Source: a bacterium (Candidatus Blackallbacteria) CG13_big_fil_rev_8_21_14_2_50_49_14 (lineage in GTDB: Bacteria > Cyanobacteriota > Sericytochromatia > UBA7694). Taken from it: a stretch of DNA of 54,162 nt. The translations under genes were made by a program, and so were the position numbers. The number at the start of each line of letters is the position of its first letter. Positions within the stretch are counted from its first letter, which is position 1. The DNA lies in contig PFGG01000043.1 of the NCBI GenBank assembly GCA_002783405.1, forward strand, positions 1 through 54,162. Direction: 5' to 3'. The notes under the pieces were generated by a model. That model saw only the letters and a program-made list of their open reading frames with translations, did not search any database and was not told the DNA's origin. This document shows positions 1-54,162 of this stretch, one piece after another.

Positions 1-189
1 CAACCTCATGTCGATTCTATTGTCAAGGAACAAAGCTTAGGCAAAGCCCAAGCAGTGCCAGCACTGAAGCCTTGCACCATTAATATTTTAACAAGAAAGG
101 AGGCGCAAGGGGTTATTTTTACGACCGGCTCACGCCAGTACGACTATTCCTCTGCCAGCTAAAGTAGGCAGTCCCCTTGTCGTTATTTT

Positions 190-1710
190 ATGGAATTACA
201 GGTGGTCGCCAGACCTCTCCAGGAACTGGAAACGGAAATGCTTGTCCTGACCGTATTTGAGGATGAGCTGAACAATCACGATTATTTTCACGCTTTAGAC
301 GAGAAATTGGGTGGTAAAATCGCCCGTATTATTGAATCTGGTGAAATTCAAGGAAAATTCCGTGAATTCACAATTATGCACGTTGAGGGCATTGGCCCCA
401 AACGTATTCTGATGATGGGCCTGGGCAAACGCAAGGATTTTTCGTTGGATCGGATCCGTTCTATTGCTGCCAATAGCTCACGTTATGCCCGCCGTATTCA
501 TATTAAAGAAATGGCCATTCATGATTTTTCTGCCACGGGTGTGGACGCTTCTGACAGCGCCGAGTCGATCATGGAAGGCGTGCTCTTGGGCATGTACCGT
601 TTTGATAAATACAAAAGCAAAAAGAAAAGCCCCAGCAAACTTTTGGAATCGGTGACGATTGTCGCGGGTTCTGATGCCTCGGTTTCTGCGCTTCAGACGG
701 GGGCTATGAAGGGATCAAACTTGGCTGAGTCCGCTAATTTTGTGCGTGACCTGGTCAATGAGCCCGCTTGTTTTATGACCCCTGCAATTTTTGCGCAGCG
801 TGCTGAAGAAGTCGCCCAAAAGACAGGGGTTGCGATTCAAGTGCTTGATCAGGCAGCGATTGAAGCTGAAGGGATGGGTGCGTTTTTGGCTGTGGCCAAG
901 GGTTCTGATGAACCCCCCAAAATGGTGGTCATGGAATATACCGGCAAACCAGGCGCCAAAAAGATTGGCATTGTCGGCAAAGGCGTCACCTTTGACAGCG
1001 GCGGCTATGATATTAAACCTTCAGCTGGCATGCTGCGCATGTATGGCGATATGGCGGGCGCGGCTGCAACCTTGGGCACGATTCAGGCCATTGCGCAACA
1101 AAAATTGCCGATCAATGTGGTTGCCGTTATGCCCCTGGCCGAAAATCTGGTCAATGGCAAAGCCTTCAAACCCTCAGATATTTTGACCTCTATGTCAGGA
1201 AAAACGATTGAAGTGCTCAATACCGATGCTGAAGGTCGTCTTTTACTCTGTGATGCCCTGACCTATATTCAAAAACACCACCAGCCCGATGTGGTGGTCG
1301 ATATTGCGACTTTGACCGGTGCGGCGATTATTGCTTTGGGTCGGACGGTTTCAGCTGTTTTGACCAATGAAGACGCCCTGTATCAACGTCTTTTCAAAGC
1401 AGGTGAATATTGTGGCGAACGCGTCTGGCAATTGCCCCTGTACGAAGAATTCCGTTCACAGCTGGTCAGTGATGTGGCGGATATTGAAAGCGTCGGCGGA
1501 CGTTCTGCAGGCACCATTACAGCGGCTGTTTTCTTGAAAGAATTCATCAATGAAGGCCAGCCCTGGATGCATATCGATATTGCAGGCACTTCGATGATGG
1601 AAGAAGAAATCGCCCGGTATGTGAAGAACCCTTATTTGCCCAAAGAGGGTGGAACGGGCACCGGCACACGCTTGCTTTATCATTTTGTTGAATCGTTTGT
1701 AGAAAGCTGA
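190..1710 (+). CDS. pepA: Leucyl aminopeptidase, M17 family
   Basis: This cytosolic di-metal exopeptidase removes N-terminal residues from peptides. At 506 residues it has the normal PepA length. The catalytic domain carries GKGVTFDSGG (about residues 263-272), holding the metal-binding Lys and Asp, and the M17 signature NTDAEGRLLL (about 344-353). The N-terminal half is the less conserved macro-like domain. ATG at 190 is kept because the N-terminal strand aligns with other family members, although no clear Shine-Dalgarno precedes it. The frame is closed upstream by a TAA at 160-162. The gene stands alone and ends at a strong hairpin shared with the convergent downstream gene. Confidence 0.95.
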   Translation: MELQVVARPLQELETEMLVLTVFEDELNNHDYFHALDEKLGGKIARIIESGEIQGKFREFTIMHVEGIGPKRILMMGLGKRKDFSLDRIRSIAANSSRYARRIHIKEMAIHDFSATGVDASDSAESIMEGVLLGMYRFDKYKSKKKSPSKLLESVTIVAGSDASVSALQTGAMKGSNLAESANFVRDLVNEPACFMTPAIFAQRAEEVAQKTGVAIQVLDQAAIEAEGMGAFLAVAKGSDEPPKMVVMEYTGKPGAKKIGIVGKGVTFDSGGYDIKPSAGMLRMYGDMAGAAATLGTIQAIAQQKLPINVVAVMPLAENLVNGKAFKPSDILTSMSGKTIEVLNTDAEGRLLLCDALTYIQKHHQPDVVVDIATLTGAAIIALGRTVSAVLTNEDALYQRLFKAGEYCGERVWQLPLYEEFRSQLVSDVADIESVGGRSAGTITAAVFLKEFINEGQPWMHIDIAGTSMMEEEIARYVKNPYLPKEGGTGTGTRLLYHFVESFVES

Positions 1711-1726
1711 ATTTAAGCTTGTTTTG

Positions 1727-1757
1727 AAGCGGTCGGCCATTCGGCAGACCGCTTTTT
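1727..1757. terminator. Bidirectional terminator between pepA and the membrane protein gene
   Basis: The arms AAGCGGTC and GACCGCTT, with an inner GCC/GGC pair around an ATTC loop, form a strong stem followed by a T-run. The dyad lies between two convergent genes and can serve both strands. It reaches the stop codon of the minus-strand gene. Confidence 0.85.
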
Positions 1758-2307
1758 AATTGCCAAAAAGTGAAGGACGGGGCTTGCGGGGTTCGCCAGG
1801 CCCCCGAAATACAGCGTGTGTTGCCCATTTGAGCAAGAGAAAAACAGCCGTTCCCACAGCCAGCAATTGCACCACGCTGCCCCCAAAGAAGATCCCAATA
1901 AAGACCTTGTTGATAAACAGCAGAATCAGGAAGGTACCCCCGATCAGAATCATCAAACCAGAGAGACGGTCAAAACCTGGCAGATCATTAAAACTGACCT
2001 GCTTGCCAATCAGGGCCAGGGTAATGCCCATGATCACCGGAGGGGCAAAATAGACAAGGGCATTGGCATCCAAGAGGTTCTCACGCACGAAAAACAGGCT
2101 GTAACCAATCAGAACAGCCGAGAACATGCCGGGGATACAGACCAGATAGGTCAGTAGCGAGTAGATGTATTTCCAGGGGGAAAGGCTGCCGAAACCTTTG
2201 CGGTGAAAAATCGGCAAGAACAGGGTAAGCAAGGGTAAAATGGCGAGTGAAGCCCCTACCCAAGTTGGGTTTTGCCCCAGCCATTGAATCAAATCGCGTA
2301 AACTCAT
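1756..2307 (-). CDS. Hypothetical multi-pass membrane protein
   Basis: I do not recognise this family. The 183-residue protein has about five hydrophobic segments, near residues 15-33, 45-73, 84-102, 115-135 and 138-158, so it should be an integral inner-membrane protein. The C-terminus is short, basic and proline-rich (about residues 168-183). No catalytic motif, signal peptide or cysteine cluster is visible. It converges on pepA and shares its terminator. It is divergent from btpA across an AT-rich gap of about 170 bases that must hold both promoters. Length, composition and a closed frame support a real gene; the function is unknown. Confidence 0.75.
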   Translation of the reverse strand: MSLRDLIQWLGQNPTWVGASLAILPLLTLFLPIFHRKGFGSLSPWKYIYSLLTYLVCIPGMFSAVLIGYSLFFVRENLLDANALVYFAPPVIMGITLALIGKQVSFNDLPGFDRLSGLMILIGGTFLILLFINKVFIGIFFGGSVVQLLAVGTAVFLLLKWATHAVFRGPGEPRKPRPSLFGN

Positions 2308-2480
2308 GGCATGACCTCCAGACTTAGCTTTATCATAACAAATTTAGCTTGAGAATTTTTTTAGATCTGACATTAAATGTGAAAATTACATTAAATAGCT
2401 ATCGGTTTGGGAGACGCTCTGATTTTTCAGACTTCAATCTGATCTAAAATGGAAAAAGATTTATTTTCAATGAGGTGGCC

Positions 2481-3293
2481 ATGACTGGAATTTTGTCTTT
2501 GTTTTCGCGTCCCAAGCCGGTAATTGCCTGTATTCATTTGCAGCCTTTGCCTGGGGCTCCAGCTTATAGGGGCGATATGAAAGCGGTTTATGAAACGGCT
2601 TTGCAAGAGGTTGAAATTTTCAAACAGCAGGGCGTGGATGGTCTGATTGTTGAGAATTTTCGGGATGCCCCTTTTTATCCTGAACAATTGCCTGCTGAAA
2701 CAGTGGCTGCTTTGGCAGCGGTTAGCCGTGAAATTGTCAAAGCCAGTGGTTTGCCTGTGGGGGTCAATGCTTTGCGCAATGACGCGCCTGCGGCTGTTGC
2801 GATTGCGACTGCGGCAGAAGCTCATTTTATCCGTGTGAATGTGCATTTGGGGGCTGTTATTGCAGATCAGGGCTTGATTCAGGGCAATGCCCATCTGAGT
2901 TTGCGTTTGCGTGCCCAATTGCATTCTCGGGTCATGATTGTCGCCGATGTGGGTGTCAAACATGCTGCTCCCCTGGCTCCCCGTGGCTTGGCGGCTGAGG
3001 CCCATGAATTGGCAGAACGGGGCAAGGTCGATGGGCTGATTGTCTCCGGTGCCTTTACAGGGGCTGAAACGGCTCTTTCTGATCTGGCCGTGGTGAAGCA
3101 AAATGCGGCTTTGCCGGTTTGGGTTGGCAGTGGTGCCACCCCTGAAAATCTGACTGCTCTTTACCCGCACTGCGATGGCTTGATTGTGGGCAGCACTTTT
3201 AAACAGGCAGGGCATGCTGAGAATCCTGTCGACCCTGCGCGAGTAAGCCAGTTTATGCAGCAAATGCAAAGCTTGCGGACTGAGTTCAGCTAA
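2481..3293 (+). CDS. btpA: BtpA family TIM-barrel protein
   Basis: The protein belongs to the BtpA/SgcQ family, a TIM-barrel group named for a cyanobacterial protein needed for stable photosystem I. Homologues also occur in non-photosynthetic bacteria with unknown substrates. Family hallmarks are the opening VIACIHLQPLPGAP strand, GVDGLIVENFRDAPF (about residues 50-64), RVNVHLGA (about 120-127) and the late LIVGSTFK strand. ATG at 2481 is preferred over an in-frame GTG at 2475 because GAGGTGG lies directly upstream and would overlap the GTG start. The gene is single, followed by a good terminator. No photosystem genes are present here, so a photosynthetic role is not implied. Confidence 0.85.
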   Translation: MTGILSLFSRPKPVIACIHLQPLPGAPAYRGDMKAVYETALQEVEIFKQQGVDGLIVENFRDAPFYPEQLPAETVAALAAVSREIVKASGLPVGVNALRNDAPAAVAIATAAEAHFIRVNVHLGAVIADQGLIQGNAHLSLRLRAQLHSRVMIVADVGVKHAAPLAPRGLAAEAHELAERGKVDGLIVSGAFTGAETALSDLAVVKQNAALPVWVGSGATPENLTALYPHCDGLIVGSTFKQAGHAENPVDPARVSQFMQQMQSLRTEFS

Positions 3294-3296
3294 ACA

Positions 3297-3330
3297 GAAA
3301 AAAGCAGAGGCGCAAGCTTCTGCTTTTTTT
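3297..3330 (+). terminator. Rho-independent terminator of btpA
   Basis: GCAGAGGC and GCTTCTGC pair around a GCAA tetraloop (one G-U pair), flanked by an A-run and a run of seven T. It starts four bases after the btpA stop. The A/T flanks could also make it act for the opposing gene. Confidence 0.9.
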
Positions 3331-3366
3331 CTTTTAAGTTTCCGAGGCTATTCACGGAGCTTTATT

Positions 3367-4107
3367 TTAAAGTGCGATCAAGGGTTTGGGATCGGGTTCT
3401 TCGAGCAAGCTGTTGCCACGGATATGGGTGATCAGCCAGATCGGCATGACCGCTTTCATACTGCCCGTAGGATTGACAATCTCAATCACTTTTTCAAAGA
3501 TATTCCAAACCGGCATGGTCAAGGCGCGGCTGCCTTGCTGGCGCATATAATCTTCAAAATTGCTGATTTCCCAGGCACAGGTATGTACCTTGACGGTATC
3601 TTCAATTTGCACCAGAGAATTGCCCATGGCCCGGCATTTGGCGGGGCGTACCGGATAAATCCCGCATTTGTCCATAACCAAAAAGGGGCAGGTGGCGTGT
3701 TTCAGAGATTGTGCCAGGGTTTGGTAGGTTTCCCGAACCTCTTCTGCGGGAATTTTGCCTTCAATCAGATTTTGCTGCAGGATCAGCGAATCTCGGTACT
3801 CGGCGGCGTAAAAACGCGCTCTGCGAATAATTTCATCTTTGATAATCTGGGGAAACTCGTTGATATAGTAGAGAATCAGCTCCCATTCAATCACACTGAT
3901 ATAAGGGGGATGTAAACCTTTGCAGCACATGGCGCAATCGACTTTGCAGCGAATATTGTTATATTTGGCCTTGGTTTCATCCATCAGGAAGTCCATGATT
4001 TCATAGACATCTTCCAGACAGGTGATTTGTTTCAGTGTCTGGTAGCCTTCCGTAATGGTGGCTGCCAGGCCTTCCATGCCTTCGGCGGGTGCGATTGGGT
4101 TTGCCAT
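3367..4107 (-). CDS. YkgJ-type CxxCx(n)CC cysteine-cluster protein
   Basis: This 246-residue protein matches the YkgJ family, whose cysteine cluster is thought to bind zinc or an iron-sulfur cluster. Visible ligands are C-x3-C-x2-CC in RCKVDCAMCCKGLH, then CPFLVMDKCGIYPVRPAKCR and a later HTC. The longer open frame to 4197 is not used: ATG at 4107 has an AGGAGG eight bases upstream and yields MANPIAPAEG. The gene begins 13 bases after the stop of the hydantoinase-like gene, so the two form an operon. Its role is unknown; the pairing suggests a shared process, but no substrate can be named. Confidence 0.8.
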   Translation of the reverse strand: MANPIAPAEGMEGLAATITEGYQTLKQITCLEDVYEIMDFLMDETKAKYNNIRCKVDCAMCCKGLHPPYISVIEWELILYYINEFPQIIKDEIIRRARFYAAEYRDSLILQQNLIEGKIPAEEVRETYQTLAQSLKHATCPFLVMDKCGIYPVRPAKCRAMGNSLVQIEDTVKVHTCAWEISNFEDYMRQQGSRALTMPVWNIFEKVIEIVNPTGSMKAVMPIWLITHIRGNSLLEEPDPKPLIAL

Positions 4108-4120
4108 GAGATTCCTCCTG

Positions 4121-5473
4121 CTAGATGCTACGGGCGATAAATTGGCCCGCGCCTTGTTCTCCGGTAAATTTACCATTGTCACAGACAATGCGGCCACGGG
4201 ACAGGGTCATTTCAGGATACCCCTGAAGTTCCTGCCCTTCATAAAGACAAAAATCACTTTCACTGTGAAGATTGGAACTACTCAGTGTCTTTTTTAAGAG
4301 GGGGTTGAAAATGACAAGATCCGCATCTTTGCCCACAGCAATGGAGCCCTTGTGAGACAAGCCAAAAATGCGGGCAGGGTTGGTGGATAAAACAGCGACC
4401 AATTGCATCAGGTCGATATGTCGGCTACGCACCCCCTGGTGGTAGAGCATCGGCAAAAGCAATTCCAGATTGGCAAAGCCTGCTGGAATCGAGGCTAAAT
4501 CTTCGCCTAATTTTTTCTGCTCACGGGTAAAAGGCCAGTGATTGCTGGAGAGGGTCTGAATGGTGCCAGCCTGAATGCCTTTCCAGAGACAGGTTTGATC
4601 TGCTTGGCTGCGCAAGGGGGGCAAGACAGTGTAATTCCGTGCGTCTGGTTGCTTATACACATTCTCATTGTGGGTCAGATAATGCAGGTCGGTTCCCGTG
4701 TAAATCCGGCTTTGCAGGGGGTGGTGCTGTAGGGCTTGGGTCAGCGATTCACGGGTGCTGAGATGGTTGAGATGCAGGGTACAGGGGGTGCTGTGGGCCA
4801 GCATCATCAGTCGATAAACAGCCTCTGCTTCAGATTGGGGAGTACAGAGCTGGGGATAGTGGGTCATCGCCAGCGGATCTTCAAGTGGGTAGCGTTGGCT
4901 GGCCTGTTGGAGCAGCGCTTGATTGCCACAATGCACCATCAGCAGGCCACCGGCTTTGCTGATGGTTTCCATCAGTTCGAGCAGGGAGCTGTCCTGATGC
5001 ACCAGTTCCGCAGCGTGAGAGCATAAAAAAGCTTCAAAAGAGGGGAGTCCTTCATTCAAAACTTGGGGAATTTCGCTCAGGAAATTTTCCTGGGCTTCAG
5101 GTAAGCAAAGATGCAGGCTGTAGTCGATGGCGGCTTGTGCATCCAGTAGCTGTCTGCGGTTTTTAATCGCTTCCAGCAGACTTTCATCGGATTTGGGGAT
5201 GACGGTATCGAAGATTGTGGTCACCCCTCCGCAGGCTGCTGTCTGGGTGCCTTTGAAAAAATTGTCAATGCTGCGGGTATTGCCAAAGGCGGCTTCAAAA
5301 TGACTTTGGATTTCAATTACGCCTGGCAGGATATATTTGCCTGAAGCATCAATATTTTCCATGCCCGTAATATCGTGGCCAATACTCGCAATTTTACCGT
5401 TGCGGATACCGATATCAGCCCTGAACATATCGTTGGCTGTGACTATCGTTCCGTCTTTTATGCTGATATCCAT
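4121..5473 (-). CDS. Dihydropyrimidinase/hydantoinase homologue with degenerate active site
   Basis: The 450-residue protein has the full cyclic amidohydrolase layout: an N-terminal beta-sandwich, a TIM barrel and a C-terminal tail like dihydropyrimidinase. Several catalytic residues are replaced. The metal-binding HxH is Q56-S-H58 in IEIQSHFEAAFG, the carboxylated lysine is Glu147 in PSFEAFL, and the catalytic Asp is Asn311 in SSNHWPF, where active relatives have SDHCPF. Histidines 181 and 237 remain. This resembles the pseudoenzyme state of vertebrate CRMP proteins. It heads an operon with the YkgJ-like gene. A true allantoinase at 34078-35409 keeps all ligands, so the losses are specific to this copy. 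An altered chemistry cannot be excluded. Confidence 0.85.
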   Translation of the reverse strand: MDISIKDGTIVTANDMFRADIGIRNGKIASIGHDITGMENIDASGKYILPGVIEIQSHFEAAFGNTRSIDNFFKGTQTAACGGVTTIFDTVIPKSDESLLEAIKNRRQLLDAQAAIDYSLHLCLPEAQENFLSEIPQVLNEGLPSFEAFLCSHAAELVHQDSSLLELMETISKAGGLLMVHCGNQALLQQASQRYPLEDPLAMTHYPQLCTPQSEAEAVYRLMMLAHSTPCTLHLNHLSTRESLTQALQHHPLQSRIYTGTDLHYLTHNENVYKQPDARNYTVLPPLRSQADQTCLWKGIQAGTIQTLSSNHWPFTREQKKLGEDLASIPAGFANLELLLPMLYHQGVRSRHIDLMQLVAVLSTNPARIFGLSHKGSIAVGKDADLVIFNPLLKKTLSSSNLHSESDFCLYEGQELQGYPEMTLSRGRIVCDNGKFTGEQGAGQFIARSI

Positions 5474-5675
5474 GCGTGGAATTTATGCCTATTGGTTATT
5501 GCTTGATTGTAACAGTGTAACAGTCTGTGTTTAAAGCGCAAACATGAAGAGATACAAAAATTAACTATTAATTAAATAAGGGTTAATTTATGGTTAATAT
5601 TCAGAGCCCAAGGCACCAGTTTTTGGCAGAATAGTCTACATAAAGAGTAAGCCATGATAAAGGGAGTACTATTTT

Positions 5676-7202
5676 GTGAACGCGCTGACAGAAAAAATCC
5701 GGTCCGGTCTCTGCCGTTTTGTCGGTGAGATCCTTCTGGAAGCCGGCCTGGTTTCTGCGCAGGATCTGGCTCAGGCAGTAGAAATTCAAAAAGAAACCCA
5801 TGAACTCATTGGGCAAATTCTCGTGCGCAATGGGTGTTTGAGTCAGCAGGAACTGGTTGATGTTTTGGAATTGCAACTGAATAACCGTTTGGATCGTTCC
5901 CGCCGCCTGCATAAACATTTGGGTGAAATTTTGCTTGAGAATCAAGCCATTAGCCGCTGGCAGTTGGCAAAGGCCCTGCATGAACAGGGCGTACGTGAGG
6001 CTAAAATTGGTCAGGTCTTGGTCAATTTAGGCTATACCTCTCGTGGCAAAGTAGAGCAGGCCCTCAGTGATCAGGCCATTGGTGCGATTGCTCAACGCAG
6101 TGCCCGACGTGTTTCAATGGGTGAACTTTTGCTGAAAACAGATCGTCTGACTCCCGAGCAATTGCATCTGGCTCTGGAAGAACAGCGTGAAACCCACGAT
6201 TATTTGGGCAATGTGCTCGTACGCCAGAAGGTGCTGACAGAAGATGAACTCGAAGACGTTTTAACCACGCAACTGTGGATGCAATATGCATCAGGGGGCA
6301 GTGGCCACCAAGGCCAGGCCGCTCCTCAACCCGTTCGTAAAAAATTAGGTGAAATTCTGGTGGATACCCACCAGCTCAGCCGTGAACAGTTGGAAACAGC
6401 CGTCGAAGAACAACACCGCAGTGGCCTGCGCCGTTTGGGCGATATTCTTGTTGAAAAAGGACTTTTGCCTTTTCAGGAACTGATGCGTGCCCTGCGTCTG
6501 CAGAAACGTCTGGCCAATTTGGCGATGAGTTCGGTGCTGGGGGCTACTTTACTTGCCGCCTGCGGCACGCCGACCGTTCCCCTGCAACCCATGATGTATG
6601 GGGACGTTACCCCCACCATGATGACCCAATCTGTTTCGACGGCCCAGGTTTTATCCGGCCCGTTCAAGGTTTTACAGGTGGGAGAAGGTCAGCGTATCAA
6701 GATTTACCAGAATGGCAGCAAGGTACTTGAAAATGTGCCTTTTTTCCGCCAAGGCAATGACAATACCTGTGGCCAGGCTGTTTTGACCTCGCTCTTGAAC
6801 TATTGGGGCCTTCAGATGACCTACCAGCAGGTGGTGGATCAGGCCAACCCGAATAATTTGCCCACAACCGATGATGCCATCACCAATTATCTGCGCAAGA
6901 AAGGGCTCAAAGCCCAGGATTATCGCAGTGGTCAGTTAGATCATCTGATCTCCCAGATCAATAAAGGGCGCCCCACCCCGGTTTTGCTGGATTTTGGGGG
7001 GCTCTCCCAGGAGCACTATGTGCTGGTGGTGGGCTATAACCAGAAAAAAGGCACCTTGGTCATGCACGACAGCCTGGAAGGGCCCTACGTGGAAATGGAT
7101 ATGAATCTTTTTCAGAAGATGTGGGATAACAGCTCAATCCGCCGCGTGCATATCTTTGCCGGTGATAACTACAAACGCCTCTATTTTGACGTTTTTCGTT
7201 AA
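5676..7202 (+). CDS. Fusion of four MshEN-like units, internal lipobox and C39-like peptidase
   Basis: The 508-residue protein begins with eight half-repeats of the pattern LGxxL-x(6-8)-L-x3-L-x2-Q, arranged as four pairs at about 16-67, 81-133, 148-199 and 224-276. This is the MshEN layout; in type II secretion and MSHA ATPases such a domain binds cyclic di-GMP. A basic stretch, a hydrophobic segment and a lipobox LAAC (293-296, Cys296) follow. The C-terminal domain has the C39-like cysteine peptidase triad: Cys365 in NDNTCGQAVL, His447 in EHYVLVVGYN, and Asp465. The start is GTG at 5676 behind AGGGAG. ATG at 6483 (Met270) sits behind AGGA and would give a normal lipoprotein precursor. Tandem terminators follow. 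The substrate is unknown. Confidence 0.85.
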   Translation: MNALTEKIRSGLCRFVGEILLEAGLVSAQDLAQAVEIQKETHELIGQILVRNGCLSQQELVDVLELQLNNRLDRSRRLHKHLGEILLENQAISRWQLAKALHEQGVREAKIGQVLVNLGYTSRGKVEQALSDQAIGAIAQRSARRVSMGELLLKTDRLTPEQLHLALEEQRETHDYLGNVLVRQKVLTEDELEDVLTTQLWMQYASGGSGHQGQAAPQPVRKKLGEILVDTHQLSREQLETAVEEQHRSGLRRLGDILVEKGLLPFQELMRALRLQKRLANLAMSSVLGATLLAACGTPTVPLQPMMYGDVTPTMMTQSVSTAQVLSGPFKVLQVGEGQRIKIYQNGSKVLENVPFFRQGNDNTCGQAVLTSLLNYWGLQMTYQQVVDQANPNNLPTTDDAITNYLRKKGLKAQDYRSGQLDHLISQINKGRPTPVLLDFGGLSQEHYVLVVGYNQKKGTLVMHDSLEGPYVEMDMNLFQKMWDNSSIRRVHIFAGDNYKRLYFDVFR

Positions 7203-7207
7203 ACTTT

Positions 7208-7228
7208 AAGTTCCTACAGGAACTTTTT
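7208..7228 (+). terminator. First terminator after the MshEN-C39 gene
   Basis: AAGTTCC and GGAACTT enclose a TACA loop, followed by a T-run, starting six bases after the stop codon. Confidence 0.8.
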
Positions 7229-7281
7229 ACCCCCCCCAACCGCCTTCAGAACAAAGAGGCAGGATGGGGGGAGTTTTTTTT
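7229..7281 (+). terminator. Second, larger terminator after the MshEN-C39 gene
   Basis: A run of C pairs with a run of G around inner GCCT/AGGC arms, followed by eight T. Two terminators in a row separate this gene sharply from the decayed serpin region, where genes run on the minus strand. Confidence 0.75.
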
Positions 7282-7316
7282 GATAAATGGCAGGTTGCTA
7301 TTTTTTCAAGCAAAGG

Positions 7317-7441
7317 TCAATGTGACTTTTCGCTTTGAGTTGGATCATGGACAACTCCCATCAGGTAAATGATTTGGTTACGTTGTCCGATAAAGAAGAA
7401 GGGACGGTTGACCTCGATCTTGTAAACATGGTCAGCCAAAA
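7317..7441 (-). pseudogene. C-terminal remnant of a second serpin gene
   Basis: Reading the minus strand to the TGA at 7317-7319 gives about 40 residues that end a serpin: ADHVYKIEVNRPFFFFIG, then QIIYLMGVVHDPTQ and a short basic tail. This matches the conserved serpin end, in which a hydrophobic strand is followed by ILFMGRVxNP. It also resembles the end of the intact serpin just upstream (TILYMGIVNDPSQ). There is no start codon or body. The remnant is joined at about 7440-7450, in a different frame, to a truncated IS256-type transposase. It is best read as the 3' end of a tandem serpin copy destroyed by an insertion and deletion. Confidence 0.75.
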
Positions 7442-7606
7442 GAGGCGGTAATCATACCTGCTATAGCCCAGTTCAGCCTCTAACTCCGCTTCCAGCATGG
7501 TTTCAAATGTTTCTTTGTAGATGTCTTTAACCAGACTGTTAATATCTTCTATTGATTTGATTGCGCCGGATTGAACCAAATCTTTTAATAACTCTTTTCT
7601 TTGCAT
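7442..7606 (-). pseudogene. IS256-family transposase, N-terminal fragment
   Basis: About 55 residues match the start of IS256-type (mutator class) transposases: MQRKELLKDLVQSGAIKSIE, a helix ending FETMLEAELEAELGYSRYDY, then an abrupt loss of homology. The DDE catalytic domain, normally a further 340 residues or so, is missing. The frame continues by chance through the serpin remnant to 7361. ATG at 7606 keeps a good GGAGG ribosome site. The fragment cannot transpose. Confidence 0.85.
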
Positions 7607-7675
7607 CTTTTTCCTCCGGGGTTCTTTTAATTTTAGCTTCTCTGGAGGTTTTTACGCTACTTATGTTACACTCTC
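7442..7675 (-). mobile_element. Truncated IS256-type element with one end preserved
   Basis: The element covers the transposase N-terminus plus its upstream leader. At 7648-7675, read on the minus strand, GAGAGTGTAACATAAGTAGC followed by GTAAAAA resembles the terminal repeats of IS256-family elements (GTGT near the tip, GTAAA inside). This puts the preserved tip about 17 bases beyond the serpin stop. The other end was lost at the junction with the serpin remnant near 7442. The terminal repeat assignment is tentative because no partner end exists to compare. Confidence 0.55.
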
Positions 7676-7691
7676 ATCAGGGAAAAAAGGC

Positions 7692-9065
7692 TCAACCCTG
7701 GCTGGGATCATTGACAATGCCCATATAGAGAATGGTATTATAATTGCCGTAAATAATATATAAATAAGGCTTGTTGAGAATAAAATTTATTTTGGGACGA
7801 TTATCCCCAAAATCCTGTCCCGTTGATTTTTCTTTTTCTTTGTTTATCCCATTTTCATTAAAAGAAACTTTGTTTGCATGTAAAATATGAACGGGTGTTT
7901 TCGCTAAATTTTTTATCCCTAATTGCTCAATCATTGGTATAAGATCATGGCTTTGTTTTTGATTCCAAATGGGAAGAACTACCTGATTAATATCTTTGAG
8001 TTCTTGCGTTTCAATTAACTTTTCCCATTGCTCAACTGAAAAGGTTTGCGCCCAATCTAAAGCTTTTTCTTCTTTGGGTAAAATCGTCATCATGATGCAA
8101 GATCTTGTGGCTTGCGTCAAAGTTTGCGTATTGTAAAGTTCAGAATATAAAACTTCTTTTCTGTCATCAATCGAAAGATTATTCGACAAAGAAGGATCGA
8201 TGCGCATGAATCGCTGTTGTTTTTTTTCTTTTAAGGCCGTTTCAAACAGATCTGTTTTAGATTGACCTGTGTAAAAAGTATAAAGCCAATGAGAACTTAA
8301 ATAGAATGAATTAAAAAATAGATTTTGTAAATCCAATGTTTGAGGGGGTATTGAAATTAGGTCAATGTTTTGGTTTTGGGTGAGACTCTTGACCCAATCA
8401 TTGATTTCCTTGAGAGGATTTGAACTGTTTCTCCTGAATTCAGTGGCATATTTTCTTGCAAAAGCTGGAGTGATGCTGGCGTTATTTTCTTGAGAGAAGA
8501 AAAGGTTGATAAGTTTTAACTGGTTCCAATCAGTGGGTATGTCCAACGTGAACTCAGACAAATCCAAAGTTAAGGATTGAGAGTGATTTTCTTCATTGCT
8601 CATAGCTCTTAAAAATAATGAAAATTCGTATTCTATTTGAAAATCGCTCATGCCTTCAATGTGTAGAGCTTTACCGAGAGATACTTTTGACTCTCCTTCT
8701 GCATTTTGATAGAACAGCGTGAGCATGGCTCCTATTGCAAATGGAGAAAAAAGAAGATTCTTATTTGGCTGCATGTCTTTGCTCAAGATATGCAATAAAT
8801 CAAAGGCCAGCAGGCGATAACCCCGCAGTAACTTGCTTTGATTCAATTCAGTCTGTTCTTGCAAACTCAAAGGAGACAAACTGGGCATTGCTGTGGGGGT
8901 GGGCTGAGGGCTTGCACTGGGTGCTCTTTGCACAGAAGTCTGAACAGGAGAAGGTTCAGTCTGTGCTTGTGGCCATTGGCAAGCCTGAGCTGTGAGCAGG
9001 AGGAGCCCCATGCTCAAGCATTGTCCGAGGTGTTTATAAGCTTGACGTTTTATAGGTTTATTCAT
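7692..9065 (-). CDS. Serpin-like lipoprotein
   Basis: The 457-residue protein has a signal sequence with a Cys at position 29 after LLLLTAQA (an atypical lipobox), then a Pro/Ser/Thr-rich linker (about 32-66) and a serpin fold. Serpin features are SPFAIGAMLTLFYQNAEGES near the N-terminus, an NSFYLSSHWLYTF strand and the C-terminal TILYMGIVNDP. The hinge of the reactive loop (about 404-416), which needs small residues for inhibition, reads NENGINKEKEKSTG. The charged P12-P9 residues argue against classical protease trapping. The start follows the TGA of the EPTP fragment by six bases. Local composition is AT-rich, which suggests transfer. A structural role is possible. Confidence 0.85.
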   Translation of the reverse strand: MNKPIKRQAYKHLGQCLSMGLLLLTAQACQWPQAQTEPSPVQTSVQRAPSASPQPTPTAMPSLSPLSLQEQTELNQSKLLRGYRLLAFDLLHILSKDMQPNKNLLFSPFAIGAMLTLFYQNAEGESKVSLGKALHIEGMSDFQIEYEFSLFLRAMSNEENHSQSLTLDLSEFTLDIPTDWNQLKLINLFFSQENNASITPAFARKYATEFRRNSSNPLKEINDWVKSLTQNQNIDLISIPPQTLDLQNLFFNSFYLSSHWLYTFYTGQSKTDLFETALKEKKQQRFMRIDPSLSNNLSIDDRKEVLYSELYNTQTLTQATRSCIMMTILPKEEKALDWAQTFSVEQWEKLIETQELKDINQVVLPIWNQKQSHDLIPMIEQLGIKNLAKTPVHILHANKVSFNENGINKEKEKSTGQDFGDNRPKINFILNKPYLYIIYGNYNTILYMGIVNDPSQG

Positions 9066-9071
9066 TTTCCC

Positions 9072-9338
9072 TCACTCAAACCTGAAGATTTCAGAGTTGC
9101 CATGAAAGCCGTCGAGGTCGTGGGTGTTGGCCAGGGCCATGAGATAGGTTTGTTCACCGACCTGCATGAAATTCCAGTCAAAGGCTCCTCCTGTGGTATC
9201 GATGATCTCACGCAACTGAAACTTAACGCCATCCCAGTGATAAAGACGAGAGGTATTGTCTCCATTGGCCACAATCAGATAATCTTCACCCTTGACTTCA
9301 AAATGCTTCCAATGGCGGGCTGAGGCCCAAAAGGACAC
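9072..9338 (-). pseudogene. EPTP-repeat protein fragment (C-terminal end)
   Basis: The 88 residues contain two EPTP-type beta-propeller repeats: WKHFEVKGEDYLIVANGDNT with LYHWDGVKF, then AFDWNFMQVGEQTYLMALAN with a final IFRFE. Full EPTP propellers carry about seven repeats, so this looks like the tail of a larger surface protein. A TGA lies directly before the GTG at 9338, and no repeat is visible further upstream in any frame. AGGG lies six bases before that GTG, so a short functional protein cannot be ruled out. It is followed after six bases by the serpin-like gene, so the two were probably co-transcribed. Confidence 0.55.
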
Positions 9339-9640
9339 TCAACCCTATCAACGAAAAGGTTGCAAAAAATAGACATGCGAAAAAACGCCCCTCAAGTGCT
9401 GGCCTTTAATGGCTCATGGCAGTGATCCTGTGCTGAGAATAGAATAACACTTCAAAAAAACCTGTCAATATCTGGTTTTTGTCATATTTTTGTCTAAATG
9501 TCATAAAAGCTGTTTTTTCAGATTGAATCGAAGGCTCAAAAGAGGGGGCAAAAGCAGATGGGCTATGTGACAAAACAATTAATAAAATTTTACATAAAGA
9601 TGACGAAAAAGTTTGAAAAATTTTTGAAACGGGGGGTATT
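9339..9640. other. AT-rich intergenic region, no gene seen
   Basis: About 300 bases lie between the EPTP fragment and the lpxD stop. The region is AT-rich, with three TGTCA/TGTCT motifs near 9460-9505 and no coding signal on either strand. It probably contains eroded sequence from the lost 5' part of the EPTP gene and a promoter for the serpin locus. No convincing terminator for lpxD is visible. Confidence 0.5.
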
Positions 9641-10651
9641 TTATTGAGCGTTCAGATTCCGTAATCGCTTGAAGAGTTCGGGTAACCGGCGCAGCAGCGC
9701 CTGCTGTTTGAGTTCCTGACGGTGCTCCTGGGCTGGAAAACCTGATATTTTAAGTCCTGCGGGAATATCTTGGGTAATGCCACTCTTGCCTGCGGCAATC
9801 ACGCCTGAGCCGATTTCAAGATGCCCGGCCACGCCTGTCTGCCCTGCCAGGGTCACAAAATCACCCAGCACGGTCGAGCCGGAGATCCCGACCTGGGCCA
9901 CCAGCAGGCAATGCCTGCCAATTTGCACATTGTGACCGATCTGAACCAGATTGTCGATTTTGGTGCCTGTGCCAATTCGGGTCTGGCCCACGGTGCCACG
10001 GTCGATGCTGACCTGGGCCCCAATTTCGACCCGGTCGCCAATTTCAACCCCGCCGGTTTGGGGAATTTTATGGTGCTGCCCGTCCTTAAAATAAAAGCCA
10101 TAGCCGTCGGAGCCAATCACGCTGCCACTGTGAATGATGACCTGATCCCCCAGACTGACCTGATCATAGAGCGTGACCTGGGGGTAAAGTCGGCACTGTG
10201 CGCCGATACGTACCTGTGAACCCAGGCTGACATGGGCAGAAAGAACCGTGTTTTCACCAATTTCAACGCTATCGCCCAGTACACAATAGGGGCCAATCTG
10301 GGCGCTGGGCGCAATTTTACACGCCTTGCCCAGGATGGCTGTGGGATGAATCCCTGGCTGTGGGGGGGCTGGGGCATGAAAAAAGGCCAGCAGACTGGCC
10401 AAGGCTTCGCGTACCTCGGGTACGATCAGGCAATATTTATCTTTTAAATCTTCGGTTTTGAGTTCAGGGCTCAAGAGCACCGTTTGTGCGGCAGAAGCCT
10501 GTACGGCTTCTGCCCAGCGGGCATCCAGTAAAAAAACCAGATCCTCCCGCAGGGCTTCTTCAGGGGTGCTGATTCGGGCGATTTCCCAGCTGGGATCGCC
10601 TGCCAGATCTGCACCTGTTAAACGGGCCAGAACATCAAGACGATGCGGCAT
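9641..10651 (-). CDS. lpxD: UDP-3-O-acylglucosamine N-acyltransferase
   Basis: LpxD adds the N-linked acyl chain in the third step of lipid A synthesis in the cytosol, so the organism probably makes LPS. The 336 residues match the family: an N-terminal uridine-binding domain (about 1-100), a left-handed beta-helix of hexapeptide repeats (about 101-290), and a C-terminal helix (about 305-336). His240 in QIGHNVQIG is the expected catalytic base. The gene starts five bases after the OmpH-like gene and is the last gene of the bamA operon, an arrangement found in many diderms. Confidence 0.95.
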   Translation of the reverse strand: MPHRLDVLARLTGADLAGDPSWEIARISTPEEALREDLVFLLDARWAEAVQASAAQTVLLSPELKTEDLKDKYCLIVPEVREALASLLAFFHAPAPPQPGIHPTAILGKACKIAPSAQIGPYCVLGDSVEIGENTVLSAHVSLGSQVRIGAQCRLYPQVTLYDQVSLGDQVIIHSGSVIGSDGYGFYFKDGQHHKIPQTGGVEIGDRVEIGAQVSIDRGTVGQTRIGTGTKIDNLVQIGHNVQIGRHCLLVAQVGISGSTVLGDFVTLAGQTGVAGHLEIGSGVIAAGKSGITQDIPAGLKISGFPAQEHRQELKQQALLRRLPELFKRLRNLNAQ

Positions 10652-10656
10652 GGCGC

Positions 10657-11163
10657 CTATTTTTTCTTTTTCAGCTCTTCAACCACTTCGTTGGTGATAT
10701 CCACGCCCCCAAAGAGTACCAATTGCTTGTTGATTACGATTTCGAGCTTGCGTTTTTGAGCCACAGCTTTGACGATATCCTGCACGTCTTTTTCGAGCTG
10801 GATTTTCATTTTTTGAATTTCAGCTTTGCGTTTTTCCAGACGGGTTTCTTCTGATTTGACCTGCTCCAGCAATTGGCGTTCGAGTTCCTGTTTTTTGCGC
10901 AGAAATTCATCTTCTTTCATGTTTGCACGTGCAGTTTCAAGCTCTTTAAGCTTTTGGTTGCGGGATTCATAGAGCTTTTGTTCTGCGCTTTTGAGATCGG
11001 CTTCAGCAGAACGCAGTACTTGCAGAAGAGAACTTTGGCTGAGAATCTGTTGGGTATCAACCACGCCGACCCGTGCGTCTTCAGCACGTACAGCCGGGGT
11101 GGCGATCCAGGTGCTGGCAGCGATCAGCAGAGCGGTTGCGAGAATTTTGATTTGCTTCTTCAT
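10657..11163 (-). CDS. OmpH/Skp family periplasmic chaperone
   Basis: This 168-residue protein has a cleavable signal peptide (about 1-27, ending AVRA) and then RVGVVDTQQILSQS, the typical first strand and helix of Skp. A long charged coiled coil (about 55-130) follows, then a short return strand with KLEIVINKQLVLFGGVDITN. Skp trimers hold unfolded outer-membrane proteins on the way to BamA. Its place between bamA and lpxD supports the call. The start lies 27 bases after the bamA stop. Confidence 0.9.
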   Translation of the reverse strand: MKKQIKILATALLIAASTWIATPAVRAEDARVGVVDTQQILSQSSLLQVLRSAEADLKSAEQKLYESRNQKLKELETARANMKEDEFLRKKQELERQLLEQVKSEETRLEKRKAEIQKMKIQLEKDVQDIVKAVAQKRKLEIVINKQLVLFGGVDITNEVVEELKKKK

Positions 11164-11190
11164 TTGGAATTATTCCTTGTATTTTTCTTT

Positions 11191-13188
11191 TTAGAATTTT
11201 TGTCCGATGCTAAAGTGTAACTGCCCGGCATCAAACAGGGTACCAAAATTGATTCGTGAAAAATCACGAACCCCATAATCCAGACGCAAGGGACCCATCG
11301 GAGTGTTCAATCGAATGCCCAAACCGACCCCATATTTAAACGGGAGTCCTTGATTTGCAGCAATGCGATCTTCAGGAACAGGTAAAAAGTCGCCAAGATC
11401 TGTAAAGATCACCCCAGAAACAGGGTTAAAAATTGGAAAACGCAACTCGGCGCTGCCAATAATGAAATGTTTGCCAAAAAGATAACCATTTTCAGGCCAA
11501 CCGCGAATCACGTTAAAACCGTTTGAATAAAACTGTTCATAAGGTGGGTTTTGCCCCAGATAGGTCCCCCCGCGAACGCCAAGGGCCAGGGTCAGCCAAT
11601 CGGTGATGCCGATATACGTGCTCAGGTTGCCTGCCAGTTTCAAATAGGCTGAATCCCCCCAGACAGGTTCAAAGGAGAAAAGACCATACCAACCACTTTT
11701 GGGGTCGATAATAATATCGCGGGTATCATAGGAGAGGGAGCCCCCCACGCTGAAAAAGACGTCGGTGGCACTGAAGCGGTTGCTGATCGACAAATCCCGG
11801 CGGGGATTGCCACTGAGGTCGGTAACGCCGACCTGTTCAGCCCGTACTGAGAGCGAACCGCGCCAGGGAGAGGTCAGATCGCCAAACAAGGGGCGGCCAA
11901 AACTCAGGCTGGAGCCGACTCTGCGTTGGATAATGCCGTTGCCGAGATTGAGATTGAACAGCGTTTGCTGGGCGCCAGAGCCAAAGAACAAAGGCACACG
12001 TTCTGAGAAAATGCTGGCACCAAAGGAGGTGCGGCCGGGAAACATCCAGGGGTCAAAGAAATCTATCCGGCCCAAAAGGGTACGTTGGGCCTGACCAAAG
12101 GTTGCGCCCGTAAAAATACTGAAAACATTGACCCCAAATTGCAGGTCAACGCCCAGACGGCGGCCTTCTCCCATCAGGTTGTCTTTGTTAATGCTGAAAG
12201 TACCAATCAAGCCGTCGCGGTTATTGTAACCTGCCCCCAGGTTCACAGAACCTGTTGGTTTTTCTTTGACTTCAACGACCAAAATCCAGTGATTGGGATC
12301 TTTTTCGCCTGGTTTGGGCAGCAAGTTCATGCTCTCGAAAAAATTGGTATTAAAAACGCGGCGCAAATCGCCCTGCATGCGGTTGCTGTCAAAAAGCTCA
12401 CCGGGTTTAAGCGTAATTTCACGCAGAACGACATAGTCTTTGGTTTCTTGGGTGCCTGAAACCTGAATATCTTCAATTACGCCTTCGTTCATGCGCAATT
12501 CAAGTACCCCATCGCTCGAAATCAAACCACTGCGATCTTCGACCTTGGCCTGCAGAATTTGCAGACTGGCCAGGGCATAGCCTCTCTGGCGGTAGGCGGC
12601 TTCAATCTTTTCTTTGGTTTCGCGGATATCGTTAAAGTTGGCGGTCTTGCCGACTTGATCCTTAAAAACATCCAGGATTTGCTCTTTGCTGAAGACTTGA
12701 AGATCATCATTGATGATTTTTATTTCTTTGAGTGTGGGGTTTTCCTGCACCATGACTACCAGTCGGTAGCCGCCTTCCATGGGTTGGCGGGTGGCCGTGA
12801 CATCGAGAAAATAACCCAGGCCATAGACACGGCGTAAGTCGTTGCGAATCTGTTCGGCACTGACCTCATCGCCCGGCTTGGTAAACATGGAAAGCAGCAC
12901 GGCATCTTTATAGTCTGTACCCTCAACGGTGACTTCAACAATTTTCATGGTATCGGCTTGAATCGTGGGCTCTTCAACGGCGGGTTGATCGAGAAGTCCG
13001 CTGCCTGGGGTTGCTGGCGAATCCAAAATACCACTGCTGCTCGGGGCCGGTGAGGACGACTCACTGGTCGGAGAAGGGCTGGCCTGGGGGTCGCTGGTAG
13101 GCGCTTCTGAGGAGGTTTGTGCCAGAGCCTGTGGCATAGCAACCAGCAGAGCTGTCAGTAGTGGGATAAGGAGCCTGAAATCTTGCAT
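11191..13188 (-). CDS. bamA: Outer-membrane assembly factor BamA (Omp85)
   Basis: BamA folds beta-barrels into the outer membrane. The 665 residues comprise a signal peptide (about 1-23), a Pro/Ser-rich linker (about 25-75), three POTRA domains (about 85-310) and an Omp85 barrel (about 320-665) ending in a terminal Phe. Proteobacterial BamA has five POTRA domains; three with a proline-rich N-terminus is the cyanobacterial-type layout. The barrel holds a VIRGWPENGYLFG segment, the family's conserved (V/I)RG motif. The gene heads the operon with the chaperone and lpxD and faces the DnaA-box region upstream. Confidence 0.93.
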   Translation of the reverse strand: MQDFRLLIPLLTALLVAMPQALAQTSSEAPTSDPQASPSPTSESSSPAPSSSGILDSPATPGSGLLDQPAVEEPTIQADTMKIVEVTVEGTDYKDAVLLSMFTKPGDEVSAEQIRNDLRRVYGLGYFLDVTATRQPMEGGYRLVVMVQENPTLKEIKIINDDLQVFSKEQILDVFKDQVGKTANFNDIRETKEKIEAAYRQRGYALASLQILQAKVEDRSGLISSDGVLELRMNEGVIEDIQVSGTQETKDYVVLREITLKPGELFDSNRMQGDLRRVFNTNFFESMNLLPKPGEKDPNHWILVVEVKEKPTGSVNLGAGYNNRDGLIGTFSINKDNLMGEGRRLGVDLQFGVNVFSIFTGATFGQAQRTLLGRIDFFDPWMFPGRTSFGASIFSERVPLFFGSGAQQTLFNLNLGNGIIQRRVGSSLSFGRPLFGDLTSPWRGSLSVRAEQVGVTDLSGNPRRDLSISNRFSATDVFFSVGGSLSYDTRDIIIDPKSGWYGLFSFEPVWGDSAYLKLAGNLSTYIGITDWLTLALGVRGGTYLGQNPPYEQFYSNGFNVIRGWPENGYLFGKHFIIGSAELRFPIFNPVSGVIFTDLGDFLPVPEDRIAANQGLPFKYGVGLGIRLNTPMGPLRLDYGVRDFSRINFGTLFDAGQLHFSIGQKF

Positions 13189-13269
13189 AGTAGTTTTGAC
13201 CTTTGGTGTCTGTCTTCGTTTTTCCGATTCGGAGGATATTTCGTGCTGGAAAGATAAGGAGCTTGTCAG

Positions 13270-13515
13270 TAGCGCAGTATAGCAAAATTTATCCTGTTTT
13301 TAAACGCAAAACAGAGATAATTTAACCAGTGAAAGCGAAAATGGTCTGACAAAATAGATCCTCAGGCCCAGCGGATTGCCGTTTATCCACATCTTATCCA
13401 CAAGCCCGAAGAAGAATCAAAGGGGGGGTAAATTTTGTTTGAAACCTGATTTGGCGGTCTTTACAAGACTTTTGAAGTCTGACAGAAGATCTCGCTCATG
13501 CACAGTTATCCACAG
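13270..13515. other. Probable replication origin (oriC) with DnaA boxes
   Basis: Three exact TTATCCACA boxes lie at 13383-13391, 13394-13402 and 13506-13514, all on the plus strand. The first two are separated by two bases. An AT-rich stretch (about 13280-13325) lies on the bamA side and could be the unwinding element. The region sits between the bamA start and the dnaA stop. The gap on the other side of dnaA (14869-15328) has no such box. Additional relaxed boxes may be present. Confidence 0.75.
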
Positions 13516-14868
13516 TTATTTAAAGCGATCCATCAGAATTTGTAATTCCTGTTGCAGTTTCTGATCTTCTTTGAGCAGATTTTTGATTTTGTCGCGGCCA
13601 TGCAGAATGGTGGTGTGGTCGCGGTTGCCAAAAAGTTCACCGATTCGGGGGGTGGAAAGTTCTGTCAGTTCGCAACAGAGGTAAATGGCAACCTGACGGG
13701 CTGTATTAATGGCTTTGGAGCGTCCAGGTCCACGCATTTCGGTCAAGGTTACGCGGTAGAATTCGGCAACCACTTCCTGAATTCGTTCGGGGCTGAGTTC
13801 CCGTTCGGGGGCTTGGCCCAGTACCGATTGGGCGACAGCGATGGTCGGCAGGGTGTTGGTAAGAGAGGTATAGGCCATGATGCGAAGCAGGGCTCCTTCC
13901 AGTTCGCGCACGTTGTTAATATAGACGCGCGCGATATAGTGCAGCACTTCATCGGGTACATCCATGCCATCCATCTCGGCTTTTTTCTTGAGAATGGCGA
14001 TACGTGTTTCCAGTTCGGGGGGCTGAATATCTGAGATCAGGCCCATTTCAAAACGTGAGCGCAGGCGATCCTCAAGGGTTGAAATCTCACGGGGAGGCCG
14101 ATCCGAGGTGATTACGATCTGTTTGCCTGCTTCGTAGAGATCATTGAAGGTATGAAAGAACTCTTCCTGGGTACTTTCTTTGTTGCCAATAAACTGAATA
14201 TCGTCGATCAAGAGCAGATCCGTGGTGCGGTAGCGGTTTTTGAAGGCCATTTGGCTGCCATCTTTGATGGCGTTGATCAATTCGTTGGTAAAACGTTCAG
14301 AAGAGATATACATTACGCGCATGTTTTCATGCTTTGCGAGTAAATGATGGCCGATGGCCTGCATCAGATGGGTTTTTCCCAAGCCAACGCCTCCGTGAAT
14401 AAACAGTGGATTAAAGGCTTTGCCAGGAGCTTCTGCCACGCGCCAGGCTGTGGCGTGGGCAAATTTATTATGCGAACCCACCACGAAGTTATCAAAGGTA
14501 TAGCGTTCATTGAGATTGCTCTGCTGAAGCTGGCGGTCTTTGGCTGCAAATCTGTTCTCAAGGGTGCCTGAGGGGCGGGAGTGATTGGCGGGAGGAGCTG
14601 GCAAATCTGTAGCCATGCTGTCGTTGACCTCAAAAACTACCTCCATTTCCTGGCCGCTGATTTCTTCCAGGATCTCTTTAAACAGCGTGCTGTATTTGCG
14701 GCTGAGAAAATTGAGTGTAAAGCCATTGGGCGTTTCGATCACCAACTGATTGTTTTTCAGGTGGGCCGCTCGACTTTGGCGAACAAAGGATTCGTAGGTG
14801 GGTTCTGAAATGCGCTCTTTGAGGATGGCAAGTGTTTGCTGCCAGAGTGCATCAAGGTCGTAGGACAT
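13516..14868 (-). CDS. dnaA: Chromosomal replication initiator DnaA
   Basis: DnaA binds origin boxes and opens DNA for replisome loading. At 450 residues it is complete: domain I (about 1-85), a flexible linker (about 86-120), the AAA+ domain with Walker A GGVGLGKT (159-166) and Walker B LLLIDDIQF, and a C-terminal helix-turn-helix with DHTTILHGRDKI near 417-428. ATG at 14868 is preceded by GAGGAAG. The gene is divergent from rpmH, as in many bacteria. Downstream lies bamA, not dnaN. The last DnaA box nearly touches its stop codon. Confidence 0.97.
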   Translation of the reverse strand: MSYDLDALWQQTLAILKERISEPTYESFVRQSRAAHLKNNQLVIETPNGFTLNFLSRKYSTLFKEILEEISGQEMEVVFEVNDSMATDLPAPPANHSRPSGTLENRFAAKDRQLQQSNLNERYTFDNFVVGSHNKFAHATAWRVAEAPGKAFNPLFIHGGVGLGKTHLMQAIGHHLLAKHENMRVMYISSERFTNELINAIKDGSQMAFKNRYRTTDLLLIDDIQFIGNKESTQEEFFHTFNDLYEAGKQIVITSDRPPREISTLEDRLRSRFEMGLISDIQPPELETRIAILKKKAEMDGMDVPDEVLHYIARVYINNVRELEGALLRIMAYTSLTNTLPTIAVAQSVLGQAPERELSPERIQEVVAEFYRVTLTEMRGPGRSKAINTARQVAIYLCCELTELSTPRIGELFGNRDHTTILHGRDKIKNLLKEDQKLQQELQILMDRFK

Positions 14869-15328
14869 GCGTCTTCCTCATTCAAACTAGGGGTTTATTC
14901 AGTTGGGTTGCGGTGCGTTAATGTTAGCGGGATCACAGTTGAGAGGGATCATTATAGCACAGGGATCTGGCCAGGATCGGGATCTGAGCCGGTCTTTCTC
15001 TTGAATCTATAAAAGTGAATCTATTGTTCGTTTTTAGGCTGAAAGAGGAAGGCTTTGGCTGCAAATTTTTCGAAAAAAACGGGAAGTTATATTGATCAGC
15101 ACGCAAATATGCTAGACTGATACCCGTATGCTCGAAATCTGGTATCCTCAGGTTTTCACCCAGGCAGCGATTTGGCGCTTTTCTTGTGAATCCATTATTC
15201 CGATGAACAGACCCATCGACCGCCTTAAATATTACACGTTTTCGGGCATTTGACACTGGCTGCCCCTTTCTGATTTCAGCCAGTTTATAGTAAAAGCTTA
15301 AAGATTTTTTCGGAAGGACAATTGAACT
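14869..15328. other. Divergent dnaA-rpmH intergenic region
   Basis: This 460-base gap has no convincing gene. A 219-codon minus-strand frame crossing it runs antisense through rpmH and is rejected. The dnaA promoter element is at 14951-14959. Towards rpmH there is TTGACA at 15250, a stem CTGGCT/AGCCAG at 15256-15285, and a TATAGT directly after it, but their spacing does not make one standard promoter. No exact TTATCCACA or its complement was seen. Confidence 0.5.
14951..14959 (-). promoter_or_regulatory. dnaA: Extended -10 promoter element for dnaA
   Basis: On the minus strand TGCTATAAT forms a consensus extended -10 about 80 bases before the dnaA start. A -35 match at the usual distance is weak, as is common for extended -10 promoters. 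Confidence 0.5.
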
Positions 15329-15463
15329 GTGAAGCGTACATTTCAGCCCAATAAACGCAAAAGAAAAAAGACCCATGGTTTCCGCCTCAGAATGAGTAGC
15401 GTCGGGGGTCGTCGCGTGCTGAGTGCCCGTCGTCGTAAGGGCAGAAAGCGGCTCTCCGCCTAG
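15329..15463 (+). CDS. rpmH: 50S ribosomal protein bL34
   Basis: This 44-residue, highly basic protein is the large-subunit protein bL34. It begins [19 protein letters not shown] and ends [11 protein letters not shown], as in nearly all bacteria. The start is GTG, ten bases after GGAAGGA. It opens the conserved rpmH-rnpA-yidD-yidC-jag-mnmE cluster, transcribed away from dnaA. Confidence 0.97.
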
Positions 15464-15483
15464 TCTGTTCTGGAAGGAACTCT

Positions 15484-15861
15484 GTGCTTCCACGTGAAGA
15501 GCGCCTGTGCCGGCGTGACGATTTTTTACGCCTTCAAAAAAAAGGCAAAATGTTTCGTTCCCGGCTTCTCCGTTTGGTTGTCGCACCGGCACCAGATGAG
15601 CAGCGTTTGGCAGGCTTTACTGTCAGCAAGCGGATCAGCAAAAAAGCCACTGAGCGCAATCGGATTAAACGCCGTTTGCGCGCGGCTTATCGCTGTTTTT
15701 ATCCCCAAGTTGCCAAAGGCGTTTTTTTATTGTTTATCGCACAGGATGCCATCCGTGACGCGGGATTTGAAGAGATCCAGCGCCAGATAGATCGACTTCT
15801 GCGTGAGGCAGGATTAACCACGGGGGCCTATGCTGGTACGTCTGTTCGTACGTCTGATTAG
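15484..15861 (+). CDS. rnpA: Ribonuclease P protein component
   Basis: RnpA binds RNase P RNA and helps mature the 5' ends of tRNAs. The 125-residue protein has the family's RNA-binding motif [13 protein letters not shown] (about residues 58-70) and the N-terminal [13 protein letters not shown]. The start is GTG at 15484 behind GGAAGGA, 20 bases after rpmH. Its end overlaps yidD by 32 bases, a common arrangement that suggests translational coupling. Confidence 0.95.
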
Positions 15862-16069
15862 AATTTACCAGTGGACAGCTCCCTGGAGACTTCCTGTCTG
15901 TCGCTTTTATCCCACCTGCTCCCAATATGCTGTTGAGGCACTTCATTGCCATGGCGCGCTCAAGGGAAGTTGGTTGGCATTAAAACGACTGGGGCGCTGT
16001 CATCCTTTCCATCCTGGCGGCTATGACCCGGTCCAGGGTCCTTGTAAAACCTGCCAGTCTGAGATTTAG
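15830..16069 (+). CDS. yidD: Membrane protein insertion efficiency factor YidD
   Basis: YidD is a small membrane-associated protein that helps YidC-dependent insertion. The 79 residues carry the family core [15 protein letters not shown] (about 24-38) and the later [11 protein letters not shown]. An amphipathic N-terminal helix (about 1-16) should attach it to the inner membrane. It overlaps rnpA by 32 bases in another frame and is followed after 18 bases by yidC. Confidence 0.93.
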
Positions 16070-16087
16070 ACGATTTAGGAATATTGA

Positions 16088-16954
16088 ATGAATCCAATTG
16101 ATTTTCTTGTTGCCAAATTAATGCTGCCGATTGTAGAGATTTGCTACAACGTAACGGGCAGTTATGGCTGGGCAATTGTTCTGCTGACCGTGATTATCAA
16201 AATGGTCCTGATGCCTTTAACGGTACAGTCTTACTATTCCATGAAGGCCATGCAGAAAATTCAGCCCAAGCTGAAAAAGATTCAAGAGCGCTACCGCAAT
16301 AAGCCGGAAGAGCTCAATAAGCAAATGATGCAATTGTACCGTGAGCATAAGGTCAATCCCTTGGGCGGATGTTTGCCCATGTTGATTCAAATGCCTTTTT
16401 TGATTGCGCTCTATGCCACTTTGATTGGGCCTAAGTTCAAAGAACTCTTAGGCCATAGTTCCCATACTTCTTTTCTGTTCATGGACAACCTGGCAAAAAT
16501 CGGGGTTCTGGATAAGGCGACCAATACGCCTTATTTCGACAATCTGTTTATGGTGGCGATGTTCGGTCTGACCACCTGGTTGCAGCAGAAATATATGTCT
16601 CCAACGGCCCCTTCAGACGATCCCCAACAGGCCGCGATGCAACGTTCAATGGCAGCTATGCCACTCATTATTACCGCGATGTTCCTGTTTTTCCCGGTTC
16701 CATCGGGAGTTTTTGTTTATCTGGTGATTTCCAACCTGATTACGATTGCGCAATATTCCTTCTTAAACCGTCAAAGTGCGGCGCTTGAAGCCAAACTTGT
16801 GATGGCCGGTAGCGCGCAGGTACTTCAGGAAAACGAGGCAGATCAGGATGAAGAATCTGATGAAGAGTCTGATGATTCTGAAGTTGCACTTTCTGGTGCC
16901 GGTGGAAAATACAAGGTCAAAAAGACCTCTAAGAAAAAGAAAAAACGTAAATAA
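16088..16954 (+). CDS. yidC: Membrane protein insertase YidC, short form
   Basis: YidC inserts and folds inner-membrane proteins with or after SecYEG. The 288 residues hold about five membrane segments, the conserved cytoplasmic loop (AMQKIQPKLKKIQERYRNKP), and NPLGGCLPMLIQMPFLIALY. The large periplasmic domain of proteobacterial YidC is absent, so the protein resembles the Oxa1/Gram-positive-length form although the cell is diderm. The tail (about 240-288) is acidic and then strongly basic (KKTSKKKKKRK), which could contact ribosomes. No lipobox is seen. Confidence 0.93.
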   Translation: MNPIDFLVAKLMLPIVEICYNVTGSYGWAIVLLTVIIKMVLMPLTVQSYYSMKAMQKIQPKLKKIQERYRNKPEELNKQMMQLYREHKVNPLGGCLPMLIQMPFLIALYATLIGPKFKELLGHSSHTSFLFMDNLAKIGVLDKATNTPYFDNLFMVAMFGLTTWLQQKYMSPTAPSDDPQQAAMQRSMAAMPLIITAMFLFFPVPSGVFVYLVISNLITIAQYSFLNRQSAALEAKLVMAGSAQVLQENEADQDEESDEESDDSEVALSGAGGKYKVKKTSKKKKKRK

Positions 16955-16978
16955 TTTTAATCTATTGAGGTAGATCAG

Positions 16979-17689
16979 ATGCAGTTGGATGCGATTGAAA
17001 AAGAGGGTGAAACGGTTGATGAAGCTTTGCAGTATGCACTGGAAGAGCTCGAAACTGATCTTGAATCCGTAGAGTATGAAGTTCTGGATGAGGGTGAGCC
17101 AGGTGATGAAGACATGGATCCCAAGCCTGCGGTGGTACGTGTCTGGCTGAAAAATCCTGATGAGGTGGGTTTGGCGCGTGAGTCTCTGCTCAAAATTTTG
17201 GCCGCACTCGATCTTGAAGCCCAGCTTGAAGTGGAATACAGCCGTGAAGATCGTTCGATCTTTATCAATATCATCAGCGACGATGCCGGTATTTTAATTG
17301 GTCGTCAGGGCTTGACCCTTGATTCTCTCCAGTATCTTTTACAATTGGTTGTAAATTCCAAAGATCTCAATATCATCTTGGATGTGGCCAATTACCGTGA
17401 GCGCCATAAGGATTATCTCGTCAAAGTGGCTGAGCAATTGGCCGAACGCGTCTTGCGCCATCGCCGCCGTGTGACCCTGAAACCCATGGATGCCCGTGAC
17501 CGCAAGATTATTCATGAAGCGGTAAAGCCTTTTCCTGAGCTTTCCTCCTCAAGTGTGGGGGTGGAGCCTAACCGTCGCGTCGTGATTTCATTGAAGCGCG
17601 CCGATTACGCTGAGCGGCCTTCCCGTGGGGGCGGCGGCGGGAACCGTTACCGCTATAACCGCCACAGCCGCTATTATCACAATAACTAA
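16979..17689 (+). CDS. jag: Jag/KhpB RNA-binding protein
   Basis: Jag (KhpB, EloR) is an RNA-binding protein encoded beside yidC in many bacteria and linked to cell elongation in Gram-positives. The 236 residues show an N-terminal acidic Jag-type region (about 1-60), a KH domain with the GxxG loop in ILIGRQGLTLDSLQ, and an R3H domain with HEAVKPFPELSSSSVGV. The C-terminus is Gly/Arg/Tyr-rich (about 205-236). The start lies 24 bases after yidC. ATG at 16979 is accepted, although only a weak purine stretch precedes it. Confidence 0.92.
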   Translation: MQLDAIEKEGETVDEALQYALEELETDLESVEYEVLDEGEPGDEDMDPKPAVVRVWLKNPDEVGLARESLLKILAALDLEAQLEVEYSREDRSIFINIISDDAGILIGRQGLTLDSLQYLLQLVVNSKDLNIILDVANYRERHKDYLVKVAEQLAERVLRHRRRVTLKPMDARDRKIIHEAVKPFPELSSSSVGVEPNRRVVISLKRADYAERPSRGGGGGNRYRYNRHSRYYHNN

Positions 17690-17695
17690 GCCTTC

Positions 17696-19042
17696 ATGTT
17701 GAACGATACGATTGCGGCGATCTCGACCCCTGTAGGGGTGGGCGCAATTGGGATTGTTCGTCTCAGTGGTGTTGCTGCCCTGGATACTGCCCGTAAAATT
17801 TTTGCGGGCGCAGAACCCGTCAGCCACCGCGCCAGTTTGGGCCTGATTCGGGACCCCCAGAGTGGGGAGACCCTCGATCAGGCCCTGTTTTTGTATATGC
17901 AGGGGCCCCGTAGCTTTACGGGTGAAGATGTGGTGGAATTGCACTGCCATGGCGGTCTGCATCTTTTGCGTTCAGTTTTGAACCTTTGTCTGGCGGCTGG
18001 CGCACGTCCTGCGTCGCCAGGTGAGTTTTCGCAACGGGCTTTTCTCAATGGCAAGCTCGATTTGACCCAGGCTGAAGCGATTATGGACCTGATTCACAGC
18101 CGCAGTGACCCAGCTTTGTTTCAGGCCACGCATCAGTTAGAGGGGCAACTTTCGGCCCCTATTCGTGCCTTGCGTGAACAATTGCTGGATATTTTGGCGG
18201 CGATTGAAGCCAATATCGATTTTCCGGATGAAGTGGATCCTGTTCCTGAGGCTGAGATCGCAAGCATTGTGACGTTGGCTTTAACGCAGGCAGAAAAATT
18301 GTTGGCCACTCATCAGGCAGGCCGAATCTGGAAAGAAGGACTACGTTTGGCTTTGATTGGTCAGCCCAATGTCGGCAAATCGACGCTGCTCAACCGTTTA
18401 TTGCGCTATGAGCGCGCGATTGTCAGTGAGATTCCTGGCACCACACGGGATACGGTTGAAGACGACTGTTTTCTGGGTGGAATCCCCGTGCGTCTTGTGG
18501 ATACTGCAGGTTTGCGACAGACCACGGATACCGTTGAAAAAATTGGGATTGAGCGCAGTCTTCAGGCCTTTGAGGAAGCCGATTTGGTTTTATTGGTTTT
18601 GGATTCAGCCCGTGGTTTGACCGATTATGAGCAGGAACTGATGCCGCGCCTGGCAGCCAAACAAGGCGTGGTGGTTTGGAATAAAATCGATCAAGTAGAG
18701 CAACGGCCTGAACTTGAGAGTGTTTTGGATTGGCCCCAGGCGTGGGTGGCTGCGCTTGAAAACCAGGGAATGGAAAGCTTGGAAGCGCTTTTGCAGGCTG
18801 AAATTCTCAAACATCAACCCTTGGAGTTCAGTGTGACAATCAATGAGCGCCATCGGCTGTGCTTGCTGCGTTCGCAGGAGGCCTTGATCAAAGCGCAGGA
18901 AACATTGACTGCAGGTTTGCCTTCAGATTTTCTTGCGATTGATCTCAAGGAGGCGACTGTCGCCTTTGGTGAAATGATTGGCGCCTCTGTCAGTGACGAA
19001 GTTATTGACAGGGTCTTTCATCGATTTTGTGTAGGAAAATAA
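17696..19042 (+). CDS. mnmE: tRNA modification GTPase MnmE
   Basis: MnmE works with MnmG to modify U34 of certain tRNAs. The 448 residues follow the family plan: an N-terminal formyl-THF-binding domain (opening IAAISTPVGVGAIGIVRLSG), a helical domain, an inserted GTPase domain with G1 GQPNVGKS (about 221-228) and DTAGLRQT, and the C-terminal FCVGK that carries the catalytic Cys of the CxGK motif. It starts six bases after jag and closes the origin-proximal operon. Confidence 0.96.
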   Translation: MLNDTIAAISTPVGVGAIGIVRLSGVAALDTARKIFAGAEPVSHRASLGLIRDPQSGETLDQALFLYMQGPRSFTGEDVVELHCHGGLHLLRSVLNLCLAAGARPASPGEFSQRAFLNGKLDLTQAEAIMDLIHSRSDPALFQATHQLEGQLSAPIRALREQLLDILAAIEANIDFPDEVDPVPEAEIASIVTLALTQAEKLLATHQAGRIWKEGLRLALIGQPNVGKSTLLNRLLRYERAIVSEIPGTTRDTVEDDCFLGGIPVRLVDTAGLRQTTDTVEKIGIERSLQAFEEADLVLLVLDSARGLTDYEQELMPRLAAKQGVVVWNKIDQVEQRPELESVLDWPQAWVAALENQGMESLEALLQAEILKHQPLEFSVTINERHRLCLLRSQEALIKAQETLTAGLPSDFLAIDLKEATVAFGEMIGASVSDEVIDRVFHRFCVGK

Positions 19043-19133
19043 TCATTTTCCCAGCATTTATGTCTCTGGATGTTGATGCTGACAGACTCTTCAGTTAATA
19101 TTAATTAAGACTTAAACCGGGTGAGGCGATCAA

Positions 19134-19502
19134 ATGTTACAGGCCATTACCAAAATTTTGAATAACCTGAGATCTGTAGATGGCGTTCAGGCTTGCGTGG
19201 TCGTGGATCGCGACGGTCTCTTGATCGCCAAGGAAGAATCTACAGAAATGAATAATGCAGAGGAGTTGGCTTCTCTGTTTGCTCGAGCGATTCACTCCTT
19301 TGAACGCAGTACCAAAACGGGCTTGAAAGGAGAGAATATTCAACAGCTGATCATTGAGCGTCAAGGCGATGAGAAGTTGATTATGTCTGTTTCTTCTCTT
19401 TTTATTCTGGCTGTTATGGCGCGCAGTAATATTAATTTGGGCTTGTTGCGGATTGAAATGAAAGAGACAATCCGTTTGCTGACCCCCCTGTTGGAATCCT
19501 GA
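19134..19502 (+). CDS. Roadblock/LC7 domain protein (MglB-like)
   Basis: The 122-residue protein is a single roadblock domain: an alpha helix, LRSVDGVQACVVVDRDGLLI, a central helix with MNNAEELASLFARAIHSFE, and closing strands. Roadblock proteins regulate small GTPases such as MglA in polarity and motility, or act as scaffolds. No MglA-type GTPase gene is adjacent. It is followed after 41 bases by a degenerate GGDEF protein in the same direction, so the two probably act together. The start at 19134 has GGTGAGG upstream. Confidence 0.85.
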   Translation: MLQAITKILNNLRSVDGVQACVVVDRDGLLIAKEESTEMNNAEELASLFARAIHSFERSTKTGLKGENIQQLIIERQGDEKLIMSVSSLFILAVMARSNINLGLLRIEMKETIRLLTPLLES

Positions 19503-19543
19503 TCCCTCATTCGCAATCCTCAAGAGCTGGAGATAGATCTCGC

Positions 19544-20494
19544 ATGTCAAAACTCACCAAGGCTGACAAGGAACGCCTCTATAGTATTGGTTCGAAACTG
19601 CATCTGACCACAGACTGGAAGCGTAACGCAAAGCAGATTTCAGAACTTTTTTCTGAAAACGTGCCTGAAATTGAGATGGCTACCTACTGGACCCAAACCA
19701 ATGATGCTCTTTACCTGACCCCTGGAGCTGAAACGGTTTTTTCAGAGTATGTCCAATCTCTGAAGCGTGGAGACGTGGTGCAGAGTGAATCTTTGCAACC
19801 GATTACCAGTCTCGAGAATTGTTACAGCATGTCTGTGAAATTGGATTCGCAGATGTTGGGACTGATGTTGGTTCAACTGAAGGATGAAGCTTCGATGCAG
19901 ATGGCTGAGCAATATATCAATGTGCTTTTGCCTCAGTTTGCCCTGGCCCGCTTTGCCACGGAAATGCAGGAAGAAGTAGAAAAACGCACCAGCACGGATA
20001 AAATGACAGGCCTTTGGAAACGCTCCTATTTCAATGAGCGCTTTCGTGAAGAAAGTGAACGTCTCAGCCGCTCGAAAGAAATTGGCGTTGTGGCTGTGAT
20101 GGGCATGGATGATCTGGCCGCGATGGTGCGGATGCTGCCGATTGAAGAACAGAACCACCTGCTTTCGATGGCAGGTAAAACCCTGCGCAATTTACTCCGT
20201 CAAACGGACTGGGTGGTACGTTGGGATAATTATGAAGTACTTTTCTATTTCCCCAATACGCCCCCTGAGGCTGCCGTAGATGTCTTTGGACGTTGCGTGA
20301 AGGCTTTGGTACGTATCAACCCGCTTCTGCAGGTTGTCGTGGGCATGTGCAGCACCTCAGAGACCACCTCTGCCCGTGGCTTGATTCAATTGGCGGATAA
20401 ACGTCTGAATTTGGCACGTAAGGATGGCCGCCACCAACTGATCTGTTTTGCCAGCAAGGCAGCAGGTCTGAAGTTCTGGCAATATAATTCCTAA
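19544..20494 (+). CDS. Degenerate GGDEF-domain protein
   Basis: The 316-residue protein has an N-terminal sensory-like region (about 1-135), possibly GAF-like, and a C-terminal domain laid out like diguanylate cyclase. DKMTGLWKRSYF (152-163) corresponds to the usual DxLTGLxNRRYF. The active-site GGDEF loop is replaced by RWDNYEVLF (226-234), so cyclic di-GMP synthesis is unlikely. It may be a signal-binding or partner-binding pseudoenzyme. ATG at 19544 follows GGAG by ten bases. A strong terminator ends the pair with the roadblock gene. Confidence 0.8.
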   Translation: MSKLTKADKERLYSIGSKLHLTTDWKRNAKQISELFSENVPEIEMATYWTQTNDALYLTPGAETVFSEYVQSLKRGDVVQSESLQPITSLENCYSMSVKLDSQMLGLMLVQLKDEASMQMAEQYINVLLPQFALARFATEMQEEVEKRTSTDKMTGLWKRSYFNERFREESERLSRSKEIGVVAVMGMDDLAAMVRMLPIEEQNHLLSMAGKTLRNLLRQTDWVVRWDNYEVLFYFPNTPPEAAVDVFGRCVKALVRINPLLQVVVGMCSTSETTSARGLIQLADKRLNLARKDGRHQLICFASKAAGLKFWQYNS

Positions 20495-20510
20495 AATAGG
20501 ATATTTGATG

Positions 20511-20548
20511 AAACGGGTTGCCATGAACCGATGGTAACCCGTTTTGTT
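20511..20548 (+). terminator. Terminator after the degenerate GGDEF gene
   Basis: AAACGGGTT-CCAT and ATGG-AACCCGTTT pair with a GAACCG loop and one bulge on each arm, then TTGTTTT. It separates the roadblock/GGDEF pair from holB. Confidence 0.85.
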
Positions 20549-20573
20549 TTGAAAGGCTGTGTGCTCCTCTCTC

Positions 20574-21446
20574 ATGTCTGATTCTTTGGCTTTTATGCAG
20601 TTGACTTCAACCCAGCCCTTAGCTGTGGCTTTTTTTAAGCAGGTTTTGCGTTCGGGCCGTCTGTCACATGCCTATCTTTTAAAGGGACAACCTCTTTTGG
20701 CTTCTCCTTTGGTGATGGCTTTGGCGCAGACACTTTTTTGTCCGCAAGGGGGGTGTACTCAGTGTCATACCTGTTTGGCGGTGACCCAGGAAACCTGGCC
20801 TGATTTGCATTGGATTCGTACATCTGCGGATGCCAAATCGCCGATTTTGAAATTGGCGCAGATCAAAAAATTAATTGAACAGGTCAATTTGCCACCGGTT
20901 CAGTCAGCGGTGCAGATCTTCGTGATTGAGCATGCTGAAAATATGAATACGGAGAGTGGCAATGCGCTGCTCAAAACGCTGGAGGAACCCGCCTCCAATT
21001 CGTTGATTCTTTTGGTTTCTCCCTATCCTGCGCGGGTTTTGCCGACTTTGCGTTCCCGCAGTCAGCAGGTGATTTTGCAATTGCCAGAAAGCCAGGTTCT
21101 GAAACCTGAAGATGAGGCGTTCTGGAGTTGGGAGCAATTGGAACAAACCACTTCGGTGGAGGCACAATTGGCGCTGTATAAATACCTTGAGTCTTTGAAT
21201 CGTCAAAGCTTGATTTTACAGCTCCAATTTTTTCAGAAAGAGTGCTGGGAGCGTTTGCGCAGCCATTTAAAACACAAGCCTTCGCTTGCGCTTTTGCGCC
21301 GCTCACAAGCCTATCTTTCACTTTTTGAACGCACATTGGAGACGGTTGCTGCCTACGGCAATACCAAATTGGCTTTGGAGTTTTTCTGTCAGGATTTTGT
21401 CAGGCTGCGCCGTCAGCAAAGCGTCCGCAGTCGGCAGACAGCTTAA
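20574..21446 (+). CDS. holB: DNA polymerase III delta-prime subunit
   Basis: HolB is part of the clamp loader that places the sliding clamp on DNA. The protein has the AAA+ start SGRLSHAYLLKGQP, a four-cysteine zinc module in FCPQGGCTQCHTC, NTESGNALLKTLEEPASNS as the sensor/SRC-type region, and LRSRSQQ. Walker A is degenerate, as usual for delta-prime. The start is uncertain: GTG at 20559 and ATG at 20574 and 20595 share the frame, and no good ribosome site decides. The length, about 290, is slightly short compared with E. coli. Confidence 0.85.
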   Translation: MSDSLAFMQLTSTQPLAVAFFKQVLRSGRLSHAYLLKGQPLLASPLVMALAQTLFCPQGGCTQCHTCLAVTQETWPDLHWIRTSADAKSPILKLAQIKKLIEQVNLPPVQSAVQIFVIEHAENMNTESGNALLKTLEEPASNSLILLVSPYPARVLPTLRSRSQQVILQLPESQVLKPEDEAFWSWEQLEQTTSVEAQLALYKYLESLNRQSLILQLQFFQKECWERLRSHLKHKPSLALLRRSQAYLSLFERTLETVAAYGNTKLALEFFCQDFVRLRRQQSVRSRQTA

Positions 21447-21554
21447 AGCTCTTGTTTCTGGATGCTGAGAGCGGTATGGTAAGACGGTACCTGTTTGAGC
21501 CGGTGGAACCTCTGCCTGTTCGGGGCGTCTATAGAGAAAGAATGAGGTGCTGTT

Positions 21555-22784
21555 ATGAAACGTATTTTAGTTGCTTTGAGTTTGTGCCTGGTGGCGGGAT
21601 TGCCGGCCTGTACTGAACGCCAGTTGCCTGGAGCGATAGGAACCAATCAACAAAGCGCGCAAACGGCGAGTTTGAAAATCGTCTTTCTTTTTCAAGATCC
21701 CCAAAGTACTTCAGAAACCCCCGGCGCATTTTTGAGCACATTGCACACCCTGCGCTTTGAAATCCGTCAAAACAACAGCAGTCTGAAGAGTGATGAATTG
21801 AGCCTTTCAGACAGTGATAAGCAGGCTGCTGAATTGAGTCGCAAGCTTGAAAAAATTCCTGTGGGTCAGATTGAATTGAAGCTGAGTTTTCTGGATAAGG
21901 AGGGCAAAGAACTTCAGCCCACTCTGGTTCAGACTCTCAAAACCCTTTCCAATGCAGAGAGCAGTCTCAAAATTGCACTCTACGGAACCGCTCCCCAGGT
22001 GCTTGAAACGGTCGATCCGAGCCCGGTTGTCGCTTTGAGTTCACTTTGGAAAGAGCAATTGAGCCTTCAGACAGAGCTTCAGGGTTTGTATCAACAACAA
22101 AGCACGCTTTTGCTGCAGGCCCGAACTCTGCTCAAGTCTCAGGCGCCTGAAGATCGTATTCAGCTTGAGCAGGTGCGCAATGAACTCAATACGCTGACCC
22201 AGCAAATAGAGCCTAAAGAAACGCGGATTTCTGCAATTGAGAGCGAACTGAAAGGGCTTGAAGCTCAGAGTACGGCCAAAGACATGGTGCAGCTGCTTTT
22301 GCTTTTGCAGCAGGCCACCACCCTGCGCAAGGATATCGACATTCTCTTGCAGCGGCGGGCAACGCTTTTCAGCCAATCAAAGGTCTATCTGGGGCAAGGC
22401 AACTCAGCCCAGGAATTGCTGAGCCAGGCCCAAACTGAATTACAGACCGTGAATGATTCTCTCAATGTCAAACAGCGTGAACTTGAAACGGTAGTTGCCA
22501 ATTTAGAGAAACTTCAGGTTCAGGTTGTGGCCTCCAGTGCCTCTTCGCTTTCCAAAGAGCAGCTCCAGTCTGAGTTGGAGCTGCTTGCTCCCGCCATTCA
22601 ACAATTGGAGACCCATGAACAGGAACTGAAGCAGCAAATTGCGGGCTTGATTGAAAAAACAGATTTGCGCAATACCCAGCGCCGGGAAGGCTATGAGGCT
22701 GAATTGAAAGAGCTTCAGGCCCGTCTGGCCGACTTACGCAGTCAGCGCGATGCCCTGCAAAAGCGTTTGGATGCCCTGAAATAA
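21555..22784 (+). CDS. Coiled-coil lipoprotein
   Basis: I recognise no named family. The 409-residue protein opens with a lipoprotein signal peptide and lipobox LPAC (Cys19). It continues with a globular beta-like region (about 30-150) resembling surface-lipoprotein domains that begin LKIVFLFQD. The remainder (about 155-409) is a long coiled coil rich in Gln, Leu and Glu with heptad spacing, which could span tens of nanometres of periplasm. ATG at 21555 lies after GAGGTGCTGTT. It is a single gene closed by its own terminator. A structural envelope role is inferred. Confidence 0.8.
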   Translation: MKRILVALSLCLVAGLPACTERQLPGAIGTNQQSAQTASLKIVFLFQDPQSTSETPGAFLSTLHTLRFEIRQNNSSLKSDELSLSDSDKQAAELSRKLEKIPVGQIELKLSFLDKEGKELQPTLVQTLKTLSNAESSLKIALYGTAPQVLETVDPSPVVALSSLWKEQLSLQTELQGLYQQQSTLLLQARTLLKSQAPEDRIQLEQVRNELNTLTQQIEPKETRISAIESELKGLEAQSTAKDMVQLLLLLQQATTLRKDIDILLQRRATLFSQSKVYLGQGNSAQELLSQAQTELQTVNDSLNVKQRELETVVANLEKLQVQVVASSASSLSKEQLQSELELLAPAIQQLETHEQELKQQIAGLIEKTDLRNTQRREGYEAELKELQARLADLRSQRDALQKRLDALK

Positions 22785-22788
22785 TAAC

Positions 22789-22821
22789 CAAAAAACCCCC
22801 TCTGAAACAAAGGGGGTTTTT
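22789..22821. terminator. Bidirectional terminator between two lipoprotein genes
   Basis: AAAAAACCCCCT and AGGGGGTTTTT pair around a short loop. The A and T flanks are symmetrical, which suits its place between two convergent lipoprotein genes. Confidence 0.9.
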
Positions 22822-22832
22822 GCTGAGTTTTG

Positions 22833-23585
22833 TTATTTAATAACAGGTCGGCTGGTCACACGGGTGGGTTGTCCTTTGGCTAAGGGGGCTCGTTTTTGAG
22901 GGGCCGTGGCTTGTTTGCGCACGGCTGTAGAAACCAGTTTCATTTCAACATGCCAGCCCGGAATGGTATAGCGGGCATAGACAATACCCAGGCCTGGTGT
23001 GATCCAATAATCACCTACATTGGTATAATATTGCTGAAAAGTGCCAATGACATCGACACGGGTCGCATTAAACTGTCCCGCAGGCATCGTAATGCTTTCG
23101 GGGCCAATGACCTTTGCCAGCCAATTTTCTTCTTCCCAGCGTGCGCCAGTGGCCAGCGGCATATGCATGAAATCCACCTGCAGTCCTTCAATATAATCAG
23201 CTCCTGCACCCAGGTAGGTGGCTCCTTGTACCAAAGCACCTTGCGGGGTTAAACGCAGGGCTGGAAAAGTATACCCATTTGAAAAAGGATCATCAAAACG
23301 CAGTTCCAGAATGGTTTCTCCATTGGTTTGAATCACTTTTTCGGTACGCAAAACAACTTGCATTTTCTTTTCATCATAAGGGTCCATAACCGGGGCGGCT
23401 GTTACTTCATAGACCCATTCGAAGCCCTCTTGAACTTTAAAGAGATGATTGGGGGCTGTTTGAGGTGTCCGGCGGGATTGGGCTTGAATTTGTGCCGGAT
23501 TCAGCGTGTTGAGAGGGGAGACCTGGGGAGCACAGGCTGTGGCAAAGCCCAAGAGCAGAGCGAAAGAAGCAAGGCGTTTGAACAT
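22833..23585 (-). CDS. Lipoprotein of unknown function
   Basis: The 250-residue protein has a signal sequence ending FATAC (Cys18), so it is probably lipidated. The rest is predicted beta-rich. It opens with FKVQEGFEWVYEVTAAP, the way many bacterial 'measured quantity' beta domains start, and contains PAGQFNATRVDVIGTFQQ and TPGLGIVYARY. This pattern resembles DUF3108/DUF4412-like periplasmic beta proteins, but I cannot assign one. The C-terminus is basic. It is convergent with the coiled-coil lipoprotein gene, and both could be envelope components. Confidence 0.75.
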   Translation of the reverse strand: MFKRLASFALLLGFATACAPQVSPLNTLNPAQIQAQSRRTPQTAPNHLFKVQEGFEWVYEVTAAPVMDPYDEKKMQVVLRTEKVIQTNGETILELRFDDPFSNGYTFPALRLTPQGALVQGATYLGAGADYIEGLQVDFMHMPLATGARWEEENWLAKVIGPESITMPAGQFNATRVDVIGTFQQYYTNVGDYWITPGLGIVYARYTIPGWHVEMKLVSTAVRKQATAPQKRAPLAKGQPTRVTSRPVIK

Positions 23586-23686
23586 CTGGAATGACCTCGG
23601 AAAATTCTGAGAAGTTTATTAAATTATTTTAACATAAATTTAATCTTTTGATCCAGCACAATTTGGGGGAATCCCCATGGATGCTT

Positions 23687-24289
23687 TTAGGAGGAGGGAG
23701 GCAACCAAGCCGCGATCTTCAGACTAAAATAGTTTGCACGTGCGGGATCCAATTGACTCTGCCTTGAGAACCAGCGCTGGTTCAGAGCCTGAAAATTCGC
23801 TTTGTTGATAGCATCAGAAGCTTGATTTTTCAAGTACTGCTGGCTGGCGGATCTGAGGATTTCGACCTGTTGGTCTAATCCAAAAGCACGGTAACCCTGT
23901 AAGGCCTCCAATACCAACAAGCCTCGGGTACGGCGAAAATAGCCCTCGAAGCCGTCGATTTTTAGTTCACGCTCGAGATAACAGGTGGCATAGCTCCAGC
24001 TTAAATCAAGTGGAAGTTTTTTCAATTGACGCAGAAAAAAACGGTTGGAAAAATCCTGGCTGCGGATCAACTGATCCTGAAGATAGTCATCTACTTTGCT
24101 ACAGATATAGCGGCTCTGTTGTTTTGCTGAGCGTAACTGTTGAAAAGAGGTTTGTTTGATGCGGGGATATTCTGCCAAGCTTTTAAGTGTTTTGGCTTGG
24201 GTTTCTATTCGGCTGCGCAAGGGGGCTTTTGCAGGCAGAAAAGAGCAGGCATTTAAACTGAACAGAAGCAGCAGGGTGAACTTTTTCAT
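23687..24289 (-). CDS. Small predicted lipoprotein, helical
   Basis: This is a 200-residue protein. ATG at 24289 is chosen because AGAGG precedes it and it gives a standard lipoprotein signal, MKKFTLLLLFSLNACSFLP, with Cys15 after LNA. The longer frame to 24337 would bury the signal. The mature part is mostly helical and basic, with no recognised motif; one Cys pair (YICSKV and YATCYLE) could form a disulfide. It lies upstream of the other minus-strand lipoprotein gene, separated by about 100 bases. Confidence 0.7.
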   Translation of the reverse strand: MKKFTLLLLFSLNACSFLPAKAPLRSRIETQAKTLKSLAEYPRIKQTSFQQLRSAKQQSRYICSKVDDYLQDQLIRSQDFSNRFFLRQLKKLPLDLSWSYATCYLERELKIDGFEGYFRRTRGLLVLEALQGYRAFGLDQQVEILRSASQQYLKNQASDAINKANFQALNQRWFSRQSQLDPARANYFSLKIAAWLPPSS

Positions 24290-24462
24290 GGGAAACCTCT
24301 TTGGTGTGTCTATAAAGAATGAAACGTCATGCTGCAAAAAAGGTTACAAGTTATGCAACATTCTGCTGCATTTTCAAGAATTACACCTTGGACTAATATT
24401 TTATTAACGAGAACTAAACGTTCATAAAATCAATAGATAAAGGTTAAATTAGGTAATTCAAA

Positions 24463-24981
24463 ATGACACATATTTCAGGGCATCCCACTTTGGATCGCAT
24501 GATGCATGCTGCAGGCAGTATTTTTACTCCCAATCATCAACATGGCACCTCTGCTCCAGCTCAAACGACTGAAACACCCGCTTTTCTGGGGCCCCAAGAT
24601 CAGCTTGTTGTTAAAGGAGCAAATGGGATTCCAGCTACCCAGGAAGCGTGGGTGCCCTTCAAGAGTTCAAAAACTGGGGCTGCTGTTGGTGCGATGACGG
24701 GTGTGATCGTAGGGACGGTGGCAGGCTTTGCCTCGGCTGCTGCGATTGGCGTATTGGCAAAGGATCCGAAAATGGCTTTGTCTGTGGGAGCCAGTGTTTA
24801 TCTTACCAGTATCGGAGCCGGTGCTGTTGCGGGTGCAGTGGGCTATAAAACCCGCTCAATGAATATTGACACCACAGAACCCCCCATGGGCTCACTCTTT
24901 GATACACCCGAACAGGCCCGGATCAATATGGAAAAATCGAAGCAAATCTGGGAAAAAGCAGGTTTTGTCGGCGTAAAATAG
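24463..24981 (+). CDS. Hypothetical glycine-zipper membrane protein
   Basis: The 172-residue protein has no signal peptide. A polar N-terminus (about 1-70) precedes two Gly/Ala-rich hydrophobic segments at about 71-95 and 108-130. Their GxxxG patterns (TGAAVGAMTG; GAGAVAGAVG) resemble glycine-zipper domains that pack into membranes. The C-terminal 40 residues are soluble. There is no strong ribosome site at ATG 24463; TAGGTAA is the best candidate. It is followed by a long bidirectional hairpin. The function is unknown. Confidence 0.65.
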   Translation: MTHISGHPTLDRMMHAAGSIFTPNHQHGTSAPAQTTETPAFLGPQDQLVVKGANGIPATQEAWVPFKSSKTGAAVGAMTGVIVGTVAGFASAAAIGVLAKDPKMALSVGASVYLTSIGAGAVAGAVGYKTRSMNIDTTEPPMGSLFDTPEQARINMEKSKQIWEKAGFVGVK

Positions 24982-25003
24982 TTCAACCCCTTCGTCTTTG
25001 TGT

Positions 25004-25033
25004 AGCCCGGAATTTTCAAAATTCCGGGCTTTG
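25004..25033. terminator. Bidirectional terminator
   Basis: AGCCCGGAATTTT and AAAATTCCGGGCT form a nearly perfect stem with a very short loop, then TTTG. It lies between two convergent genes and covers the last codons and stop of the NRDE-family gene on the minus strand. Confidence 0.8.
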
Positions 25034-25798
25034 TTCTGTTCTTGGGTTTAAATAAAAAGCAAATTGTTGGTCTTGAAACCCCGTTTCGAGATAACTGCGT
25101 TCTTGGATTTCAATCTCTCCTGCTGCGTGCCAACGCAGCAGGGTGGTGGAACGTGTGCCATAGTGGGGCTGTTGAATGAAAATGGGTGAAAGTTGCCGTT
25201 CAAGGGGCAGGCCTACGCCTGTTTCTGGCAAGTCAGGATCTGGCCAGGTATCCTCTGAGCGCATCAGCGCAAAGCCTTTTTCGGCACTGAAGTTTGACGA
25301 TTTTTCGACTAAGGCAGAAAATTCTGTACGGGCTTTGACCAGTTTGGGCCAGGGAGTATCGAGTAAATGGTTACTCAATCCATAAATCCCGGCTTGAAGA
25401 GCCTGTGCGGCTGTTTTGCTTCGGTTTGAAAACCAATAGGCTTGATCTTGTGTGCCGAGCAAAAGATTGAAGCCTCCGTAATCATTCGGATTTAATGCGT
25501 TGAGAAAGTGCTCGGGTGAGTGCTTGCTGAGGAGATAATCCCGTATTAACCAGCCTCTGCTCAAGGGAGCCGTTTCTGCTTTCGCTTCGCGGTAATTGGT
25601 AACGGCTGCCCAACGCCCATTTTCGGTAATGCCCAGCCAGGTTCCGCCTTGTACCAGGTCTTTCCCCCCATAGATAAGGGGTTGTGTAGGCCAGGCATGC
25701 AGGGCAGCTGTAGCGCGTTGCTTAAACTCATCACGGTTGGCCAAAAGAATCAATGGGGTTTCCGGTCGGATTTTCCAGGCCCAGACGATTAAACACAT
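25016..25798 (-). CDS. NRDE family protein (TANGO2-like)
   Basis: The NRDE family, which includes human TANGO2, is named for the Asn-Arg-Asp-Glu motif seen here as ILLANRDEFKQR (about residues 18-29). The protein starts MCLIVWAW; the N-terminal Cys is conserved and the fold resembles Ntn hydrolases. ATG at 25798 has AGGAG eight bases before it. The longer frame to 25825 would hide that Cys, so it is rejected. At 260 residues it is full length. The biochemical role is unsettled; haem handling and lipid homeostasis have been proposed for relatives. Confidence 0.88.
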   Translation of the reverse strand: MCLIVWAWKIRPETPLILLANRDEFKQRATAALHAWPTQPLIYGGKDLVQGGTWLGITENGRWAAVTNYREAKAETAPLSRGWLIRDYLLSKHSPEHFLNALNPNDYGGFNLLLGTQDQAYWFSNRSKTAAQALQAGIYGLSNHLLDTPWPKLVKARTEFSALVEKSSNFSAEKGFALMRSEDTWPDPDLPETGVGLPLERQLSPIFIQQPHYGTRSTTLLRWHAAGEIEIQERSYLETGFQDQQFAFYLNPRTEQSPEF

Positions 25799-25939
25799 GC
25801 TGTTTTCTCCTTTGATTGAACCCATGATCTAGAAGTAAAGCTATTTTAAGCATAACTTAAGCTTATCTAAACTGTATTGACTTCAGAGCAGGCCATTTAT
25901 TAGGCATAAATAGCTTAACCCTACCCGAAAGGAAAGCCT

Positions 25940-27415
25940 ATGCCAACGATCGCTGCCCAGCCTCTGCTGAGCATTGAACCGCTTCGCGTGACTCCCACGC
26001 TTCAGCCTGCTCAGGCATTGGATAAGCCGTTACTTTCTGTTTTGCCCGATGATCGTTTGCAAGTTTCATCTGTTTCCCAACAAAAAGGGATGGCTGCTTT
26101 GAGCTTAGCGCTTGAGCAACCTTCCCGTGCTTCGGGCTTTGTGAAAAATACAGGCGGACACTTTACAATGGATGGCAAGCCTTTTCGCTATGTGGGAACC
26201 AATATGTACAGCCTGGCCAAAGAAAAGCCTGAAACCCAGGAAAAAATGCTGAAAGACGCAGCAGAACATGGTTTTACCGTGGTGCGTTTTTGGGCCTATG
26301 AAAACTATGGGGCCACCCCCGAAGTGATGCAACGTCTCTGTGATTTGGCTGCAAAATACAAACTTAAACTGATTCCTTGCCTGGCAGACCGTTGGGTGAT
26401 GAGTGAAGCCGATCGTAAAAATGACCATTTTTATAAAGAAGGTTTTCAGCGTGATTATCTGCCACGGGTCAAAGACCTGGTCTCTCAGTTGAAAGATCGC
26501 CCTGAAATCATGATTTGGGAGTTGATCAATGAGCCTGAAACCGAGGCCTTTGAGTCGATGTATTCGTTCAGTAAAACCGTTTCCGAAGCGCTTAAAAAAG
26601 AGGACCCCAATCATTTGATTTCGCTGGGAACGATTGGGGGTATTGGGGATAAATTTGGCTCTCAGCTCAGCCGTTTTTCGACAGATAATTTTCGCAAACT
26701 CTATGCGATTCCCAGTTTGGATGCTGCCTCCATCCACAATTATTCGTATGATGCAACGGTTTTAGAACGTTTGGATATTCTCTACCGTTTTTCAGGAGAG
26801 AAAGAAAAAGGGGAAGCCTTTGGCAAAGCTGATCAGGTGGTTTCCTGGGCTTCACGTCAGCTGGACCAATGGGCTTTGGATGCCTTTGGGGTTCAATTGC
26901 AGCGTCCTGCGACCCTGCGTGGGGTTTGGGATCAAATGAATATGACCGATATTCAAATTGCCAAGGATTTGGGCAAACCGCTCTATGTGGGCGAAGTGGG
27001 TTTTAAACAGGCCCATGGTGAAGATCGACAAAAACTATTGCGTTTGGATCTCTCACGCTATACACAAGCCGGCGCACAAGGTTATATGCTCTGGTCTTAT
27101 CAGGCCCAGGGCAAGTCGGTGGATGGCCATGATTATGGTTTTGCGGATCAGGATCAATTGGCTCCGGTAGTCAAAGAATGGAACCTCTATTTTGCTCAAA
27201 CCGCTGCACATTCTGAACAGACAGCAAAAATAACTCCTCCCCCTGGAGATAATTTTTCAGATTTGCATCAGCTGGGACAAGGCCTGCAAGCGGCAGGACA
27301 AAGCGTGCTCAAGCAGGTTTCAACACAAACCCGCAGTGTGGGGCAAGGGATTGAAACTCTCGATCGCCGTTTGGGGGATGTGGTGCCTGATTTTCTCTAT
27401 CGCTGGATGAAATAA
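25940..27415 (+). CDS. Glycoside hydrolase family 5 (mannanase/cellulase-like)
   Basis: The 491-residue protein contains a GH5 TIM barrel (about 72-410), starting with DGKPFRYVGTNMYSL and closest in look to beta-mannanases. Glu198 in WELINEPE is the expected acid/base and Glu352 in LYVGEVGFKQ the nucleophile. No signal peptide is present: the N-terminus (about 1-70) is polar and Pro-rich. A C-terminal tail of about 75 residues is helical and ends with aromatic and basic residues. How the enzyme reaches polysaccharide is unclear, unless it uses another export route or acts inside the cell. The gene stands alone. Confidence 0.85.
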   Translation: MPTIAAQPLLSIEPLRVTPTLQPAQALDKPLLSVLPDDRLQVSSVSQQKGMAALSLALEQPSRASGFVKNTGGHFTMDGKPFRYVGTNMYSLAKEKPETQEKMLKDAAEHGFTVVRFWAYENYGATPEVMQRLCDLAAKYKLKLIPCLADRWVMSEADRKNDHFYKEGFQRDYLPRVKDLVSQLKDRPEIMIWELINEPETEAFESMYSFSKTVSEALKKEDPNHLISLGTIGGIGDKFGSQLSRFSTDNFRKLYAIPSLDAASIHNYSYDATVLERLDILYRFSGEKEKGEAFGKADQVVSWASRQLDQWALDAFGVQLQRPATLRGVWDQMNMTDIQIAKDLGKPLYVGEVGFKQAHGEDRQKLLRLDLSRYTQAGAQGYMLWSYQAQGKSVDGHDYGFADQDQLAPVVKEWNLYFAQTAAHSEQTAKITPPPGDNFSDLHQLGQGLQAAGQSVLKQVSTQTRSVGQGIETLDRRLGDVVPDFLYRWMK

Positions 27416-27466
27416 GGTTTGTGCTTTTGCTATGATGGGGAAAACGCACCCATTGGAGAATAGCCT

Positions 27467-28711
27467 ATGTCTGCCCGCTGGAACCCGCTTCCCCCTGAAC
27501 CCTCTGACTTGGATGACCATGCTGTGCGTTTGCAAGGGGATGCTTTGCAGGGCAAACGAATTGCACTTTTGGTCTGTGGCGGAATAGCGGCAATCAAAGC
27601 CCCTCTCTTGGTGCGTGAGTTGCGTCGCCAGGGCGCAGAAATCACGGTCTTTGTCTCCGAAGAAGCTTTGCGCTATACCACAGAAGAAGCTTTGGCCTGG
27701 AGTTCAGACCGACCGGTGATCAGCCGATTAAGCTCCCGTTCGGAGCATCTCAGTGGTCAAATGGCTTTTGATGCCTGTCTGGTGGCCCCCGCCACCTACA
27801 ATACCCTCAATAAATTCAGAAATGGCATTGCTGATACCCTGTTAACAACCTTTCTGGCTTCGGCTCTGGGCAGATTGGAGCGTGGGCAAACCCGTATCTT
27901 GGTGGCTCCTACTTTGCATGGCAGTATGCACAATGCGATTTTAACTGAAAGTCTGAATGCTTTACAGGAAATGGGCGTAGAAGTGATTCCTCCCAAGCAG
28001 GGCGATGGCAAGCATTTGCTGCCTGAGCTGGAAGAGATCGTCATGCGTACTGCCCGTTCTTTAACGGCTTCACCCTTAAGGGGGATTCCTGTCTTGGTGA
28101 CAGGGGGGCCCACGCCTGTTCATCTGGATCAAATTCGCCGTTTGACCAACCGCTTTACAGGCCAATTGGGAATCGCCATTGCCAAAGAGCTTTGGTTGGC
28201 TGGGGCTGAAGCTTATTTGATTCAAGGCGAGAGTGGCTTGATTCCCCCGGTCTGGTTACCCCATCAGATCGTGCCCGATTATGCGACTTATCAGCAGACG
28301 GTTTTAAAGGTGCTTGCAGAAAGAGAGATGCCCGTTGGCATCTTTTCTGCTGCGGTTGCTGATTATTCTCCGCGCGAGGTTTACCCAGGCAAACGGCCCA
28401 GTGGGGAGACAGAATGGGAATTGAAACTTGTACCGACAGAAAAGGTGATACAGCGGGTACAAACGTCTTTTCCTGAGTTGATGCTGATTTCCTTTAAATT
28501 TGAAGCCCAGCTTTCGCATGCTGAATTGATGCAGATTGCCCGTCAGCGCCTGGAATCAGGCCATGCCGCCGTGATCGCCAATCGGGCTGAAGAACAGGGT
28601 GCTGAACAGGTGGCATGGTTGGTAACCCCCCATCAGCCTGAGCTGCGAATGGAATCCAAAGCTGGAATTGCCCGTGCTTTGAAGCTTTGGCTTGAGCAAG
28701 CCTTGAAGTGA
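27467..28711 (+). CDS. coaBC: CoaBC: phosphopantothenoylcysteine synthetase/decarboxylase
   Basis: This bifunctional enzyme makes 4'-phosphopantetheine for coenzyme A. The N-terminal CoaC flavoprotein (about 28-200) has LLVCGGIAAIKAP, a His in SEHLSG, and VAPATYNTLNKFRNGIAD. The C-terminal CoaB part (about 205-414) has VLVTGGPTPVHLDQIR (usual form TSGGTREPID) and FSAAVADYSP. The usual PAMN flap of CoaC reads APTLHGSMHN, so the copy is divergent. ATG at 27467 follows GGAG. A 28-residue N-terminal extension precedes the CoaC domain. The 414-residue length fits the family. Confidence 0.8.
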   Translation: MSARWNPLPPEPSDLDDHAVRLQGDALQGKRIALLVCGGIAAIKAPLLVRELRRQGAEITVFVSEEALRYTTEEALAWSSDRPVISRLSSRSEHLSGQMAFDACLVAPATYNTLNKFRNGIADTLLTTFLASALGRLERGQTRILVAPTLHGSMHNAILTESLNALQEMGVEVIPPKQGDGKHLLPELEEIVMRTARSLTASPLRGIPVLVTGGPTPVHLDQIRRLTNRFTGQLGIAIAKELWLAGAEAYLIQGESGLIPPVWLPHQIVPDYATYQQTVLKVLAEREMPVGIFSAAVADYSPREVYPGKRPSGETEWELKLVPTEKVIQRVQTSFPELMLISFKFEAQLSHAELMQIARQRLESGHAAVIANRAEEQGAEQVAWLVTPHQPELRMESKAGIARALKLWLEQALK

Positions 28712-28716
28712 AATAA

Positions 28717-28757
28717 CGGACAGAGAAAAAGTCCGTGGCCTTGCTCTTGCCACGGAC
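28717..28757. promoter_or_regulatory. Overlapping competing hairpins after coaBC
   Basis: ACGGAC (28717) can pair with GTCCGT (28731), or GTCCGTGGC (28731-28739) can pair with GCCACGGAC (28749-28757); the two are mutually exclusive. The larger stem has a T-run only on the minus strand. It may be a weak terminator or an attenuator-like element. No open frame explains it. Confidence 0.4.
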
Positions 28758-28906
28758 CAGAAAAGTACGGAAATTTTTCTTTTGCCCCACTGAGGACCTT
28801 GCTGGGACTTTTTTATTCTGTCAGTTTTTTTAAGCTGTGAAAATGCAGCATTTTGTTGCATCAATTTCCTTTGCTGTGGCTTCCAGAGGTTTGATATACT
28901 CTAGAT

Positions 28907-29938
28907 ATGCAAAAGCAACCCCTGATTTCGGTTATTACTCCGCTTTATAACTATGAAAAATTTATTGGCGGTTGCATTGAAAGCGTTTTGGCACAAACCT
29001 ATCCCCATGTGGAAATGGTGATTGTAGATGATGAGTCCACAGACCACAGTGCTGAAGTCGTTCGGGAATACGCACAAAAATATCCTCAAATTCATTATAT
29101 TTATCAATCAGGAAAAAAACTGGGCCCCTGGAAAATGGGGGTTGTTCCTGCCATCAATACTGCGATTCAGGCAGCCCAAGGCGAGTATATTGCCTGGCTA
29201 AGTGCTGATGATTTGGCTTGTCCTGAGCGTCTCAGTCATAGTTTGGCTGTCTTTACTGAGCAATTCCCAGACGACGACCGTTTGGCAATGGTTTATGCGG
29301 ATACCTATCTGGAAGTGCATGAACGGGAATGTTTTGATAAGGTGCCTTTGCCCTTGGCCGATGTAGAAAAGGCATTTGATACCCAAGGCTACGTGCGTTG
29401 GCAAAGTCGGGATCAGGATTATGGCGAGGGATTGCTTCTACAAAACTTTAAAAACAATGTTATCAATGGCAGTACCAGTTTGATCCGTAAATGCGTGTTT
29501 GATGAGATTGGTTTGTTTGACAGTGCGTATCCATTGGTTCATGACTATGAAATGTGGATGCGCATGTTGCTGAAAGGATACCGGATTCAATTTTTGGCTG
29601 AACCTTTGATTATTTCTCGTATTCACACAGTCAATGTGCCTCGCTGGCACGCTTGCCAGCAAGAGGCTAAACAGCTGATACACAAAATTTGGATGGATTA
29701 TGCACTTGAAGAGCTTTGTCTCAGCCCCTCTGCAGGGTCTGATGAAAGAGCTGATTTTCATTCTGCTTTGGGAGAGACTTTTGCTGAAAAGCGAATGTTT
29801 GACTTGGCTATTTCTGAATTTCGGAGATCAATGGAGCTTTCTGGTCGTTCTGATCTATATTTTGATGTATATAAACAAGTTGTCTTGAGCTATTTATTTC
29901 CTGTTTACAGATTGCTTCGCTACGGACATCGGTTATGA
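28907..29938 (+). CDS. Family 2 glycosyltransferase
   Basis: GT2 enzymes transfer sugars from nucleotide donors, here probably to a surface glycan at the cytosolic face of the inner membrane. The 343 residues open with ISVITPLYNYEKFIGGCIES, then VIVDDESTDHS and the metal-binding ADDLACPERLS. NGSTSLIRKCVFDEIGLFD and HDYEMWMRML mark the acceptor half. Base composition becomes AT-rich in the last third, at the edge of the polysaccharide island. Its end overlaps the next GT2 by four bases (ATGA), so they are co-translated. Confidence 0.88.
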   Translation: MQKQPLISVITPLYNYEKFIGGCIESVLAQTYPHVEMVIVDDESTDHSAEVVREYAQKYPQIHYIYQSGKKLGPWKMGVVPAINTAIQAAQGEYIAWLSADDLACPERLSHSLAVFTEQFPDDDRLAMVYADTYLEVHERECFDKVPLPLADVEKAFDTQGYVRWQSRDQDYGEGLLLQNFKNNVINGSTSLIRKCVFDEIGLFDSAYPLVHDYEMWMRMLLKGYRIQFLAEPLIISRIHTVNVPRWHACQQEAKQLIHKIWMDYALEELCLSPSAGSDERADFHSALGETFAEKRMFDLAISEFRRSMELSGRSDLYFDVYKQVVLSYLFPVYRLLRYGHRL

Positions 29939-31251
29939 GTTTTTCGAATGCCCAAGAGTGGGCTCGACATTGGTTCGCTTTTTCTTCGCAAGAGTGGGCT
30001 TTTGTTTGGCCTCACGAAAAAGGACATTTTGAATATTTCTTTGGTCAAAAGAATGATAACCGTGAACTTTTAAATCAAGCGTTAAAACGTTTGATGAATG
30101 ATTCCCACGATTGGGGAGCCCACGTGATCTTATGGATTTTTGGCCGTCATTATCCTATCAGAGAAGTTGGGCCAGGATGGTGGCAAGAGGCTTATCAAAA
30201 GGTATTGAGTGCAGGTAAAATGCTCAACATTTTACCTCCTATTCGTGATTTTCGTGTGACTTATTTGGTTCTTACTTATAATCGTCTTCAAAAATTAAAA
30301 CGTACGATAGAGGCGATTAGAACTCAAACCTGTTCTGATTGGCTTTTGATTATTTGCGATGATGCTTCGCAAGATCAAACCTCAGAATATTGTTCTCATT
30401 TGACTGAACTAGATAGCCGTATTACGTATACGCGTAATCCTGTAAATTTAGGAAGTGCTAAAACCTGGAACCGTTTGTGTGAATTAGCTCAGACTGAACT
30501 GGTTGCTTCTTGTGCTGATGATGATTGGCTTTATCCAGATCATTTAGCTATTACTCGTCAAGGATTTCTCGATTATCCATGGAGTGCCATGAGTGCGGGT
30601 GGTTTTCATATTGTTTCCCCAGAGGGAGTTTTGCTCCGTAAGCATGGCCCTTTTGCACCCTTTGGTGGCCCAATTGATAATCAAAGAGAATTACAGCGTT
30701 GTGGTTTGATTTGCCCTGTAGGACCTGGTGTTGTGCATCGAAAAGAACTTTTGCATCATTGGGCGTCTGTAGATCCTCTGTACAGTGGACAAGGTGAACA
30801 ATATGCGGGATGGGATTATTTGTTGACAGTGAAAACAGTTGGGCAGTTTGAGGCTGTTTTTCATCCTCAAATCTTGAGCTTTATGGAGGGAAATCCTTTA
30901 TCGACTTATGCGAATCGCGATAACTCTTCTGAACTGATTTTTTTGTTGCGAGAAATAGTGAATGATTATAACGCTCTTTATGGTCCAAAATCTTATCCCT
31001 GGATTTTAGCTGAAAAGTTTTTGAAAAACCTTCGCTTTACACAAATCAAACGTCAGACACAAAGTTTGTCGATAAATATGAATTTATTGGATAGTGTAGA
31101 AGCTGAGATTGCTTCTCTCTGCTCTCATACAGAGTTGCTCAAACTCAATCCAAATGCTCCTTTCTCTGATCGCTCGCGTTGGCTTGAGGCTTTAGAATAT
31201 CGTCTTATACGTTGGGGAATACATAAACTTCCTTTACCTCCTCAAACGTAA
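29935..31251 (+). CDS. Family 2 glycosyltransferase with N-terminal extension
   Basis: This is a 438-residue GT2 protein. An N-terminal region of about 100 residues without a recognised motif precedes the catalytic domain. That domain begins RVTYLVLTYNRLQKLKRTIE and carries CDDASQDQTSEY and the metal-binding CADDDWLYPDH. The C-terminal 90 residues are helical. The composition is clearly AT-rich. It is coupled to the previous gene by an ATGA overlap. Its 3' end overlaps the convergent GT4 gene by 18 bases, leaving no room for a terminator. Acceptor and linkage cannot be predicted. Confidence 0.82.
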   Translation: MSFSNAQEWARHWFAFSSQEWAFVWPHEKGHFEYFFGQKNDNRELLNQALKRLMNDSHDWGAHVILWIFGRHYPIREVGPGWWQEAYQKVLSAGKMLNILPPIRDFRVTYLVLTYNRLQKLKRTIEAIRTQTCSDWLLIICDDASQDQTSEYCSHLTELDSRITYTRNPVNLGSAKTWNRLCELAQTELVASCADDDWLYPDHLAITRQGFLDYPWSAMSAGGFHIVSPEGVLLRKHGPFAPFGGPIDNQRELQRCGLICPVGPGVVHRKELLHHWASVDPLYSGQGEQYAGWDYLLTVKTVGQFEAVFHPQILSFMEGNPLSTYANRDNSSELIFLLREIVNDYNALYGPKSYPWILAEKFLKNLRFTQIKRQTQSLSINMNLLDSVEAEIASLCSHTELLKLNPNAPFSDRSRWLEALEYRLIRWGIHKLPLPPQT

Positions 31252-32439
31252 ATATAGGTTCATAAGCTCTTGTGCTATATGAGATGTTGAAAATCTTTGA
31301 AGACAATCCTGACGTATCTGTTTTGAAGAATAACTTTTGTATTGATTGATCATTGTAAGCATGGCTTGCGCCAATTGATCTGGTTGGCCGATATCTACCA
31401 AAACTCCATTTGTTTTGGTTACTATATCTTCTGGCCCTCCACAACGTGTTGCAATGATGGGCTTGCCACAAGCTAATGCTTCAATATAGCTGATCCCGAA
31501 GGTCTCTGAGTAACTGGGTAAAACAAATGCATCTGTGGATTGGTAAAAAGAAATTGTTTCAGAATGTGGTAAGGGGCCTATAAAGTTTATAAAACGATCT
31601 ATTTTTAAGCTTTCTGCTTTGTGTTTATATTGGTTAATCATTCCTCCTCCAATAAGTTGAAGGCGAACGTGGGGGGCTTGAGTAATTACTTTAGCCAAGG
31701 CGATAAGTAAATCATCAATTCCTTTGCTGGGACTAAGATGAGCGACGCAAAGAAATTGAAACTGATCAGAAGGTTGTTTTTCTTTGGGGATAAACAAGGT
31801 TTCATCAACAATATTAGGAATAACTTCAACTCTTTTTATCCCGAGAGCCCGTATGCGTTTTGCTAAGCTTTCACTTACTGCAACTACACTATTCGCTTGA
31901 TTTAAAGGCTTTTCCAATAAAGGAGTAAGTTGACCTTTGTTCGTAATAAAAGCTTTATTTGGAAATGGAAATGGCCCCATATGTTCTGTAATAATAAAAG
32001 GGATTTCAAGTAATTGAGCCAAATACCAACCAATGTGTCCTGCTGGCCAAGTGACATGGGCATGTATTAAATCTATTGTGCCAAATTTTTGTTGAATATA
32101 GTTCAGGTTTTTAAGATGTGCTTTGCGTATTCCATTTAAATTTCCATATAGGAAATGCTCACTCCATGTCAGTGAAGGGGTTGATATTTCTACAAAATTA
32201 TTTTGTTTTTCTGTAATGATGGGTGAGGTTTTTTTTTGACTATAAAATACATTTAATTTGTGTATTGCATTCAATATATTTCTGGGGCTTATTAAGAATT
32301 CATAAGGGCAATGTGAACTTATAATAAAACGATCATTGGGAAAATTTTTAGCTAAAGCGCTTGCCTGTTGTTGAACAAAAATACCGCTATAAGGAAATTG
32401 AGGATAAGGATACCAGCTTGGGATAATTAAGATATTCAT
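31234..32439 (-). CDS. Family 4 glycosyltransferase
   Basis: The 401-residue protein has the GT4/GT-B layout. The N-terminal half starts LIIPSWYPYPQFPYSGIFVQ and includes HAHVTWPAGHIGWYLA. The C-terminal half starts FQFLCVAHLSPSKGIDDLL and holds PSYSETFGISYIEALACGKP, with the second Glu of the E-x7-E donor site. It acts on the cytosolic face, adding sugars to a lipid-linked glycan. Its start overlaps the flippase stop by four bases. The codons are strongly AT-rich, suggesting acquisition together with the flippase. Confidence 0.88.
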   Translation of the reverse strand: MNILIIPSWYPYPQFPYSGIFVQQQASALAKNFPNDRFIISSHCPYEFLISPRNILNAIHKLNVFYSQKKTSPIITEKQNNFVEISTPSLTWSEHFLYGNLNGIRKAHLKNLNYIQQKFGTIDLIHAHVTWPAGHIGWYLAQLLEIPFIITEHMGPFPFPNKAFITNKGQLTPLLEKPLNQANSVVAVSESLAKRIRALGIKRVEVIPNIVDETLFIPKEKQPSDQFQFLCVAHLSPSKGIDDLLIALAKVITQAPHVRLQLIGGGMINQYKHKAESLKIDRFINFIGPLPHSETISFYQSTDAFVLPSYSETFGISYIEALACGKPIIATRCGGPEDIVTKTNGVLVDIGQPDQLAQAMLTMINQYKSYSSKQIRQDCLQRFSTSHIAQELMNLYLRLRR

Positions 32440-33902
32440 TTTTTCAGCATTAATAATTTTTTTGAATAACTAATAATAAAAAATTTTTCTTTTTTTCCTA
32501 AAAGTATTTTCCAAATATAAATGATATATATTATGAATAATATATTGTTAAGTAAAATGCTTTGTAAATTAAGTTTTTCTGAGTCAAAAATTGTTAAAAT
32601 AATGATTGTTGTGTAAAATAATGAAAATTTAATTAAAAATCCTAATTCATATTGGATATTGATGTAGTTTTTTGATTTTTTATTATTCCATTTAATTAAT
32701 AAAAAGCACATAAATACTTGTCCGAAAATTTGTGCGGTAAGTGCTCCAACGCCTTTAAGATAGGGGGTTATTAATACTGATAAACTAATAAAAATAATTA
32801 CCGTAATTCCTTGAAAGATGATACTATAGCTGATCTCTTTTGCAATATAAGATTCTACACTTAAAATAAGCAAAATTCCTGTGAATAGTTGAACTGTGGA
32901 GCTAAGTCCTATCAAGCGATAGGCTGGATAAAAATTCGGTTGAGTAAAAATTACAATAATGGGTTTTGCGAATAAATAAAGTGCAATACTGATTGTCCCT
33001 ACGGATAGCAGGTAATAGGACATGATTTTTCCGAAGACAATTTTGGCTTCGTCTGGTTTTTCTTTAAAAGACCAGACGAAGGGGGTCCAGGCGGTTATAA
33101 ATGCATTAATGACGAGTGAAAGTGCTGTGCCAAAGGTGGTTCCAATTGAGTAAATACCTATTTCTTCAAGACTGGCATATACTTTTAAAATATAAATATT
33201 TCCCTGTTGCATGAGAAAGTAGAAAAGAAAACCTGGCAGAGAAATCATTCCGAGTTTAACCAATTCACGTACGACAGAAAAATTTTGGAATAAACGAACA
33301 CCTGCGTAATTCCAGAGGAGTAATACCATACATAAGGTGCCGATAGCATTGCCTAAAAAACGTCCAAAATTACCCCAATGAAGGACTGCAACAAAAAAAG
33401 TAGAGAGAGAAAGATTGATAAAATTAACACTTGTATAAATAGCTACTGTGGTCAGGCTTTTGTTTTCATATTGTAATTTTAAGGCTAGAGGTACAGTTGC
33501 AATAGTTAAAGCACTGGTTAGAAGCATCAGGCAGACCAGATCCTGATGCTCAGGTGTTGAGAAAATCCATTGGCTGATATGGGCACTGCCAACCCATGCA
33601 ATCAGAAGTAAACAAAATATGCCAGGAAATAAGAGCATCTGTGCATTAAATATGACTTGTTTTCGATAATCAGGATCCTCATGTGCATGATAAACCAAAC
33701 CTATGGCTGTACCCATTCCTAGGGATAAAAAACCAATGATAAAGGCACTGACTAAACCTAAAACAGAATTTACACCATAATCCGCTGGTGTGAGGAAAGA
33801 AGTAAAAAGAGGCAGGATTAAAAGTGATAAGGCTTGGTAGGTTGCAGTTCCCAATCCATAAATAAGTGATTGCTGAATCAGGCGTTTTAGATGTTCTAAC
33901 AT
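32436..33902 (-). CDS. Wzx-like polysaccharide flippase
   Basis: The 488-residue integral membrane protein has about 12-14 hydrophobic segments and the MOP/MATE-like start SLIYGLGTATYQALSLLILP typical of Wzx and related O-antigen or capsule flippases. Such proteins move undecaprenyl-linked units across the inner membrane. The C-terminal third is very AT-rich with many Ile and Asn residues. It is coupled to the GT4 gene by an ATGA overlap. A polymerase (Wzy) gene is not visible in the island, so the pathway must be completed elsewhere. Confidence 0.85.
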   Translation of the reverse strand: MLEHLKRLIQQSLIYGLGTATYQALSLLILPLFTSFLTPADYGVNSVLGLVSAFIIGFLSLGMGTAIGLVYHAHEDPDYRKQVIFNAQMLLFPGIFCLLLIAWVGSAHISQWIFSTPEHQDLVCLMLLTSALTIATVPLALKLQYENKSLTTVAIYTSVNFINLSLSTFFVAVLHWGNFGRFLGNAIGTLCMVLLLWNYAGVRLFQNFSVVRELVKLGMISLPGFLFYFLMQQGNIYILKVYASLEEIGIYSIGTTFGTALSLVINAFITAWTPFVWSFKEKPDEAKIVFGKIMSYYLLSVGTISIALYLFAKPIIVIFTQPNFYPAYRLIGLSSTVQLFTGILLILSVESYIAKEISYSIIFQGITVIIFISLSVLITPYLKGVGALTAQIFGQVFMCFLLIKWNNKKSKNYINIQYELGFLIKFSLFYTTIIILTIFDSEKLNLQSILLNNILFIIYIIYIWKILLGKKEKFFIISYSKKLLMLKK

Positions 33903-34077
33903 GATAGAGATATAAAGATTTTGAATGGAGAGACGGTTCTAATTTTCACAATGCCTTTATACCTTACTTATCTGGGATCTTTGAAATCTTAGCATGAACA
34001 CTTGATTCTTACGAGTTTTGGTCTGATGTATTTCCTCTATTAAGATGTTTAGCTCAGGAAGTTTTTTCTTGGGCTTT

Positions 34078-35409
34078 TTACTTGCGTCCCAATAAAAATG
34101 CTCCCTGGGGTTTTTCGGCATGCTGCCCCTCAGAAAAAACCAATTGTCCTCGTAAATAGGTGCGTTTTACGACCCCCCTCAGTTCTTGACGTAGATAGGG
34201 TGAAACAGGGTGTTTAAAGAAAATCTGTTCAGGGCTTAATTTGAATCGGGCATTTGGGTCCCAGATGACAAGATCGGCATCTGCTCCAAGAGCGATGCGT
34301 CCTTTTTGGGGTTGACCGATAAAATCAGCAGGGGCAGTTGACATCAGCTTTGCCAATTCTTCAAGGCTGAAACCGCGCTCTTGGGCACGTGTCCAGACAC
34401 TGGGCAATCCCAATTGCAAAGAGGCAATGCCGCCCCAGGCATGCAGAACATCTCCCGCTTCGAAACATTTTAAACCTGGGATGCAGGGAGAGTGATCGGT
34501 CACAATGCAATCGAGAAGCCCCTCTTTGAGGGCCTGCCAAAGGGCTTCCTGGTTGTTTTGTTCTCGAATGGGGGGCATGCATTTGTATTCAGGATGCCCA
34601 TCTGGAATGGTTTCTGCGGCAAAGTAAAGATAATGCGGGCAGGTTTCTACACTGAAGGGCAGGCCTTCTGCTTTGGCTGCACGAATATCCGGGAGTGCAG
34701 AGGCCGACGAAAGATGCACGATATGGGTTGGGCAGCCGGTCTCGCGACACAGTTTAACCATGTGTTGGATTGCGCGATCTTCCCAGTCGCGTGGGCGAGA
34801 CTGAAGAAAGGCTTGGTAGCTTTGTGCCTGGCTTTCAGCATGAACAGGTGCCTTTCCTTCCAATTCAGCATGTACCAGCAGAGGAACCCCGGCCTGTTTG
34901 AGGATCGGCATGGCAATTTTTAAATCTTGAGTTTGTGCTTGGGGGAAGTCATCGATCCCTGAATGGATCAGAAAACATTTAAAACCCAGGACGCCGTCGT
35001 TAATCATGGCCACCAATTCATTTTGATTGTTGGGAACGACCCCTCCCCAAAAACCGATATCGATCCAGGCCTGGTTTTGGGCTACCTGGCGCTTGAGCGC
35101 AAAAGCCTCAACGCTGGTGGTTACTGGGTCTGAATTCAAAGGCATATCGACCAAGGTGGTGACTCCCCCAGCGGCTGCTGCACGGGTGGCTGTCCAAAAT
35201 CCTTCCCATTCAGTGCGACCAGGTTCATTGACATGGACATGCGGGTCTACCAGCCCAGGCATCATCACAGCCGAGCCCAGGTTTTCTGCTGTTGGGGTGC
35301 AGGTACCCAATTCAATGCCTGAAATTTTTCCGTCTGCGATATGCAGGGTGGCTGCCTGTTCGCCTGTGGGCAAAATCACGCGCTCGCTGTAGAGACTCAA
35401 TGCCGTCAT
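34078..35409 (-). CDS. allB: Allantoinase (cyclic amidohydrolase)
   Basis: Allantoinase opens allantoin to allantoate in purine breakdown. PGLVDPHVHVNEPGRTEWEG carries the metal-binding HxH and the allantoin-specific NEPGRTEWEG. GVLGFKCFL holds the carboxylated Lys, and VHAELEG, HIVHLSSAS and TDHSPC supply the remaining ligands. ATG at 35409 is preferred over the longer frame because AGGGAAAG precedes it and the product starts at the usual beta strand (443 residues). No other ureide gene is adjacent; dihydroorotase-like substrates are less likely. Confidence 0.88.
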   Translation of the reverse strand: MTALSLYSERVILPTGEQAATLHIADGKISGIELGTCTPTAENLGSAVMMPGLVDPHVHVNEPGRTEWEGFWTATRAAAAGGVTTLVDMPLNSDPVTTSVEAFALKRQVAQNQAWIDIGFWGGVVPNNQNELVAMINDGVLGFKCFLIHSGIDDFPQAQTQDLKIAMPILKQAGVPLLVHAELEGKAPVHAESQAQSYQAFLQSRPRDWEDRAIQHMVKLCRETGCPTHIVHLSSASALPDIRAAKAEGLPFSVETCPHYLYFAAETIPDGHPEYKCMPPIREQNNQEALWQALKEGLLDCIVTDHSPCIPGLKCFEAGDVLHAWGGIASLQLGLPSVWTRAQERGFSLEELAKLMSTAPADFIGQPQKGRIALGADADLVIWDPNARFKLSPEQIFFKHPVSPYLRQELRGVVKRTYLRGQLVFSEGQHAEKPQGAFLLGRK

Positions 35410-35650
35410 AGTTGCTTTCCCTTCAGGGGTAATTTGAACTAATTTTAGCTTGTTTTGAGAAGCTTGCCCATTTCTTTGACCTGCGGAAAAAGGATGGGAC
35501 AAATGGTTTTCGAATCTTGTTTAAATTTTTTGATTTTCTAAGAAATCAATTGTTTTGCCTTTTCAATTTTTGGGAATAGTCATTGCATCCTCGGATTCGG
35601 TTTCCTTACCGAATGGCCGCTAAGCAAGTAAGAGTTGATGGGTAAAATAT

Positions 35651-36190
35651 ATGTTTTCAAAGCTTTATTTTCAACGTAAAGCTCAAAAAGGATTTACCTT
35701 GATTGAGCTGATGGTCGTGATTGTGATTATTGGGATCCTGGTCGCCATTGCCTTGCCCAATTTTATTGGCGCTCAGGATCGTGCCAAAATCTCCAGTGTG
35801 AAGGCCAATATGCATGCTTTTCAAACCATGGTTGAAACCTATGGTGTAGATTGGGGGGGAGCTTACCCGACATCCTATGCTTCGCTTCAAACCGAAGCTG
35901 TTGTGGGCAATTACGCAAAGTCTTATACCAATCCTTTTTCTTCTGTTACCGTTTCTCTGAGTGTGGATACGGATTGTAAGCGTTTGGCAGAGGTGATCAC
36001 GGGTTCAAATGCGCCTTCAAGTTATACCACTACTGCCACATATACAGGGCCCGGAGCAACCCAATGTTTTGGGCAAGTGATCTACCGTCGAGCCGTTTCT
36101 GGTGCGACTTTATATGCGGTTTATGGGCTTGATAAACAGGCGCGGTTTATTCAAGACAAAGGGCGTATTTTGGATTTGAGTAATTCCTGA
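35651..36190 (+). CDS. Type IV pilin-like prepilin
   Basis: This 179-residue prepilin has a 14-residue basic leader ending KAQKG, then F15-TLIELMVVIVIIGILVA with Glu at position 5 of the mature protein. Prepilin peptidase PilD should cut after Gly14. The C-terminal head has two cysteines (about residues 102 and 136) that may form the usual pilin disulfide. It could be a major pilin or a type II secretion pseudopilin. It stands alone, with no assembly genes adjacent. A short hairpin (ATTCGGT/ACCGAAT, 35595-35614) lies in its leader. Confidence 0.9.
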   Translation: MFSKLYFQRKAQKGFTLIELMVVIVIIGILVAIALPNFIGAQDRAKISSVKANMHAFQTMVETYGVDWGGAYPTSYASLQTEAVVGNYAKSYTNPFSSVTVSLSVDTDCKRLAEVITGSNAPSSYTTTATYTGPGATQCFGQVIYRRAVSGATLYAVYGLDKQARFIQDKGRILDLSNS

Positions 36191-36197
36191 GCGGGTT

Positions 36198-36818
36198 TTA
36201 GTTTGCGTTTTGTTGTGTGTTGGGAGTGGGAATATTCAACCAACGTTCACCCAGCCAACCCTTGCGTGTTTCGAGCTTGACATTGGCTCCCCCCTGAAAA
36301 TGACTCCAGAGGCTGGCATTCACCTTGAAAATAGGGGGCGGTGCCTGGAGGTTTTGGCAGCTTATATAGAGTAGATAAGGGGTATTTCCTGCTGTTTTGG
36401 GATCGAAGTCAGAAGGACGAATATGGCAGTTGTACTGGTGTATTTCGCTTCCTTCACTTAAAAAATTGAGGGGCAGTACCAAGCTGCAGAGAGCGCCCAG
36501 AATCAAAATAAAAGTAACAAAGGGGCGGTATTGATGCATGGCCCGAAGGAGAATCAGGGGAGTATGTTCTTTGCGGCTCATTTGTCCCATGTGAAAGCGG
36601 ATACGCAATAGAATCAGGGCCAGGAGCAGGAGTAAAATATTGGGAATCAATAAAAGCGTGGGGGATTGAAAAAAGTGATTGGCGGCCAAGAGCGTATAGA
36701 GAGAAAAGGTTGAACTCAAAAGCAGGATCCAGGCTGCGGCGAATAAGCCCTGAAACCAACTGGTGCTGCGAAGCTCTTCAAATTCTTCATGCAGTTGAGC
36801 GGTGCCTTTGATGGCCAT
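36198..36818 (-). CDS. Hypothetical membrane protein
   Basis: The family is not recognised. The 206-residue protein has three hydrophobic segments at about 24-46, 53-72 and 95-116. A soluble C-terminal domain of about 85 residues, with two Cys (HQYNCHI and YISCQNL), is probably periplasmic. ATG at 36818 follows AGGAG. It is convergent with the pilin gene, with only seven bases between the stops and no terminator. A link with pili is possible but not shown. Confidence 0.7.
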   Translation of the reverse strand: MAIKGTAQLHEEFEELRSTSWFQGLFAAAWILLLSSTFSLYTLLAANHFFQSPTLLLIPNILLLLLALILLRIRFHMGQMSRKEHTPLILLRAMHQYRPFVTFILILGALCSLVLPLNFLSEGSEIHQYNCHIRPSDFDPKTAGNTPYLLYISCQNLQAPPPIFKVNASLWSHFQGGANVKLETRKGWLGERWLNIPTPNTQQNAN

Positions 36819-37008
36819 GAATCTCTCCTGAGCGTAGGGTTGTCTCCTTAAGAATAGCTTGAGAACGCCAGAAGATCTACTGCCTGATTCGTTCTTTTCT
36901 TGCGGTTGTTTTCTGAAGTTTGCAGCTTGGGGGAAGCAATCGAGCGATGCAGAAAATCATCAAAAGAATGTTAAAGTGAGATCATCTTTTCTTTGGAGTC
37001 TGGTGTTC

Positions 37009-37929
37009 ATGTTCAAAGCGATCCAAAATTTACGCTGTTTGGGGCTGTTTTTACTTGTCTTTTCATTTTTGACTATCTTGGCTCCGCATGCTTGGGCGCA
37101 GACCAAAGAAGCTGTGGCGGTTCTTGAGTTAAGGGCCCAGGGAAACCTGGATCAGGCTGAAGCCAGTCTTTTAACCGATCGGGTGCGCAGTCTGGTGGTA
37201 CAAAACCCTGGCTTTAAAGTTCTTGAGCGTGAAGGAATGGATCGTATTTTGCGGGAGCAGGGTTTTCAAGCGACGCAAAACTGTGAAAATGAAGCCTGTT
37301 CGGTCAAGTTGGGCCGGTTGCTGGCCGTCCGAAAAATCATTACAGGCAGTGTGAGCAAGCTTGGCTCAATTTATACCTTGAGTTTGCGTGTGGTGGATGT
37401 GGAACAGGGTACGATTTTGGCTGAGCGTTTTGTGGATTGCAATTGTTCTCTACAATCCCTTCTGTTTGAACAGGTTTCACCCCTGCTTCAGCAATTGCTG
37501 GGCCAGGCTCCAACTGTTTTGCCTGATGCCGTCAAGCCCTCTGAACCTTCCATCCGAAAACGCAAACCCTTTCAGTTGGGGCTGGAAGGAGGGTTTTCCG
37601 ATTATTGGGGGGTAACCCTGGGATACAACTTCAATGAATATTTGGCCTTGCGCTTGGGCGCTACCTATCATCAAATGCAATTCAATGCTAATTTTAGTAC
37701 TTCAGACGGGATTGGCGGGGTCGCTGGCTTACGGGCTTATTTCAATCCGCATGATTGGGCGGGTTTTGTAGAGGTGGCGGCAACGACTGAGCTTTGGTTT
37801 ATTCCCCGCTTGGGTTTAGAATATCGCAATGATTGGGGACTCAATCTGTGGTTGGCGGGGGGCTGGCGTTATCGCTATGTCAATGGTGGTCAATTCGATG
37901 CCGTTGGGGGAGTGGGTTACGCGTTTTAA
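37009..37929 (+). CDS. CsgG-like domain fused to an outer-membrane barrel
   Basis: The 306-residue protein starts at ATG 37009 (GGAG ten bases upstream). A signal peptide (about 1-31, ending AWA) is followed by a CsgG/FlgT-like domain (about 35-175): AVAVLELRAQGNLDQAEASL, FKVLEREGMDRILREQGFQ, and a VRKIITGSVSKLGSIYTLSL core. A charged linker leads to about 120 residues of alternating beta strands ending GGVGYAF. A terminal aromatic residue is typical of BamA substrates. Four cysteines lie in the CsgG-like part. The longer frame to 36859 lacks a start signal. The function is unknown. Confidence 0.8.
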   Translation: MFKAIQNLRCLGLFLLVFSFLTILAPHAWAQTKEAVAVLELRAQGNLDQAEASLLTDRVRSLVVQNPGFKVLEREGMDRILREQGFQATQNCENEACSVKLGRLLAVRKIITGSVSKLGSIYTLSLRVVDVEQGTILAERFVDCNCSLQSLLFEQVSPLLQQLLGQAPTVLPDAVKPSEPSIRKRKPFQLGLEGGFSDYWGVTLGYNFNEYLALRLGATYHQMQFNANFSTSDGIGGVAGLRAYFNPHDWAGFVEVAATTELWFIPRLGLEYRNDWGLNLWLAGGWRYRYVNGGQFDAVGGVGYAF

Positions 37930-38075
37930 GCGCTGTGGCAAGAGCCTAAGGCTTTTCCTGTCTATCTAAGTCTGTGCTGTCTGCCTTGAAATTCTACCCC
38001 CGTGTATAATGAGTGGGTATGCGATCGGGCCCCTGCCCCGGTGCGTGAATAACCCTCCTTAGGAAGGACATGGCA

Positions 38076-40748
38076 ATGACCGAAGCACACGAAGATGCCC
38101 ATGCCATCGAAGAAATTGAAACCCGTGAATGGCTTGAATCTCTTGATTACGTGATTCAAGACGGTGGCTCTGAACGAACCCGCCGCTTGTTTGTACGTTT
38201 ACAGAACCGCGCTGCCAAATTTGGCGTGGATTTACCTTATTCAACCACGACCCCCTATGTGAATACGATTCCCCGCCACCAGCAACCCCCCTATCCAGGT
38301 CGTTACGAGATTGAACGCCGGATCAAGAGCATTATGCGTTGGAATGCCATGGCCATGGTGGTGCGTGCCAACCGCGATGAAGACGGGATTGGCGGCCATC
38401 TTTCTTCCTTTGCCTCCAGCGCAACGCTCTATGAGGTAGGTTTTAACCATTTCTTTCAGGGTAAGCATGGCGAAAAGGCTGCCGATCAGATTTACTTTCA
38501 AGGCCATGCCGCACCCGGGATTTATGCCCGCGCTTTTCTTGAGGGGCGTTTAAGTGAAGAACAGCTCAGCAATTACCGGCGTGAACTGCAAACCGGAGGC
38601 GGGCTTTCTTCTTATCCCCATCCCTGGTTGATGCCTGATTTTTGGGAGTTCCCCACTGTTTCCATGGGCTTGGGTCCTTTGATGTCCATTTACCAGGCCC
38701 GATTCAATAAATACCTTGAAAACCGGGGTTTAAAAAAACAAACGGGTAAGGTCTGGGCCTTTTTGGGCGATGGCGAAATGGATGAGCCTGAATCCTTGGG
38801 GGCGATTAGCCTGGCGGGTCGTGAGCAGTTGGACAATCTGGTCTTTGTGATCAATTGCAATCTCCAGCGCCTGGATGGCCCGGTGCGTGGCAATGGTAAG
38901 ATTGTCCAGGAACTGGAAGGCGTTTTCCGCGGTGCAGGTTGGAATGTGCTCAAAGTGCTTTGGGGCAGCGATTGGGATACCCTGCTTGAAAAAGACAAGA
39001 CCGGTCTGTTGGTTCAACGCATGAATGAAACCCTCGACGGTGAATACCAGAAGATTAAAGCCAGCGGTTCCGGGGCCTATGTGCGCGAACATTTCTTTGG
39101 TAAATATCCCGAATTGTTGGAACTGGTCGAAGACTATACCGATGACCAGCTCTGGAATCTGCACCGGGGGGGCCATGACTCTCTCAAGGTCTATGCTGCT
39201 TACCATCAGGCAGTACATACCCAGGGCATGCCCACGGTGATTCTGGCCAAAACAATCAAGGGCTATGGTTTGGGCGATTCTGGTCAAGGCAAGAATGTCG
39301 CCCACCAACAGAAAAAACTGACCGAGGACGAAATCCGTGAGTTCCGCTCGCGCTTTGGTATTCCGATTGCCGATGAAGATTTACTGAGTGTGCCCTTTTA
39401 CAAACCCAGCCCCGACAGTGATGAAATGCAGTATTTGCACGAACATCGCCAGAAATTGGGCGGGCCTGTTCCTCAGCGTCGTGTGCAATTGGCCCCACTG
39501 GCCCCTCCGCCGGATAAACTTTTTTCAGAATTCGATGGCGGCAGCGAGGGACGCGAGCTTTCAACGACCATGGCCTATGTGCGCATGCTTTCCCGTTTTC
39601 TCAAAGATAAAAACCTTGGGCCCCTGATTGTGCCGATTATCCCAGATGAAGCCCGTACCTTTGGCATGGAGGGCCTGTTTAATCTCTATGGGATTTACTC
39701 CCATGCGGGTCAAAAATATGATCCCGTGGACAGCGATTCATTGATGCGCTACCGCGAAGCCCAAAATGGGCAGATTCTTGAAGAGGGGATTACGGAAGCG
39801 GGTTCGCTTTCCTCTTTTATTGCCGCAGGTACAGCCTATGCCAGTCATGGCGTAAATACCATTCCCTTTTTCACTTTTTATTCGATGTTTGGTTTGCAAC
39901 GTGTGGGGGATTTGGTTTGGGCGGCCGGAGATATGCGCTGCAAGGGCTTTTTAATGGGGGCTACTGCCGGGCGTACCACCCTGGCAGGCGAAGGTTTGCA
40001 GCATCAGGATGGAAACAGCCATGTGCTGGCGCTTCCCCACCCGACCTTAAAGGCCTATGACCCCGCCTTTGCCTATGAGATCGGCGTTTTGCTCCAAGAG
40101 GGTATTCGTCGGATGTATGTTGAACAAAAAGATGAATTTTACTATATCACCATTGGCAATGAGGCCTATGCACAGCCCCCCATGCCAGAGGGAGTGCGTG
40201 AAGGCATTCTCAAAGGGCTTTACCGCTTCAAACGTTCGGAGTTGGTGCAGCCCAAGGCCCGTGTGCAGCTTTGGGGCAGTGGGGCGTTAATGCCGGGTGT
40301 GCTCAAGGCCGCTGAAATGCTTGAACGCTACGGTGTTGCTGCAGACGTTTGGAGTGTGACCAGTTACAAGGAACTTTACCAGGATGCTTTGGATGCCGAG
40401 CGTTGGAATTTGCTGCATCCGGAACAGCCCGAACGTCAGAGTTGGTTACAAGCCGCTCTGGCTGAGACCGAAGGCCCGGTAATTGCGATTTCTGACTATT
40501 GCAAAGTGCTTGCACTTTCTTTGGCCAAATGGGTTCCCCAAGGTTTGATTGCATTGGGTACCGATGGCTTTGGCCGCAGCGAAGGCCGTACTGATTTGCG
40601 TCGCTTTTTTGAGGTTGATGCTGAACATACCACTTGGACTGCTTTAAGCCATTTGGTTCGCGCTGGAAAACTGGATGCAAGCCTGCTTAAAGAGGCGCGA
40701 TCTGCCTTGCGGATTGATCCAGAAAAACCCAATCCAATGAGCGTTTAA
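38076..40748 (+). CDS. aceE: Pyruvate dehydrogenase E1 component, homodimeric type
   Basis: E1 decarboxylates pyruvate with thiamine diphosphate and passes the acetyl unit to the E2 lipoyl group. The 890-residue protein is the large single-chain AceE type. The ThDP motif is FLGDGEMDEPESLGA with NCNLQRLDG downstream; later come GATAGRTTLAGEGLQHQDG and the transketolase-type C-terminal domain. ATG at 38076 is preferred because AGGAAGGA lies seven bases upstream; ATG at 38070 would be too close. It is the first gene of aceE-aceF-lpd. Cyanobacteria usually have the two-chain E1, so this type is notable. Confidence 0.95.
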   Translation: MTEAHEDAHAIEEIETREWLESLDYVIQDGGSERTRRLFVRLQNRAAKFGVDLPYSTTTPYVNTIPRHQQPPYPGRYEIERRIKSIMRWNAMAMVVRANRDEDGIGGHLSSFASSATLYEVGFNHFFQGKHGEKAADQIYFQGHAAPGIYARAFLEGRLSEEQLSNYRRELQTGGGLSSYPHPWLMPDFWEFPTVSMGLGPLMSIYQARFNKYLENRGLKKQTGKVWAFLGDGEMDEPESLGAISLAGREQLDNLVFVINCNLQRLDGPVRGNGKIVQELEGVFRGAGWNVLKVLWGSDWDTLLEKDKTGLLVQRMNETLDGEYQKIKASGSGAYVREHFFGKYPELLELVEDYTDDQLWNLHRGGHDSLKVYAAYHQAVHTQGMPTVILAKTIKGYGLGDSGQGKNVAHQQKKLTEDEIREFRSRFGIPIADEDLLSVPFYKPSPDSDEMQYLHEHRQKLGGPVPQRRVQLAPLAPPPDKLFSEFDGGSEGRELSTTMAYVRMLSRFLKDKNLGPLIVPIIPDEARTFGMEGLFNLYGIYSHAGQKYDPVDSDSLMRYREAQNGQILEEGITEAGSLSSFIAAGTAYASHGVNTIPFFTFYSMFGLQRVGDLVWAAGDMRCKGFLMGATAGRTTLAGEGLQHQDGNSHVLALPHPTLKAYDPAFAYEIGVLLQEGIRRMYVEQKDEFYYITIGNEAYAQPPMPEGVREGILKGLYRFKRSELVQPKARVQLWGSGALMPGVLKAAEMLERYGVAADVWSVTSYKELYQDALDAERWNLLHPEQPERQSWLQAALAETEGPVIAISDYCKVLALSLAKWVPQGLIALGTDGFGRSEGRTDLRRFFEVDAEHTTWTALSHLVRAGKLDASLLKEARSALRIDPEKPNPMSV

Positions 40749-40758
40749 GGAGGCTGCC

Positions 40759-42378
40759 ATGAAACGTGAAATTTTTGTGCCCAAATTGGGCGATAATGTA
40801 GCTGCAGCCGAAATTACCCAGGTTTTGGTGGCTGTGGGTGATCGCATTGCGGTGGATCAGCCTTTGATTGAATTGGAGTCTGACAAGGCTTCGGTTGAGA
40901 TTCCTTCTCCTGCGGCTGGGGTGGTGCAGTCTTTGGCTGTCAAAGAAGGTGACAGTCTGCAAGAGGGCAGTTTGATTCTCGTGCTTGAGGAAACAGGCGC
41001 ATCAGAGCCTGTTGAGGTACCTGTGGAAAAGCCTGTGGAAAAACAGTCTGAAAAGGTTCCTGATCCGGTTGTGGCTGTCGCCCCAGCTTCAGGTGCTTTT
41101 GAAATGCGCATCCCCAAGCTGGGAGACAATGTGGCTGCAGCTGAAATCACCCAATTGCTGGTGGCTGTTGGCGATATGCTTGAAAAGGATCAAGCGGTTT
41201 TGGAGTTGGAGTCTGACAAGGCTTCGGTTGAAATTCCTGCTCCTGTGGCTGGGGTAGTGAAATCCTTGGCTGTCAAACCAGGGGATAGCGTGAAAGAAGG
41301 CGATTTGGTCTTGGTTCTGGAGAGCTCTGCAGGGGCCACGGTTCCGCAGCCTGTTGCCCAAGCAGCTCCTGCTCAGGCTCCTGCTTCTGTGCCCGCTGCT
41401 CCTGTGGTCCCCGTGGCCGGGGTTGCCAAACCAGTGCCTGAACCCTTGGCCCCTTCTGAGAATCCGATTCCGGCAGCTCCTTCTGTGCGCCTTTTTGCAC
41501 GTGAATTGGGGGTTGATCTTCGCCAGGTTAAGGGCAGTGGTCCACGGGGTCGGATTTCGAAAGAGGATGTCAAACTGTGGGTGAAAGCTGCGCTCAAAAC
41601 AGGGCCTGCTGCACCACTTGGCAGCGCTGTCAGTTTGAGTGTGCCTGATTTGCCCGACTTCAGCCAATGGGGTGGGGTGCACACCGAAAAACTTACGCCT
41701 GTGCGCCGTGCGACAGCGGCGCAAATGCACCGGGCCTGGAGCCAGATTCCCCATGTCACGCAGTTTGATCAGGCCGATATCACCGAAGTTGAAACCTTCC
41801 GCAAGGCCCGTGCCAAGCAGGTTGAAGCCGCCGGTGGCAAACTGACGGTGACGGCCATTCTGCTCAAGCTTTGTGGTCTGGCGCTGAAGCGGTTCCCCAA
41901 ATTTAATGCCAGTCTGGATCTGAAAAATGATCAGCTGATTTACAAAGAATATGTCAATATTGGCGTGGCAGTGGATACGCCCCGTGGCTTGCTCGTTCCC
42001 GTGATCCGCGCTGTGGATCGCAAGGGGGTAACCGGTCTTTCGGTGGAATTGGGTGAGATTGCCAAAAAAGCCCGCGATCGCAAATTGGGCAGTGAAGATT
42101 TGCAGGGAGCGGGTTTCAGTATTTCCAATCTGGGTGGGGTGGGAACCACCTATTTCACCCCGATTGTAAATTGGCCTGAGGTGGCGATTTTGGGTGTGGG
42201 CCGGGCGCAAACCCAGCCTGTCTGGCGTGATGGACAATTTGTACCCCGTCAGATCATGCCGCTTTCGTTGTCCTATGACCACCGTGTCATTGATGGTGCT
42301 GAGGCAGCGCGCTTTCTGCGCTTTTTGGCTGAAGCGCTTGAATCCCCGCTGATGCTCTTGATGGAAGGAGATCTTTAA
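40759..42378 (+). CDS. aceF: Dihydrolipoamide acetyltransferase E2 with two lipoyl domains
   Basis: E2 forms the core of the complex and transfers acetyl to CoA. The 539 residues contain two lipoyl domains (about 3-78 and 115-190) with lipoylated Lys43 and Lys154, each in [12 protein letters not shown] Pro/Ala-rich linker, an E3-binding domain (about 237-270; [20 protein letters not shown]) and the catalytic domain follow. His508 in SYDHRVIDG is catalytic. The two lipoyl domains share [11 protein letters not shown] and long stretches of identical DNA, a sign of recent duplication or conversion. GGAGG precedes ATG at 40759, eleven bases after aceE. Confidence 0.95.
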
Positions 42379-42383
42379 AACGT

Positions 42384-43805
42384 ATGAATCATGAATCGTA
42401 TCAGGTGATTGTTCTGGGCGGTGGCCCAGGTGGTTATGCAGCAGCCTTTATGGCTGCTGATCTGGGCTTGAAAGTGGCCCTGGTTGAAAAACGGGTCAAT
42501 CCCGGTGGGGTTTGCCTGTTTGAAGGCTGTATCCCTTCCAAAGCCTTTCTACATGCTGCCGAATTGATCAATGAAAGCAAGCATGCTGCCAGTTTTGGTT
42601 TGGAATTTGCGCCCCCCAAAATCGATATCGACAAACTGCGGGCCTGGAAAGATACCAAGGTGGTAAAAGGGCTGACTGGCGGCTTGGGCCAATTGGCCAA
42701 GGCCCGCAAGGTGCAGTTTATCCAGGGCACGGGCACGATTCAGGATACCCATCATCTGCAGGTAGAAACAGCCAATGGCCAGCAAACTTTGCATTTTGAA
42801 CATCTGATTGTGGCGACGGGTTCCAGCCCGATTGTCTTGCCCTTTTTGCCCAAATCTCCACGGGTGATGGATTCGACAGCTGCGCTTGAATTGCCCGATA
42901 TTCCTGAGCGCCTGCTGGTACTGGGTGGCGGCTATATTGGGCTCGAAATGGCGACTGTTTATGCGGCCTTGGGTTCAAAAGTAACCGTGGTTGAAATGCT
43001 GGATTCTCTCTTGGCAGGAGCCGACCCTGATCTGGTCAAACCTTTGCACAAACGGATTGAAAAACAATTGGCTGCCATTTTGCTGAAAACCAAAGTCACA
43101 GGCGCCAAAGAACAGGGTGAAGAACTGGTGGTCAGCTTTGAAGGGCCTGATGGCAAAGCCTTTGAACAGACCTTTGATCGGATTTTGGTTTCCGTGGGCC
43201 GCCGTCCCAATGGCAAAGGCATTGGGCTTGAGAATACCAAAATTGAACTCGATCAGCAGGGCTTTATTCCTGTTAATCCCCAGCGCCAGACTGTAGAGCC
43301 TTCGATCTATGCGATTGGTGACGTTGCTGGGCAACCTATGCTGGCCCACAAGGCCTCTCATGAGGGCCGTGTCGCGGTAGAGGCGATTGCTGGGCACAAG
43401 GTGGCCTTTGAACCCTATGCGATTCCGGCCGTGGTCTTTACCGATCCTGAGGTCGCTTGGTGTGGTCTGACTGAACGTGAAGCCGAGGCCCAGGGCCGTA
43501 AGGTAGAAGTAGCCAAGTTTCCATGGGCAGCTTCTGGCCGTGCTTTGACCCTGGATCGTACCGAAGGTTTGACCAAATTGATCATTGATCCTGAAACCGA
43601 GCGTGTTTTGGGGGTGGGTATTGTCGGCAAAGGGGCGGGTGAACTGATCGCGGAAGCCACGCTGGCGGTTGAAATGGCTGCTTTGGCGACGGATCTCAAA
43701 CTCACGATCCATGCGCATCCCACGCTTTCTGAAACCGTGATGGAAGCCGCCGAAATGTTCTTTGGCCAGAGCACACATATTTACAAGCCCAAACGCAGTA
43801 AATAG
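42384..43805 (+). CDS. lpdA: Dihydrolipoamide dehydrogenase (E3)
   Basis: This FAD enzyme reoxidises the E2 lipoyl groups with NAD+. The 473 residues show the N-terminal FAD motif [10 protein letters not shown], the redox-active disulfide Cys44-x4-Cys49 in [12 protein letters not shown], an NAD-binding [14 protein letters not shown], and a C-terminal dimer domain with HAHPTLSE holding the catalytic His. It begins five bases after aceF and ends the operon before a very strong terminator. It probably also serves other 2-oxoacid complexes. Confidence 0.95.
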
Positions 43806-43817
43806 TTTGGTTTTTAC

Positions 43818-43862
43818 AAGCAGCCACAAAGCCCTCTCCAATGAAGGGCTTTGTGGCTGCTT
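43818..43862 (+). terminator. Strong terminator of the aceE-aceF-lpdA operon
   Basis: AAGCAGCCACAAAGCCCT and AGGGCTTTGTGGCTGCTT pair perfectly over 18 bases around a short loop, followed by TCTTCTTT. The stem is unusually long and perfect for a terminator. Confidence 0.85.
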
Positions 43863-43970
43863 CTTCTTTGGAGTTGTTCAAACGAAGGGTTGATTTGTTG
43901 TTTGAACTATTGCTGCGTTCACTTACCTAGAGATTCATAAATATAACAAAAAAATTCAGTAGTATTGAAT

Positions 43971-45182
43971 TTAAAGAAAAGTAATTTGATCTTTAAACTT
44001 TAAATACATCAGTTTATGCGAAGAAATAATTCTTCTTAATGTCCAAAGCATTTTTTTGTATTTTTTTTTCTGAATACATTTGATTAATGCGCTGAATTCA
44101 CATTTGAAGGGTTTTAGAACTAAAAGAAACGCAAATATATTATTTTTAGGAATGAGATTTAAGTATCCCCAGGTCTTTAATTCTTTAGCTAAAAGTAAAT
44201 ACAATAGTTTTTGATCCTGGAGACTAAATTCACTTTGCCAAGAATCAGAAAGTGGGTGTTGGATTTGGAATCCTTGAACCTTCTGATAGGCTGAGCGATC
44301 TCCCCAGTACTGAAGTCCATTAAAAGTACTCTCCAATAAACATGAATCCCATTGAATTTTTAGCCATTGGCTCAACTCTTTCATGGTTTCTTCTGGTTGT
44401 GCATGAAGTGTTTCAAGTTGTACGGATTTGATTTCAAGTTTGGGGTTGTATTTGGGTAAATCGTTCCAACCCATCAGCAGATGACGAAGCAGATAATAAA
44501 ATTGCTCAGAGATTATAGCCTCTCCCATATCATAATCAGGTTGTGCAGGTCGATAACGTCCAATACGTGACTCCTGAATATGCATGCGTAAATGGGAAAA
44601 AAAACCACGGATGGGATCTCTGACGGTTCCAAGTATCTTTGCATTGGGAAAGTCTTCCAATGCACTCTTCATCACTTGATTCATATCCGGAACATGTTTG
44701 GGAAAAATAATCAGATGTTTTTTTGTAATATCATGTCCTTGGGCCAGTTCATAAGCCATATGAACGAGAATAAATACTTGACGACGGCTAATAGAGAGGG
44801 GCTGCTTCTGTTGTCTTAACAAATATTTAAATTGTTGTTGAAACTCTGTTTTGGAGACTTCAATTTTTTGATCTTGATTTTTTCCCAAGTGTTCTAAATT
44901 ACACCAAGTGGGATCTGGGATACTCCAAAAAAGATGGGGATACTTGTTACAGAAGGCATCCAAAACTTGGTTCCAACTTTTTTCATCCTGTTTTCCCGTA
45001 TAGGTTTCTCCCCATTCTTCCCAATCTAAATGATAGGAGGATAGAGTTGTTGCCGGTGTGCTGAATACTTCAGGGTGGTTATCTAAAAGACTTTGTAAAA
45101 AAACACTGCCACTGCGCCCCCAATAGATGATAAAAACAATATCTGGGTTGAATAGGTCTGGTTTATTTTCTTTCAATGACAT
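43971..45182 (-). CDS. Sulfotransferase family protein
   Basis: The 403-residue protein has the PAPS-binding motifs of sulfotransferases. The 5' phosphosulfate loop is IYWGRSGSVFLQSLLDNHPE (about residues 18-37), and the 3' phosphate site is LGTVRDPIRGFFSHLR (about 194-209). The relatives with best resemblance sulfate glycans or sugars. The AT-rich composition matches the polysaccharide island at 29-34 kb, suggesting a shared origin. The gene is single. It may modify the surface polysaccharide; this is inference. Confidence 0.78.
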   Translation of the reverse strand: MSLKENKPDLFNPDIVFIIYWGRSGSVFLQSLLDNHPEVFSTPATTLSSYHLDWEEWGETYTGKQDEKSWNQVLDAFCNKYPHLFWSIPDPTWCNLEHLGKNQDQKIEVSKTEFQQQFKYLLRQQKQPLSISRRQVFILVHMAYELAQGHDITKKHLIIFPKHVPDMNQVMKSALEDFPNAKILGTVRDPIRGFFSHLRMHIQESRIGRYRPAQPDYDMGEAIISEQFYYLLRHLLMGWNDLPKYNPKLEIKSVQLETLHAQPEETMKELSQWLKIQWDSCLLESTFNGLQYWGDRSAYQKVQGFQIQHPLSDSWQSEFSLQDQKLLYLLLAKELKTWGYLNLIPKNNIFAFLLVLKPFKCEFSALIKCIQKKKYKKMLWTLRRIISSHKLMYLKFKDQITFL

Positions 45183-45271
45183 GTCTAAGTTTCCGTTGCA
45201 TCAACTTGATTTGAAAAAATTATCACTTACCAATGTCAGAAGAACGTTTTAATCTGAATTTTAATTTTTTA

Positions 45272-46375
45272 TTACTCATCGCCCAAACAAATTCCAATAT
45301 CCCGTGCTGAGATAATCGAGTCACAATCCAAGGGCACCTGTTTCATGCGAGAGAGCGCGTCTTCAAGGTGTACATATTTGACCGTGGGGGGATCGAGGGC
45401 GATCATATGGCCAAATTTTTCCTCTTCAACAGCCCGTACAGCTGCGGCCCCAAAACGGGTAGCCACCAGGCGGTCAAAGGTTGTGGGCGAGCCACCCCGT
45501 TGAAGATGTCCCAGAACCACATAGCGGGTATCAACGCCTGTGCGTTCTTTGATCTGACGGGCGACTTGTTCGCCCAGCCCCCCGAGCAGAACTTCCTGTC
45601 GGCCTTCTATAGCTGCCCCTTTCACGCTTAATCCACCACCTTTGGGAGCTGCGCCTTCTGCGACCACCACAATGCCATAGTCTTTTTTCTGCAGGCGGCC
45701 TTCCATCAGGTGGCGACAGACAATCTCCATATCATAGGGAATTTCTGGGATCAGAATGGCATCTGCTGCACCGCTGATACCAGCATTGAGAGCGATCCAG
45801 CCGGCATAGCGGCCCATCAGTTCAACCACCATCACGCGGTCATGGGCTTTGGCGGTGGTGTGCAGTTTATCAATCGCTTCGGTGGCTGTTGTGACAGCTG
45901 TATCAAAACCAAAGGTCACGACGGTGGATGACAGGTCATTGTCAATGGTTTTGGGTACACCAATGACGGGGAGACCTTTTTGGAAAAGTTTATAGGCAAT
46001 CGCCAGACTGCCATCTCCCCCGACTGTGATCAGGGCATTGAAGTTGAGACGTTTGAAATTATCCACGATTCGATCGCTGATATCGCGCATTTCGGTCTCA
46101 CCGGCGGCATTGGTGACGGGCATTTCAAAGGGGTTGCCTTTATTGGTGGTGCCGATGATGGTTCCACCCAGGGGTAAAATATCGCGCACCAAGGCAGGTG
46201 TTAAATGCGTGATTTCTTCGGTATCAATCAAGCCGCGATAGCCATCGTGTATGCCGTAAACTTCCCAGCCCCGGTTATAGGCGCTGAGCACTACAGCCCG
46301 AATCACGCCATTCAAGCCAGGAGCATCTCCTCCACCGGTATTGATGGCAAGGCGTTTGGTTTGTCTGTAAGCCAT
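45272..46375 (-). CDS. pfkA: 6-phosphofructokinase
   Basis: PFK phosphorylates fructose 6-phosphate in glycolysis. The 367-residue protein has the nucleotide loop INTGGGDAPGLNGVIR. GGDGSLAIAY with Gly122 is the residue typical of ATP-using enzymes (PPi enzymes have Asp). PKTIDND (141-147) follows, with Lys142, more usual in PPi or mixed-type enzymes. The combination fits the long group III PFKs that mostly use ATP. PMPVTN and MELMGRYAGW mark the sugar site. ATG at 46375 lies after GGGGG. Confidence 0.93.
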   Translation of the reverse strand: MAYRQTKRLAINTGGGDAPGLNGVIRAVVLSAYNRGWEVYGIHDGYRGLIDTEEITHLTPALVRDILPLGGTIIGTTNKGNPFEMPVTNAAGETEMRDISDRIVDNFKRLNFNALITVGGDGSLAIAYKLFQKGLPVIGVPKTIDNDLSSTVVTFGFDTAVTTATEAIDKLHTTAKAHDRVMVVELMGRYAGWIALNAGISGAADAILIPEIPYDMEIVCRHLMEGRLQKKDYGIVVVAEGAAPKGGGLSVKGAAIEGRQEVLLGGLGEQVARQIKERTGVDTRYVVLGHLQRGGSPTTFDRLVATRFGAAAVRAVEEEKFGHMIALDPPTVKYVHLEDALSRMKQVPLDCDSIISARDIGICLGDE

Positions 46376-46658
46376 GGTTATTACCCCCTTTTAGGCAGTG
46401 TTTGACAGAGCATAGCAGATTTTTGGGTCTGTGGCATTGAAACAGATCAGATTTGTGATTCAGCACAGAAAAGGTGACACTCCCAATACCCATTCGGGCA
46501 CAATGTCCCCTAAAGGGGATGATAATTACAGAACCTTGTTTAAATGTTATTTTGTTGTCGTATATTTGATTTATTATCATAAATTCGACATGTTATGATG
46601 TGAGCGACGAAGGCAAGTTTTAGGATTTCTTTTTAAATTGAATGAAAATCAAGATTAA

Positions 46659-47042
46659 ATGGGTATGAACCCCGTGAAAGAAAAACAGAAGCAATTACTA
46701 GATGAATCTTCTTTGACCCGTTTGTTAGAGTTGGGTGGAAAACCTCTTTTGATGCGAATGATTGCTGTTTTTCTCGAAAAAAGCCCAGAGAATGCTGAAA
46801 AAATTCACCAGTGTGCTCAGCGTCAAGATTTTGAGTGCATTAAAGCAGCTGCTCATATTTTAAAAACCCAAGCCGTCTATTTAGGCGCGATGGAATTGCA
46901 CCGGCTATCGAGTCAATTGGAGATTTTGGCAAAGCAGCATCAATTGGATGAAATAGAAAAACTGATAGAAGAATGGAACAGCACTTATCAAGCTGTTTAT
47001 GCAGCCTTGGAAGCACGTCAGAAAGTATTGGGTTGCGTATGA
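46659..47042 (+). CDS. HPt domain phosphotransfer protein
   Basis: A single histidine phosphotransfer domain of 127 residues. His66 in AAAHILKTQAVYLGA fits the HxLKxxxxxLG pattern. Such proteins carry phosphate between receiver domains in phosphorelays. The gene overlaps the next (response regulator) gene by four bases, and a PAS-rich histidine kinase lies just downstream. The start at 46659 has no clear ribosome site; ATG 46665 is possible. The preceding gap, opposite pfkA, is AT-rich and carries the small stem TCCCCTAAAGGGGA at 46504-46517. Confidence 0.85.
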   Translation: MGMNPVKEKQKQLLDESSLTRLLELGGKPLLMRMIAVFLEKSPENAEKIHQCAQRQDFECIKAAAHILKTQAVYLGAMELHRLSSQLEILAKQHQLDEIEKLIEEWNSTYQAVYAALEARQKVLGCV

Positions 47043-47443
47043 AAAAAATTGCTATTGTTGAGGACAATCTCGATAACCGTTTAATTTTAAATGCAATGAT
47101 TGGCCATTTATACGCATTGAGTGAGTATGAAAATGGTCCAGATGTTTTAGCGGCCCTGCCAGAATTGAAGCCCGATCTGGTTTTGTTGGATATTTCGCTG
47201 CCCGGTATGGATGGCACAGAGGTTTTAACGCAGATTAAAAATCAACCTCAATTTCAAAGGCTTCCCGTGATCGCTTTAACTGCACATGCCATGTCAGGTG
47301 ATAGGGAGCGTTTTCTCGCTTTGGGGTTTGATGCCTATTTCTCGAAACCTATTTTAGATGAGCATGATTTAATTCAGCTTATTGATTCACTGTTGGCAAT
47401 GACCTGCAAAGAACATTCTTCTACAAATGTTTCGGGAGAATGA
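47039..47443 (+). CDS. Stand-alone response regulator receiver
   Basis: The 134-residue protein is a single receiver domain with no output module. The acidic pocket is VEDN (residues 7-10), the phosphoacceptor is Asp51 in LLDISLPGMDG, the switch Thr is in ALTAHAM, and the Lys is in FSKP. ATG at 47039 overlaps the HPt stop (ATGA). The longer frame to 46973 is an in-frame extension through the HPt gene and is rejected. It is expected to exchange phosphate with the neighbouring HPt protein and kinase. Confidence 0.9.
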   Translation: MKKIAIVEDNLDNRLILNAMIGHLYALSEYENGPDVLAALPELKPDLVLLDISLPGMDGTEVLTQIKNQPQFQRLPVIALTAHAMSGDRERFLALGFDAYFSKPILDEHDLIQLIDSLLAMTCKEHSSTNVSGE

Positions 47444-47481
47444 TTTGATTGAAGCAAGACTTTTAGGTTATTTCTGAGTCT

Positions 47482-50400
47482 ATGAACGATGTCCTGACTT
47501 CAAATGGTGAGAAAAAAGACGATCTCCAGTTTTTATTGACGCTAGATTCAGGCTTTAAAATTTTGGCCTGTCAGGGAAGTGAAGATTTAAAACCCGCTTT
47601 TCAAGACAACTGTTCCGGACACTCACTTTTAGATTTTATTGAACCTGAGGATCGCGCCCAGCTCTCTACTTTTTTGAATACTTCTCCCAAAATTTTGCAA
47701 AAATCATCTGTCTTGCGTTTGTCCCACCCCCCCTGTTCTTATCTTCATGAGAGGGATTTTTTTCCTGTGCTTGATCAGCGACAGAAGGCCTCTTTTACCT
47801 GTTTGAGTGAAGCGCAGGGTGAACAGATGCTTCTGATGCAGTACCAAAGTTTTGGCACAGAGCAATTCTTAACCCTCGCGCAGAATCTTGCAGACTTTGG
47901 GATTTGGTTCTGGAATATAAAAACCCAGGAAGTGAGCTGCTCGCCTCATATTCATCGGATTTTGGGGCGTTCTCCTGAAGAACAGATTGACTATACCACC
48001 TATATGCAGTCTATTTACCCCGAAGATTTTTTCTGGGTTCAGCAGGCAATTGAAAGAGCAAAACAAACGGGTAAATTAGAGATGAGACACCGGATTGTTT
48101 GTCCTTCTGGTGAAATACGTTATCTTCATTGCCAGGCTGAAGTGGAGTTCTTAGCGGGGGAGCCGCAATGTTTATTTGGGGTTGTACATGATTTAACTGC
48201 AGATCATTATCGAGAAGAAGCTTATATCAGTCTGGCTGAACGTCTGAAGACTATTTTTCAATACAGTACGGTAGGTATTGTTTATGGGGATAAACAGGGC
48301 AATATTTTGGAGTGTAACCCTTATTTTGAAGATTTAATGGGGTATTCTAAAGCTGAGTTGATGCAGATGAATTTTGCTGATTTTACCTATCCTGAAGATT
48401 TAGCTCAGGAATTGATTTATTTCCAGGAAATTTTGGCTGGCAAACGCGATAGCTATCATCTGGAGAAACGCTACCGAATTGCCAGTGGAGACTTGGTTTG
48501 GGTCGCCCTTTCGGTGAGCACAGTCCGGGATCGCCTGGGGCAAATTGAAAACTTAATTGGCATTGTGCAGGATATTCAAGCCCGTAAGATGGCTGAAAAT
48601 GAATTGCAGAGAAGCCTGGAAAAGAATCAATTGGTTATCGATGGCAGTTCTGCAGGTATTTGGGAGTGGGAACAGCATGATTCCGGCGGAGTCGAGTGGT
48701 GGTCTGATCTCTATTACCAGATGCTGGGGTACGCGCCTCAGTCTTTTGAGGTTTCAACCGATCAATTTCAGAAATTATTGCATCCTGAAGATCGTGAGCG
48801 GGTCAATGCATTGGTCTTCAAACACCTGACAGAACGTACTCCCTATAAAACGAAAATCAGGATGCAAACCCAGTCTGGAAAGTATAAATGGCTTTTGGTT
48901 TCTGGGCAGGCCCAGTGGAATGCAGACGGGCAACCGACCATGATGGTGGGATCCGTGATTGATATCGATGAATTGATTCAAAAAGAAACCCTTTTATACG
49001 AGCGGGAAGAGCAGTTTAACAGGCTTTTTCAATTGGCTCCTGTTGCAACTGCGATTCTGTCTCCCGAAGCTCGGCCATTGATGGTGAATCCTGCTTTTAC
49101 CGAGATGTTGGGGTATGGAGATCAGGAGATTCAATGCCTGAGTTTTCATGAGATGGTATTGCCTGAATCTCGGCTTGAACTTCAGGATTTACTCGAAAAA
49201 ATGTGTTTGCAGGAATTTTCTGTAACCAGTACGGAGTTTGGCTTCTCACATCAAATGGGGGACGTGATCTGGGGGTTGTTGAAAATAGGTTTGGTCAAGA
49301 ATCAGCAGGGAACCCCCAGTTATTTTATTGTTCAAATTCAAAATATCAGCGAACGCAAGGCCATGGAGGATCGTCTGAAGGCCAGTGAAGAGCGTTTACA
49401 TCTGGCGCTTCAGGGCTCGGAAGATGGCCTCTGGGATTGGGATTTAACCACCAATCAAGTTTATTATTCACCTCGTTGGCTGAGTATGCTGGGATATGAA
49501 GAAGAGGAATTGCCTGCAACCTTAGATACTTGGGCAGGTTTGGTCAAACCTCAGGATCGTGAAAGAACTTTGGCGGAAGTGAACAAGATTATTCGCTACG
49601 AAAAAGATATCCTTGAAATGGAATTTGAAATGCGCCACAAACAGGGACATTGGGTGCCGATTCTTTCGCGCGGCATGATGGTAGGGCGAGATGATCAGAA
49701 CCATGCTTACCGTATGGTGGGCACGCATGTCAATCTTACGGGGATGAAACAAAAAGAGCGGGAACTTCAGGAAAGTAGGCATCAACTTGAAGCGATTTTA
49801 ACCTCCTTGGATGATATTCTTTTTCTTTTTGATCTGGAAGGACATTTTCTCAATTGCTGGGTGAGAGATGAAGCGATGCTGTTTCTGCCGCGCGAAGAAT
49901 TTATGGGCAAACGCATGGAGGATGTTCTTCCTCCAGAATTTGTGAATCATTTTTTTCCCCTGTTGAAAAAAGCTTTTGAAACGGGGGAGAGTCAATATCT
50001 GGAGTATCCTTCATTGGTCAACCAGGATTGGTATTCGGTGACTTTTCATGCGCTTTCAGAGGCTGGGCAGGTAACTGCTTTGATTCAGAATATTACAGAG
50101 CGCAAACAGGTCAAATTGGAATTAGAGCGTCAGACCCAGGTTTTGGAAGCTCTGCATGAAATTGCAACGCATAAATCGTTTGTTTTATCTGAACGTGTGC
50201 AGGCTTTGTTGGAATTGGGAATGGACTTCTTTGGTATGGATCTGGCCTTGGTAACGGAGGTACATGGAAAAGACTGCCATGTGGTTTACAGTGCGAGTTT
50301 ACCCAGTGAAAAACCGATTCCGCCGGGTACGGTGATTCAATTGAAAGAGACGCTCTGTCATCGGGTTTTCAGTCAGGAGCAAGTACTCTTTTTTTCTGAA

Positions 50401-51342
50401 ATGAGCAAGACGGATTTGCATTTGCACCCCAGTCATGTTTATTTTGGTTTGGAAGCATATATTGGCGCGCCATTGAAAGTTGGCAGCAAATATTATGGCA
50501 CGTTGAGTTTTTCCAGCCGTACAACCTCGCCTGATCTTCGGCCCAAGGATATCCATTTGATCAGCTTGTTTTCGCGTTGGTTGGAGCATGAATTGACCCA
50601 GGCCAAAACGCTTTTGGCTTTAGACAATGCCAAAGCGTTGGCAGAAAAGGCCAATCAGACCAAAAGCCAGTTTTTGGCGAATATGAGCCATGAGCTTAGA
50701 ACGCCTTTAAATGCCATGATTGGTTTCAGCCGTCTTTTGCTTAAAAATCAAAGTACTCGGTTTTCAGAACAAGAAGTGCTTTTTCTGAGCCGGATTCACG
50801 AGAACAGCTTACATTTATTGGAATTGATCAATGATATTCTCGATTTGTCTAAAGTAGAAGCTGGAAAAATGGAGGTTTACCTGGAGTCTGTTGCTGTTTT
50901 GCAACTTGTGTATGACTTGATTGCTCAATTTGAGCCCGAGTGTTCACAAAAAGGAATTGTTTTGGCTGCAGAAATGCCGAGTTATGTCGCTCCTTTAAGA
51001 ACAGATCTTTTGAAGCTCAAGCAAATTCTGATTAATTTGCTCAGCAATGCGATTAAATTTACGCTTCAAGGGAGCGTGACACTGCGTTTGCATACGAATG
51101 AGTGGGGTGAAGCCTGTTGGCTTGAAGTGAAAGATACAGGCATTGGCATTACGCAGGAAAACCAGGACAAAATCTTTGAAGCCTTTACCCAGATCAGTGA
51201 GTCCTATGCACGGGGTTATGAAGGAACAGGTCTGGGTTTGGCGATTATACAGTCTTTCTGTCAATTGCTGGGGTACCAGATTTCAGTGCAGAGTCAGCCT
51301 CAGCAGGGCAGTGTTTTCAAGCTGCATTTTAAGCCTGATTAA
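47482..51342 (+). CDS. Multi-PAS sensor histidine kinase with GAF domain
   Basis: The 1286-residue protein has no visible transmembrane segment, so it is probably cytosolic. Seven PAS-like domains follow one another about every 130 residues, near 20-125 (degenerate), 130-250, 255-375, 380-500, 505-630, 635-760 and 765-880. A GAF domain (about 895-1040) and the kinase core follow. His1070 in MSHELRTPLN is the phosphorylation site; LINLLSNAIKFT and DTGIGI mark the ATPase. There is no receiver at the end, unlike hybrid kinases, so phosphate would pass to the adjacent receiver and HPt. The start at 47482 lacks a strong ribosome site. Confidence 0.9.
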   Translation: MNDVLTSNGEKKDDLQFLLTLDSGFKILACQGSEDLKPAFQDNCSGHSLLDFIEPEDRAQLSTFLNTSPKILQKSSVLRLSHPPCSYLHERDFFPVLDQRQKASFTCLSEAQGEQMLLMQYQSFGTEQFLTLAQNLADFGIWFWNIKTQEVSCSPHIHRILGRSPEEQIDYTTYMQSIYPEDFFWVQQAIERAKQTGKLEMRHRIVCPSGEIRYLHCQAEVEFLAGEPQCLFGVVHDLTADHYREEAYISLAERLKTIFQYSTVGIVYGDKQGNILECNPYFEDLMGYSKAELMQMNFADFTYPEDLAQELIYFQEILAGKRDSYHLEKRYRIASGDLVWVALSVSTVRDRLGQIENLIGIVQDIQARKMAENELQRSLEKNQLVIDGSSAGIWEWEQHDSGGVEWWSDLYYQMLGYAPQSFEVSTDQFQKLLHPEDRERVNALVFKHLTERTPYKTKIRMQTQSGKYKWLLVSGQAQWNADGQPTMMVGSVIDIDELIQKETLLYEREEQFNRLFQLAPVATAILSPEARPLMVNPAFTEMLGYGDQEIQCLSFHEMVLPESRLELQDLLEKMCLQEFSVTSTEFGFSHQMGDVIWGLLKIGLVKNQQGTPSYFIVQIQNISERKAMEDRLKASEERLHLALQGSEDGLWDWDLTTNQVYYSPRWLSMLGYEEEELPATLDTWAGLVKPQDRERTLAEVNKIIRYEKDILEMEFEMRHKQGHWVPILSRGMMVGRDDQNHAYRMVGTHVNLTGMKQKERELQESRHQLEAILTSLDDILFLFDLEGHFLNCWVRDEAMLFLPREEFMGKRMEDVLPPEFVNHFFPLLKKAFETGESQYLEYPSLVNQDWYSVTFHALSEAGQVTALIQNITERKQVKLELERQTQVLEALHEIATHKSFVLSERVQALLELGMDFFGMDLALVTEVHGKDCHVVYSASLPSEKPIPPGTVIQLKETLCHRVFSQEQVLFFSEMSKTDLHLHPSHVYFGLEAYIGAPLKVGSKYYGTLSFSSRTTSPDLRPKDIHLISLFSRWLEHELTQAKTLLALDNAKALAEKANQTKSQFLANMSHELRTPLNAMIGFSRLLLKNQSTRFSEQEVLFLSRIHENSLHLLELINDILDLSKVEAGKMEVYLESVAVLQLVYDLIAQFEPECSQKGIVLAAEMPSYVAPLRTDLLKLKQILINLLSNAIKFTLQGSVTLRLHTNEWGEACWLEVKDTGIGITQENQDKIFEAFTQISESYARGYEGTGLGLAIIQSFCQLLGYQISVQSQPQQGSVFKLHFKPD

Positions 51343-51430
51343 ATCAGCGAGGCCATTTCTTGTCTAATCTGCTTGGTTTGATGTCGGAATCCGTTAGAAT
51401 GGTATAGCCTGAATTTTTGAGGAGTATAAG

Positions 51431-51724
51431 ATGATTACCTTTGGATTAAACTATGATGTAAAAGCCGAACACGTGGATGAATTTGTTGGCATTGCGAAAA
51501 AGGCTTTGGAGCTGATCAATACCCTAGAAGGGCATGTGAAGACGGTGCTGTATAGCAATGTTGAAAAGCCCAATTCTTTTATGATTTATTCTGAATGGGA
51601 AAGTGATGAGCCTTTCCGTAATTTTATGCGTTCAGATGCTTTCAAACAGGTTCAGACCATGTCGGTGGATATGCTTGAGAACCGCCCCAAACACTCACTT
51701 TATGAATCCCGTAAGATGTCCTAA
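51431..51724 (+). CDS. Antibiotic biosynthesis monooxygenase (ABM) domain protein
   Basis: The 97-residue protein is a single ABM domain, a dimeric ferredoxin-like fold found in small monooxygenases, haem-degrading enzymes and stress proteins. It opens MITFGLNYDVKAEHVDEFVG, with MIYSEWESDEPFRNFMRSD in the centre and a C-terminal strand. No haem or substrate residues can be assigned. GAGGAG lies seven bases before ATG at 51431. The gene stands alone between the kinase and the UbiB-type gene. Confidence 0.85.
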   Translation: MITFGLNYDVKAEHVDEFVGIAKKALELINTLEGHVKTVLYSNVEKPNSFMIYSEWESDEPFRNFMRSDAFKQVQTMSVDMLENRPKHSLYESRKMS

Positions 51725-51801
51725 CTGATTTGGCTGGGCCCGTTTGGCCTGGGCATGGATTGAGGCTTTGAATGTCTGCATTTTGAAGCGTTTGAAACGG
51801 A

Positions 51802-53340
51802 TTAATCGAGCCAAACCTTTAAGTTGCTTTTTTTGTCTTCGATCTCGAAAAGAGTGCCCGGGCAGAACCCTCCTTGAATCGCTTGGGCTTGCAGAGCTGA
51901 GAGATCGATCTTTTTTTCGTCAAGCAGGGGTTTGATTTCGTCGGGCACCAATTCAACCAGTTCTGAGGCCATGCAGGCTTGAAATTTCATCAAGACCTTG
52001 GTTTCCCCGCCCCGCTTGAGGCGGATGCATAGATTTTGGGCTGCCCCGTCTTTTGTCAGGGTTTCTGTTTTAACGGTTTTCATTTCAGGGCTTTGCGTCA
52101 TTCGTTTCGGAACCGTTTGTTCAAAGAATGCCTGCCATGAAATTTCAATATCTAAGGCCTTCAGATATTGCAGGAGACCCTGGTAGCTTCTGATAAAAAA
52201 GAGCAAGCTGGCAGGGCCTGCAAAACGAAAATTCCAGCGATCGTCGCCTAAAATTTCAGTAACACCTTCGCCCAGTTTCCAGGCTCTCAGATCAAAGGGT
52301 TTTGCAGTTAGAAAGGGCGCGAATAAGTGTTTACAAAGCGGTTCTAGCTTAAGACGCATGGGGCCGAGAAAGTCTTCTTTAAAGCCCATTGCGAGAAAAT
52401 GCTCGAAGATTTGGGACGGATGTGTTGAGCCTTGAATAAACTCCCAGATCAAGATTTGGAAATGTTGAACAAACAGTGGATTCAGTTTTTTTACACAACC
52501 AAAATCCAATAGGCCCAGTACGGGTTGCTGATTTTCGAGCCGAAAGCGGTAATTGCCGGGATGTGGGTCACTGTGCAGGCGATGCCATTGAAAGCAGCTG
52601 TTTAAAAAGAAGTTGAGAATCTGTTCTGCCAATTGTTTCCGTTGAAGCCCAGACCAGTTTTTGACGTGCTCAAAAGGGTTTCCCTCCAACCAACTCATGG
52701 TAAGTATTTGTTGATTGGACAAAGAGGGGATTGAAACAGGCAGTTCATATTCGGGCCGATTTTGGAGCGCTTGATAAAATTCCTGTTGCATTTCAGCTTC
52801 GTGAAGATAATCCAGTTCGAGCATGAGCATGTCATGCATTTCCTTTTGATAGGCTTCCAGATCAAACCCTTTTTTCATGCCTCCCACAGGTGCGCTGAGC
52901 CATCCCAATGCTTTTAAGTCAGTTTCGAGTATTGTGTGCATACCAGGATATTGCACTTTGACAGCCACTTTCCGGCCATTGTGTAATCTGGCCGCATGTA
53001 CTTGTCCCAGGGAGGCTGAAATACCAGTAGGATCCAGCCAGGCGAAGAGTTCCTCTGGCTCTTTACCAAAATGAGATTTGATTTCGGCTTTGATTTCTTC
53101 GAGCGGGAGTGTCGTGGGGTATTCAGTCAAAGGGGTAAAAGCCTGTTCGGTGGAGGTCAACTCATTCAATGAAAGAATTTGAGCCATTTTTTGAGGCAAT
53201 CCGTGCAAATGCCCCAAGCGTTCGATCAGATGCTCTCTCATTTTTGCTTCATGCATGCCGTGGCGGCGGGCTTGTAAAAGGACCATATCTTTGGCCAGAC
53301 CCGTCAATTGCAGAGAGCGTTTCAGGCCTGAAAGATCCAT
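51802..53340 (-). CDS. ABC1/UbiB/ADCK family atypical kinase
   Basis: UbiB-like proteins are atypical kinases or ATPases needed for quinone synthesis and lipid transport. The 512 residues show the family's N-terminal motif as QKMAQ (50-54; usual KxGQ), the loop SASLGQVHAA (108-117), VAVKVQ with Lys128, HSDPHPGN and the DFG-like LDFGCVKKL. There is no C-terminal membrane pair, but an extra domain of about 85 residues (about 425-512). ATG at 53340 is chosen because the 610-residue frame has an unrelated antisense-like N-terminus. It starts one base after the PAS/CxxC gene, so translation is coupled. Confidence 0.88.
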   Translation of the reverse strand: MDLSGLKRSLQLTGLAKDMVLLQARRHGMHEAKMREHLIERLGHLHGLPQKMAQILSLNELTSTEQAFTPLTEYPTTLPLEEIKAEIKSHFGKEPEELFAWLDPTGISASLGQVHAARLHNGRKVAVKVQYPGMHTILETDLKALGWLSAPVGGMKKGFDLEAYQKEMHDMLMLELDYLHEAEMQQEFYQALQNRPEYELPVSIPSLSNQQILTMSWLEGNPFEHVKNWSGLQRKQLAEQILNFFLNSCFQWHRLHSDPHPGNYRFRLENQQPVLGLLDFGCVKKLNPLFVQHFQILIWEFIQGSTHPSQIFEHFLAMGFKEDFLGPMRLKLEPLCKHLFAPFLTAKPFDLRAWKLGEGVTEILGDDRWNFRFAGPASLLFFIRSYQGLLQYLKALDIEISWQAFFEQTVPKRMTQSPEMKTVKTETLTKDGAAQNLCIRLKRGGETKVLMKFQACMASELVELVPDEIKPLLDEKKIDLSALQAQAIQGGFCPGTLFEIEDKKSNLKVWLD

Positions 53341-53341
53341 C

Positions 53342-53962
53342 TTAGCCCTGCTCCTTAGTGTGTAAGTCATATTGAAAATAATGACCATAACAGCCTGCAC
53401 AGTAAGTGTGTGAGGTTTTTTCAGGCGTTTGGCGAACCCAGTCGCTGACCCAGTCCCAGCGCTCGGTGGCCTGCTGGTTTCGAACCCGTCTGCAGACGGC
53501 ACATTGGTGCAGAAGGCCGTTCGGATCCCGATACGCCTGGTGCAGGGGGCGATGAGCCTTGTCTTTATGTTTTTGTGATAAATGACTTGAATGGATGAGC
53601 AAAAGCCCTTCCCTTTTTCCCAAAGGATAAACAAATTGAATCAATTCTCGGCAGATTTCAGGGCTAGAGCATTCGTAGCTGTGCTGCCAGAGGGTTCCTG
53701 ATTCAAGGCAGGTCTGATAGTGACTTTGATAAAAGATCTTCAATTCTTTTGGTATGGCCTCAAAAATTGAACGACCCAGCCCCCAGGTTTCAGAAATCTG
53801 AGGTTCACCCTTGTTTTCTGCGGCAAATCTGAACCAACCGGGGTTCAGATAGGCCAAGCTGAAATCTGGCCACAGGCCATAGATCGTATTTTCGGTTGTG
53901 TTTAAACTCTGTTTCGGATGGAAGCGCAAGAGTCTGGCAAAGTGAGGGTCTAACTTTTCCAT
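53342..53962 (-). CDS. PAS-like protein with C-terminal double CxxC module
   Basis: The 206-residue protein has an N-terminal PAS-like domain (about 22-125) and a C-terminal zinc-ribbon-like module: CAVC (154-157) and CAGC (188-191) around RRVRNQQATERWDWVSDW. Similar CxxC tails follow PAS or receiver domains in several bacteria, where the second half often reads FSHGICPDC. The protein may sense redox, metal or a small ligand. It is translationally coupled to the UbiB-like kinase (one base between stop and start), which suggests it regulates or partners with that kinase. Confidence 0.75.
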   Translation of the reverse strand: MEKLDPHFARLLRFHPKQSLNTTENTIYGLWPDFSLAYLNPGWFRFAAENKGEPQISETWGLGRSIFEAIPKELKIFYQSHYQTCLESGTLWQHSYECSSPEICRELIQFVYPLGKREGLLLIHSSHLSQKHKDKAHRPLHQAYRDPNGLLHQCAVCRRVRNQQATERWDWVSDWVRQTPEKTSHTYCAGCYGHYFQYDLHTKEQG

Positions 53963-54024
53963 GATCGAACCTGAAAAACAAACTTGAATTTTATTGTATC
54001 AAAAGGGAAGGTGTAAAAGATACC

Positions 54025-54048
54025 TCGGATTTTTTATAAAAAATCCGA
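54025..54048. terminator. AT-rich palindromic terminator candidate
   Basis: CGGATTTTTT and AAAAAATCCG form a perfect stem over a TA centre. It lies about 60 bases upstream of the PAS/CxxC gene start, so it more likely ends transcription entering from the right side of the window, or separates it from the structured element at the end. Confidence 0.5.
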
Positions 54049-54109
54049 TTGAATCTCTTGCTGTTTTCTTAAACTTAATTTAATATGAATATTACGAACT
54101 CCGAGTGAG

Positions 54110-54162
54110 CTTAAACAAAGCGTCACGCAGGGCCGGGTGTAAGTCCCGGTCGGAAGTCCAAG
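54110..54162 (+). ncRNA. Start of a possible structured RNA, perhaps a group II intron, cut by the window end
   Basis: The last bases contain GCCGGGTGTAAGTCCCGGTC, a stem GCCGGG/CCCGGT around TGTAAGT, followed by CGGAAGTCC. The GGTG-AAGTCCC pattern is common near the 5' end of group II introns, and GTGAG at 54104-54108 could be a variant of the GTGYG intron start. Cobalamin and FMN riboswitches share a GGTG-A-TCC core, but their flanking signatures are not seen. Only 53 bases are available, so the class stays open. Confidence 0.3.

Follow-up and report, generated by a model that had tools for sequence, protein, structure and literature searches.

The MshEN (GSPII) domain of MshE, PilB, PilF and NfrB is a 53-residue unit of two halves, with the motif RLGxx(L/V/I)(L/V/I)xxG(L/V/I)(L/V/I)xxxxLxxxLxxQ as given in the 2016 MshEN paper (PMC5013675) and with position 1 widened to R/K/L in PMC11731258. 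Tandem arrangement has a precedent in PilF, which has three such domains in a row. Known MshEN carriers are cytosolic ATPases or membrane glycosyltransferases; the fusions listed in the 2016 paper are with ATPases, with glycosyltransferases or 'other', and the word 'peptidase' does not occur in its main text (PMC5013675). The protein described here has the same two-half unit and most of the contact positions, but places four bare units before a lipoprotein signal and a peptidase. This peptidase has the fold and the catalytic Gln, Cys, His and Asp in common with other C39 members (the ComA and LahT/PCAT1 peptidase domains and the PA2778 family). While C39 lies within an ABC transporter in ComA and LahT/PCAT1, here there is no transporter, and the enzyme is predicted to be exported and lipid-anchored.

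In purpose, the fusion may work like LapD-LapG (and the Dvh system), in which cytosolic cyclic di-GMP (c-di-GMP) controls a periplasmic cysteine protease (PMC3032545, PMC3032553), since here too the ligand would control such a protease outside the inner membrane. In LapD, a degenerate EAL domain and a HAMP relay serve to sequester a separate C93 protease, LapG, whereas the fusion joins MshEN units and a C39 protease in one chain, with C93 absent. Having another receptor domain, another protease family and a single polypeptide, it is not a member of LapD-LapG. In enterococcal pheromone lipoproteins, what signal peptidase II leaves behind has its own function, as a short secreted peptide. Compared with those lipoproteins, whose field is covered in PMC7117660, the remnant here would be much of a protein in itself, a folded receptor some 275 residues long that stays in the cytosol.

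The fusion gene lies at positions 5676-7202 on the forward strand of the window, by which we mean the whole 54,162-nucleotide stretch that was analysed, and all parts of the gene are given below in window positions on that strand. The genome belongs to the class Candidatus Sericytochromatia, poorly known, non-photosynthetic relatives of cyanobacteria. A GTG codon starts the 508-aa open reading frame, which runs from an MshEN array through a type II export signal to a C39 peptidase domain and has orthologues in related genomes. We confirm that this MshEN array-lipobox-C39 peptidase architecture is real. The original prediction had called it unfamiliar, and so it still appears: in the literature searched there was no published description of the architecture, no paper pairing MshEN or the GspE N-terminal domain with C39, and none on an internal lipobox. 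The individual parts all belong to known families, and the arrangement is what appears to be new.

A search of related genomes, as the original prediction had proposed, finds array, lipobox and C39 domain in one frame in 18 genes from 15 of the 18 class genomes, the window's genome included. Searched with a 75-position profile of the junction, these 18 genes reach 87-116 bits, and nothing else in the class exceeds 61.3 bits. One genome (G003) has the gene divided over two contig ends with about 30 residues in common, another (G004) shows only the array, at a contig end, and a third (G007) has an array-less form only; neither form was found in G016. The named relatives are metagenome-assembled genomes. 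The phylum search covered 292 genomes, 18 of them in the class, and returned no fusion among the other 274 at 1e-15. Beyond the phylum, contigs were scanned with one exact peptide pattern, DNTC[GA]QA[AV], so that homologues elsewhere may be missed; the hosts are mostly Candidatus Sericytochromatia, some labelled Tanganyikabacteria or Cyanobacteria bacterium UBA7694, with no other known group and two matches titled only 'bacterium'. The 18 fusions in 15 genomes rule out an assembly artefact or a chance fusion; the two halves are carried across the class as one gene and not as separate genes that a faulty assembly has joined.

Both halves are under strong purifying selection as protein. Comparison of the window with its same-genus orthologue gives a dN/dS of about 0.07 for array and peptidase alike, a ratio that is approximate because synonymous sites are near saturation; at nonsynonymous sites, unit 4 (0.071) is more constrained than any other unit. 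The junction itself was found in no other exported protein, the next-best profile matches ending before the lipobox or containing stops, and the other MshEN reading frames checked in the window's genome have no comparable segment after the array.

The eight half-repeats, which start at residues 15, 44, 81, 110, 147, 176, 223 and 253, pair into four 53-residue MshEN units spanning residues 15-276, in agreement with the original prediction. Profile searches assign the repeats to a c-di-GMP-binding family and not to an unrelated one: for the whole protein, the match to NF053729 (NCBIfam, MshE-related c-di-GMP-binding domain) has an E-value of 6.4e-52, and in the genome search each unit alone exceeds its 38-bit cut-off. 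The scores are 56.1 bits for unit 1 (residues 15-67, 5718-5876), 51.8 for unit 2 (81-133, 5916-6074), 54.5 for unit 3 (147-199, 6114-6272) and 48.6 for unit 4 (223-276, 6342-6503), which adjoins the membrane signal. Taken as profile evidence, these four matches are far beyond chance. Among solved structures, phmmer matches the N-domains of MshE, PilF and PilB.

Comparison with the published motif indicates that Gly3, the aliphatic residues at positions 17 and 21 and Gln24 are kept in all eight half-motifs, as is the aliphatic residue at position 2. Position 1 is not R/K/L in four of the eight, and the turn glycine at position 10 departs in four; units 1 and 4 lie nearest to the consensus and unit 3 furthest from it. 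With the R/K/L of position 1 or the turn glycine missing from several half-motifs, c-di-GMP binding may fail in some units. At least one unit is likely to bind the ligand; that all four do so is less certain. An alignment of 14 fusions further shows that Gly225, Gln246, Gly255, Leu273 and Gln276 of unit 4 are invariant. The number of units per fusion varies, with four in the window's family and two or three elsewhere.

Directly after unit 4 come a Lys-Arg pair and then a hydrophobic stretch that closes with LAA (together residues 277-295); Cys296 is next, and the whole segment covers residues 277-296 (6504-6563). This cysteine (codon 6561-6563), the predicted lipidation site, had been proposed as part of an internal lipobox; it does lie within LAAC and is invariant in the 14 aligned fusions. 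The segment thus has the basic residues, the hydrophobic core and the lipobox with an invariant Cys of a lipoprotein signal; a short n-region at the N-terminus is missing, the signal starting after about 276 residues. An array-less paralogue in the same genome (G000:C25, L002) has an ordinary N-terminal lipoprotein signal before the same peptidase, and similar genes are found in G001, G005 and G007. The array thus occupies the place of the signal-peptide n-region. In the C39-domain tree several forks are open and the array-less forms need three changes, a pattern compatible with one gain of the array followed by loss and with the reverse order. Together with the array-less paralogue, the invariant Cys, the basic residue before the core and a core that in the junction alignment is four residues shorter in G006 identify the segment before Cys296 as a type II export signal, unusual in the roughly 275 folded residues ahead of it. 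The window's genome encodes one Lgt and two LspA proteins, and has 17 GGDEF matches and 43 MshEN-motif matches; with the GGDEF, Lgt and LspA genes present, c-di-GMP and lipoprotein processing are both available.

Beyond the lipidation site, a variable linker (residues 297-345, 6564-6710), gapped in the alignment, leads to the C39 domain (residues 346-508, 6711-7199). This C-terminal part matches both Peptidase_C39_2 (1.5e-14) and Peptidase_C39 (6e-11) in Pfam; the PA2778-family profile gives 48.5 bits, under its cut-off of 150. The C39-like peptidase with Cys365, His447 and Asp465 that the original prediction described is thus borne out, and these three residues are invariant in the 14 aligned fusions. 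So is Gln359, the oxyanion Gln, which completes the catalytic set and was absent from that earlier list.

Helices that run from a folded domain into a hydrophobic segment are easily over-extended in structure predictions. The AlphaFold2 model built from the 14-sequence alignment (mean pLDDT 73.6, pTM 0.41) has a confident C39 domain and helical MshEN units, and joins the last unit's ligand-contact helix to the hydrophobic core in a single helix, residues 266-294. Confidence drops along this helix and is below 50 at residues 288-322, so that the helix end is uncertain. Foldseek aligns the C39 part of the model with the peptidase domains of ComA, of a PCAT-type transporter with leader peptide (6mpz) and of PCAT1, and the TM score to the ComA and PCAT domains is about 0.8 by target length.

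We tentatively favour, at a probability a little short of even, a prelipoprotein in which a c-di-GMP-binding array in the cytosol controls how a lipid-anchored periplasmic protease is exported or processed. A folded cytosolic array of MshEN units would replace the signal-peptide n-region, and the last helix of unit 4, with two predicted ligand contacts (Leu273 and Gln276), would run on as the hydrophobic core to the lipobox. The C39 domain would cross the inner membrane (N-in, C-out), Lgt would lipidate Cys296, and signal peptidase II would probably cut, so that the cysteine protease would be lipid-anchored in the periplasm while the array stayed on the cytosolic side. Insertion, lipidation or cleavage would come under the control of c-di-GMP bound to the array, especially to the unit nearest the membrane, and with it the amount of protease that reaches the periplasm. 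In favour of this reading are the four units above the motif cut-off with most contact residues kept, the invariant lipobox Cys and C39 site, the shared junction, the array-less paralogues with ordinary lipoprotein signals, the single model helix, the strong constraint on unit 4, and the GGDEF, Lgt and LspA genes of the genome. Against it count the varying number of units, the half-motifs that depart from the consensus, the uncertain end of the model helix, and neighbours that point to no pathway or substrate. Binding, topology, cleavage, the direction of control and the substrate are all points that we infer here. The narrower proposal that occupancy of the last unit, whose helix is the signal core, directly gates export and maturation of the protease, after which signal peptidase II frees the cytosolic c-di-GMP-binding array, is possible but doubtful.

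The main rival to the prelipoprotein reading is an uncleaved bitopic receptor-protease, whose helix would stay transmembrane while the c-di-GMP-bound array inside switched the attached C39 domain outside, as a one-protein counterpart of LapD-LapG. The continuous model helix from the last ligand contacts into the hydrophobic core is consistent with such a receptor, as are the precedent of LapD-LapG, where cytosolic c-di-GMP controls a periplasmic cysteine protease (PMC3032545, PMC3032553), and the scarcity of LapG-type C93 proteases, which have no PF06035 match in the window's genome and are absent from 17 of the 18 class genomes and present in one. It gives no role, however, to the invariant lipobox Cys, its core has few residues for a membrane-spanning helix, fewer still in G006, and LspA and Lgt are present, which makes an uncleaved receptor somewhat unlikely. 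A signal core, by comparison, may differ in length as the core in G006 does, in support of the prelipoprotein reading. An invariant lipobox points to signal peptidase II separating the mature protease from the array; if so, what is controlled would be export or processing, and no lasting receptor would span the membrane. The original prediction is thus supported in part: its family assignments and architecture stand, and the coupling of cytosolic c-di-GMP to proteolysis across the membrane is still a proposal.

Less likely than this receptor are a degenerate scaffold and internal initiation. As a scaffold, the array would cluster the protein or slow its export without sensing c-di-GMP. MshEN-like domains can lose binding, as in the GSPII-A domain of PilF (PMC11731258), and half of the eight half-motifs depart at position 1 and half at the turn glycine; yet the last unit shows no variation across the class at its contact Gly, Leu and Gln, and the dN/dS of about 0.07 extends over the array, so a non-sensing role seems unlikely. 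Alternatively, the gene could yield two products, an array protein and an ordinary lipoprotein started internally at ATG 6483 (Met270), which stands 26 codons before Cys296 behind an AGGA-like sequence and would open a textbook lipoprotein signal. This is very improbable, since six of the 18 fusions lack any ATG, GTG or TTG at 13-40 codons upstream of the Cys and no position is common to the rest, while synonymous sites at the junction have diverged as much as elsewhere. We therefore reject an internal start as a general explanation for the family, the start not being conserved and the junction showing no synonymous constraint.

If the array binds c-di-GMP and governs the peptidase, one polypeptide would be enough to link a second messenger in the cytosol to proteolysis beyond the membrane, in a group almost entirely without LapG-type C93 proteases. 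It would also mean that a large folded sensor can precede a lipoprotein export signal, an arrangement expected to escape signal-peptide predictors that look near the N-terminus.

The fusion gene adjoins an amidohydrolase gene near lpxD, ompH and bamA in the window's family, and a ThiL-like gene elsewhere. These neighbours are housekeeping or variable, and they indicate no pathway or substrate. Just downstream of the fusion gene, on the reverse strand, the window encodes a lipoprotein-like serpin (7692-9065; Pfam Serpin 9.6e-29). A partnership between the two was considered and dropped, as relatives have no serpin at this position. Between them, at 7317-7606 on the reverse strand, another serpin seems to have left a broken C-terminal end, the stretch RPFFFIGQRNQIIYLMGVVHDPT, and beside it an 81-aa reading frame without a Pfam match resembles, by eye, the start of a transposase. 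Next to the fusion in a same-genus genome, a reverse-strand gene (L045, 6775-8043) contains GKGTCAAAS, reminiscent of a different papain-like cysteine peptidase.

Elsewhere in the window, a GGDEF-family domain (19991-20434, forward strand, 55.9 bits) lies within a 316-aa reading frame at 19544-20494; its signature site is apparently WDNYE and not GGDEF, so it is probably an inactive cyclase. The genome is also rich in free-standing MshEN arrays, including a cluster of longer arrays on contig 48 (L004, L006 and L009, G000:C48) and an array-only protein of roughly 208 aa that occurs in two same-family genomes as well (L003, L042 and L044). In other class members, proteins at L040, L041 and L043 have MshEN units and, after them, a helical C-terminal region that is long and not of lipoprotein type.

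Follow-up and report, generated by a model that had tools for sequence, protein, structure and literature searches.

Miropin, tengpin, and thermopin, like the hub-like serpins and chloropin, are inhibitory serpins of prokaryotes, and orphan immunity genes are partner genes that are retained after the partner enzyme has been lost. The hinge ExGTEAAAA is reported in almost all hub-like prokaryotic serpins (PMC8233489) and in chloropin (PMC10090351), and N-terminal transport peptides are described for most prokaryotic serpins (PMC8233489). As reported for α-1-antitrypsin, the even-numbered hinge positions are those accommodated by β-sheet A; Asp at P14 and P12 makes the protein non-inhibitory, and with Asp at P10 and P8 inhibition is weakened but still present, with an SI of 4.56 (PMC3691886). 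The approach taken here has a precedent in plant serpins, which were judged non-inhibitory by their hinge residues (PMC7692276). The Group U serpins of Streptomyces were proposed to be non-inhibitory from changes in the breach and shutter, and many of them keep the hinge (PMC8233489); the account of chloropin calls it unknown whether prokaryotic serpins have any non-inhibitory function (PMC10090351). Potempins of Tannerella forsythia are described as small lipoproteins whose genes share operons with those of the secreted KLIKK proteases that they inhibit (PMC7296668). Our literature searches returned no paper combining Sericytochromatia with serpin and none combining orphan immunity with serpin.

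The serpin-like lipoprotein and its hinge

The window, by which we mean the whole stretch of 54,162 nucleotides that was analyzed, from a relative of the cyanobacteria, holds a serpin-like lipoprotein gene at exactly the position and on the strand given for it in an earlier note (Table 1). Membership of the serpin superfamily, as proposed there, was borne out by a full-length match to PF00079 above the curated cut-off (residues 86 to 454 on model positions 6 to 370; 101 bits versus a cut-off of 27; E 9.6e-29). A profile built from the window protein and three relatives matched solved serpins along the domain, conserpin at 9e-37, and an NCBIfam search with the window protein gave no match up to E 0.01. 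Confidence was low in both AlphaFold models, each computed from five alignment rows (mean pLDDT 38.6 and 50.4); for the second of these low-confidence models (pTM 0.56), the 50 best PDB matches were all serpins, with TM of about 0.36 to 0.47 and rmsd of 17 to 20.

Table 1. Features at the serpin-like locus, with positions in the window
Feature	Position	Strand	Details and basis
Serpin-like lipoprotein gene	7692..9065	-	457 aa; coordinates exact
Putative signal peptide with probable lipidation Cys (residues 1-29)	8979..9065	-	Sequence; Cys29 conservation
Serpin domain	7704..8810	-	Pfam match
Degenerate hinge NENGINKEKEKSTG	7818..7859	-	Residues 403-416; P14 Ile, P12/P10/P8 Lys
Subtilase lipoprotein 3'-end remnant, EPTP propeller, 88 codons	9072..9338	-	PF03736 8e-15 and homology
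Leader	9311..9624	-	87% identity over 314 bases to G000:C51:5159-5470
Promoter-like site TTGACA-16-TATTCT	9441..9468	-	Consensus match only; both hexamers unchanged in C51 leader
Mutator/IS256-type insertion sequence fragment (transposase N-terminus)	7445..7675	-	90% to G000:C33; PF00872 below cut-off
3'-end remnant of second serpin-like gene VNRPFFFIGQRNQIIYLMGVVHDPT	7317..7451	-	Homology to G001 295k

At the N terminus, basic residues are followed by a hydrophobic stretch, Cys29, and a linker rich in Pro, Ser, and Thr. The lipoprotein-like start noted earlier held up, as the signal-like N terminus is joined by a Cys29 that is invariant across the window protein and four relatives in the alignment, though the lipobox (AQA-C) is imperfect.

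The hinge register was anchored on E404 as P17 and G406 as P15, so that the hinge reads E-N-G-I-N-K-E-K-E-K, with Lys at each of the three sheet-facing positions that follow P14. The inhibitor consensus from P17 to P9, ExGTEAAAA with small residues at P12 to P9, is replaced by ENGINKEKE, and the claim that the hinge is unlike those of inhibitors was thereby upheld. With Lys at P12, P10, and P8 of the stretch that would have to insert into β-sheet A, the window protein probably cannot trap proteases, and we regard it as a serpin variant that is probably non-trapping. The loop itself is full-length, with 27 residues from P17 to NKPY; the corresponding figure is 30 in 33 of 52 listed rows.

We compared this hinge with those of the serpins at the fetched loci, a set whose 52 rows include L040 twice and L019, which was mis-anchored and is canonical by eye. 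Among 51 anchored hinges, 47 were ExGT, with P14, P12, P10, and P8 all free of charged, amide, and His residues. The remaining four read x-G-I and belong to the window protein and to three paralogs from Candidatus Sericytochromatia bacterium MAG_89 (G001; JADMKE010000016.1), a sister of the window genome (G000) in the same genus: EQGINTQQAR (296k), KNGINVEDSF (295k), and EQGIDGPLVS (278k). The count leaves out G000:C21 and G011:C379, which have no recognizable hinge, the viral locus L136, and G001:C23b, whose canonical EKGT hinge was missed through a C-terminal fusion. The hinge of 278k (EQGIDGPLVSS), the closest relative of the window protein, is free of charge at P14, P12, P10, and P8 and has Pro at P11, so that the x-G-I proteins are not uniformly dead by charge.

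The x-G-I clade and the distribution of serpins

A tree of 29 rows placed the window protein with 278k (96/81), then both with 296k (100/96), and all four proteins came together with 295k (93/89). When the hinge and later columns were removed and two hinge-less rows omitted, the same groups were recovered at 87/82, 95/93, and 88/91. The four proteins, with the hinge pattern E/K-x-G-I-N/D, are thus a small clade, seen in two genomes of one Sericytochromatia genus. The x-G-I hinge is not a chance feature, since 47 of the 51 hinges are ExGT and all four x-G-I hinges lie in one clade. The serpin core also varies within the clade: the aligned serpin domain of 296k is 78 residues shorter than that of the window protein, and 295k matches the serpin model only at positions 3 to 75 and 224 to 370, its middle being unmatched. 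G000:C21 and G011:C379 were considered as further members and left out, as their branches are long and their place in the tree is uncertain.

The earlier remark that serpins are uncommon in bacteria does not suit this lineage, as serpin matches were found in 11 of the 18 genomes of the class. The window genome has six serpin ORFs (seven matches), four of them with canonical hinges, and MAG_89 has seven serpin ORFs from nine matches. Across the phylum, 66 of 386 genomes gave a match, with at most four candidates scored per genome; no x-G-I hinge was seen outside the two genomes of the genus among the fetched loci, which represent part of the phylum matches. A scan of genome contigs returned only two loci, both in MAG_89. 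A scan of viral contigs gave a single distant locus (L136), plasmids gave a single distant serpin (Halolamina), and phage DNA gave no match.

Several other serpin arrangements were encountered in the two genomes. The sixth serpin-like lipoprotein of the window genome (L060 8608-10035, on G000:C21) is very divergent: no hinge can be recognized in it, and the serpin model matches it only in broken form. Tandem canonical serpin lipoproteins adjoin a gene for a PhyH-like dioxygenase at L061 (G000:C52) and L058 (G001:C23); the dioxygenase was matched in G001 and judged by sequence likeness in G000. A 1078-aa frame in G001 joins one of these serpins to carboxypeptidase-regulatory and Big_5 domains.

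Putative subtilase operons and their remnants

The putative MAG_89 operon that holds two of the clade members reads, on one strand, lipoprotein, canonical serpin, subtilase, serpin-like 296k, subtilase 3'-end fragment, and serpin-like 295k. The first lipoprotein has no Pfam match and is related to lipoproteins upstream of other subtilases. The canonical serpin (hinge VNETGTEAAAV) overlaps by 4 bases with the gene for a 1415-aa subtilase lipoprotein, and the likely ATG of 296k lies one base past the subtilase stop, a GTG further up being also possible. The decayed copy of the subtilase 3' end gave 84% over 61 aa. Elsewhere in MAG_89, the 278k gene overlaps by 4 bases with an NHL-propeller lipoprotein gene that is 27 to 32% identical to the NHL genes beside subtilases on G000:C51 and G001:C41. 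With the window included, a subtilase 3' end lies directly ahead of three of the four clade members, and an NHL-propeller gene of the same operon type lies ahead of the fourth.

In the window, the frame directly upstream of the serpin-like gene aligned with the extreme C termini of three subtilase lipoproteins from G001. Identities were 39% over 84 aa (the subtilase on G001:C41, E 6e-20), 36% over 84 aa, and 39% over 82 aa, with E values between 6e-20 and 4e-18 against a set of 28 proteins. EPTP repeats occurred in two of the eight genomes searched, once in the window genome, in this remnant, and 21 times in MAG_89, where all matches fall in three ORFs that each combine seven EPTP stretches with a Peptidase_S8 domain. 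Given this confinement of EPTP to subtilase ORFs and the C-terminal homology, we infer that the frame represents the 3' end of a subtilase gene, with its stop codon six bases ahead of the serpin-like ATG and GAGGG just before that ATG.

Further upstream is the leader, whose counterpart on G000:C51 precedes an NHL-propeller lipoprotein gene and then a subtilase lipoprotein gene cut short by the contig end. The leader homology stops about where the subtilase homology starts, which points to a deletion junction at about 9311-9326. A promoter scan gave five promoter-like sites where shuffled sequence gave 1.0 on average, such consensus matches being no proof of promoters. The leader also contains a short hydrophobic frame, LFFATFSLIGLSVLLGLSPP (window 9311-9400, minus strand), similar by eye in the C51 leader, which could be a small leader peptide. 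No tRNA was found in a scan of the window.

On the other side, downstream, the insertion sequence fragment (231 bases) starts 16 bases past the serpin-like stop and adjoins the final codons of another serpin-like gene, the second at this locus. This remnant is closest to 295k, the second serpin-like gene of the MAG_89 operon (51.5% over 33 aa, E 2.5e-8 among 28 proteins). Beyond it, a single ORF at window 5676-7202 (plus strand) combines four stretches of MshE-type c-di-GMP-binding repeats (E 6e-52) with a C39 peptidase domain and has an internal lipobox-like LGATLLAAC; it may be a c-di-GMP sensor in the cytoplasm that is linked to an exported peptidase, or else two separate genes taken for one.

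Subtilases are numerous in both genomes, with 24 Peptidase_S8 matches in the window genome and 30 in MAG_89. Among subtilase ORFs of more than 1000 aa, a serpin-like gene, as judged by serpin matches, stands behind one of nine in MAG_89 and none of three in the window genome, one of the latter running off its contig. We rejected a link to subtilases as a general rule for serpins: eight genomes, many of whose contigs are short, were searched for both families, and only one of 16 canonical loci (302k, in G001) had a subtilase match within 10 kb. Among the many Peptidase_S8 matches of the window genome and MAG_89 are large lipoproteins of more than 1000 aa with swapped C-terminal modules, and a related lipoprotein gene stands upstream in five of the operons compared. 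Two of the G001 proteins (L065 1620-5867 and L078 6055-10206) are 95% identical over their last 386 residues and about 23% over the rest, which reads as a recent exchange of C-terminal modules.

A possible protease partner and its place among known systems

The reading we favor, whose prospects of being right and of being wrong we consider equal, is that the window protein is a non-trapping serpin-fold partner of a surface-subtilase operon, left behind after loss of the protease. The canonical serpin of the MAG_89 operon would be the true trap, and the x-G-I proteins divergent copies. Export and lipidation would bring the serpin-like lipoprotein to the side of the co-encoded protease, where it would bind the protease or its propeller without suicide trapping and so serve the producing cell as shield or regulator. 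In the window, what survives of such an operon is its leader and 3' end, its middle being deleted, so that the serpin-like gene now stands almost directly behind the leader, its protease partner presumably gone. This putative role as an immunity-like, non-trapping binder is suggested by the repeated position of subtilase or propeller genes ahead of clade members and by the remnants and leader in the window; the association is known from two genomes only and is a minority state among the large subtilase ORFs, which counts against it, as do the charge-free sheet-facing positions of 278k and the inhibition left in α-1-antitrypsin with Asp at P10 and P8 (PMC3691886).

A decaying relic is a rather unlikely reading: after deletion of the protease gene and disruption of the next gene by an insertion sequence, the serpin-like gene would have no role left and be nearing loss. 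The deletion junction on one side and the insertion sequence and second-gene remnants on the other are what decay would leave, and the hinge has been lost in two other serpin-like proteins as well. The GC content of the gene, 37.6% versus 50 to 56% in four neighboring genes, would also fit a decaying or mobile island; two other measured genes of the window are lower still, at 33% and 36%. Against decay, the frame of 457 codons is intact and still encodes the Cys, a number of serpin core residues, and ILYMGIVNDPS at the C terminus. In MAG_89, the paralog preceded by a propeller gene rather than a subtilase is intact too and shares 4 bases with the propeller gene. The x-G-I hinge, being common to the clade, would moreover predate the deletion in the window genome. 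With 87% identity still left between the leader and its counterpart, the deletion may have been a recent one, and an intact frame then neither proves later selection nor says much about present use.

The earlier note suggested a binding or structural role on the cell surface, which is vague; a general serpin of this sort, engaged in adhesion, ligand carriage, or chaperoning and unrelated to the neighboring protease, appears quite unlikely to us: the lipoprotein-like signal and linker would suit it, and non-inhibitory serpins with such roles are described in animals and plants (PMC8233489; PMC7692276), but the position directly behind subtilase 3' ends recurs. That the protein is still an inhibitor despite its hinge, as a slow or cross-class trap or a tight substrate-like inhibitor, we hold to be highly improbable, since the full-length loop, the retained P17 Glu and P15 Gly, the charge-free sheet-facing positions of the closest relative, and the reported tolerance of α-1-antitrypsin for Asp at P10 and P8 (PMC3691886) are set against three sheet-facing Lys, P12 included, the shortened domain of 296k, and the unmatched middle of 295k.

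Extended beyond this locus, the partner reading would make the x-G-I proteins cognate, non-trapping immunity or regulator serpins of modular surface-subtilase operons that persist as orphans after protease loss, a serpin counterpart of potempins and of orphan immunity genes; we offer this wider proposal tentatively and regard it as doubtful. The changed hinge, one shortened core, and the repeated physical link to one protease type make the question answerable on a concrete pair. The clade shows how serpins may turn from traps to partners, with canonical serpins remaining in the genome as controls.

The window protein shares with the inhibitory hub-like serpins and chloropin the serpin domain, the full-length loop, P17 Glu, and P15 Gly, and departs from their ExGTEAAAA in reading ENGINKEKE. 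Like the Group U serpins of Streptomyces, it is a bacterial serpin predicted to have lost inhibition; unlike them, it has a changed hinge and keeps, by eye in the alignments, the Asn, Trp, His, and P17 Glu that we take to be shutter and breach residues. The likeness to orphan immunity genes would lie in a partner gene kept after loss of its enzyme. Potempin genes precede those of their proteases and are not described as serpins in the account cited (PMC7296668), whereas here the serpin-like gene follows the subtilase gene. Potempins are nevertheless the closest working parallel, in that a lipoprotein gene is arranged in an operon with a secreted protease gene, an arrangement found by gene order and spacing in MAG_89 and represented in the window by the protease remnant.
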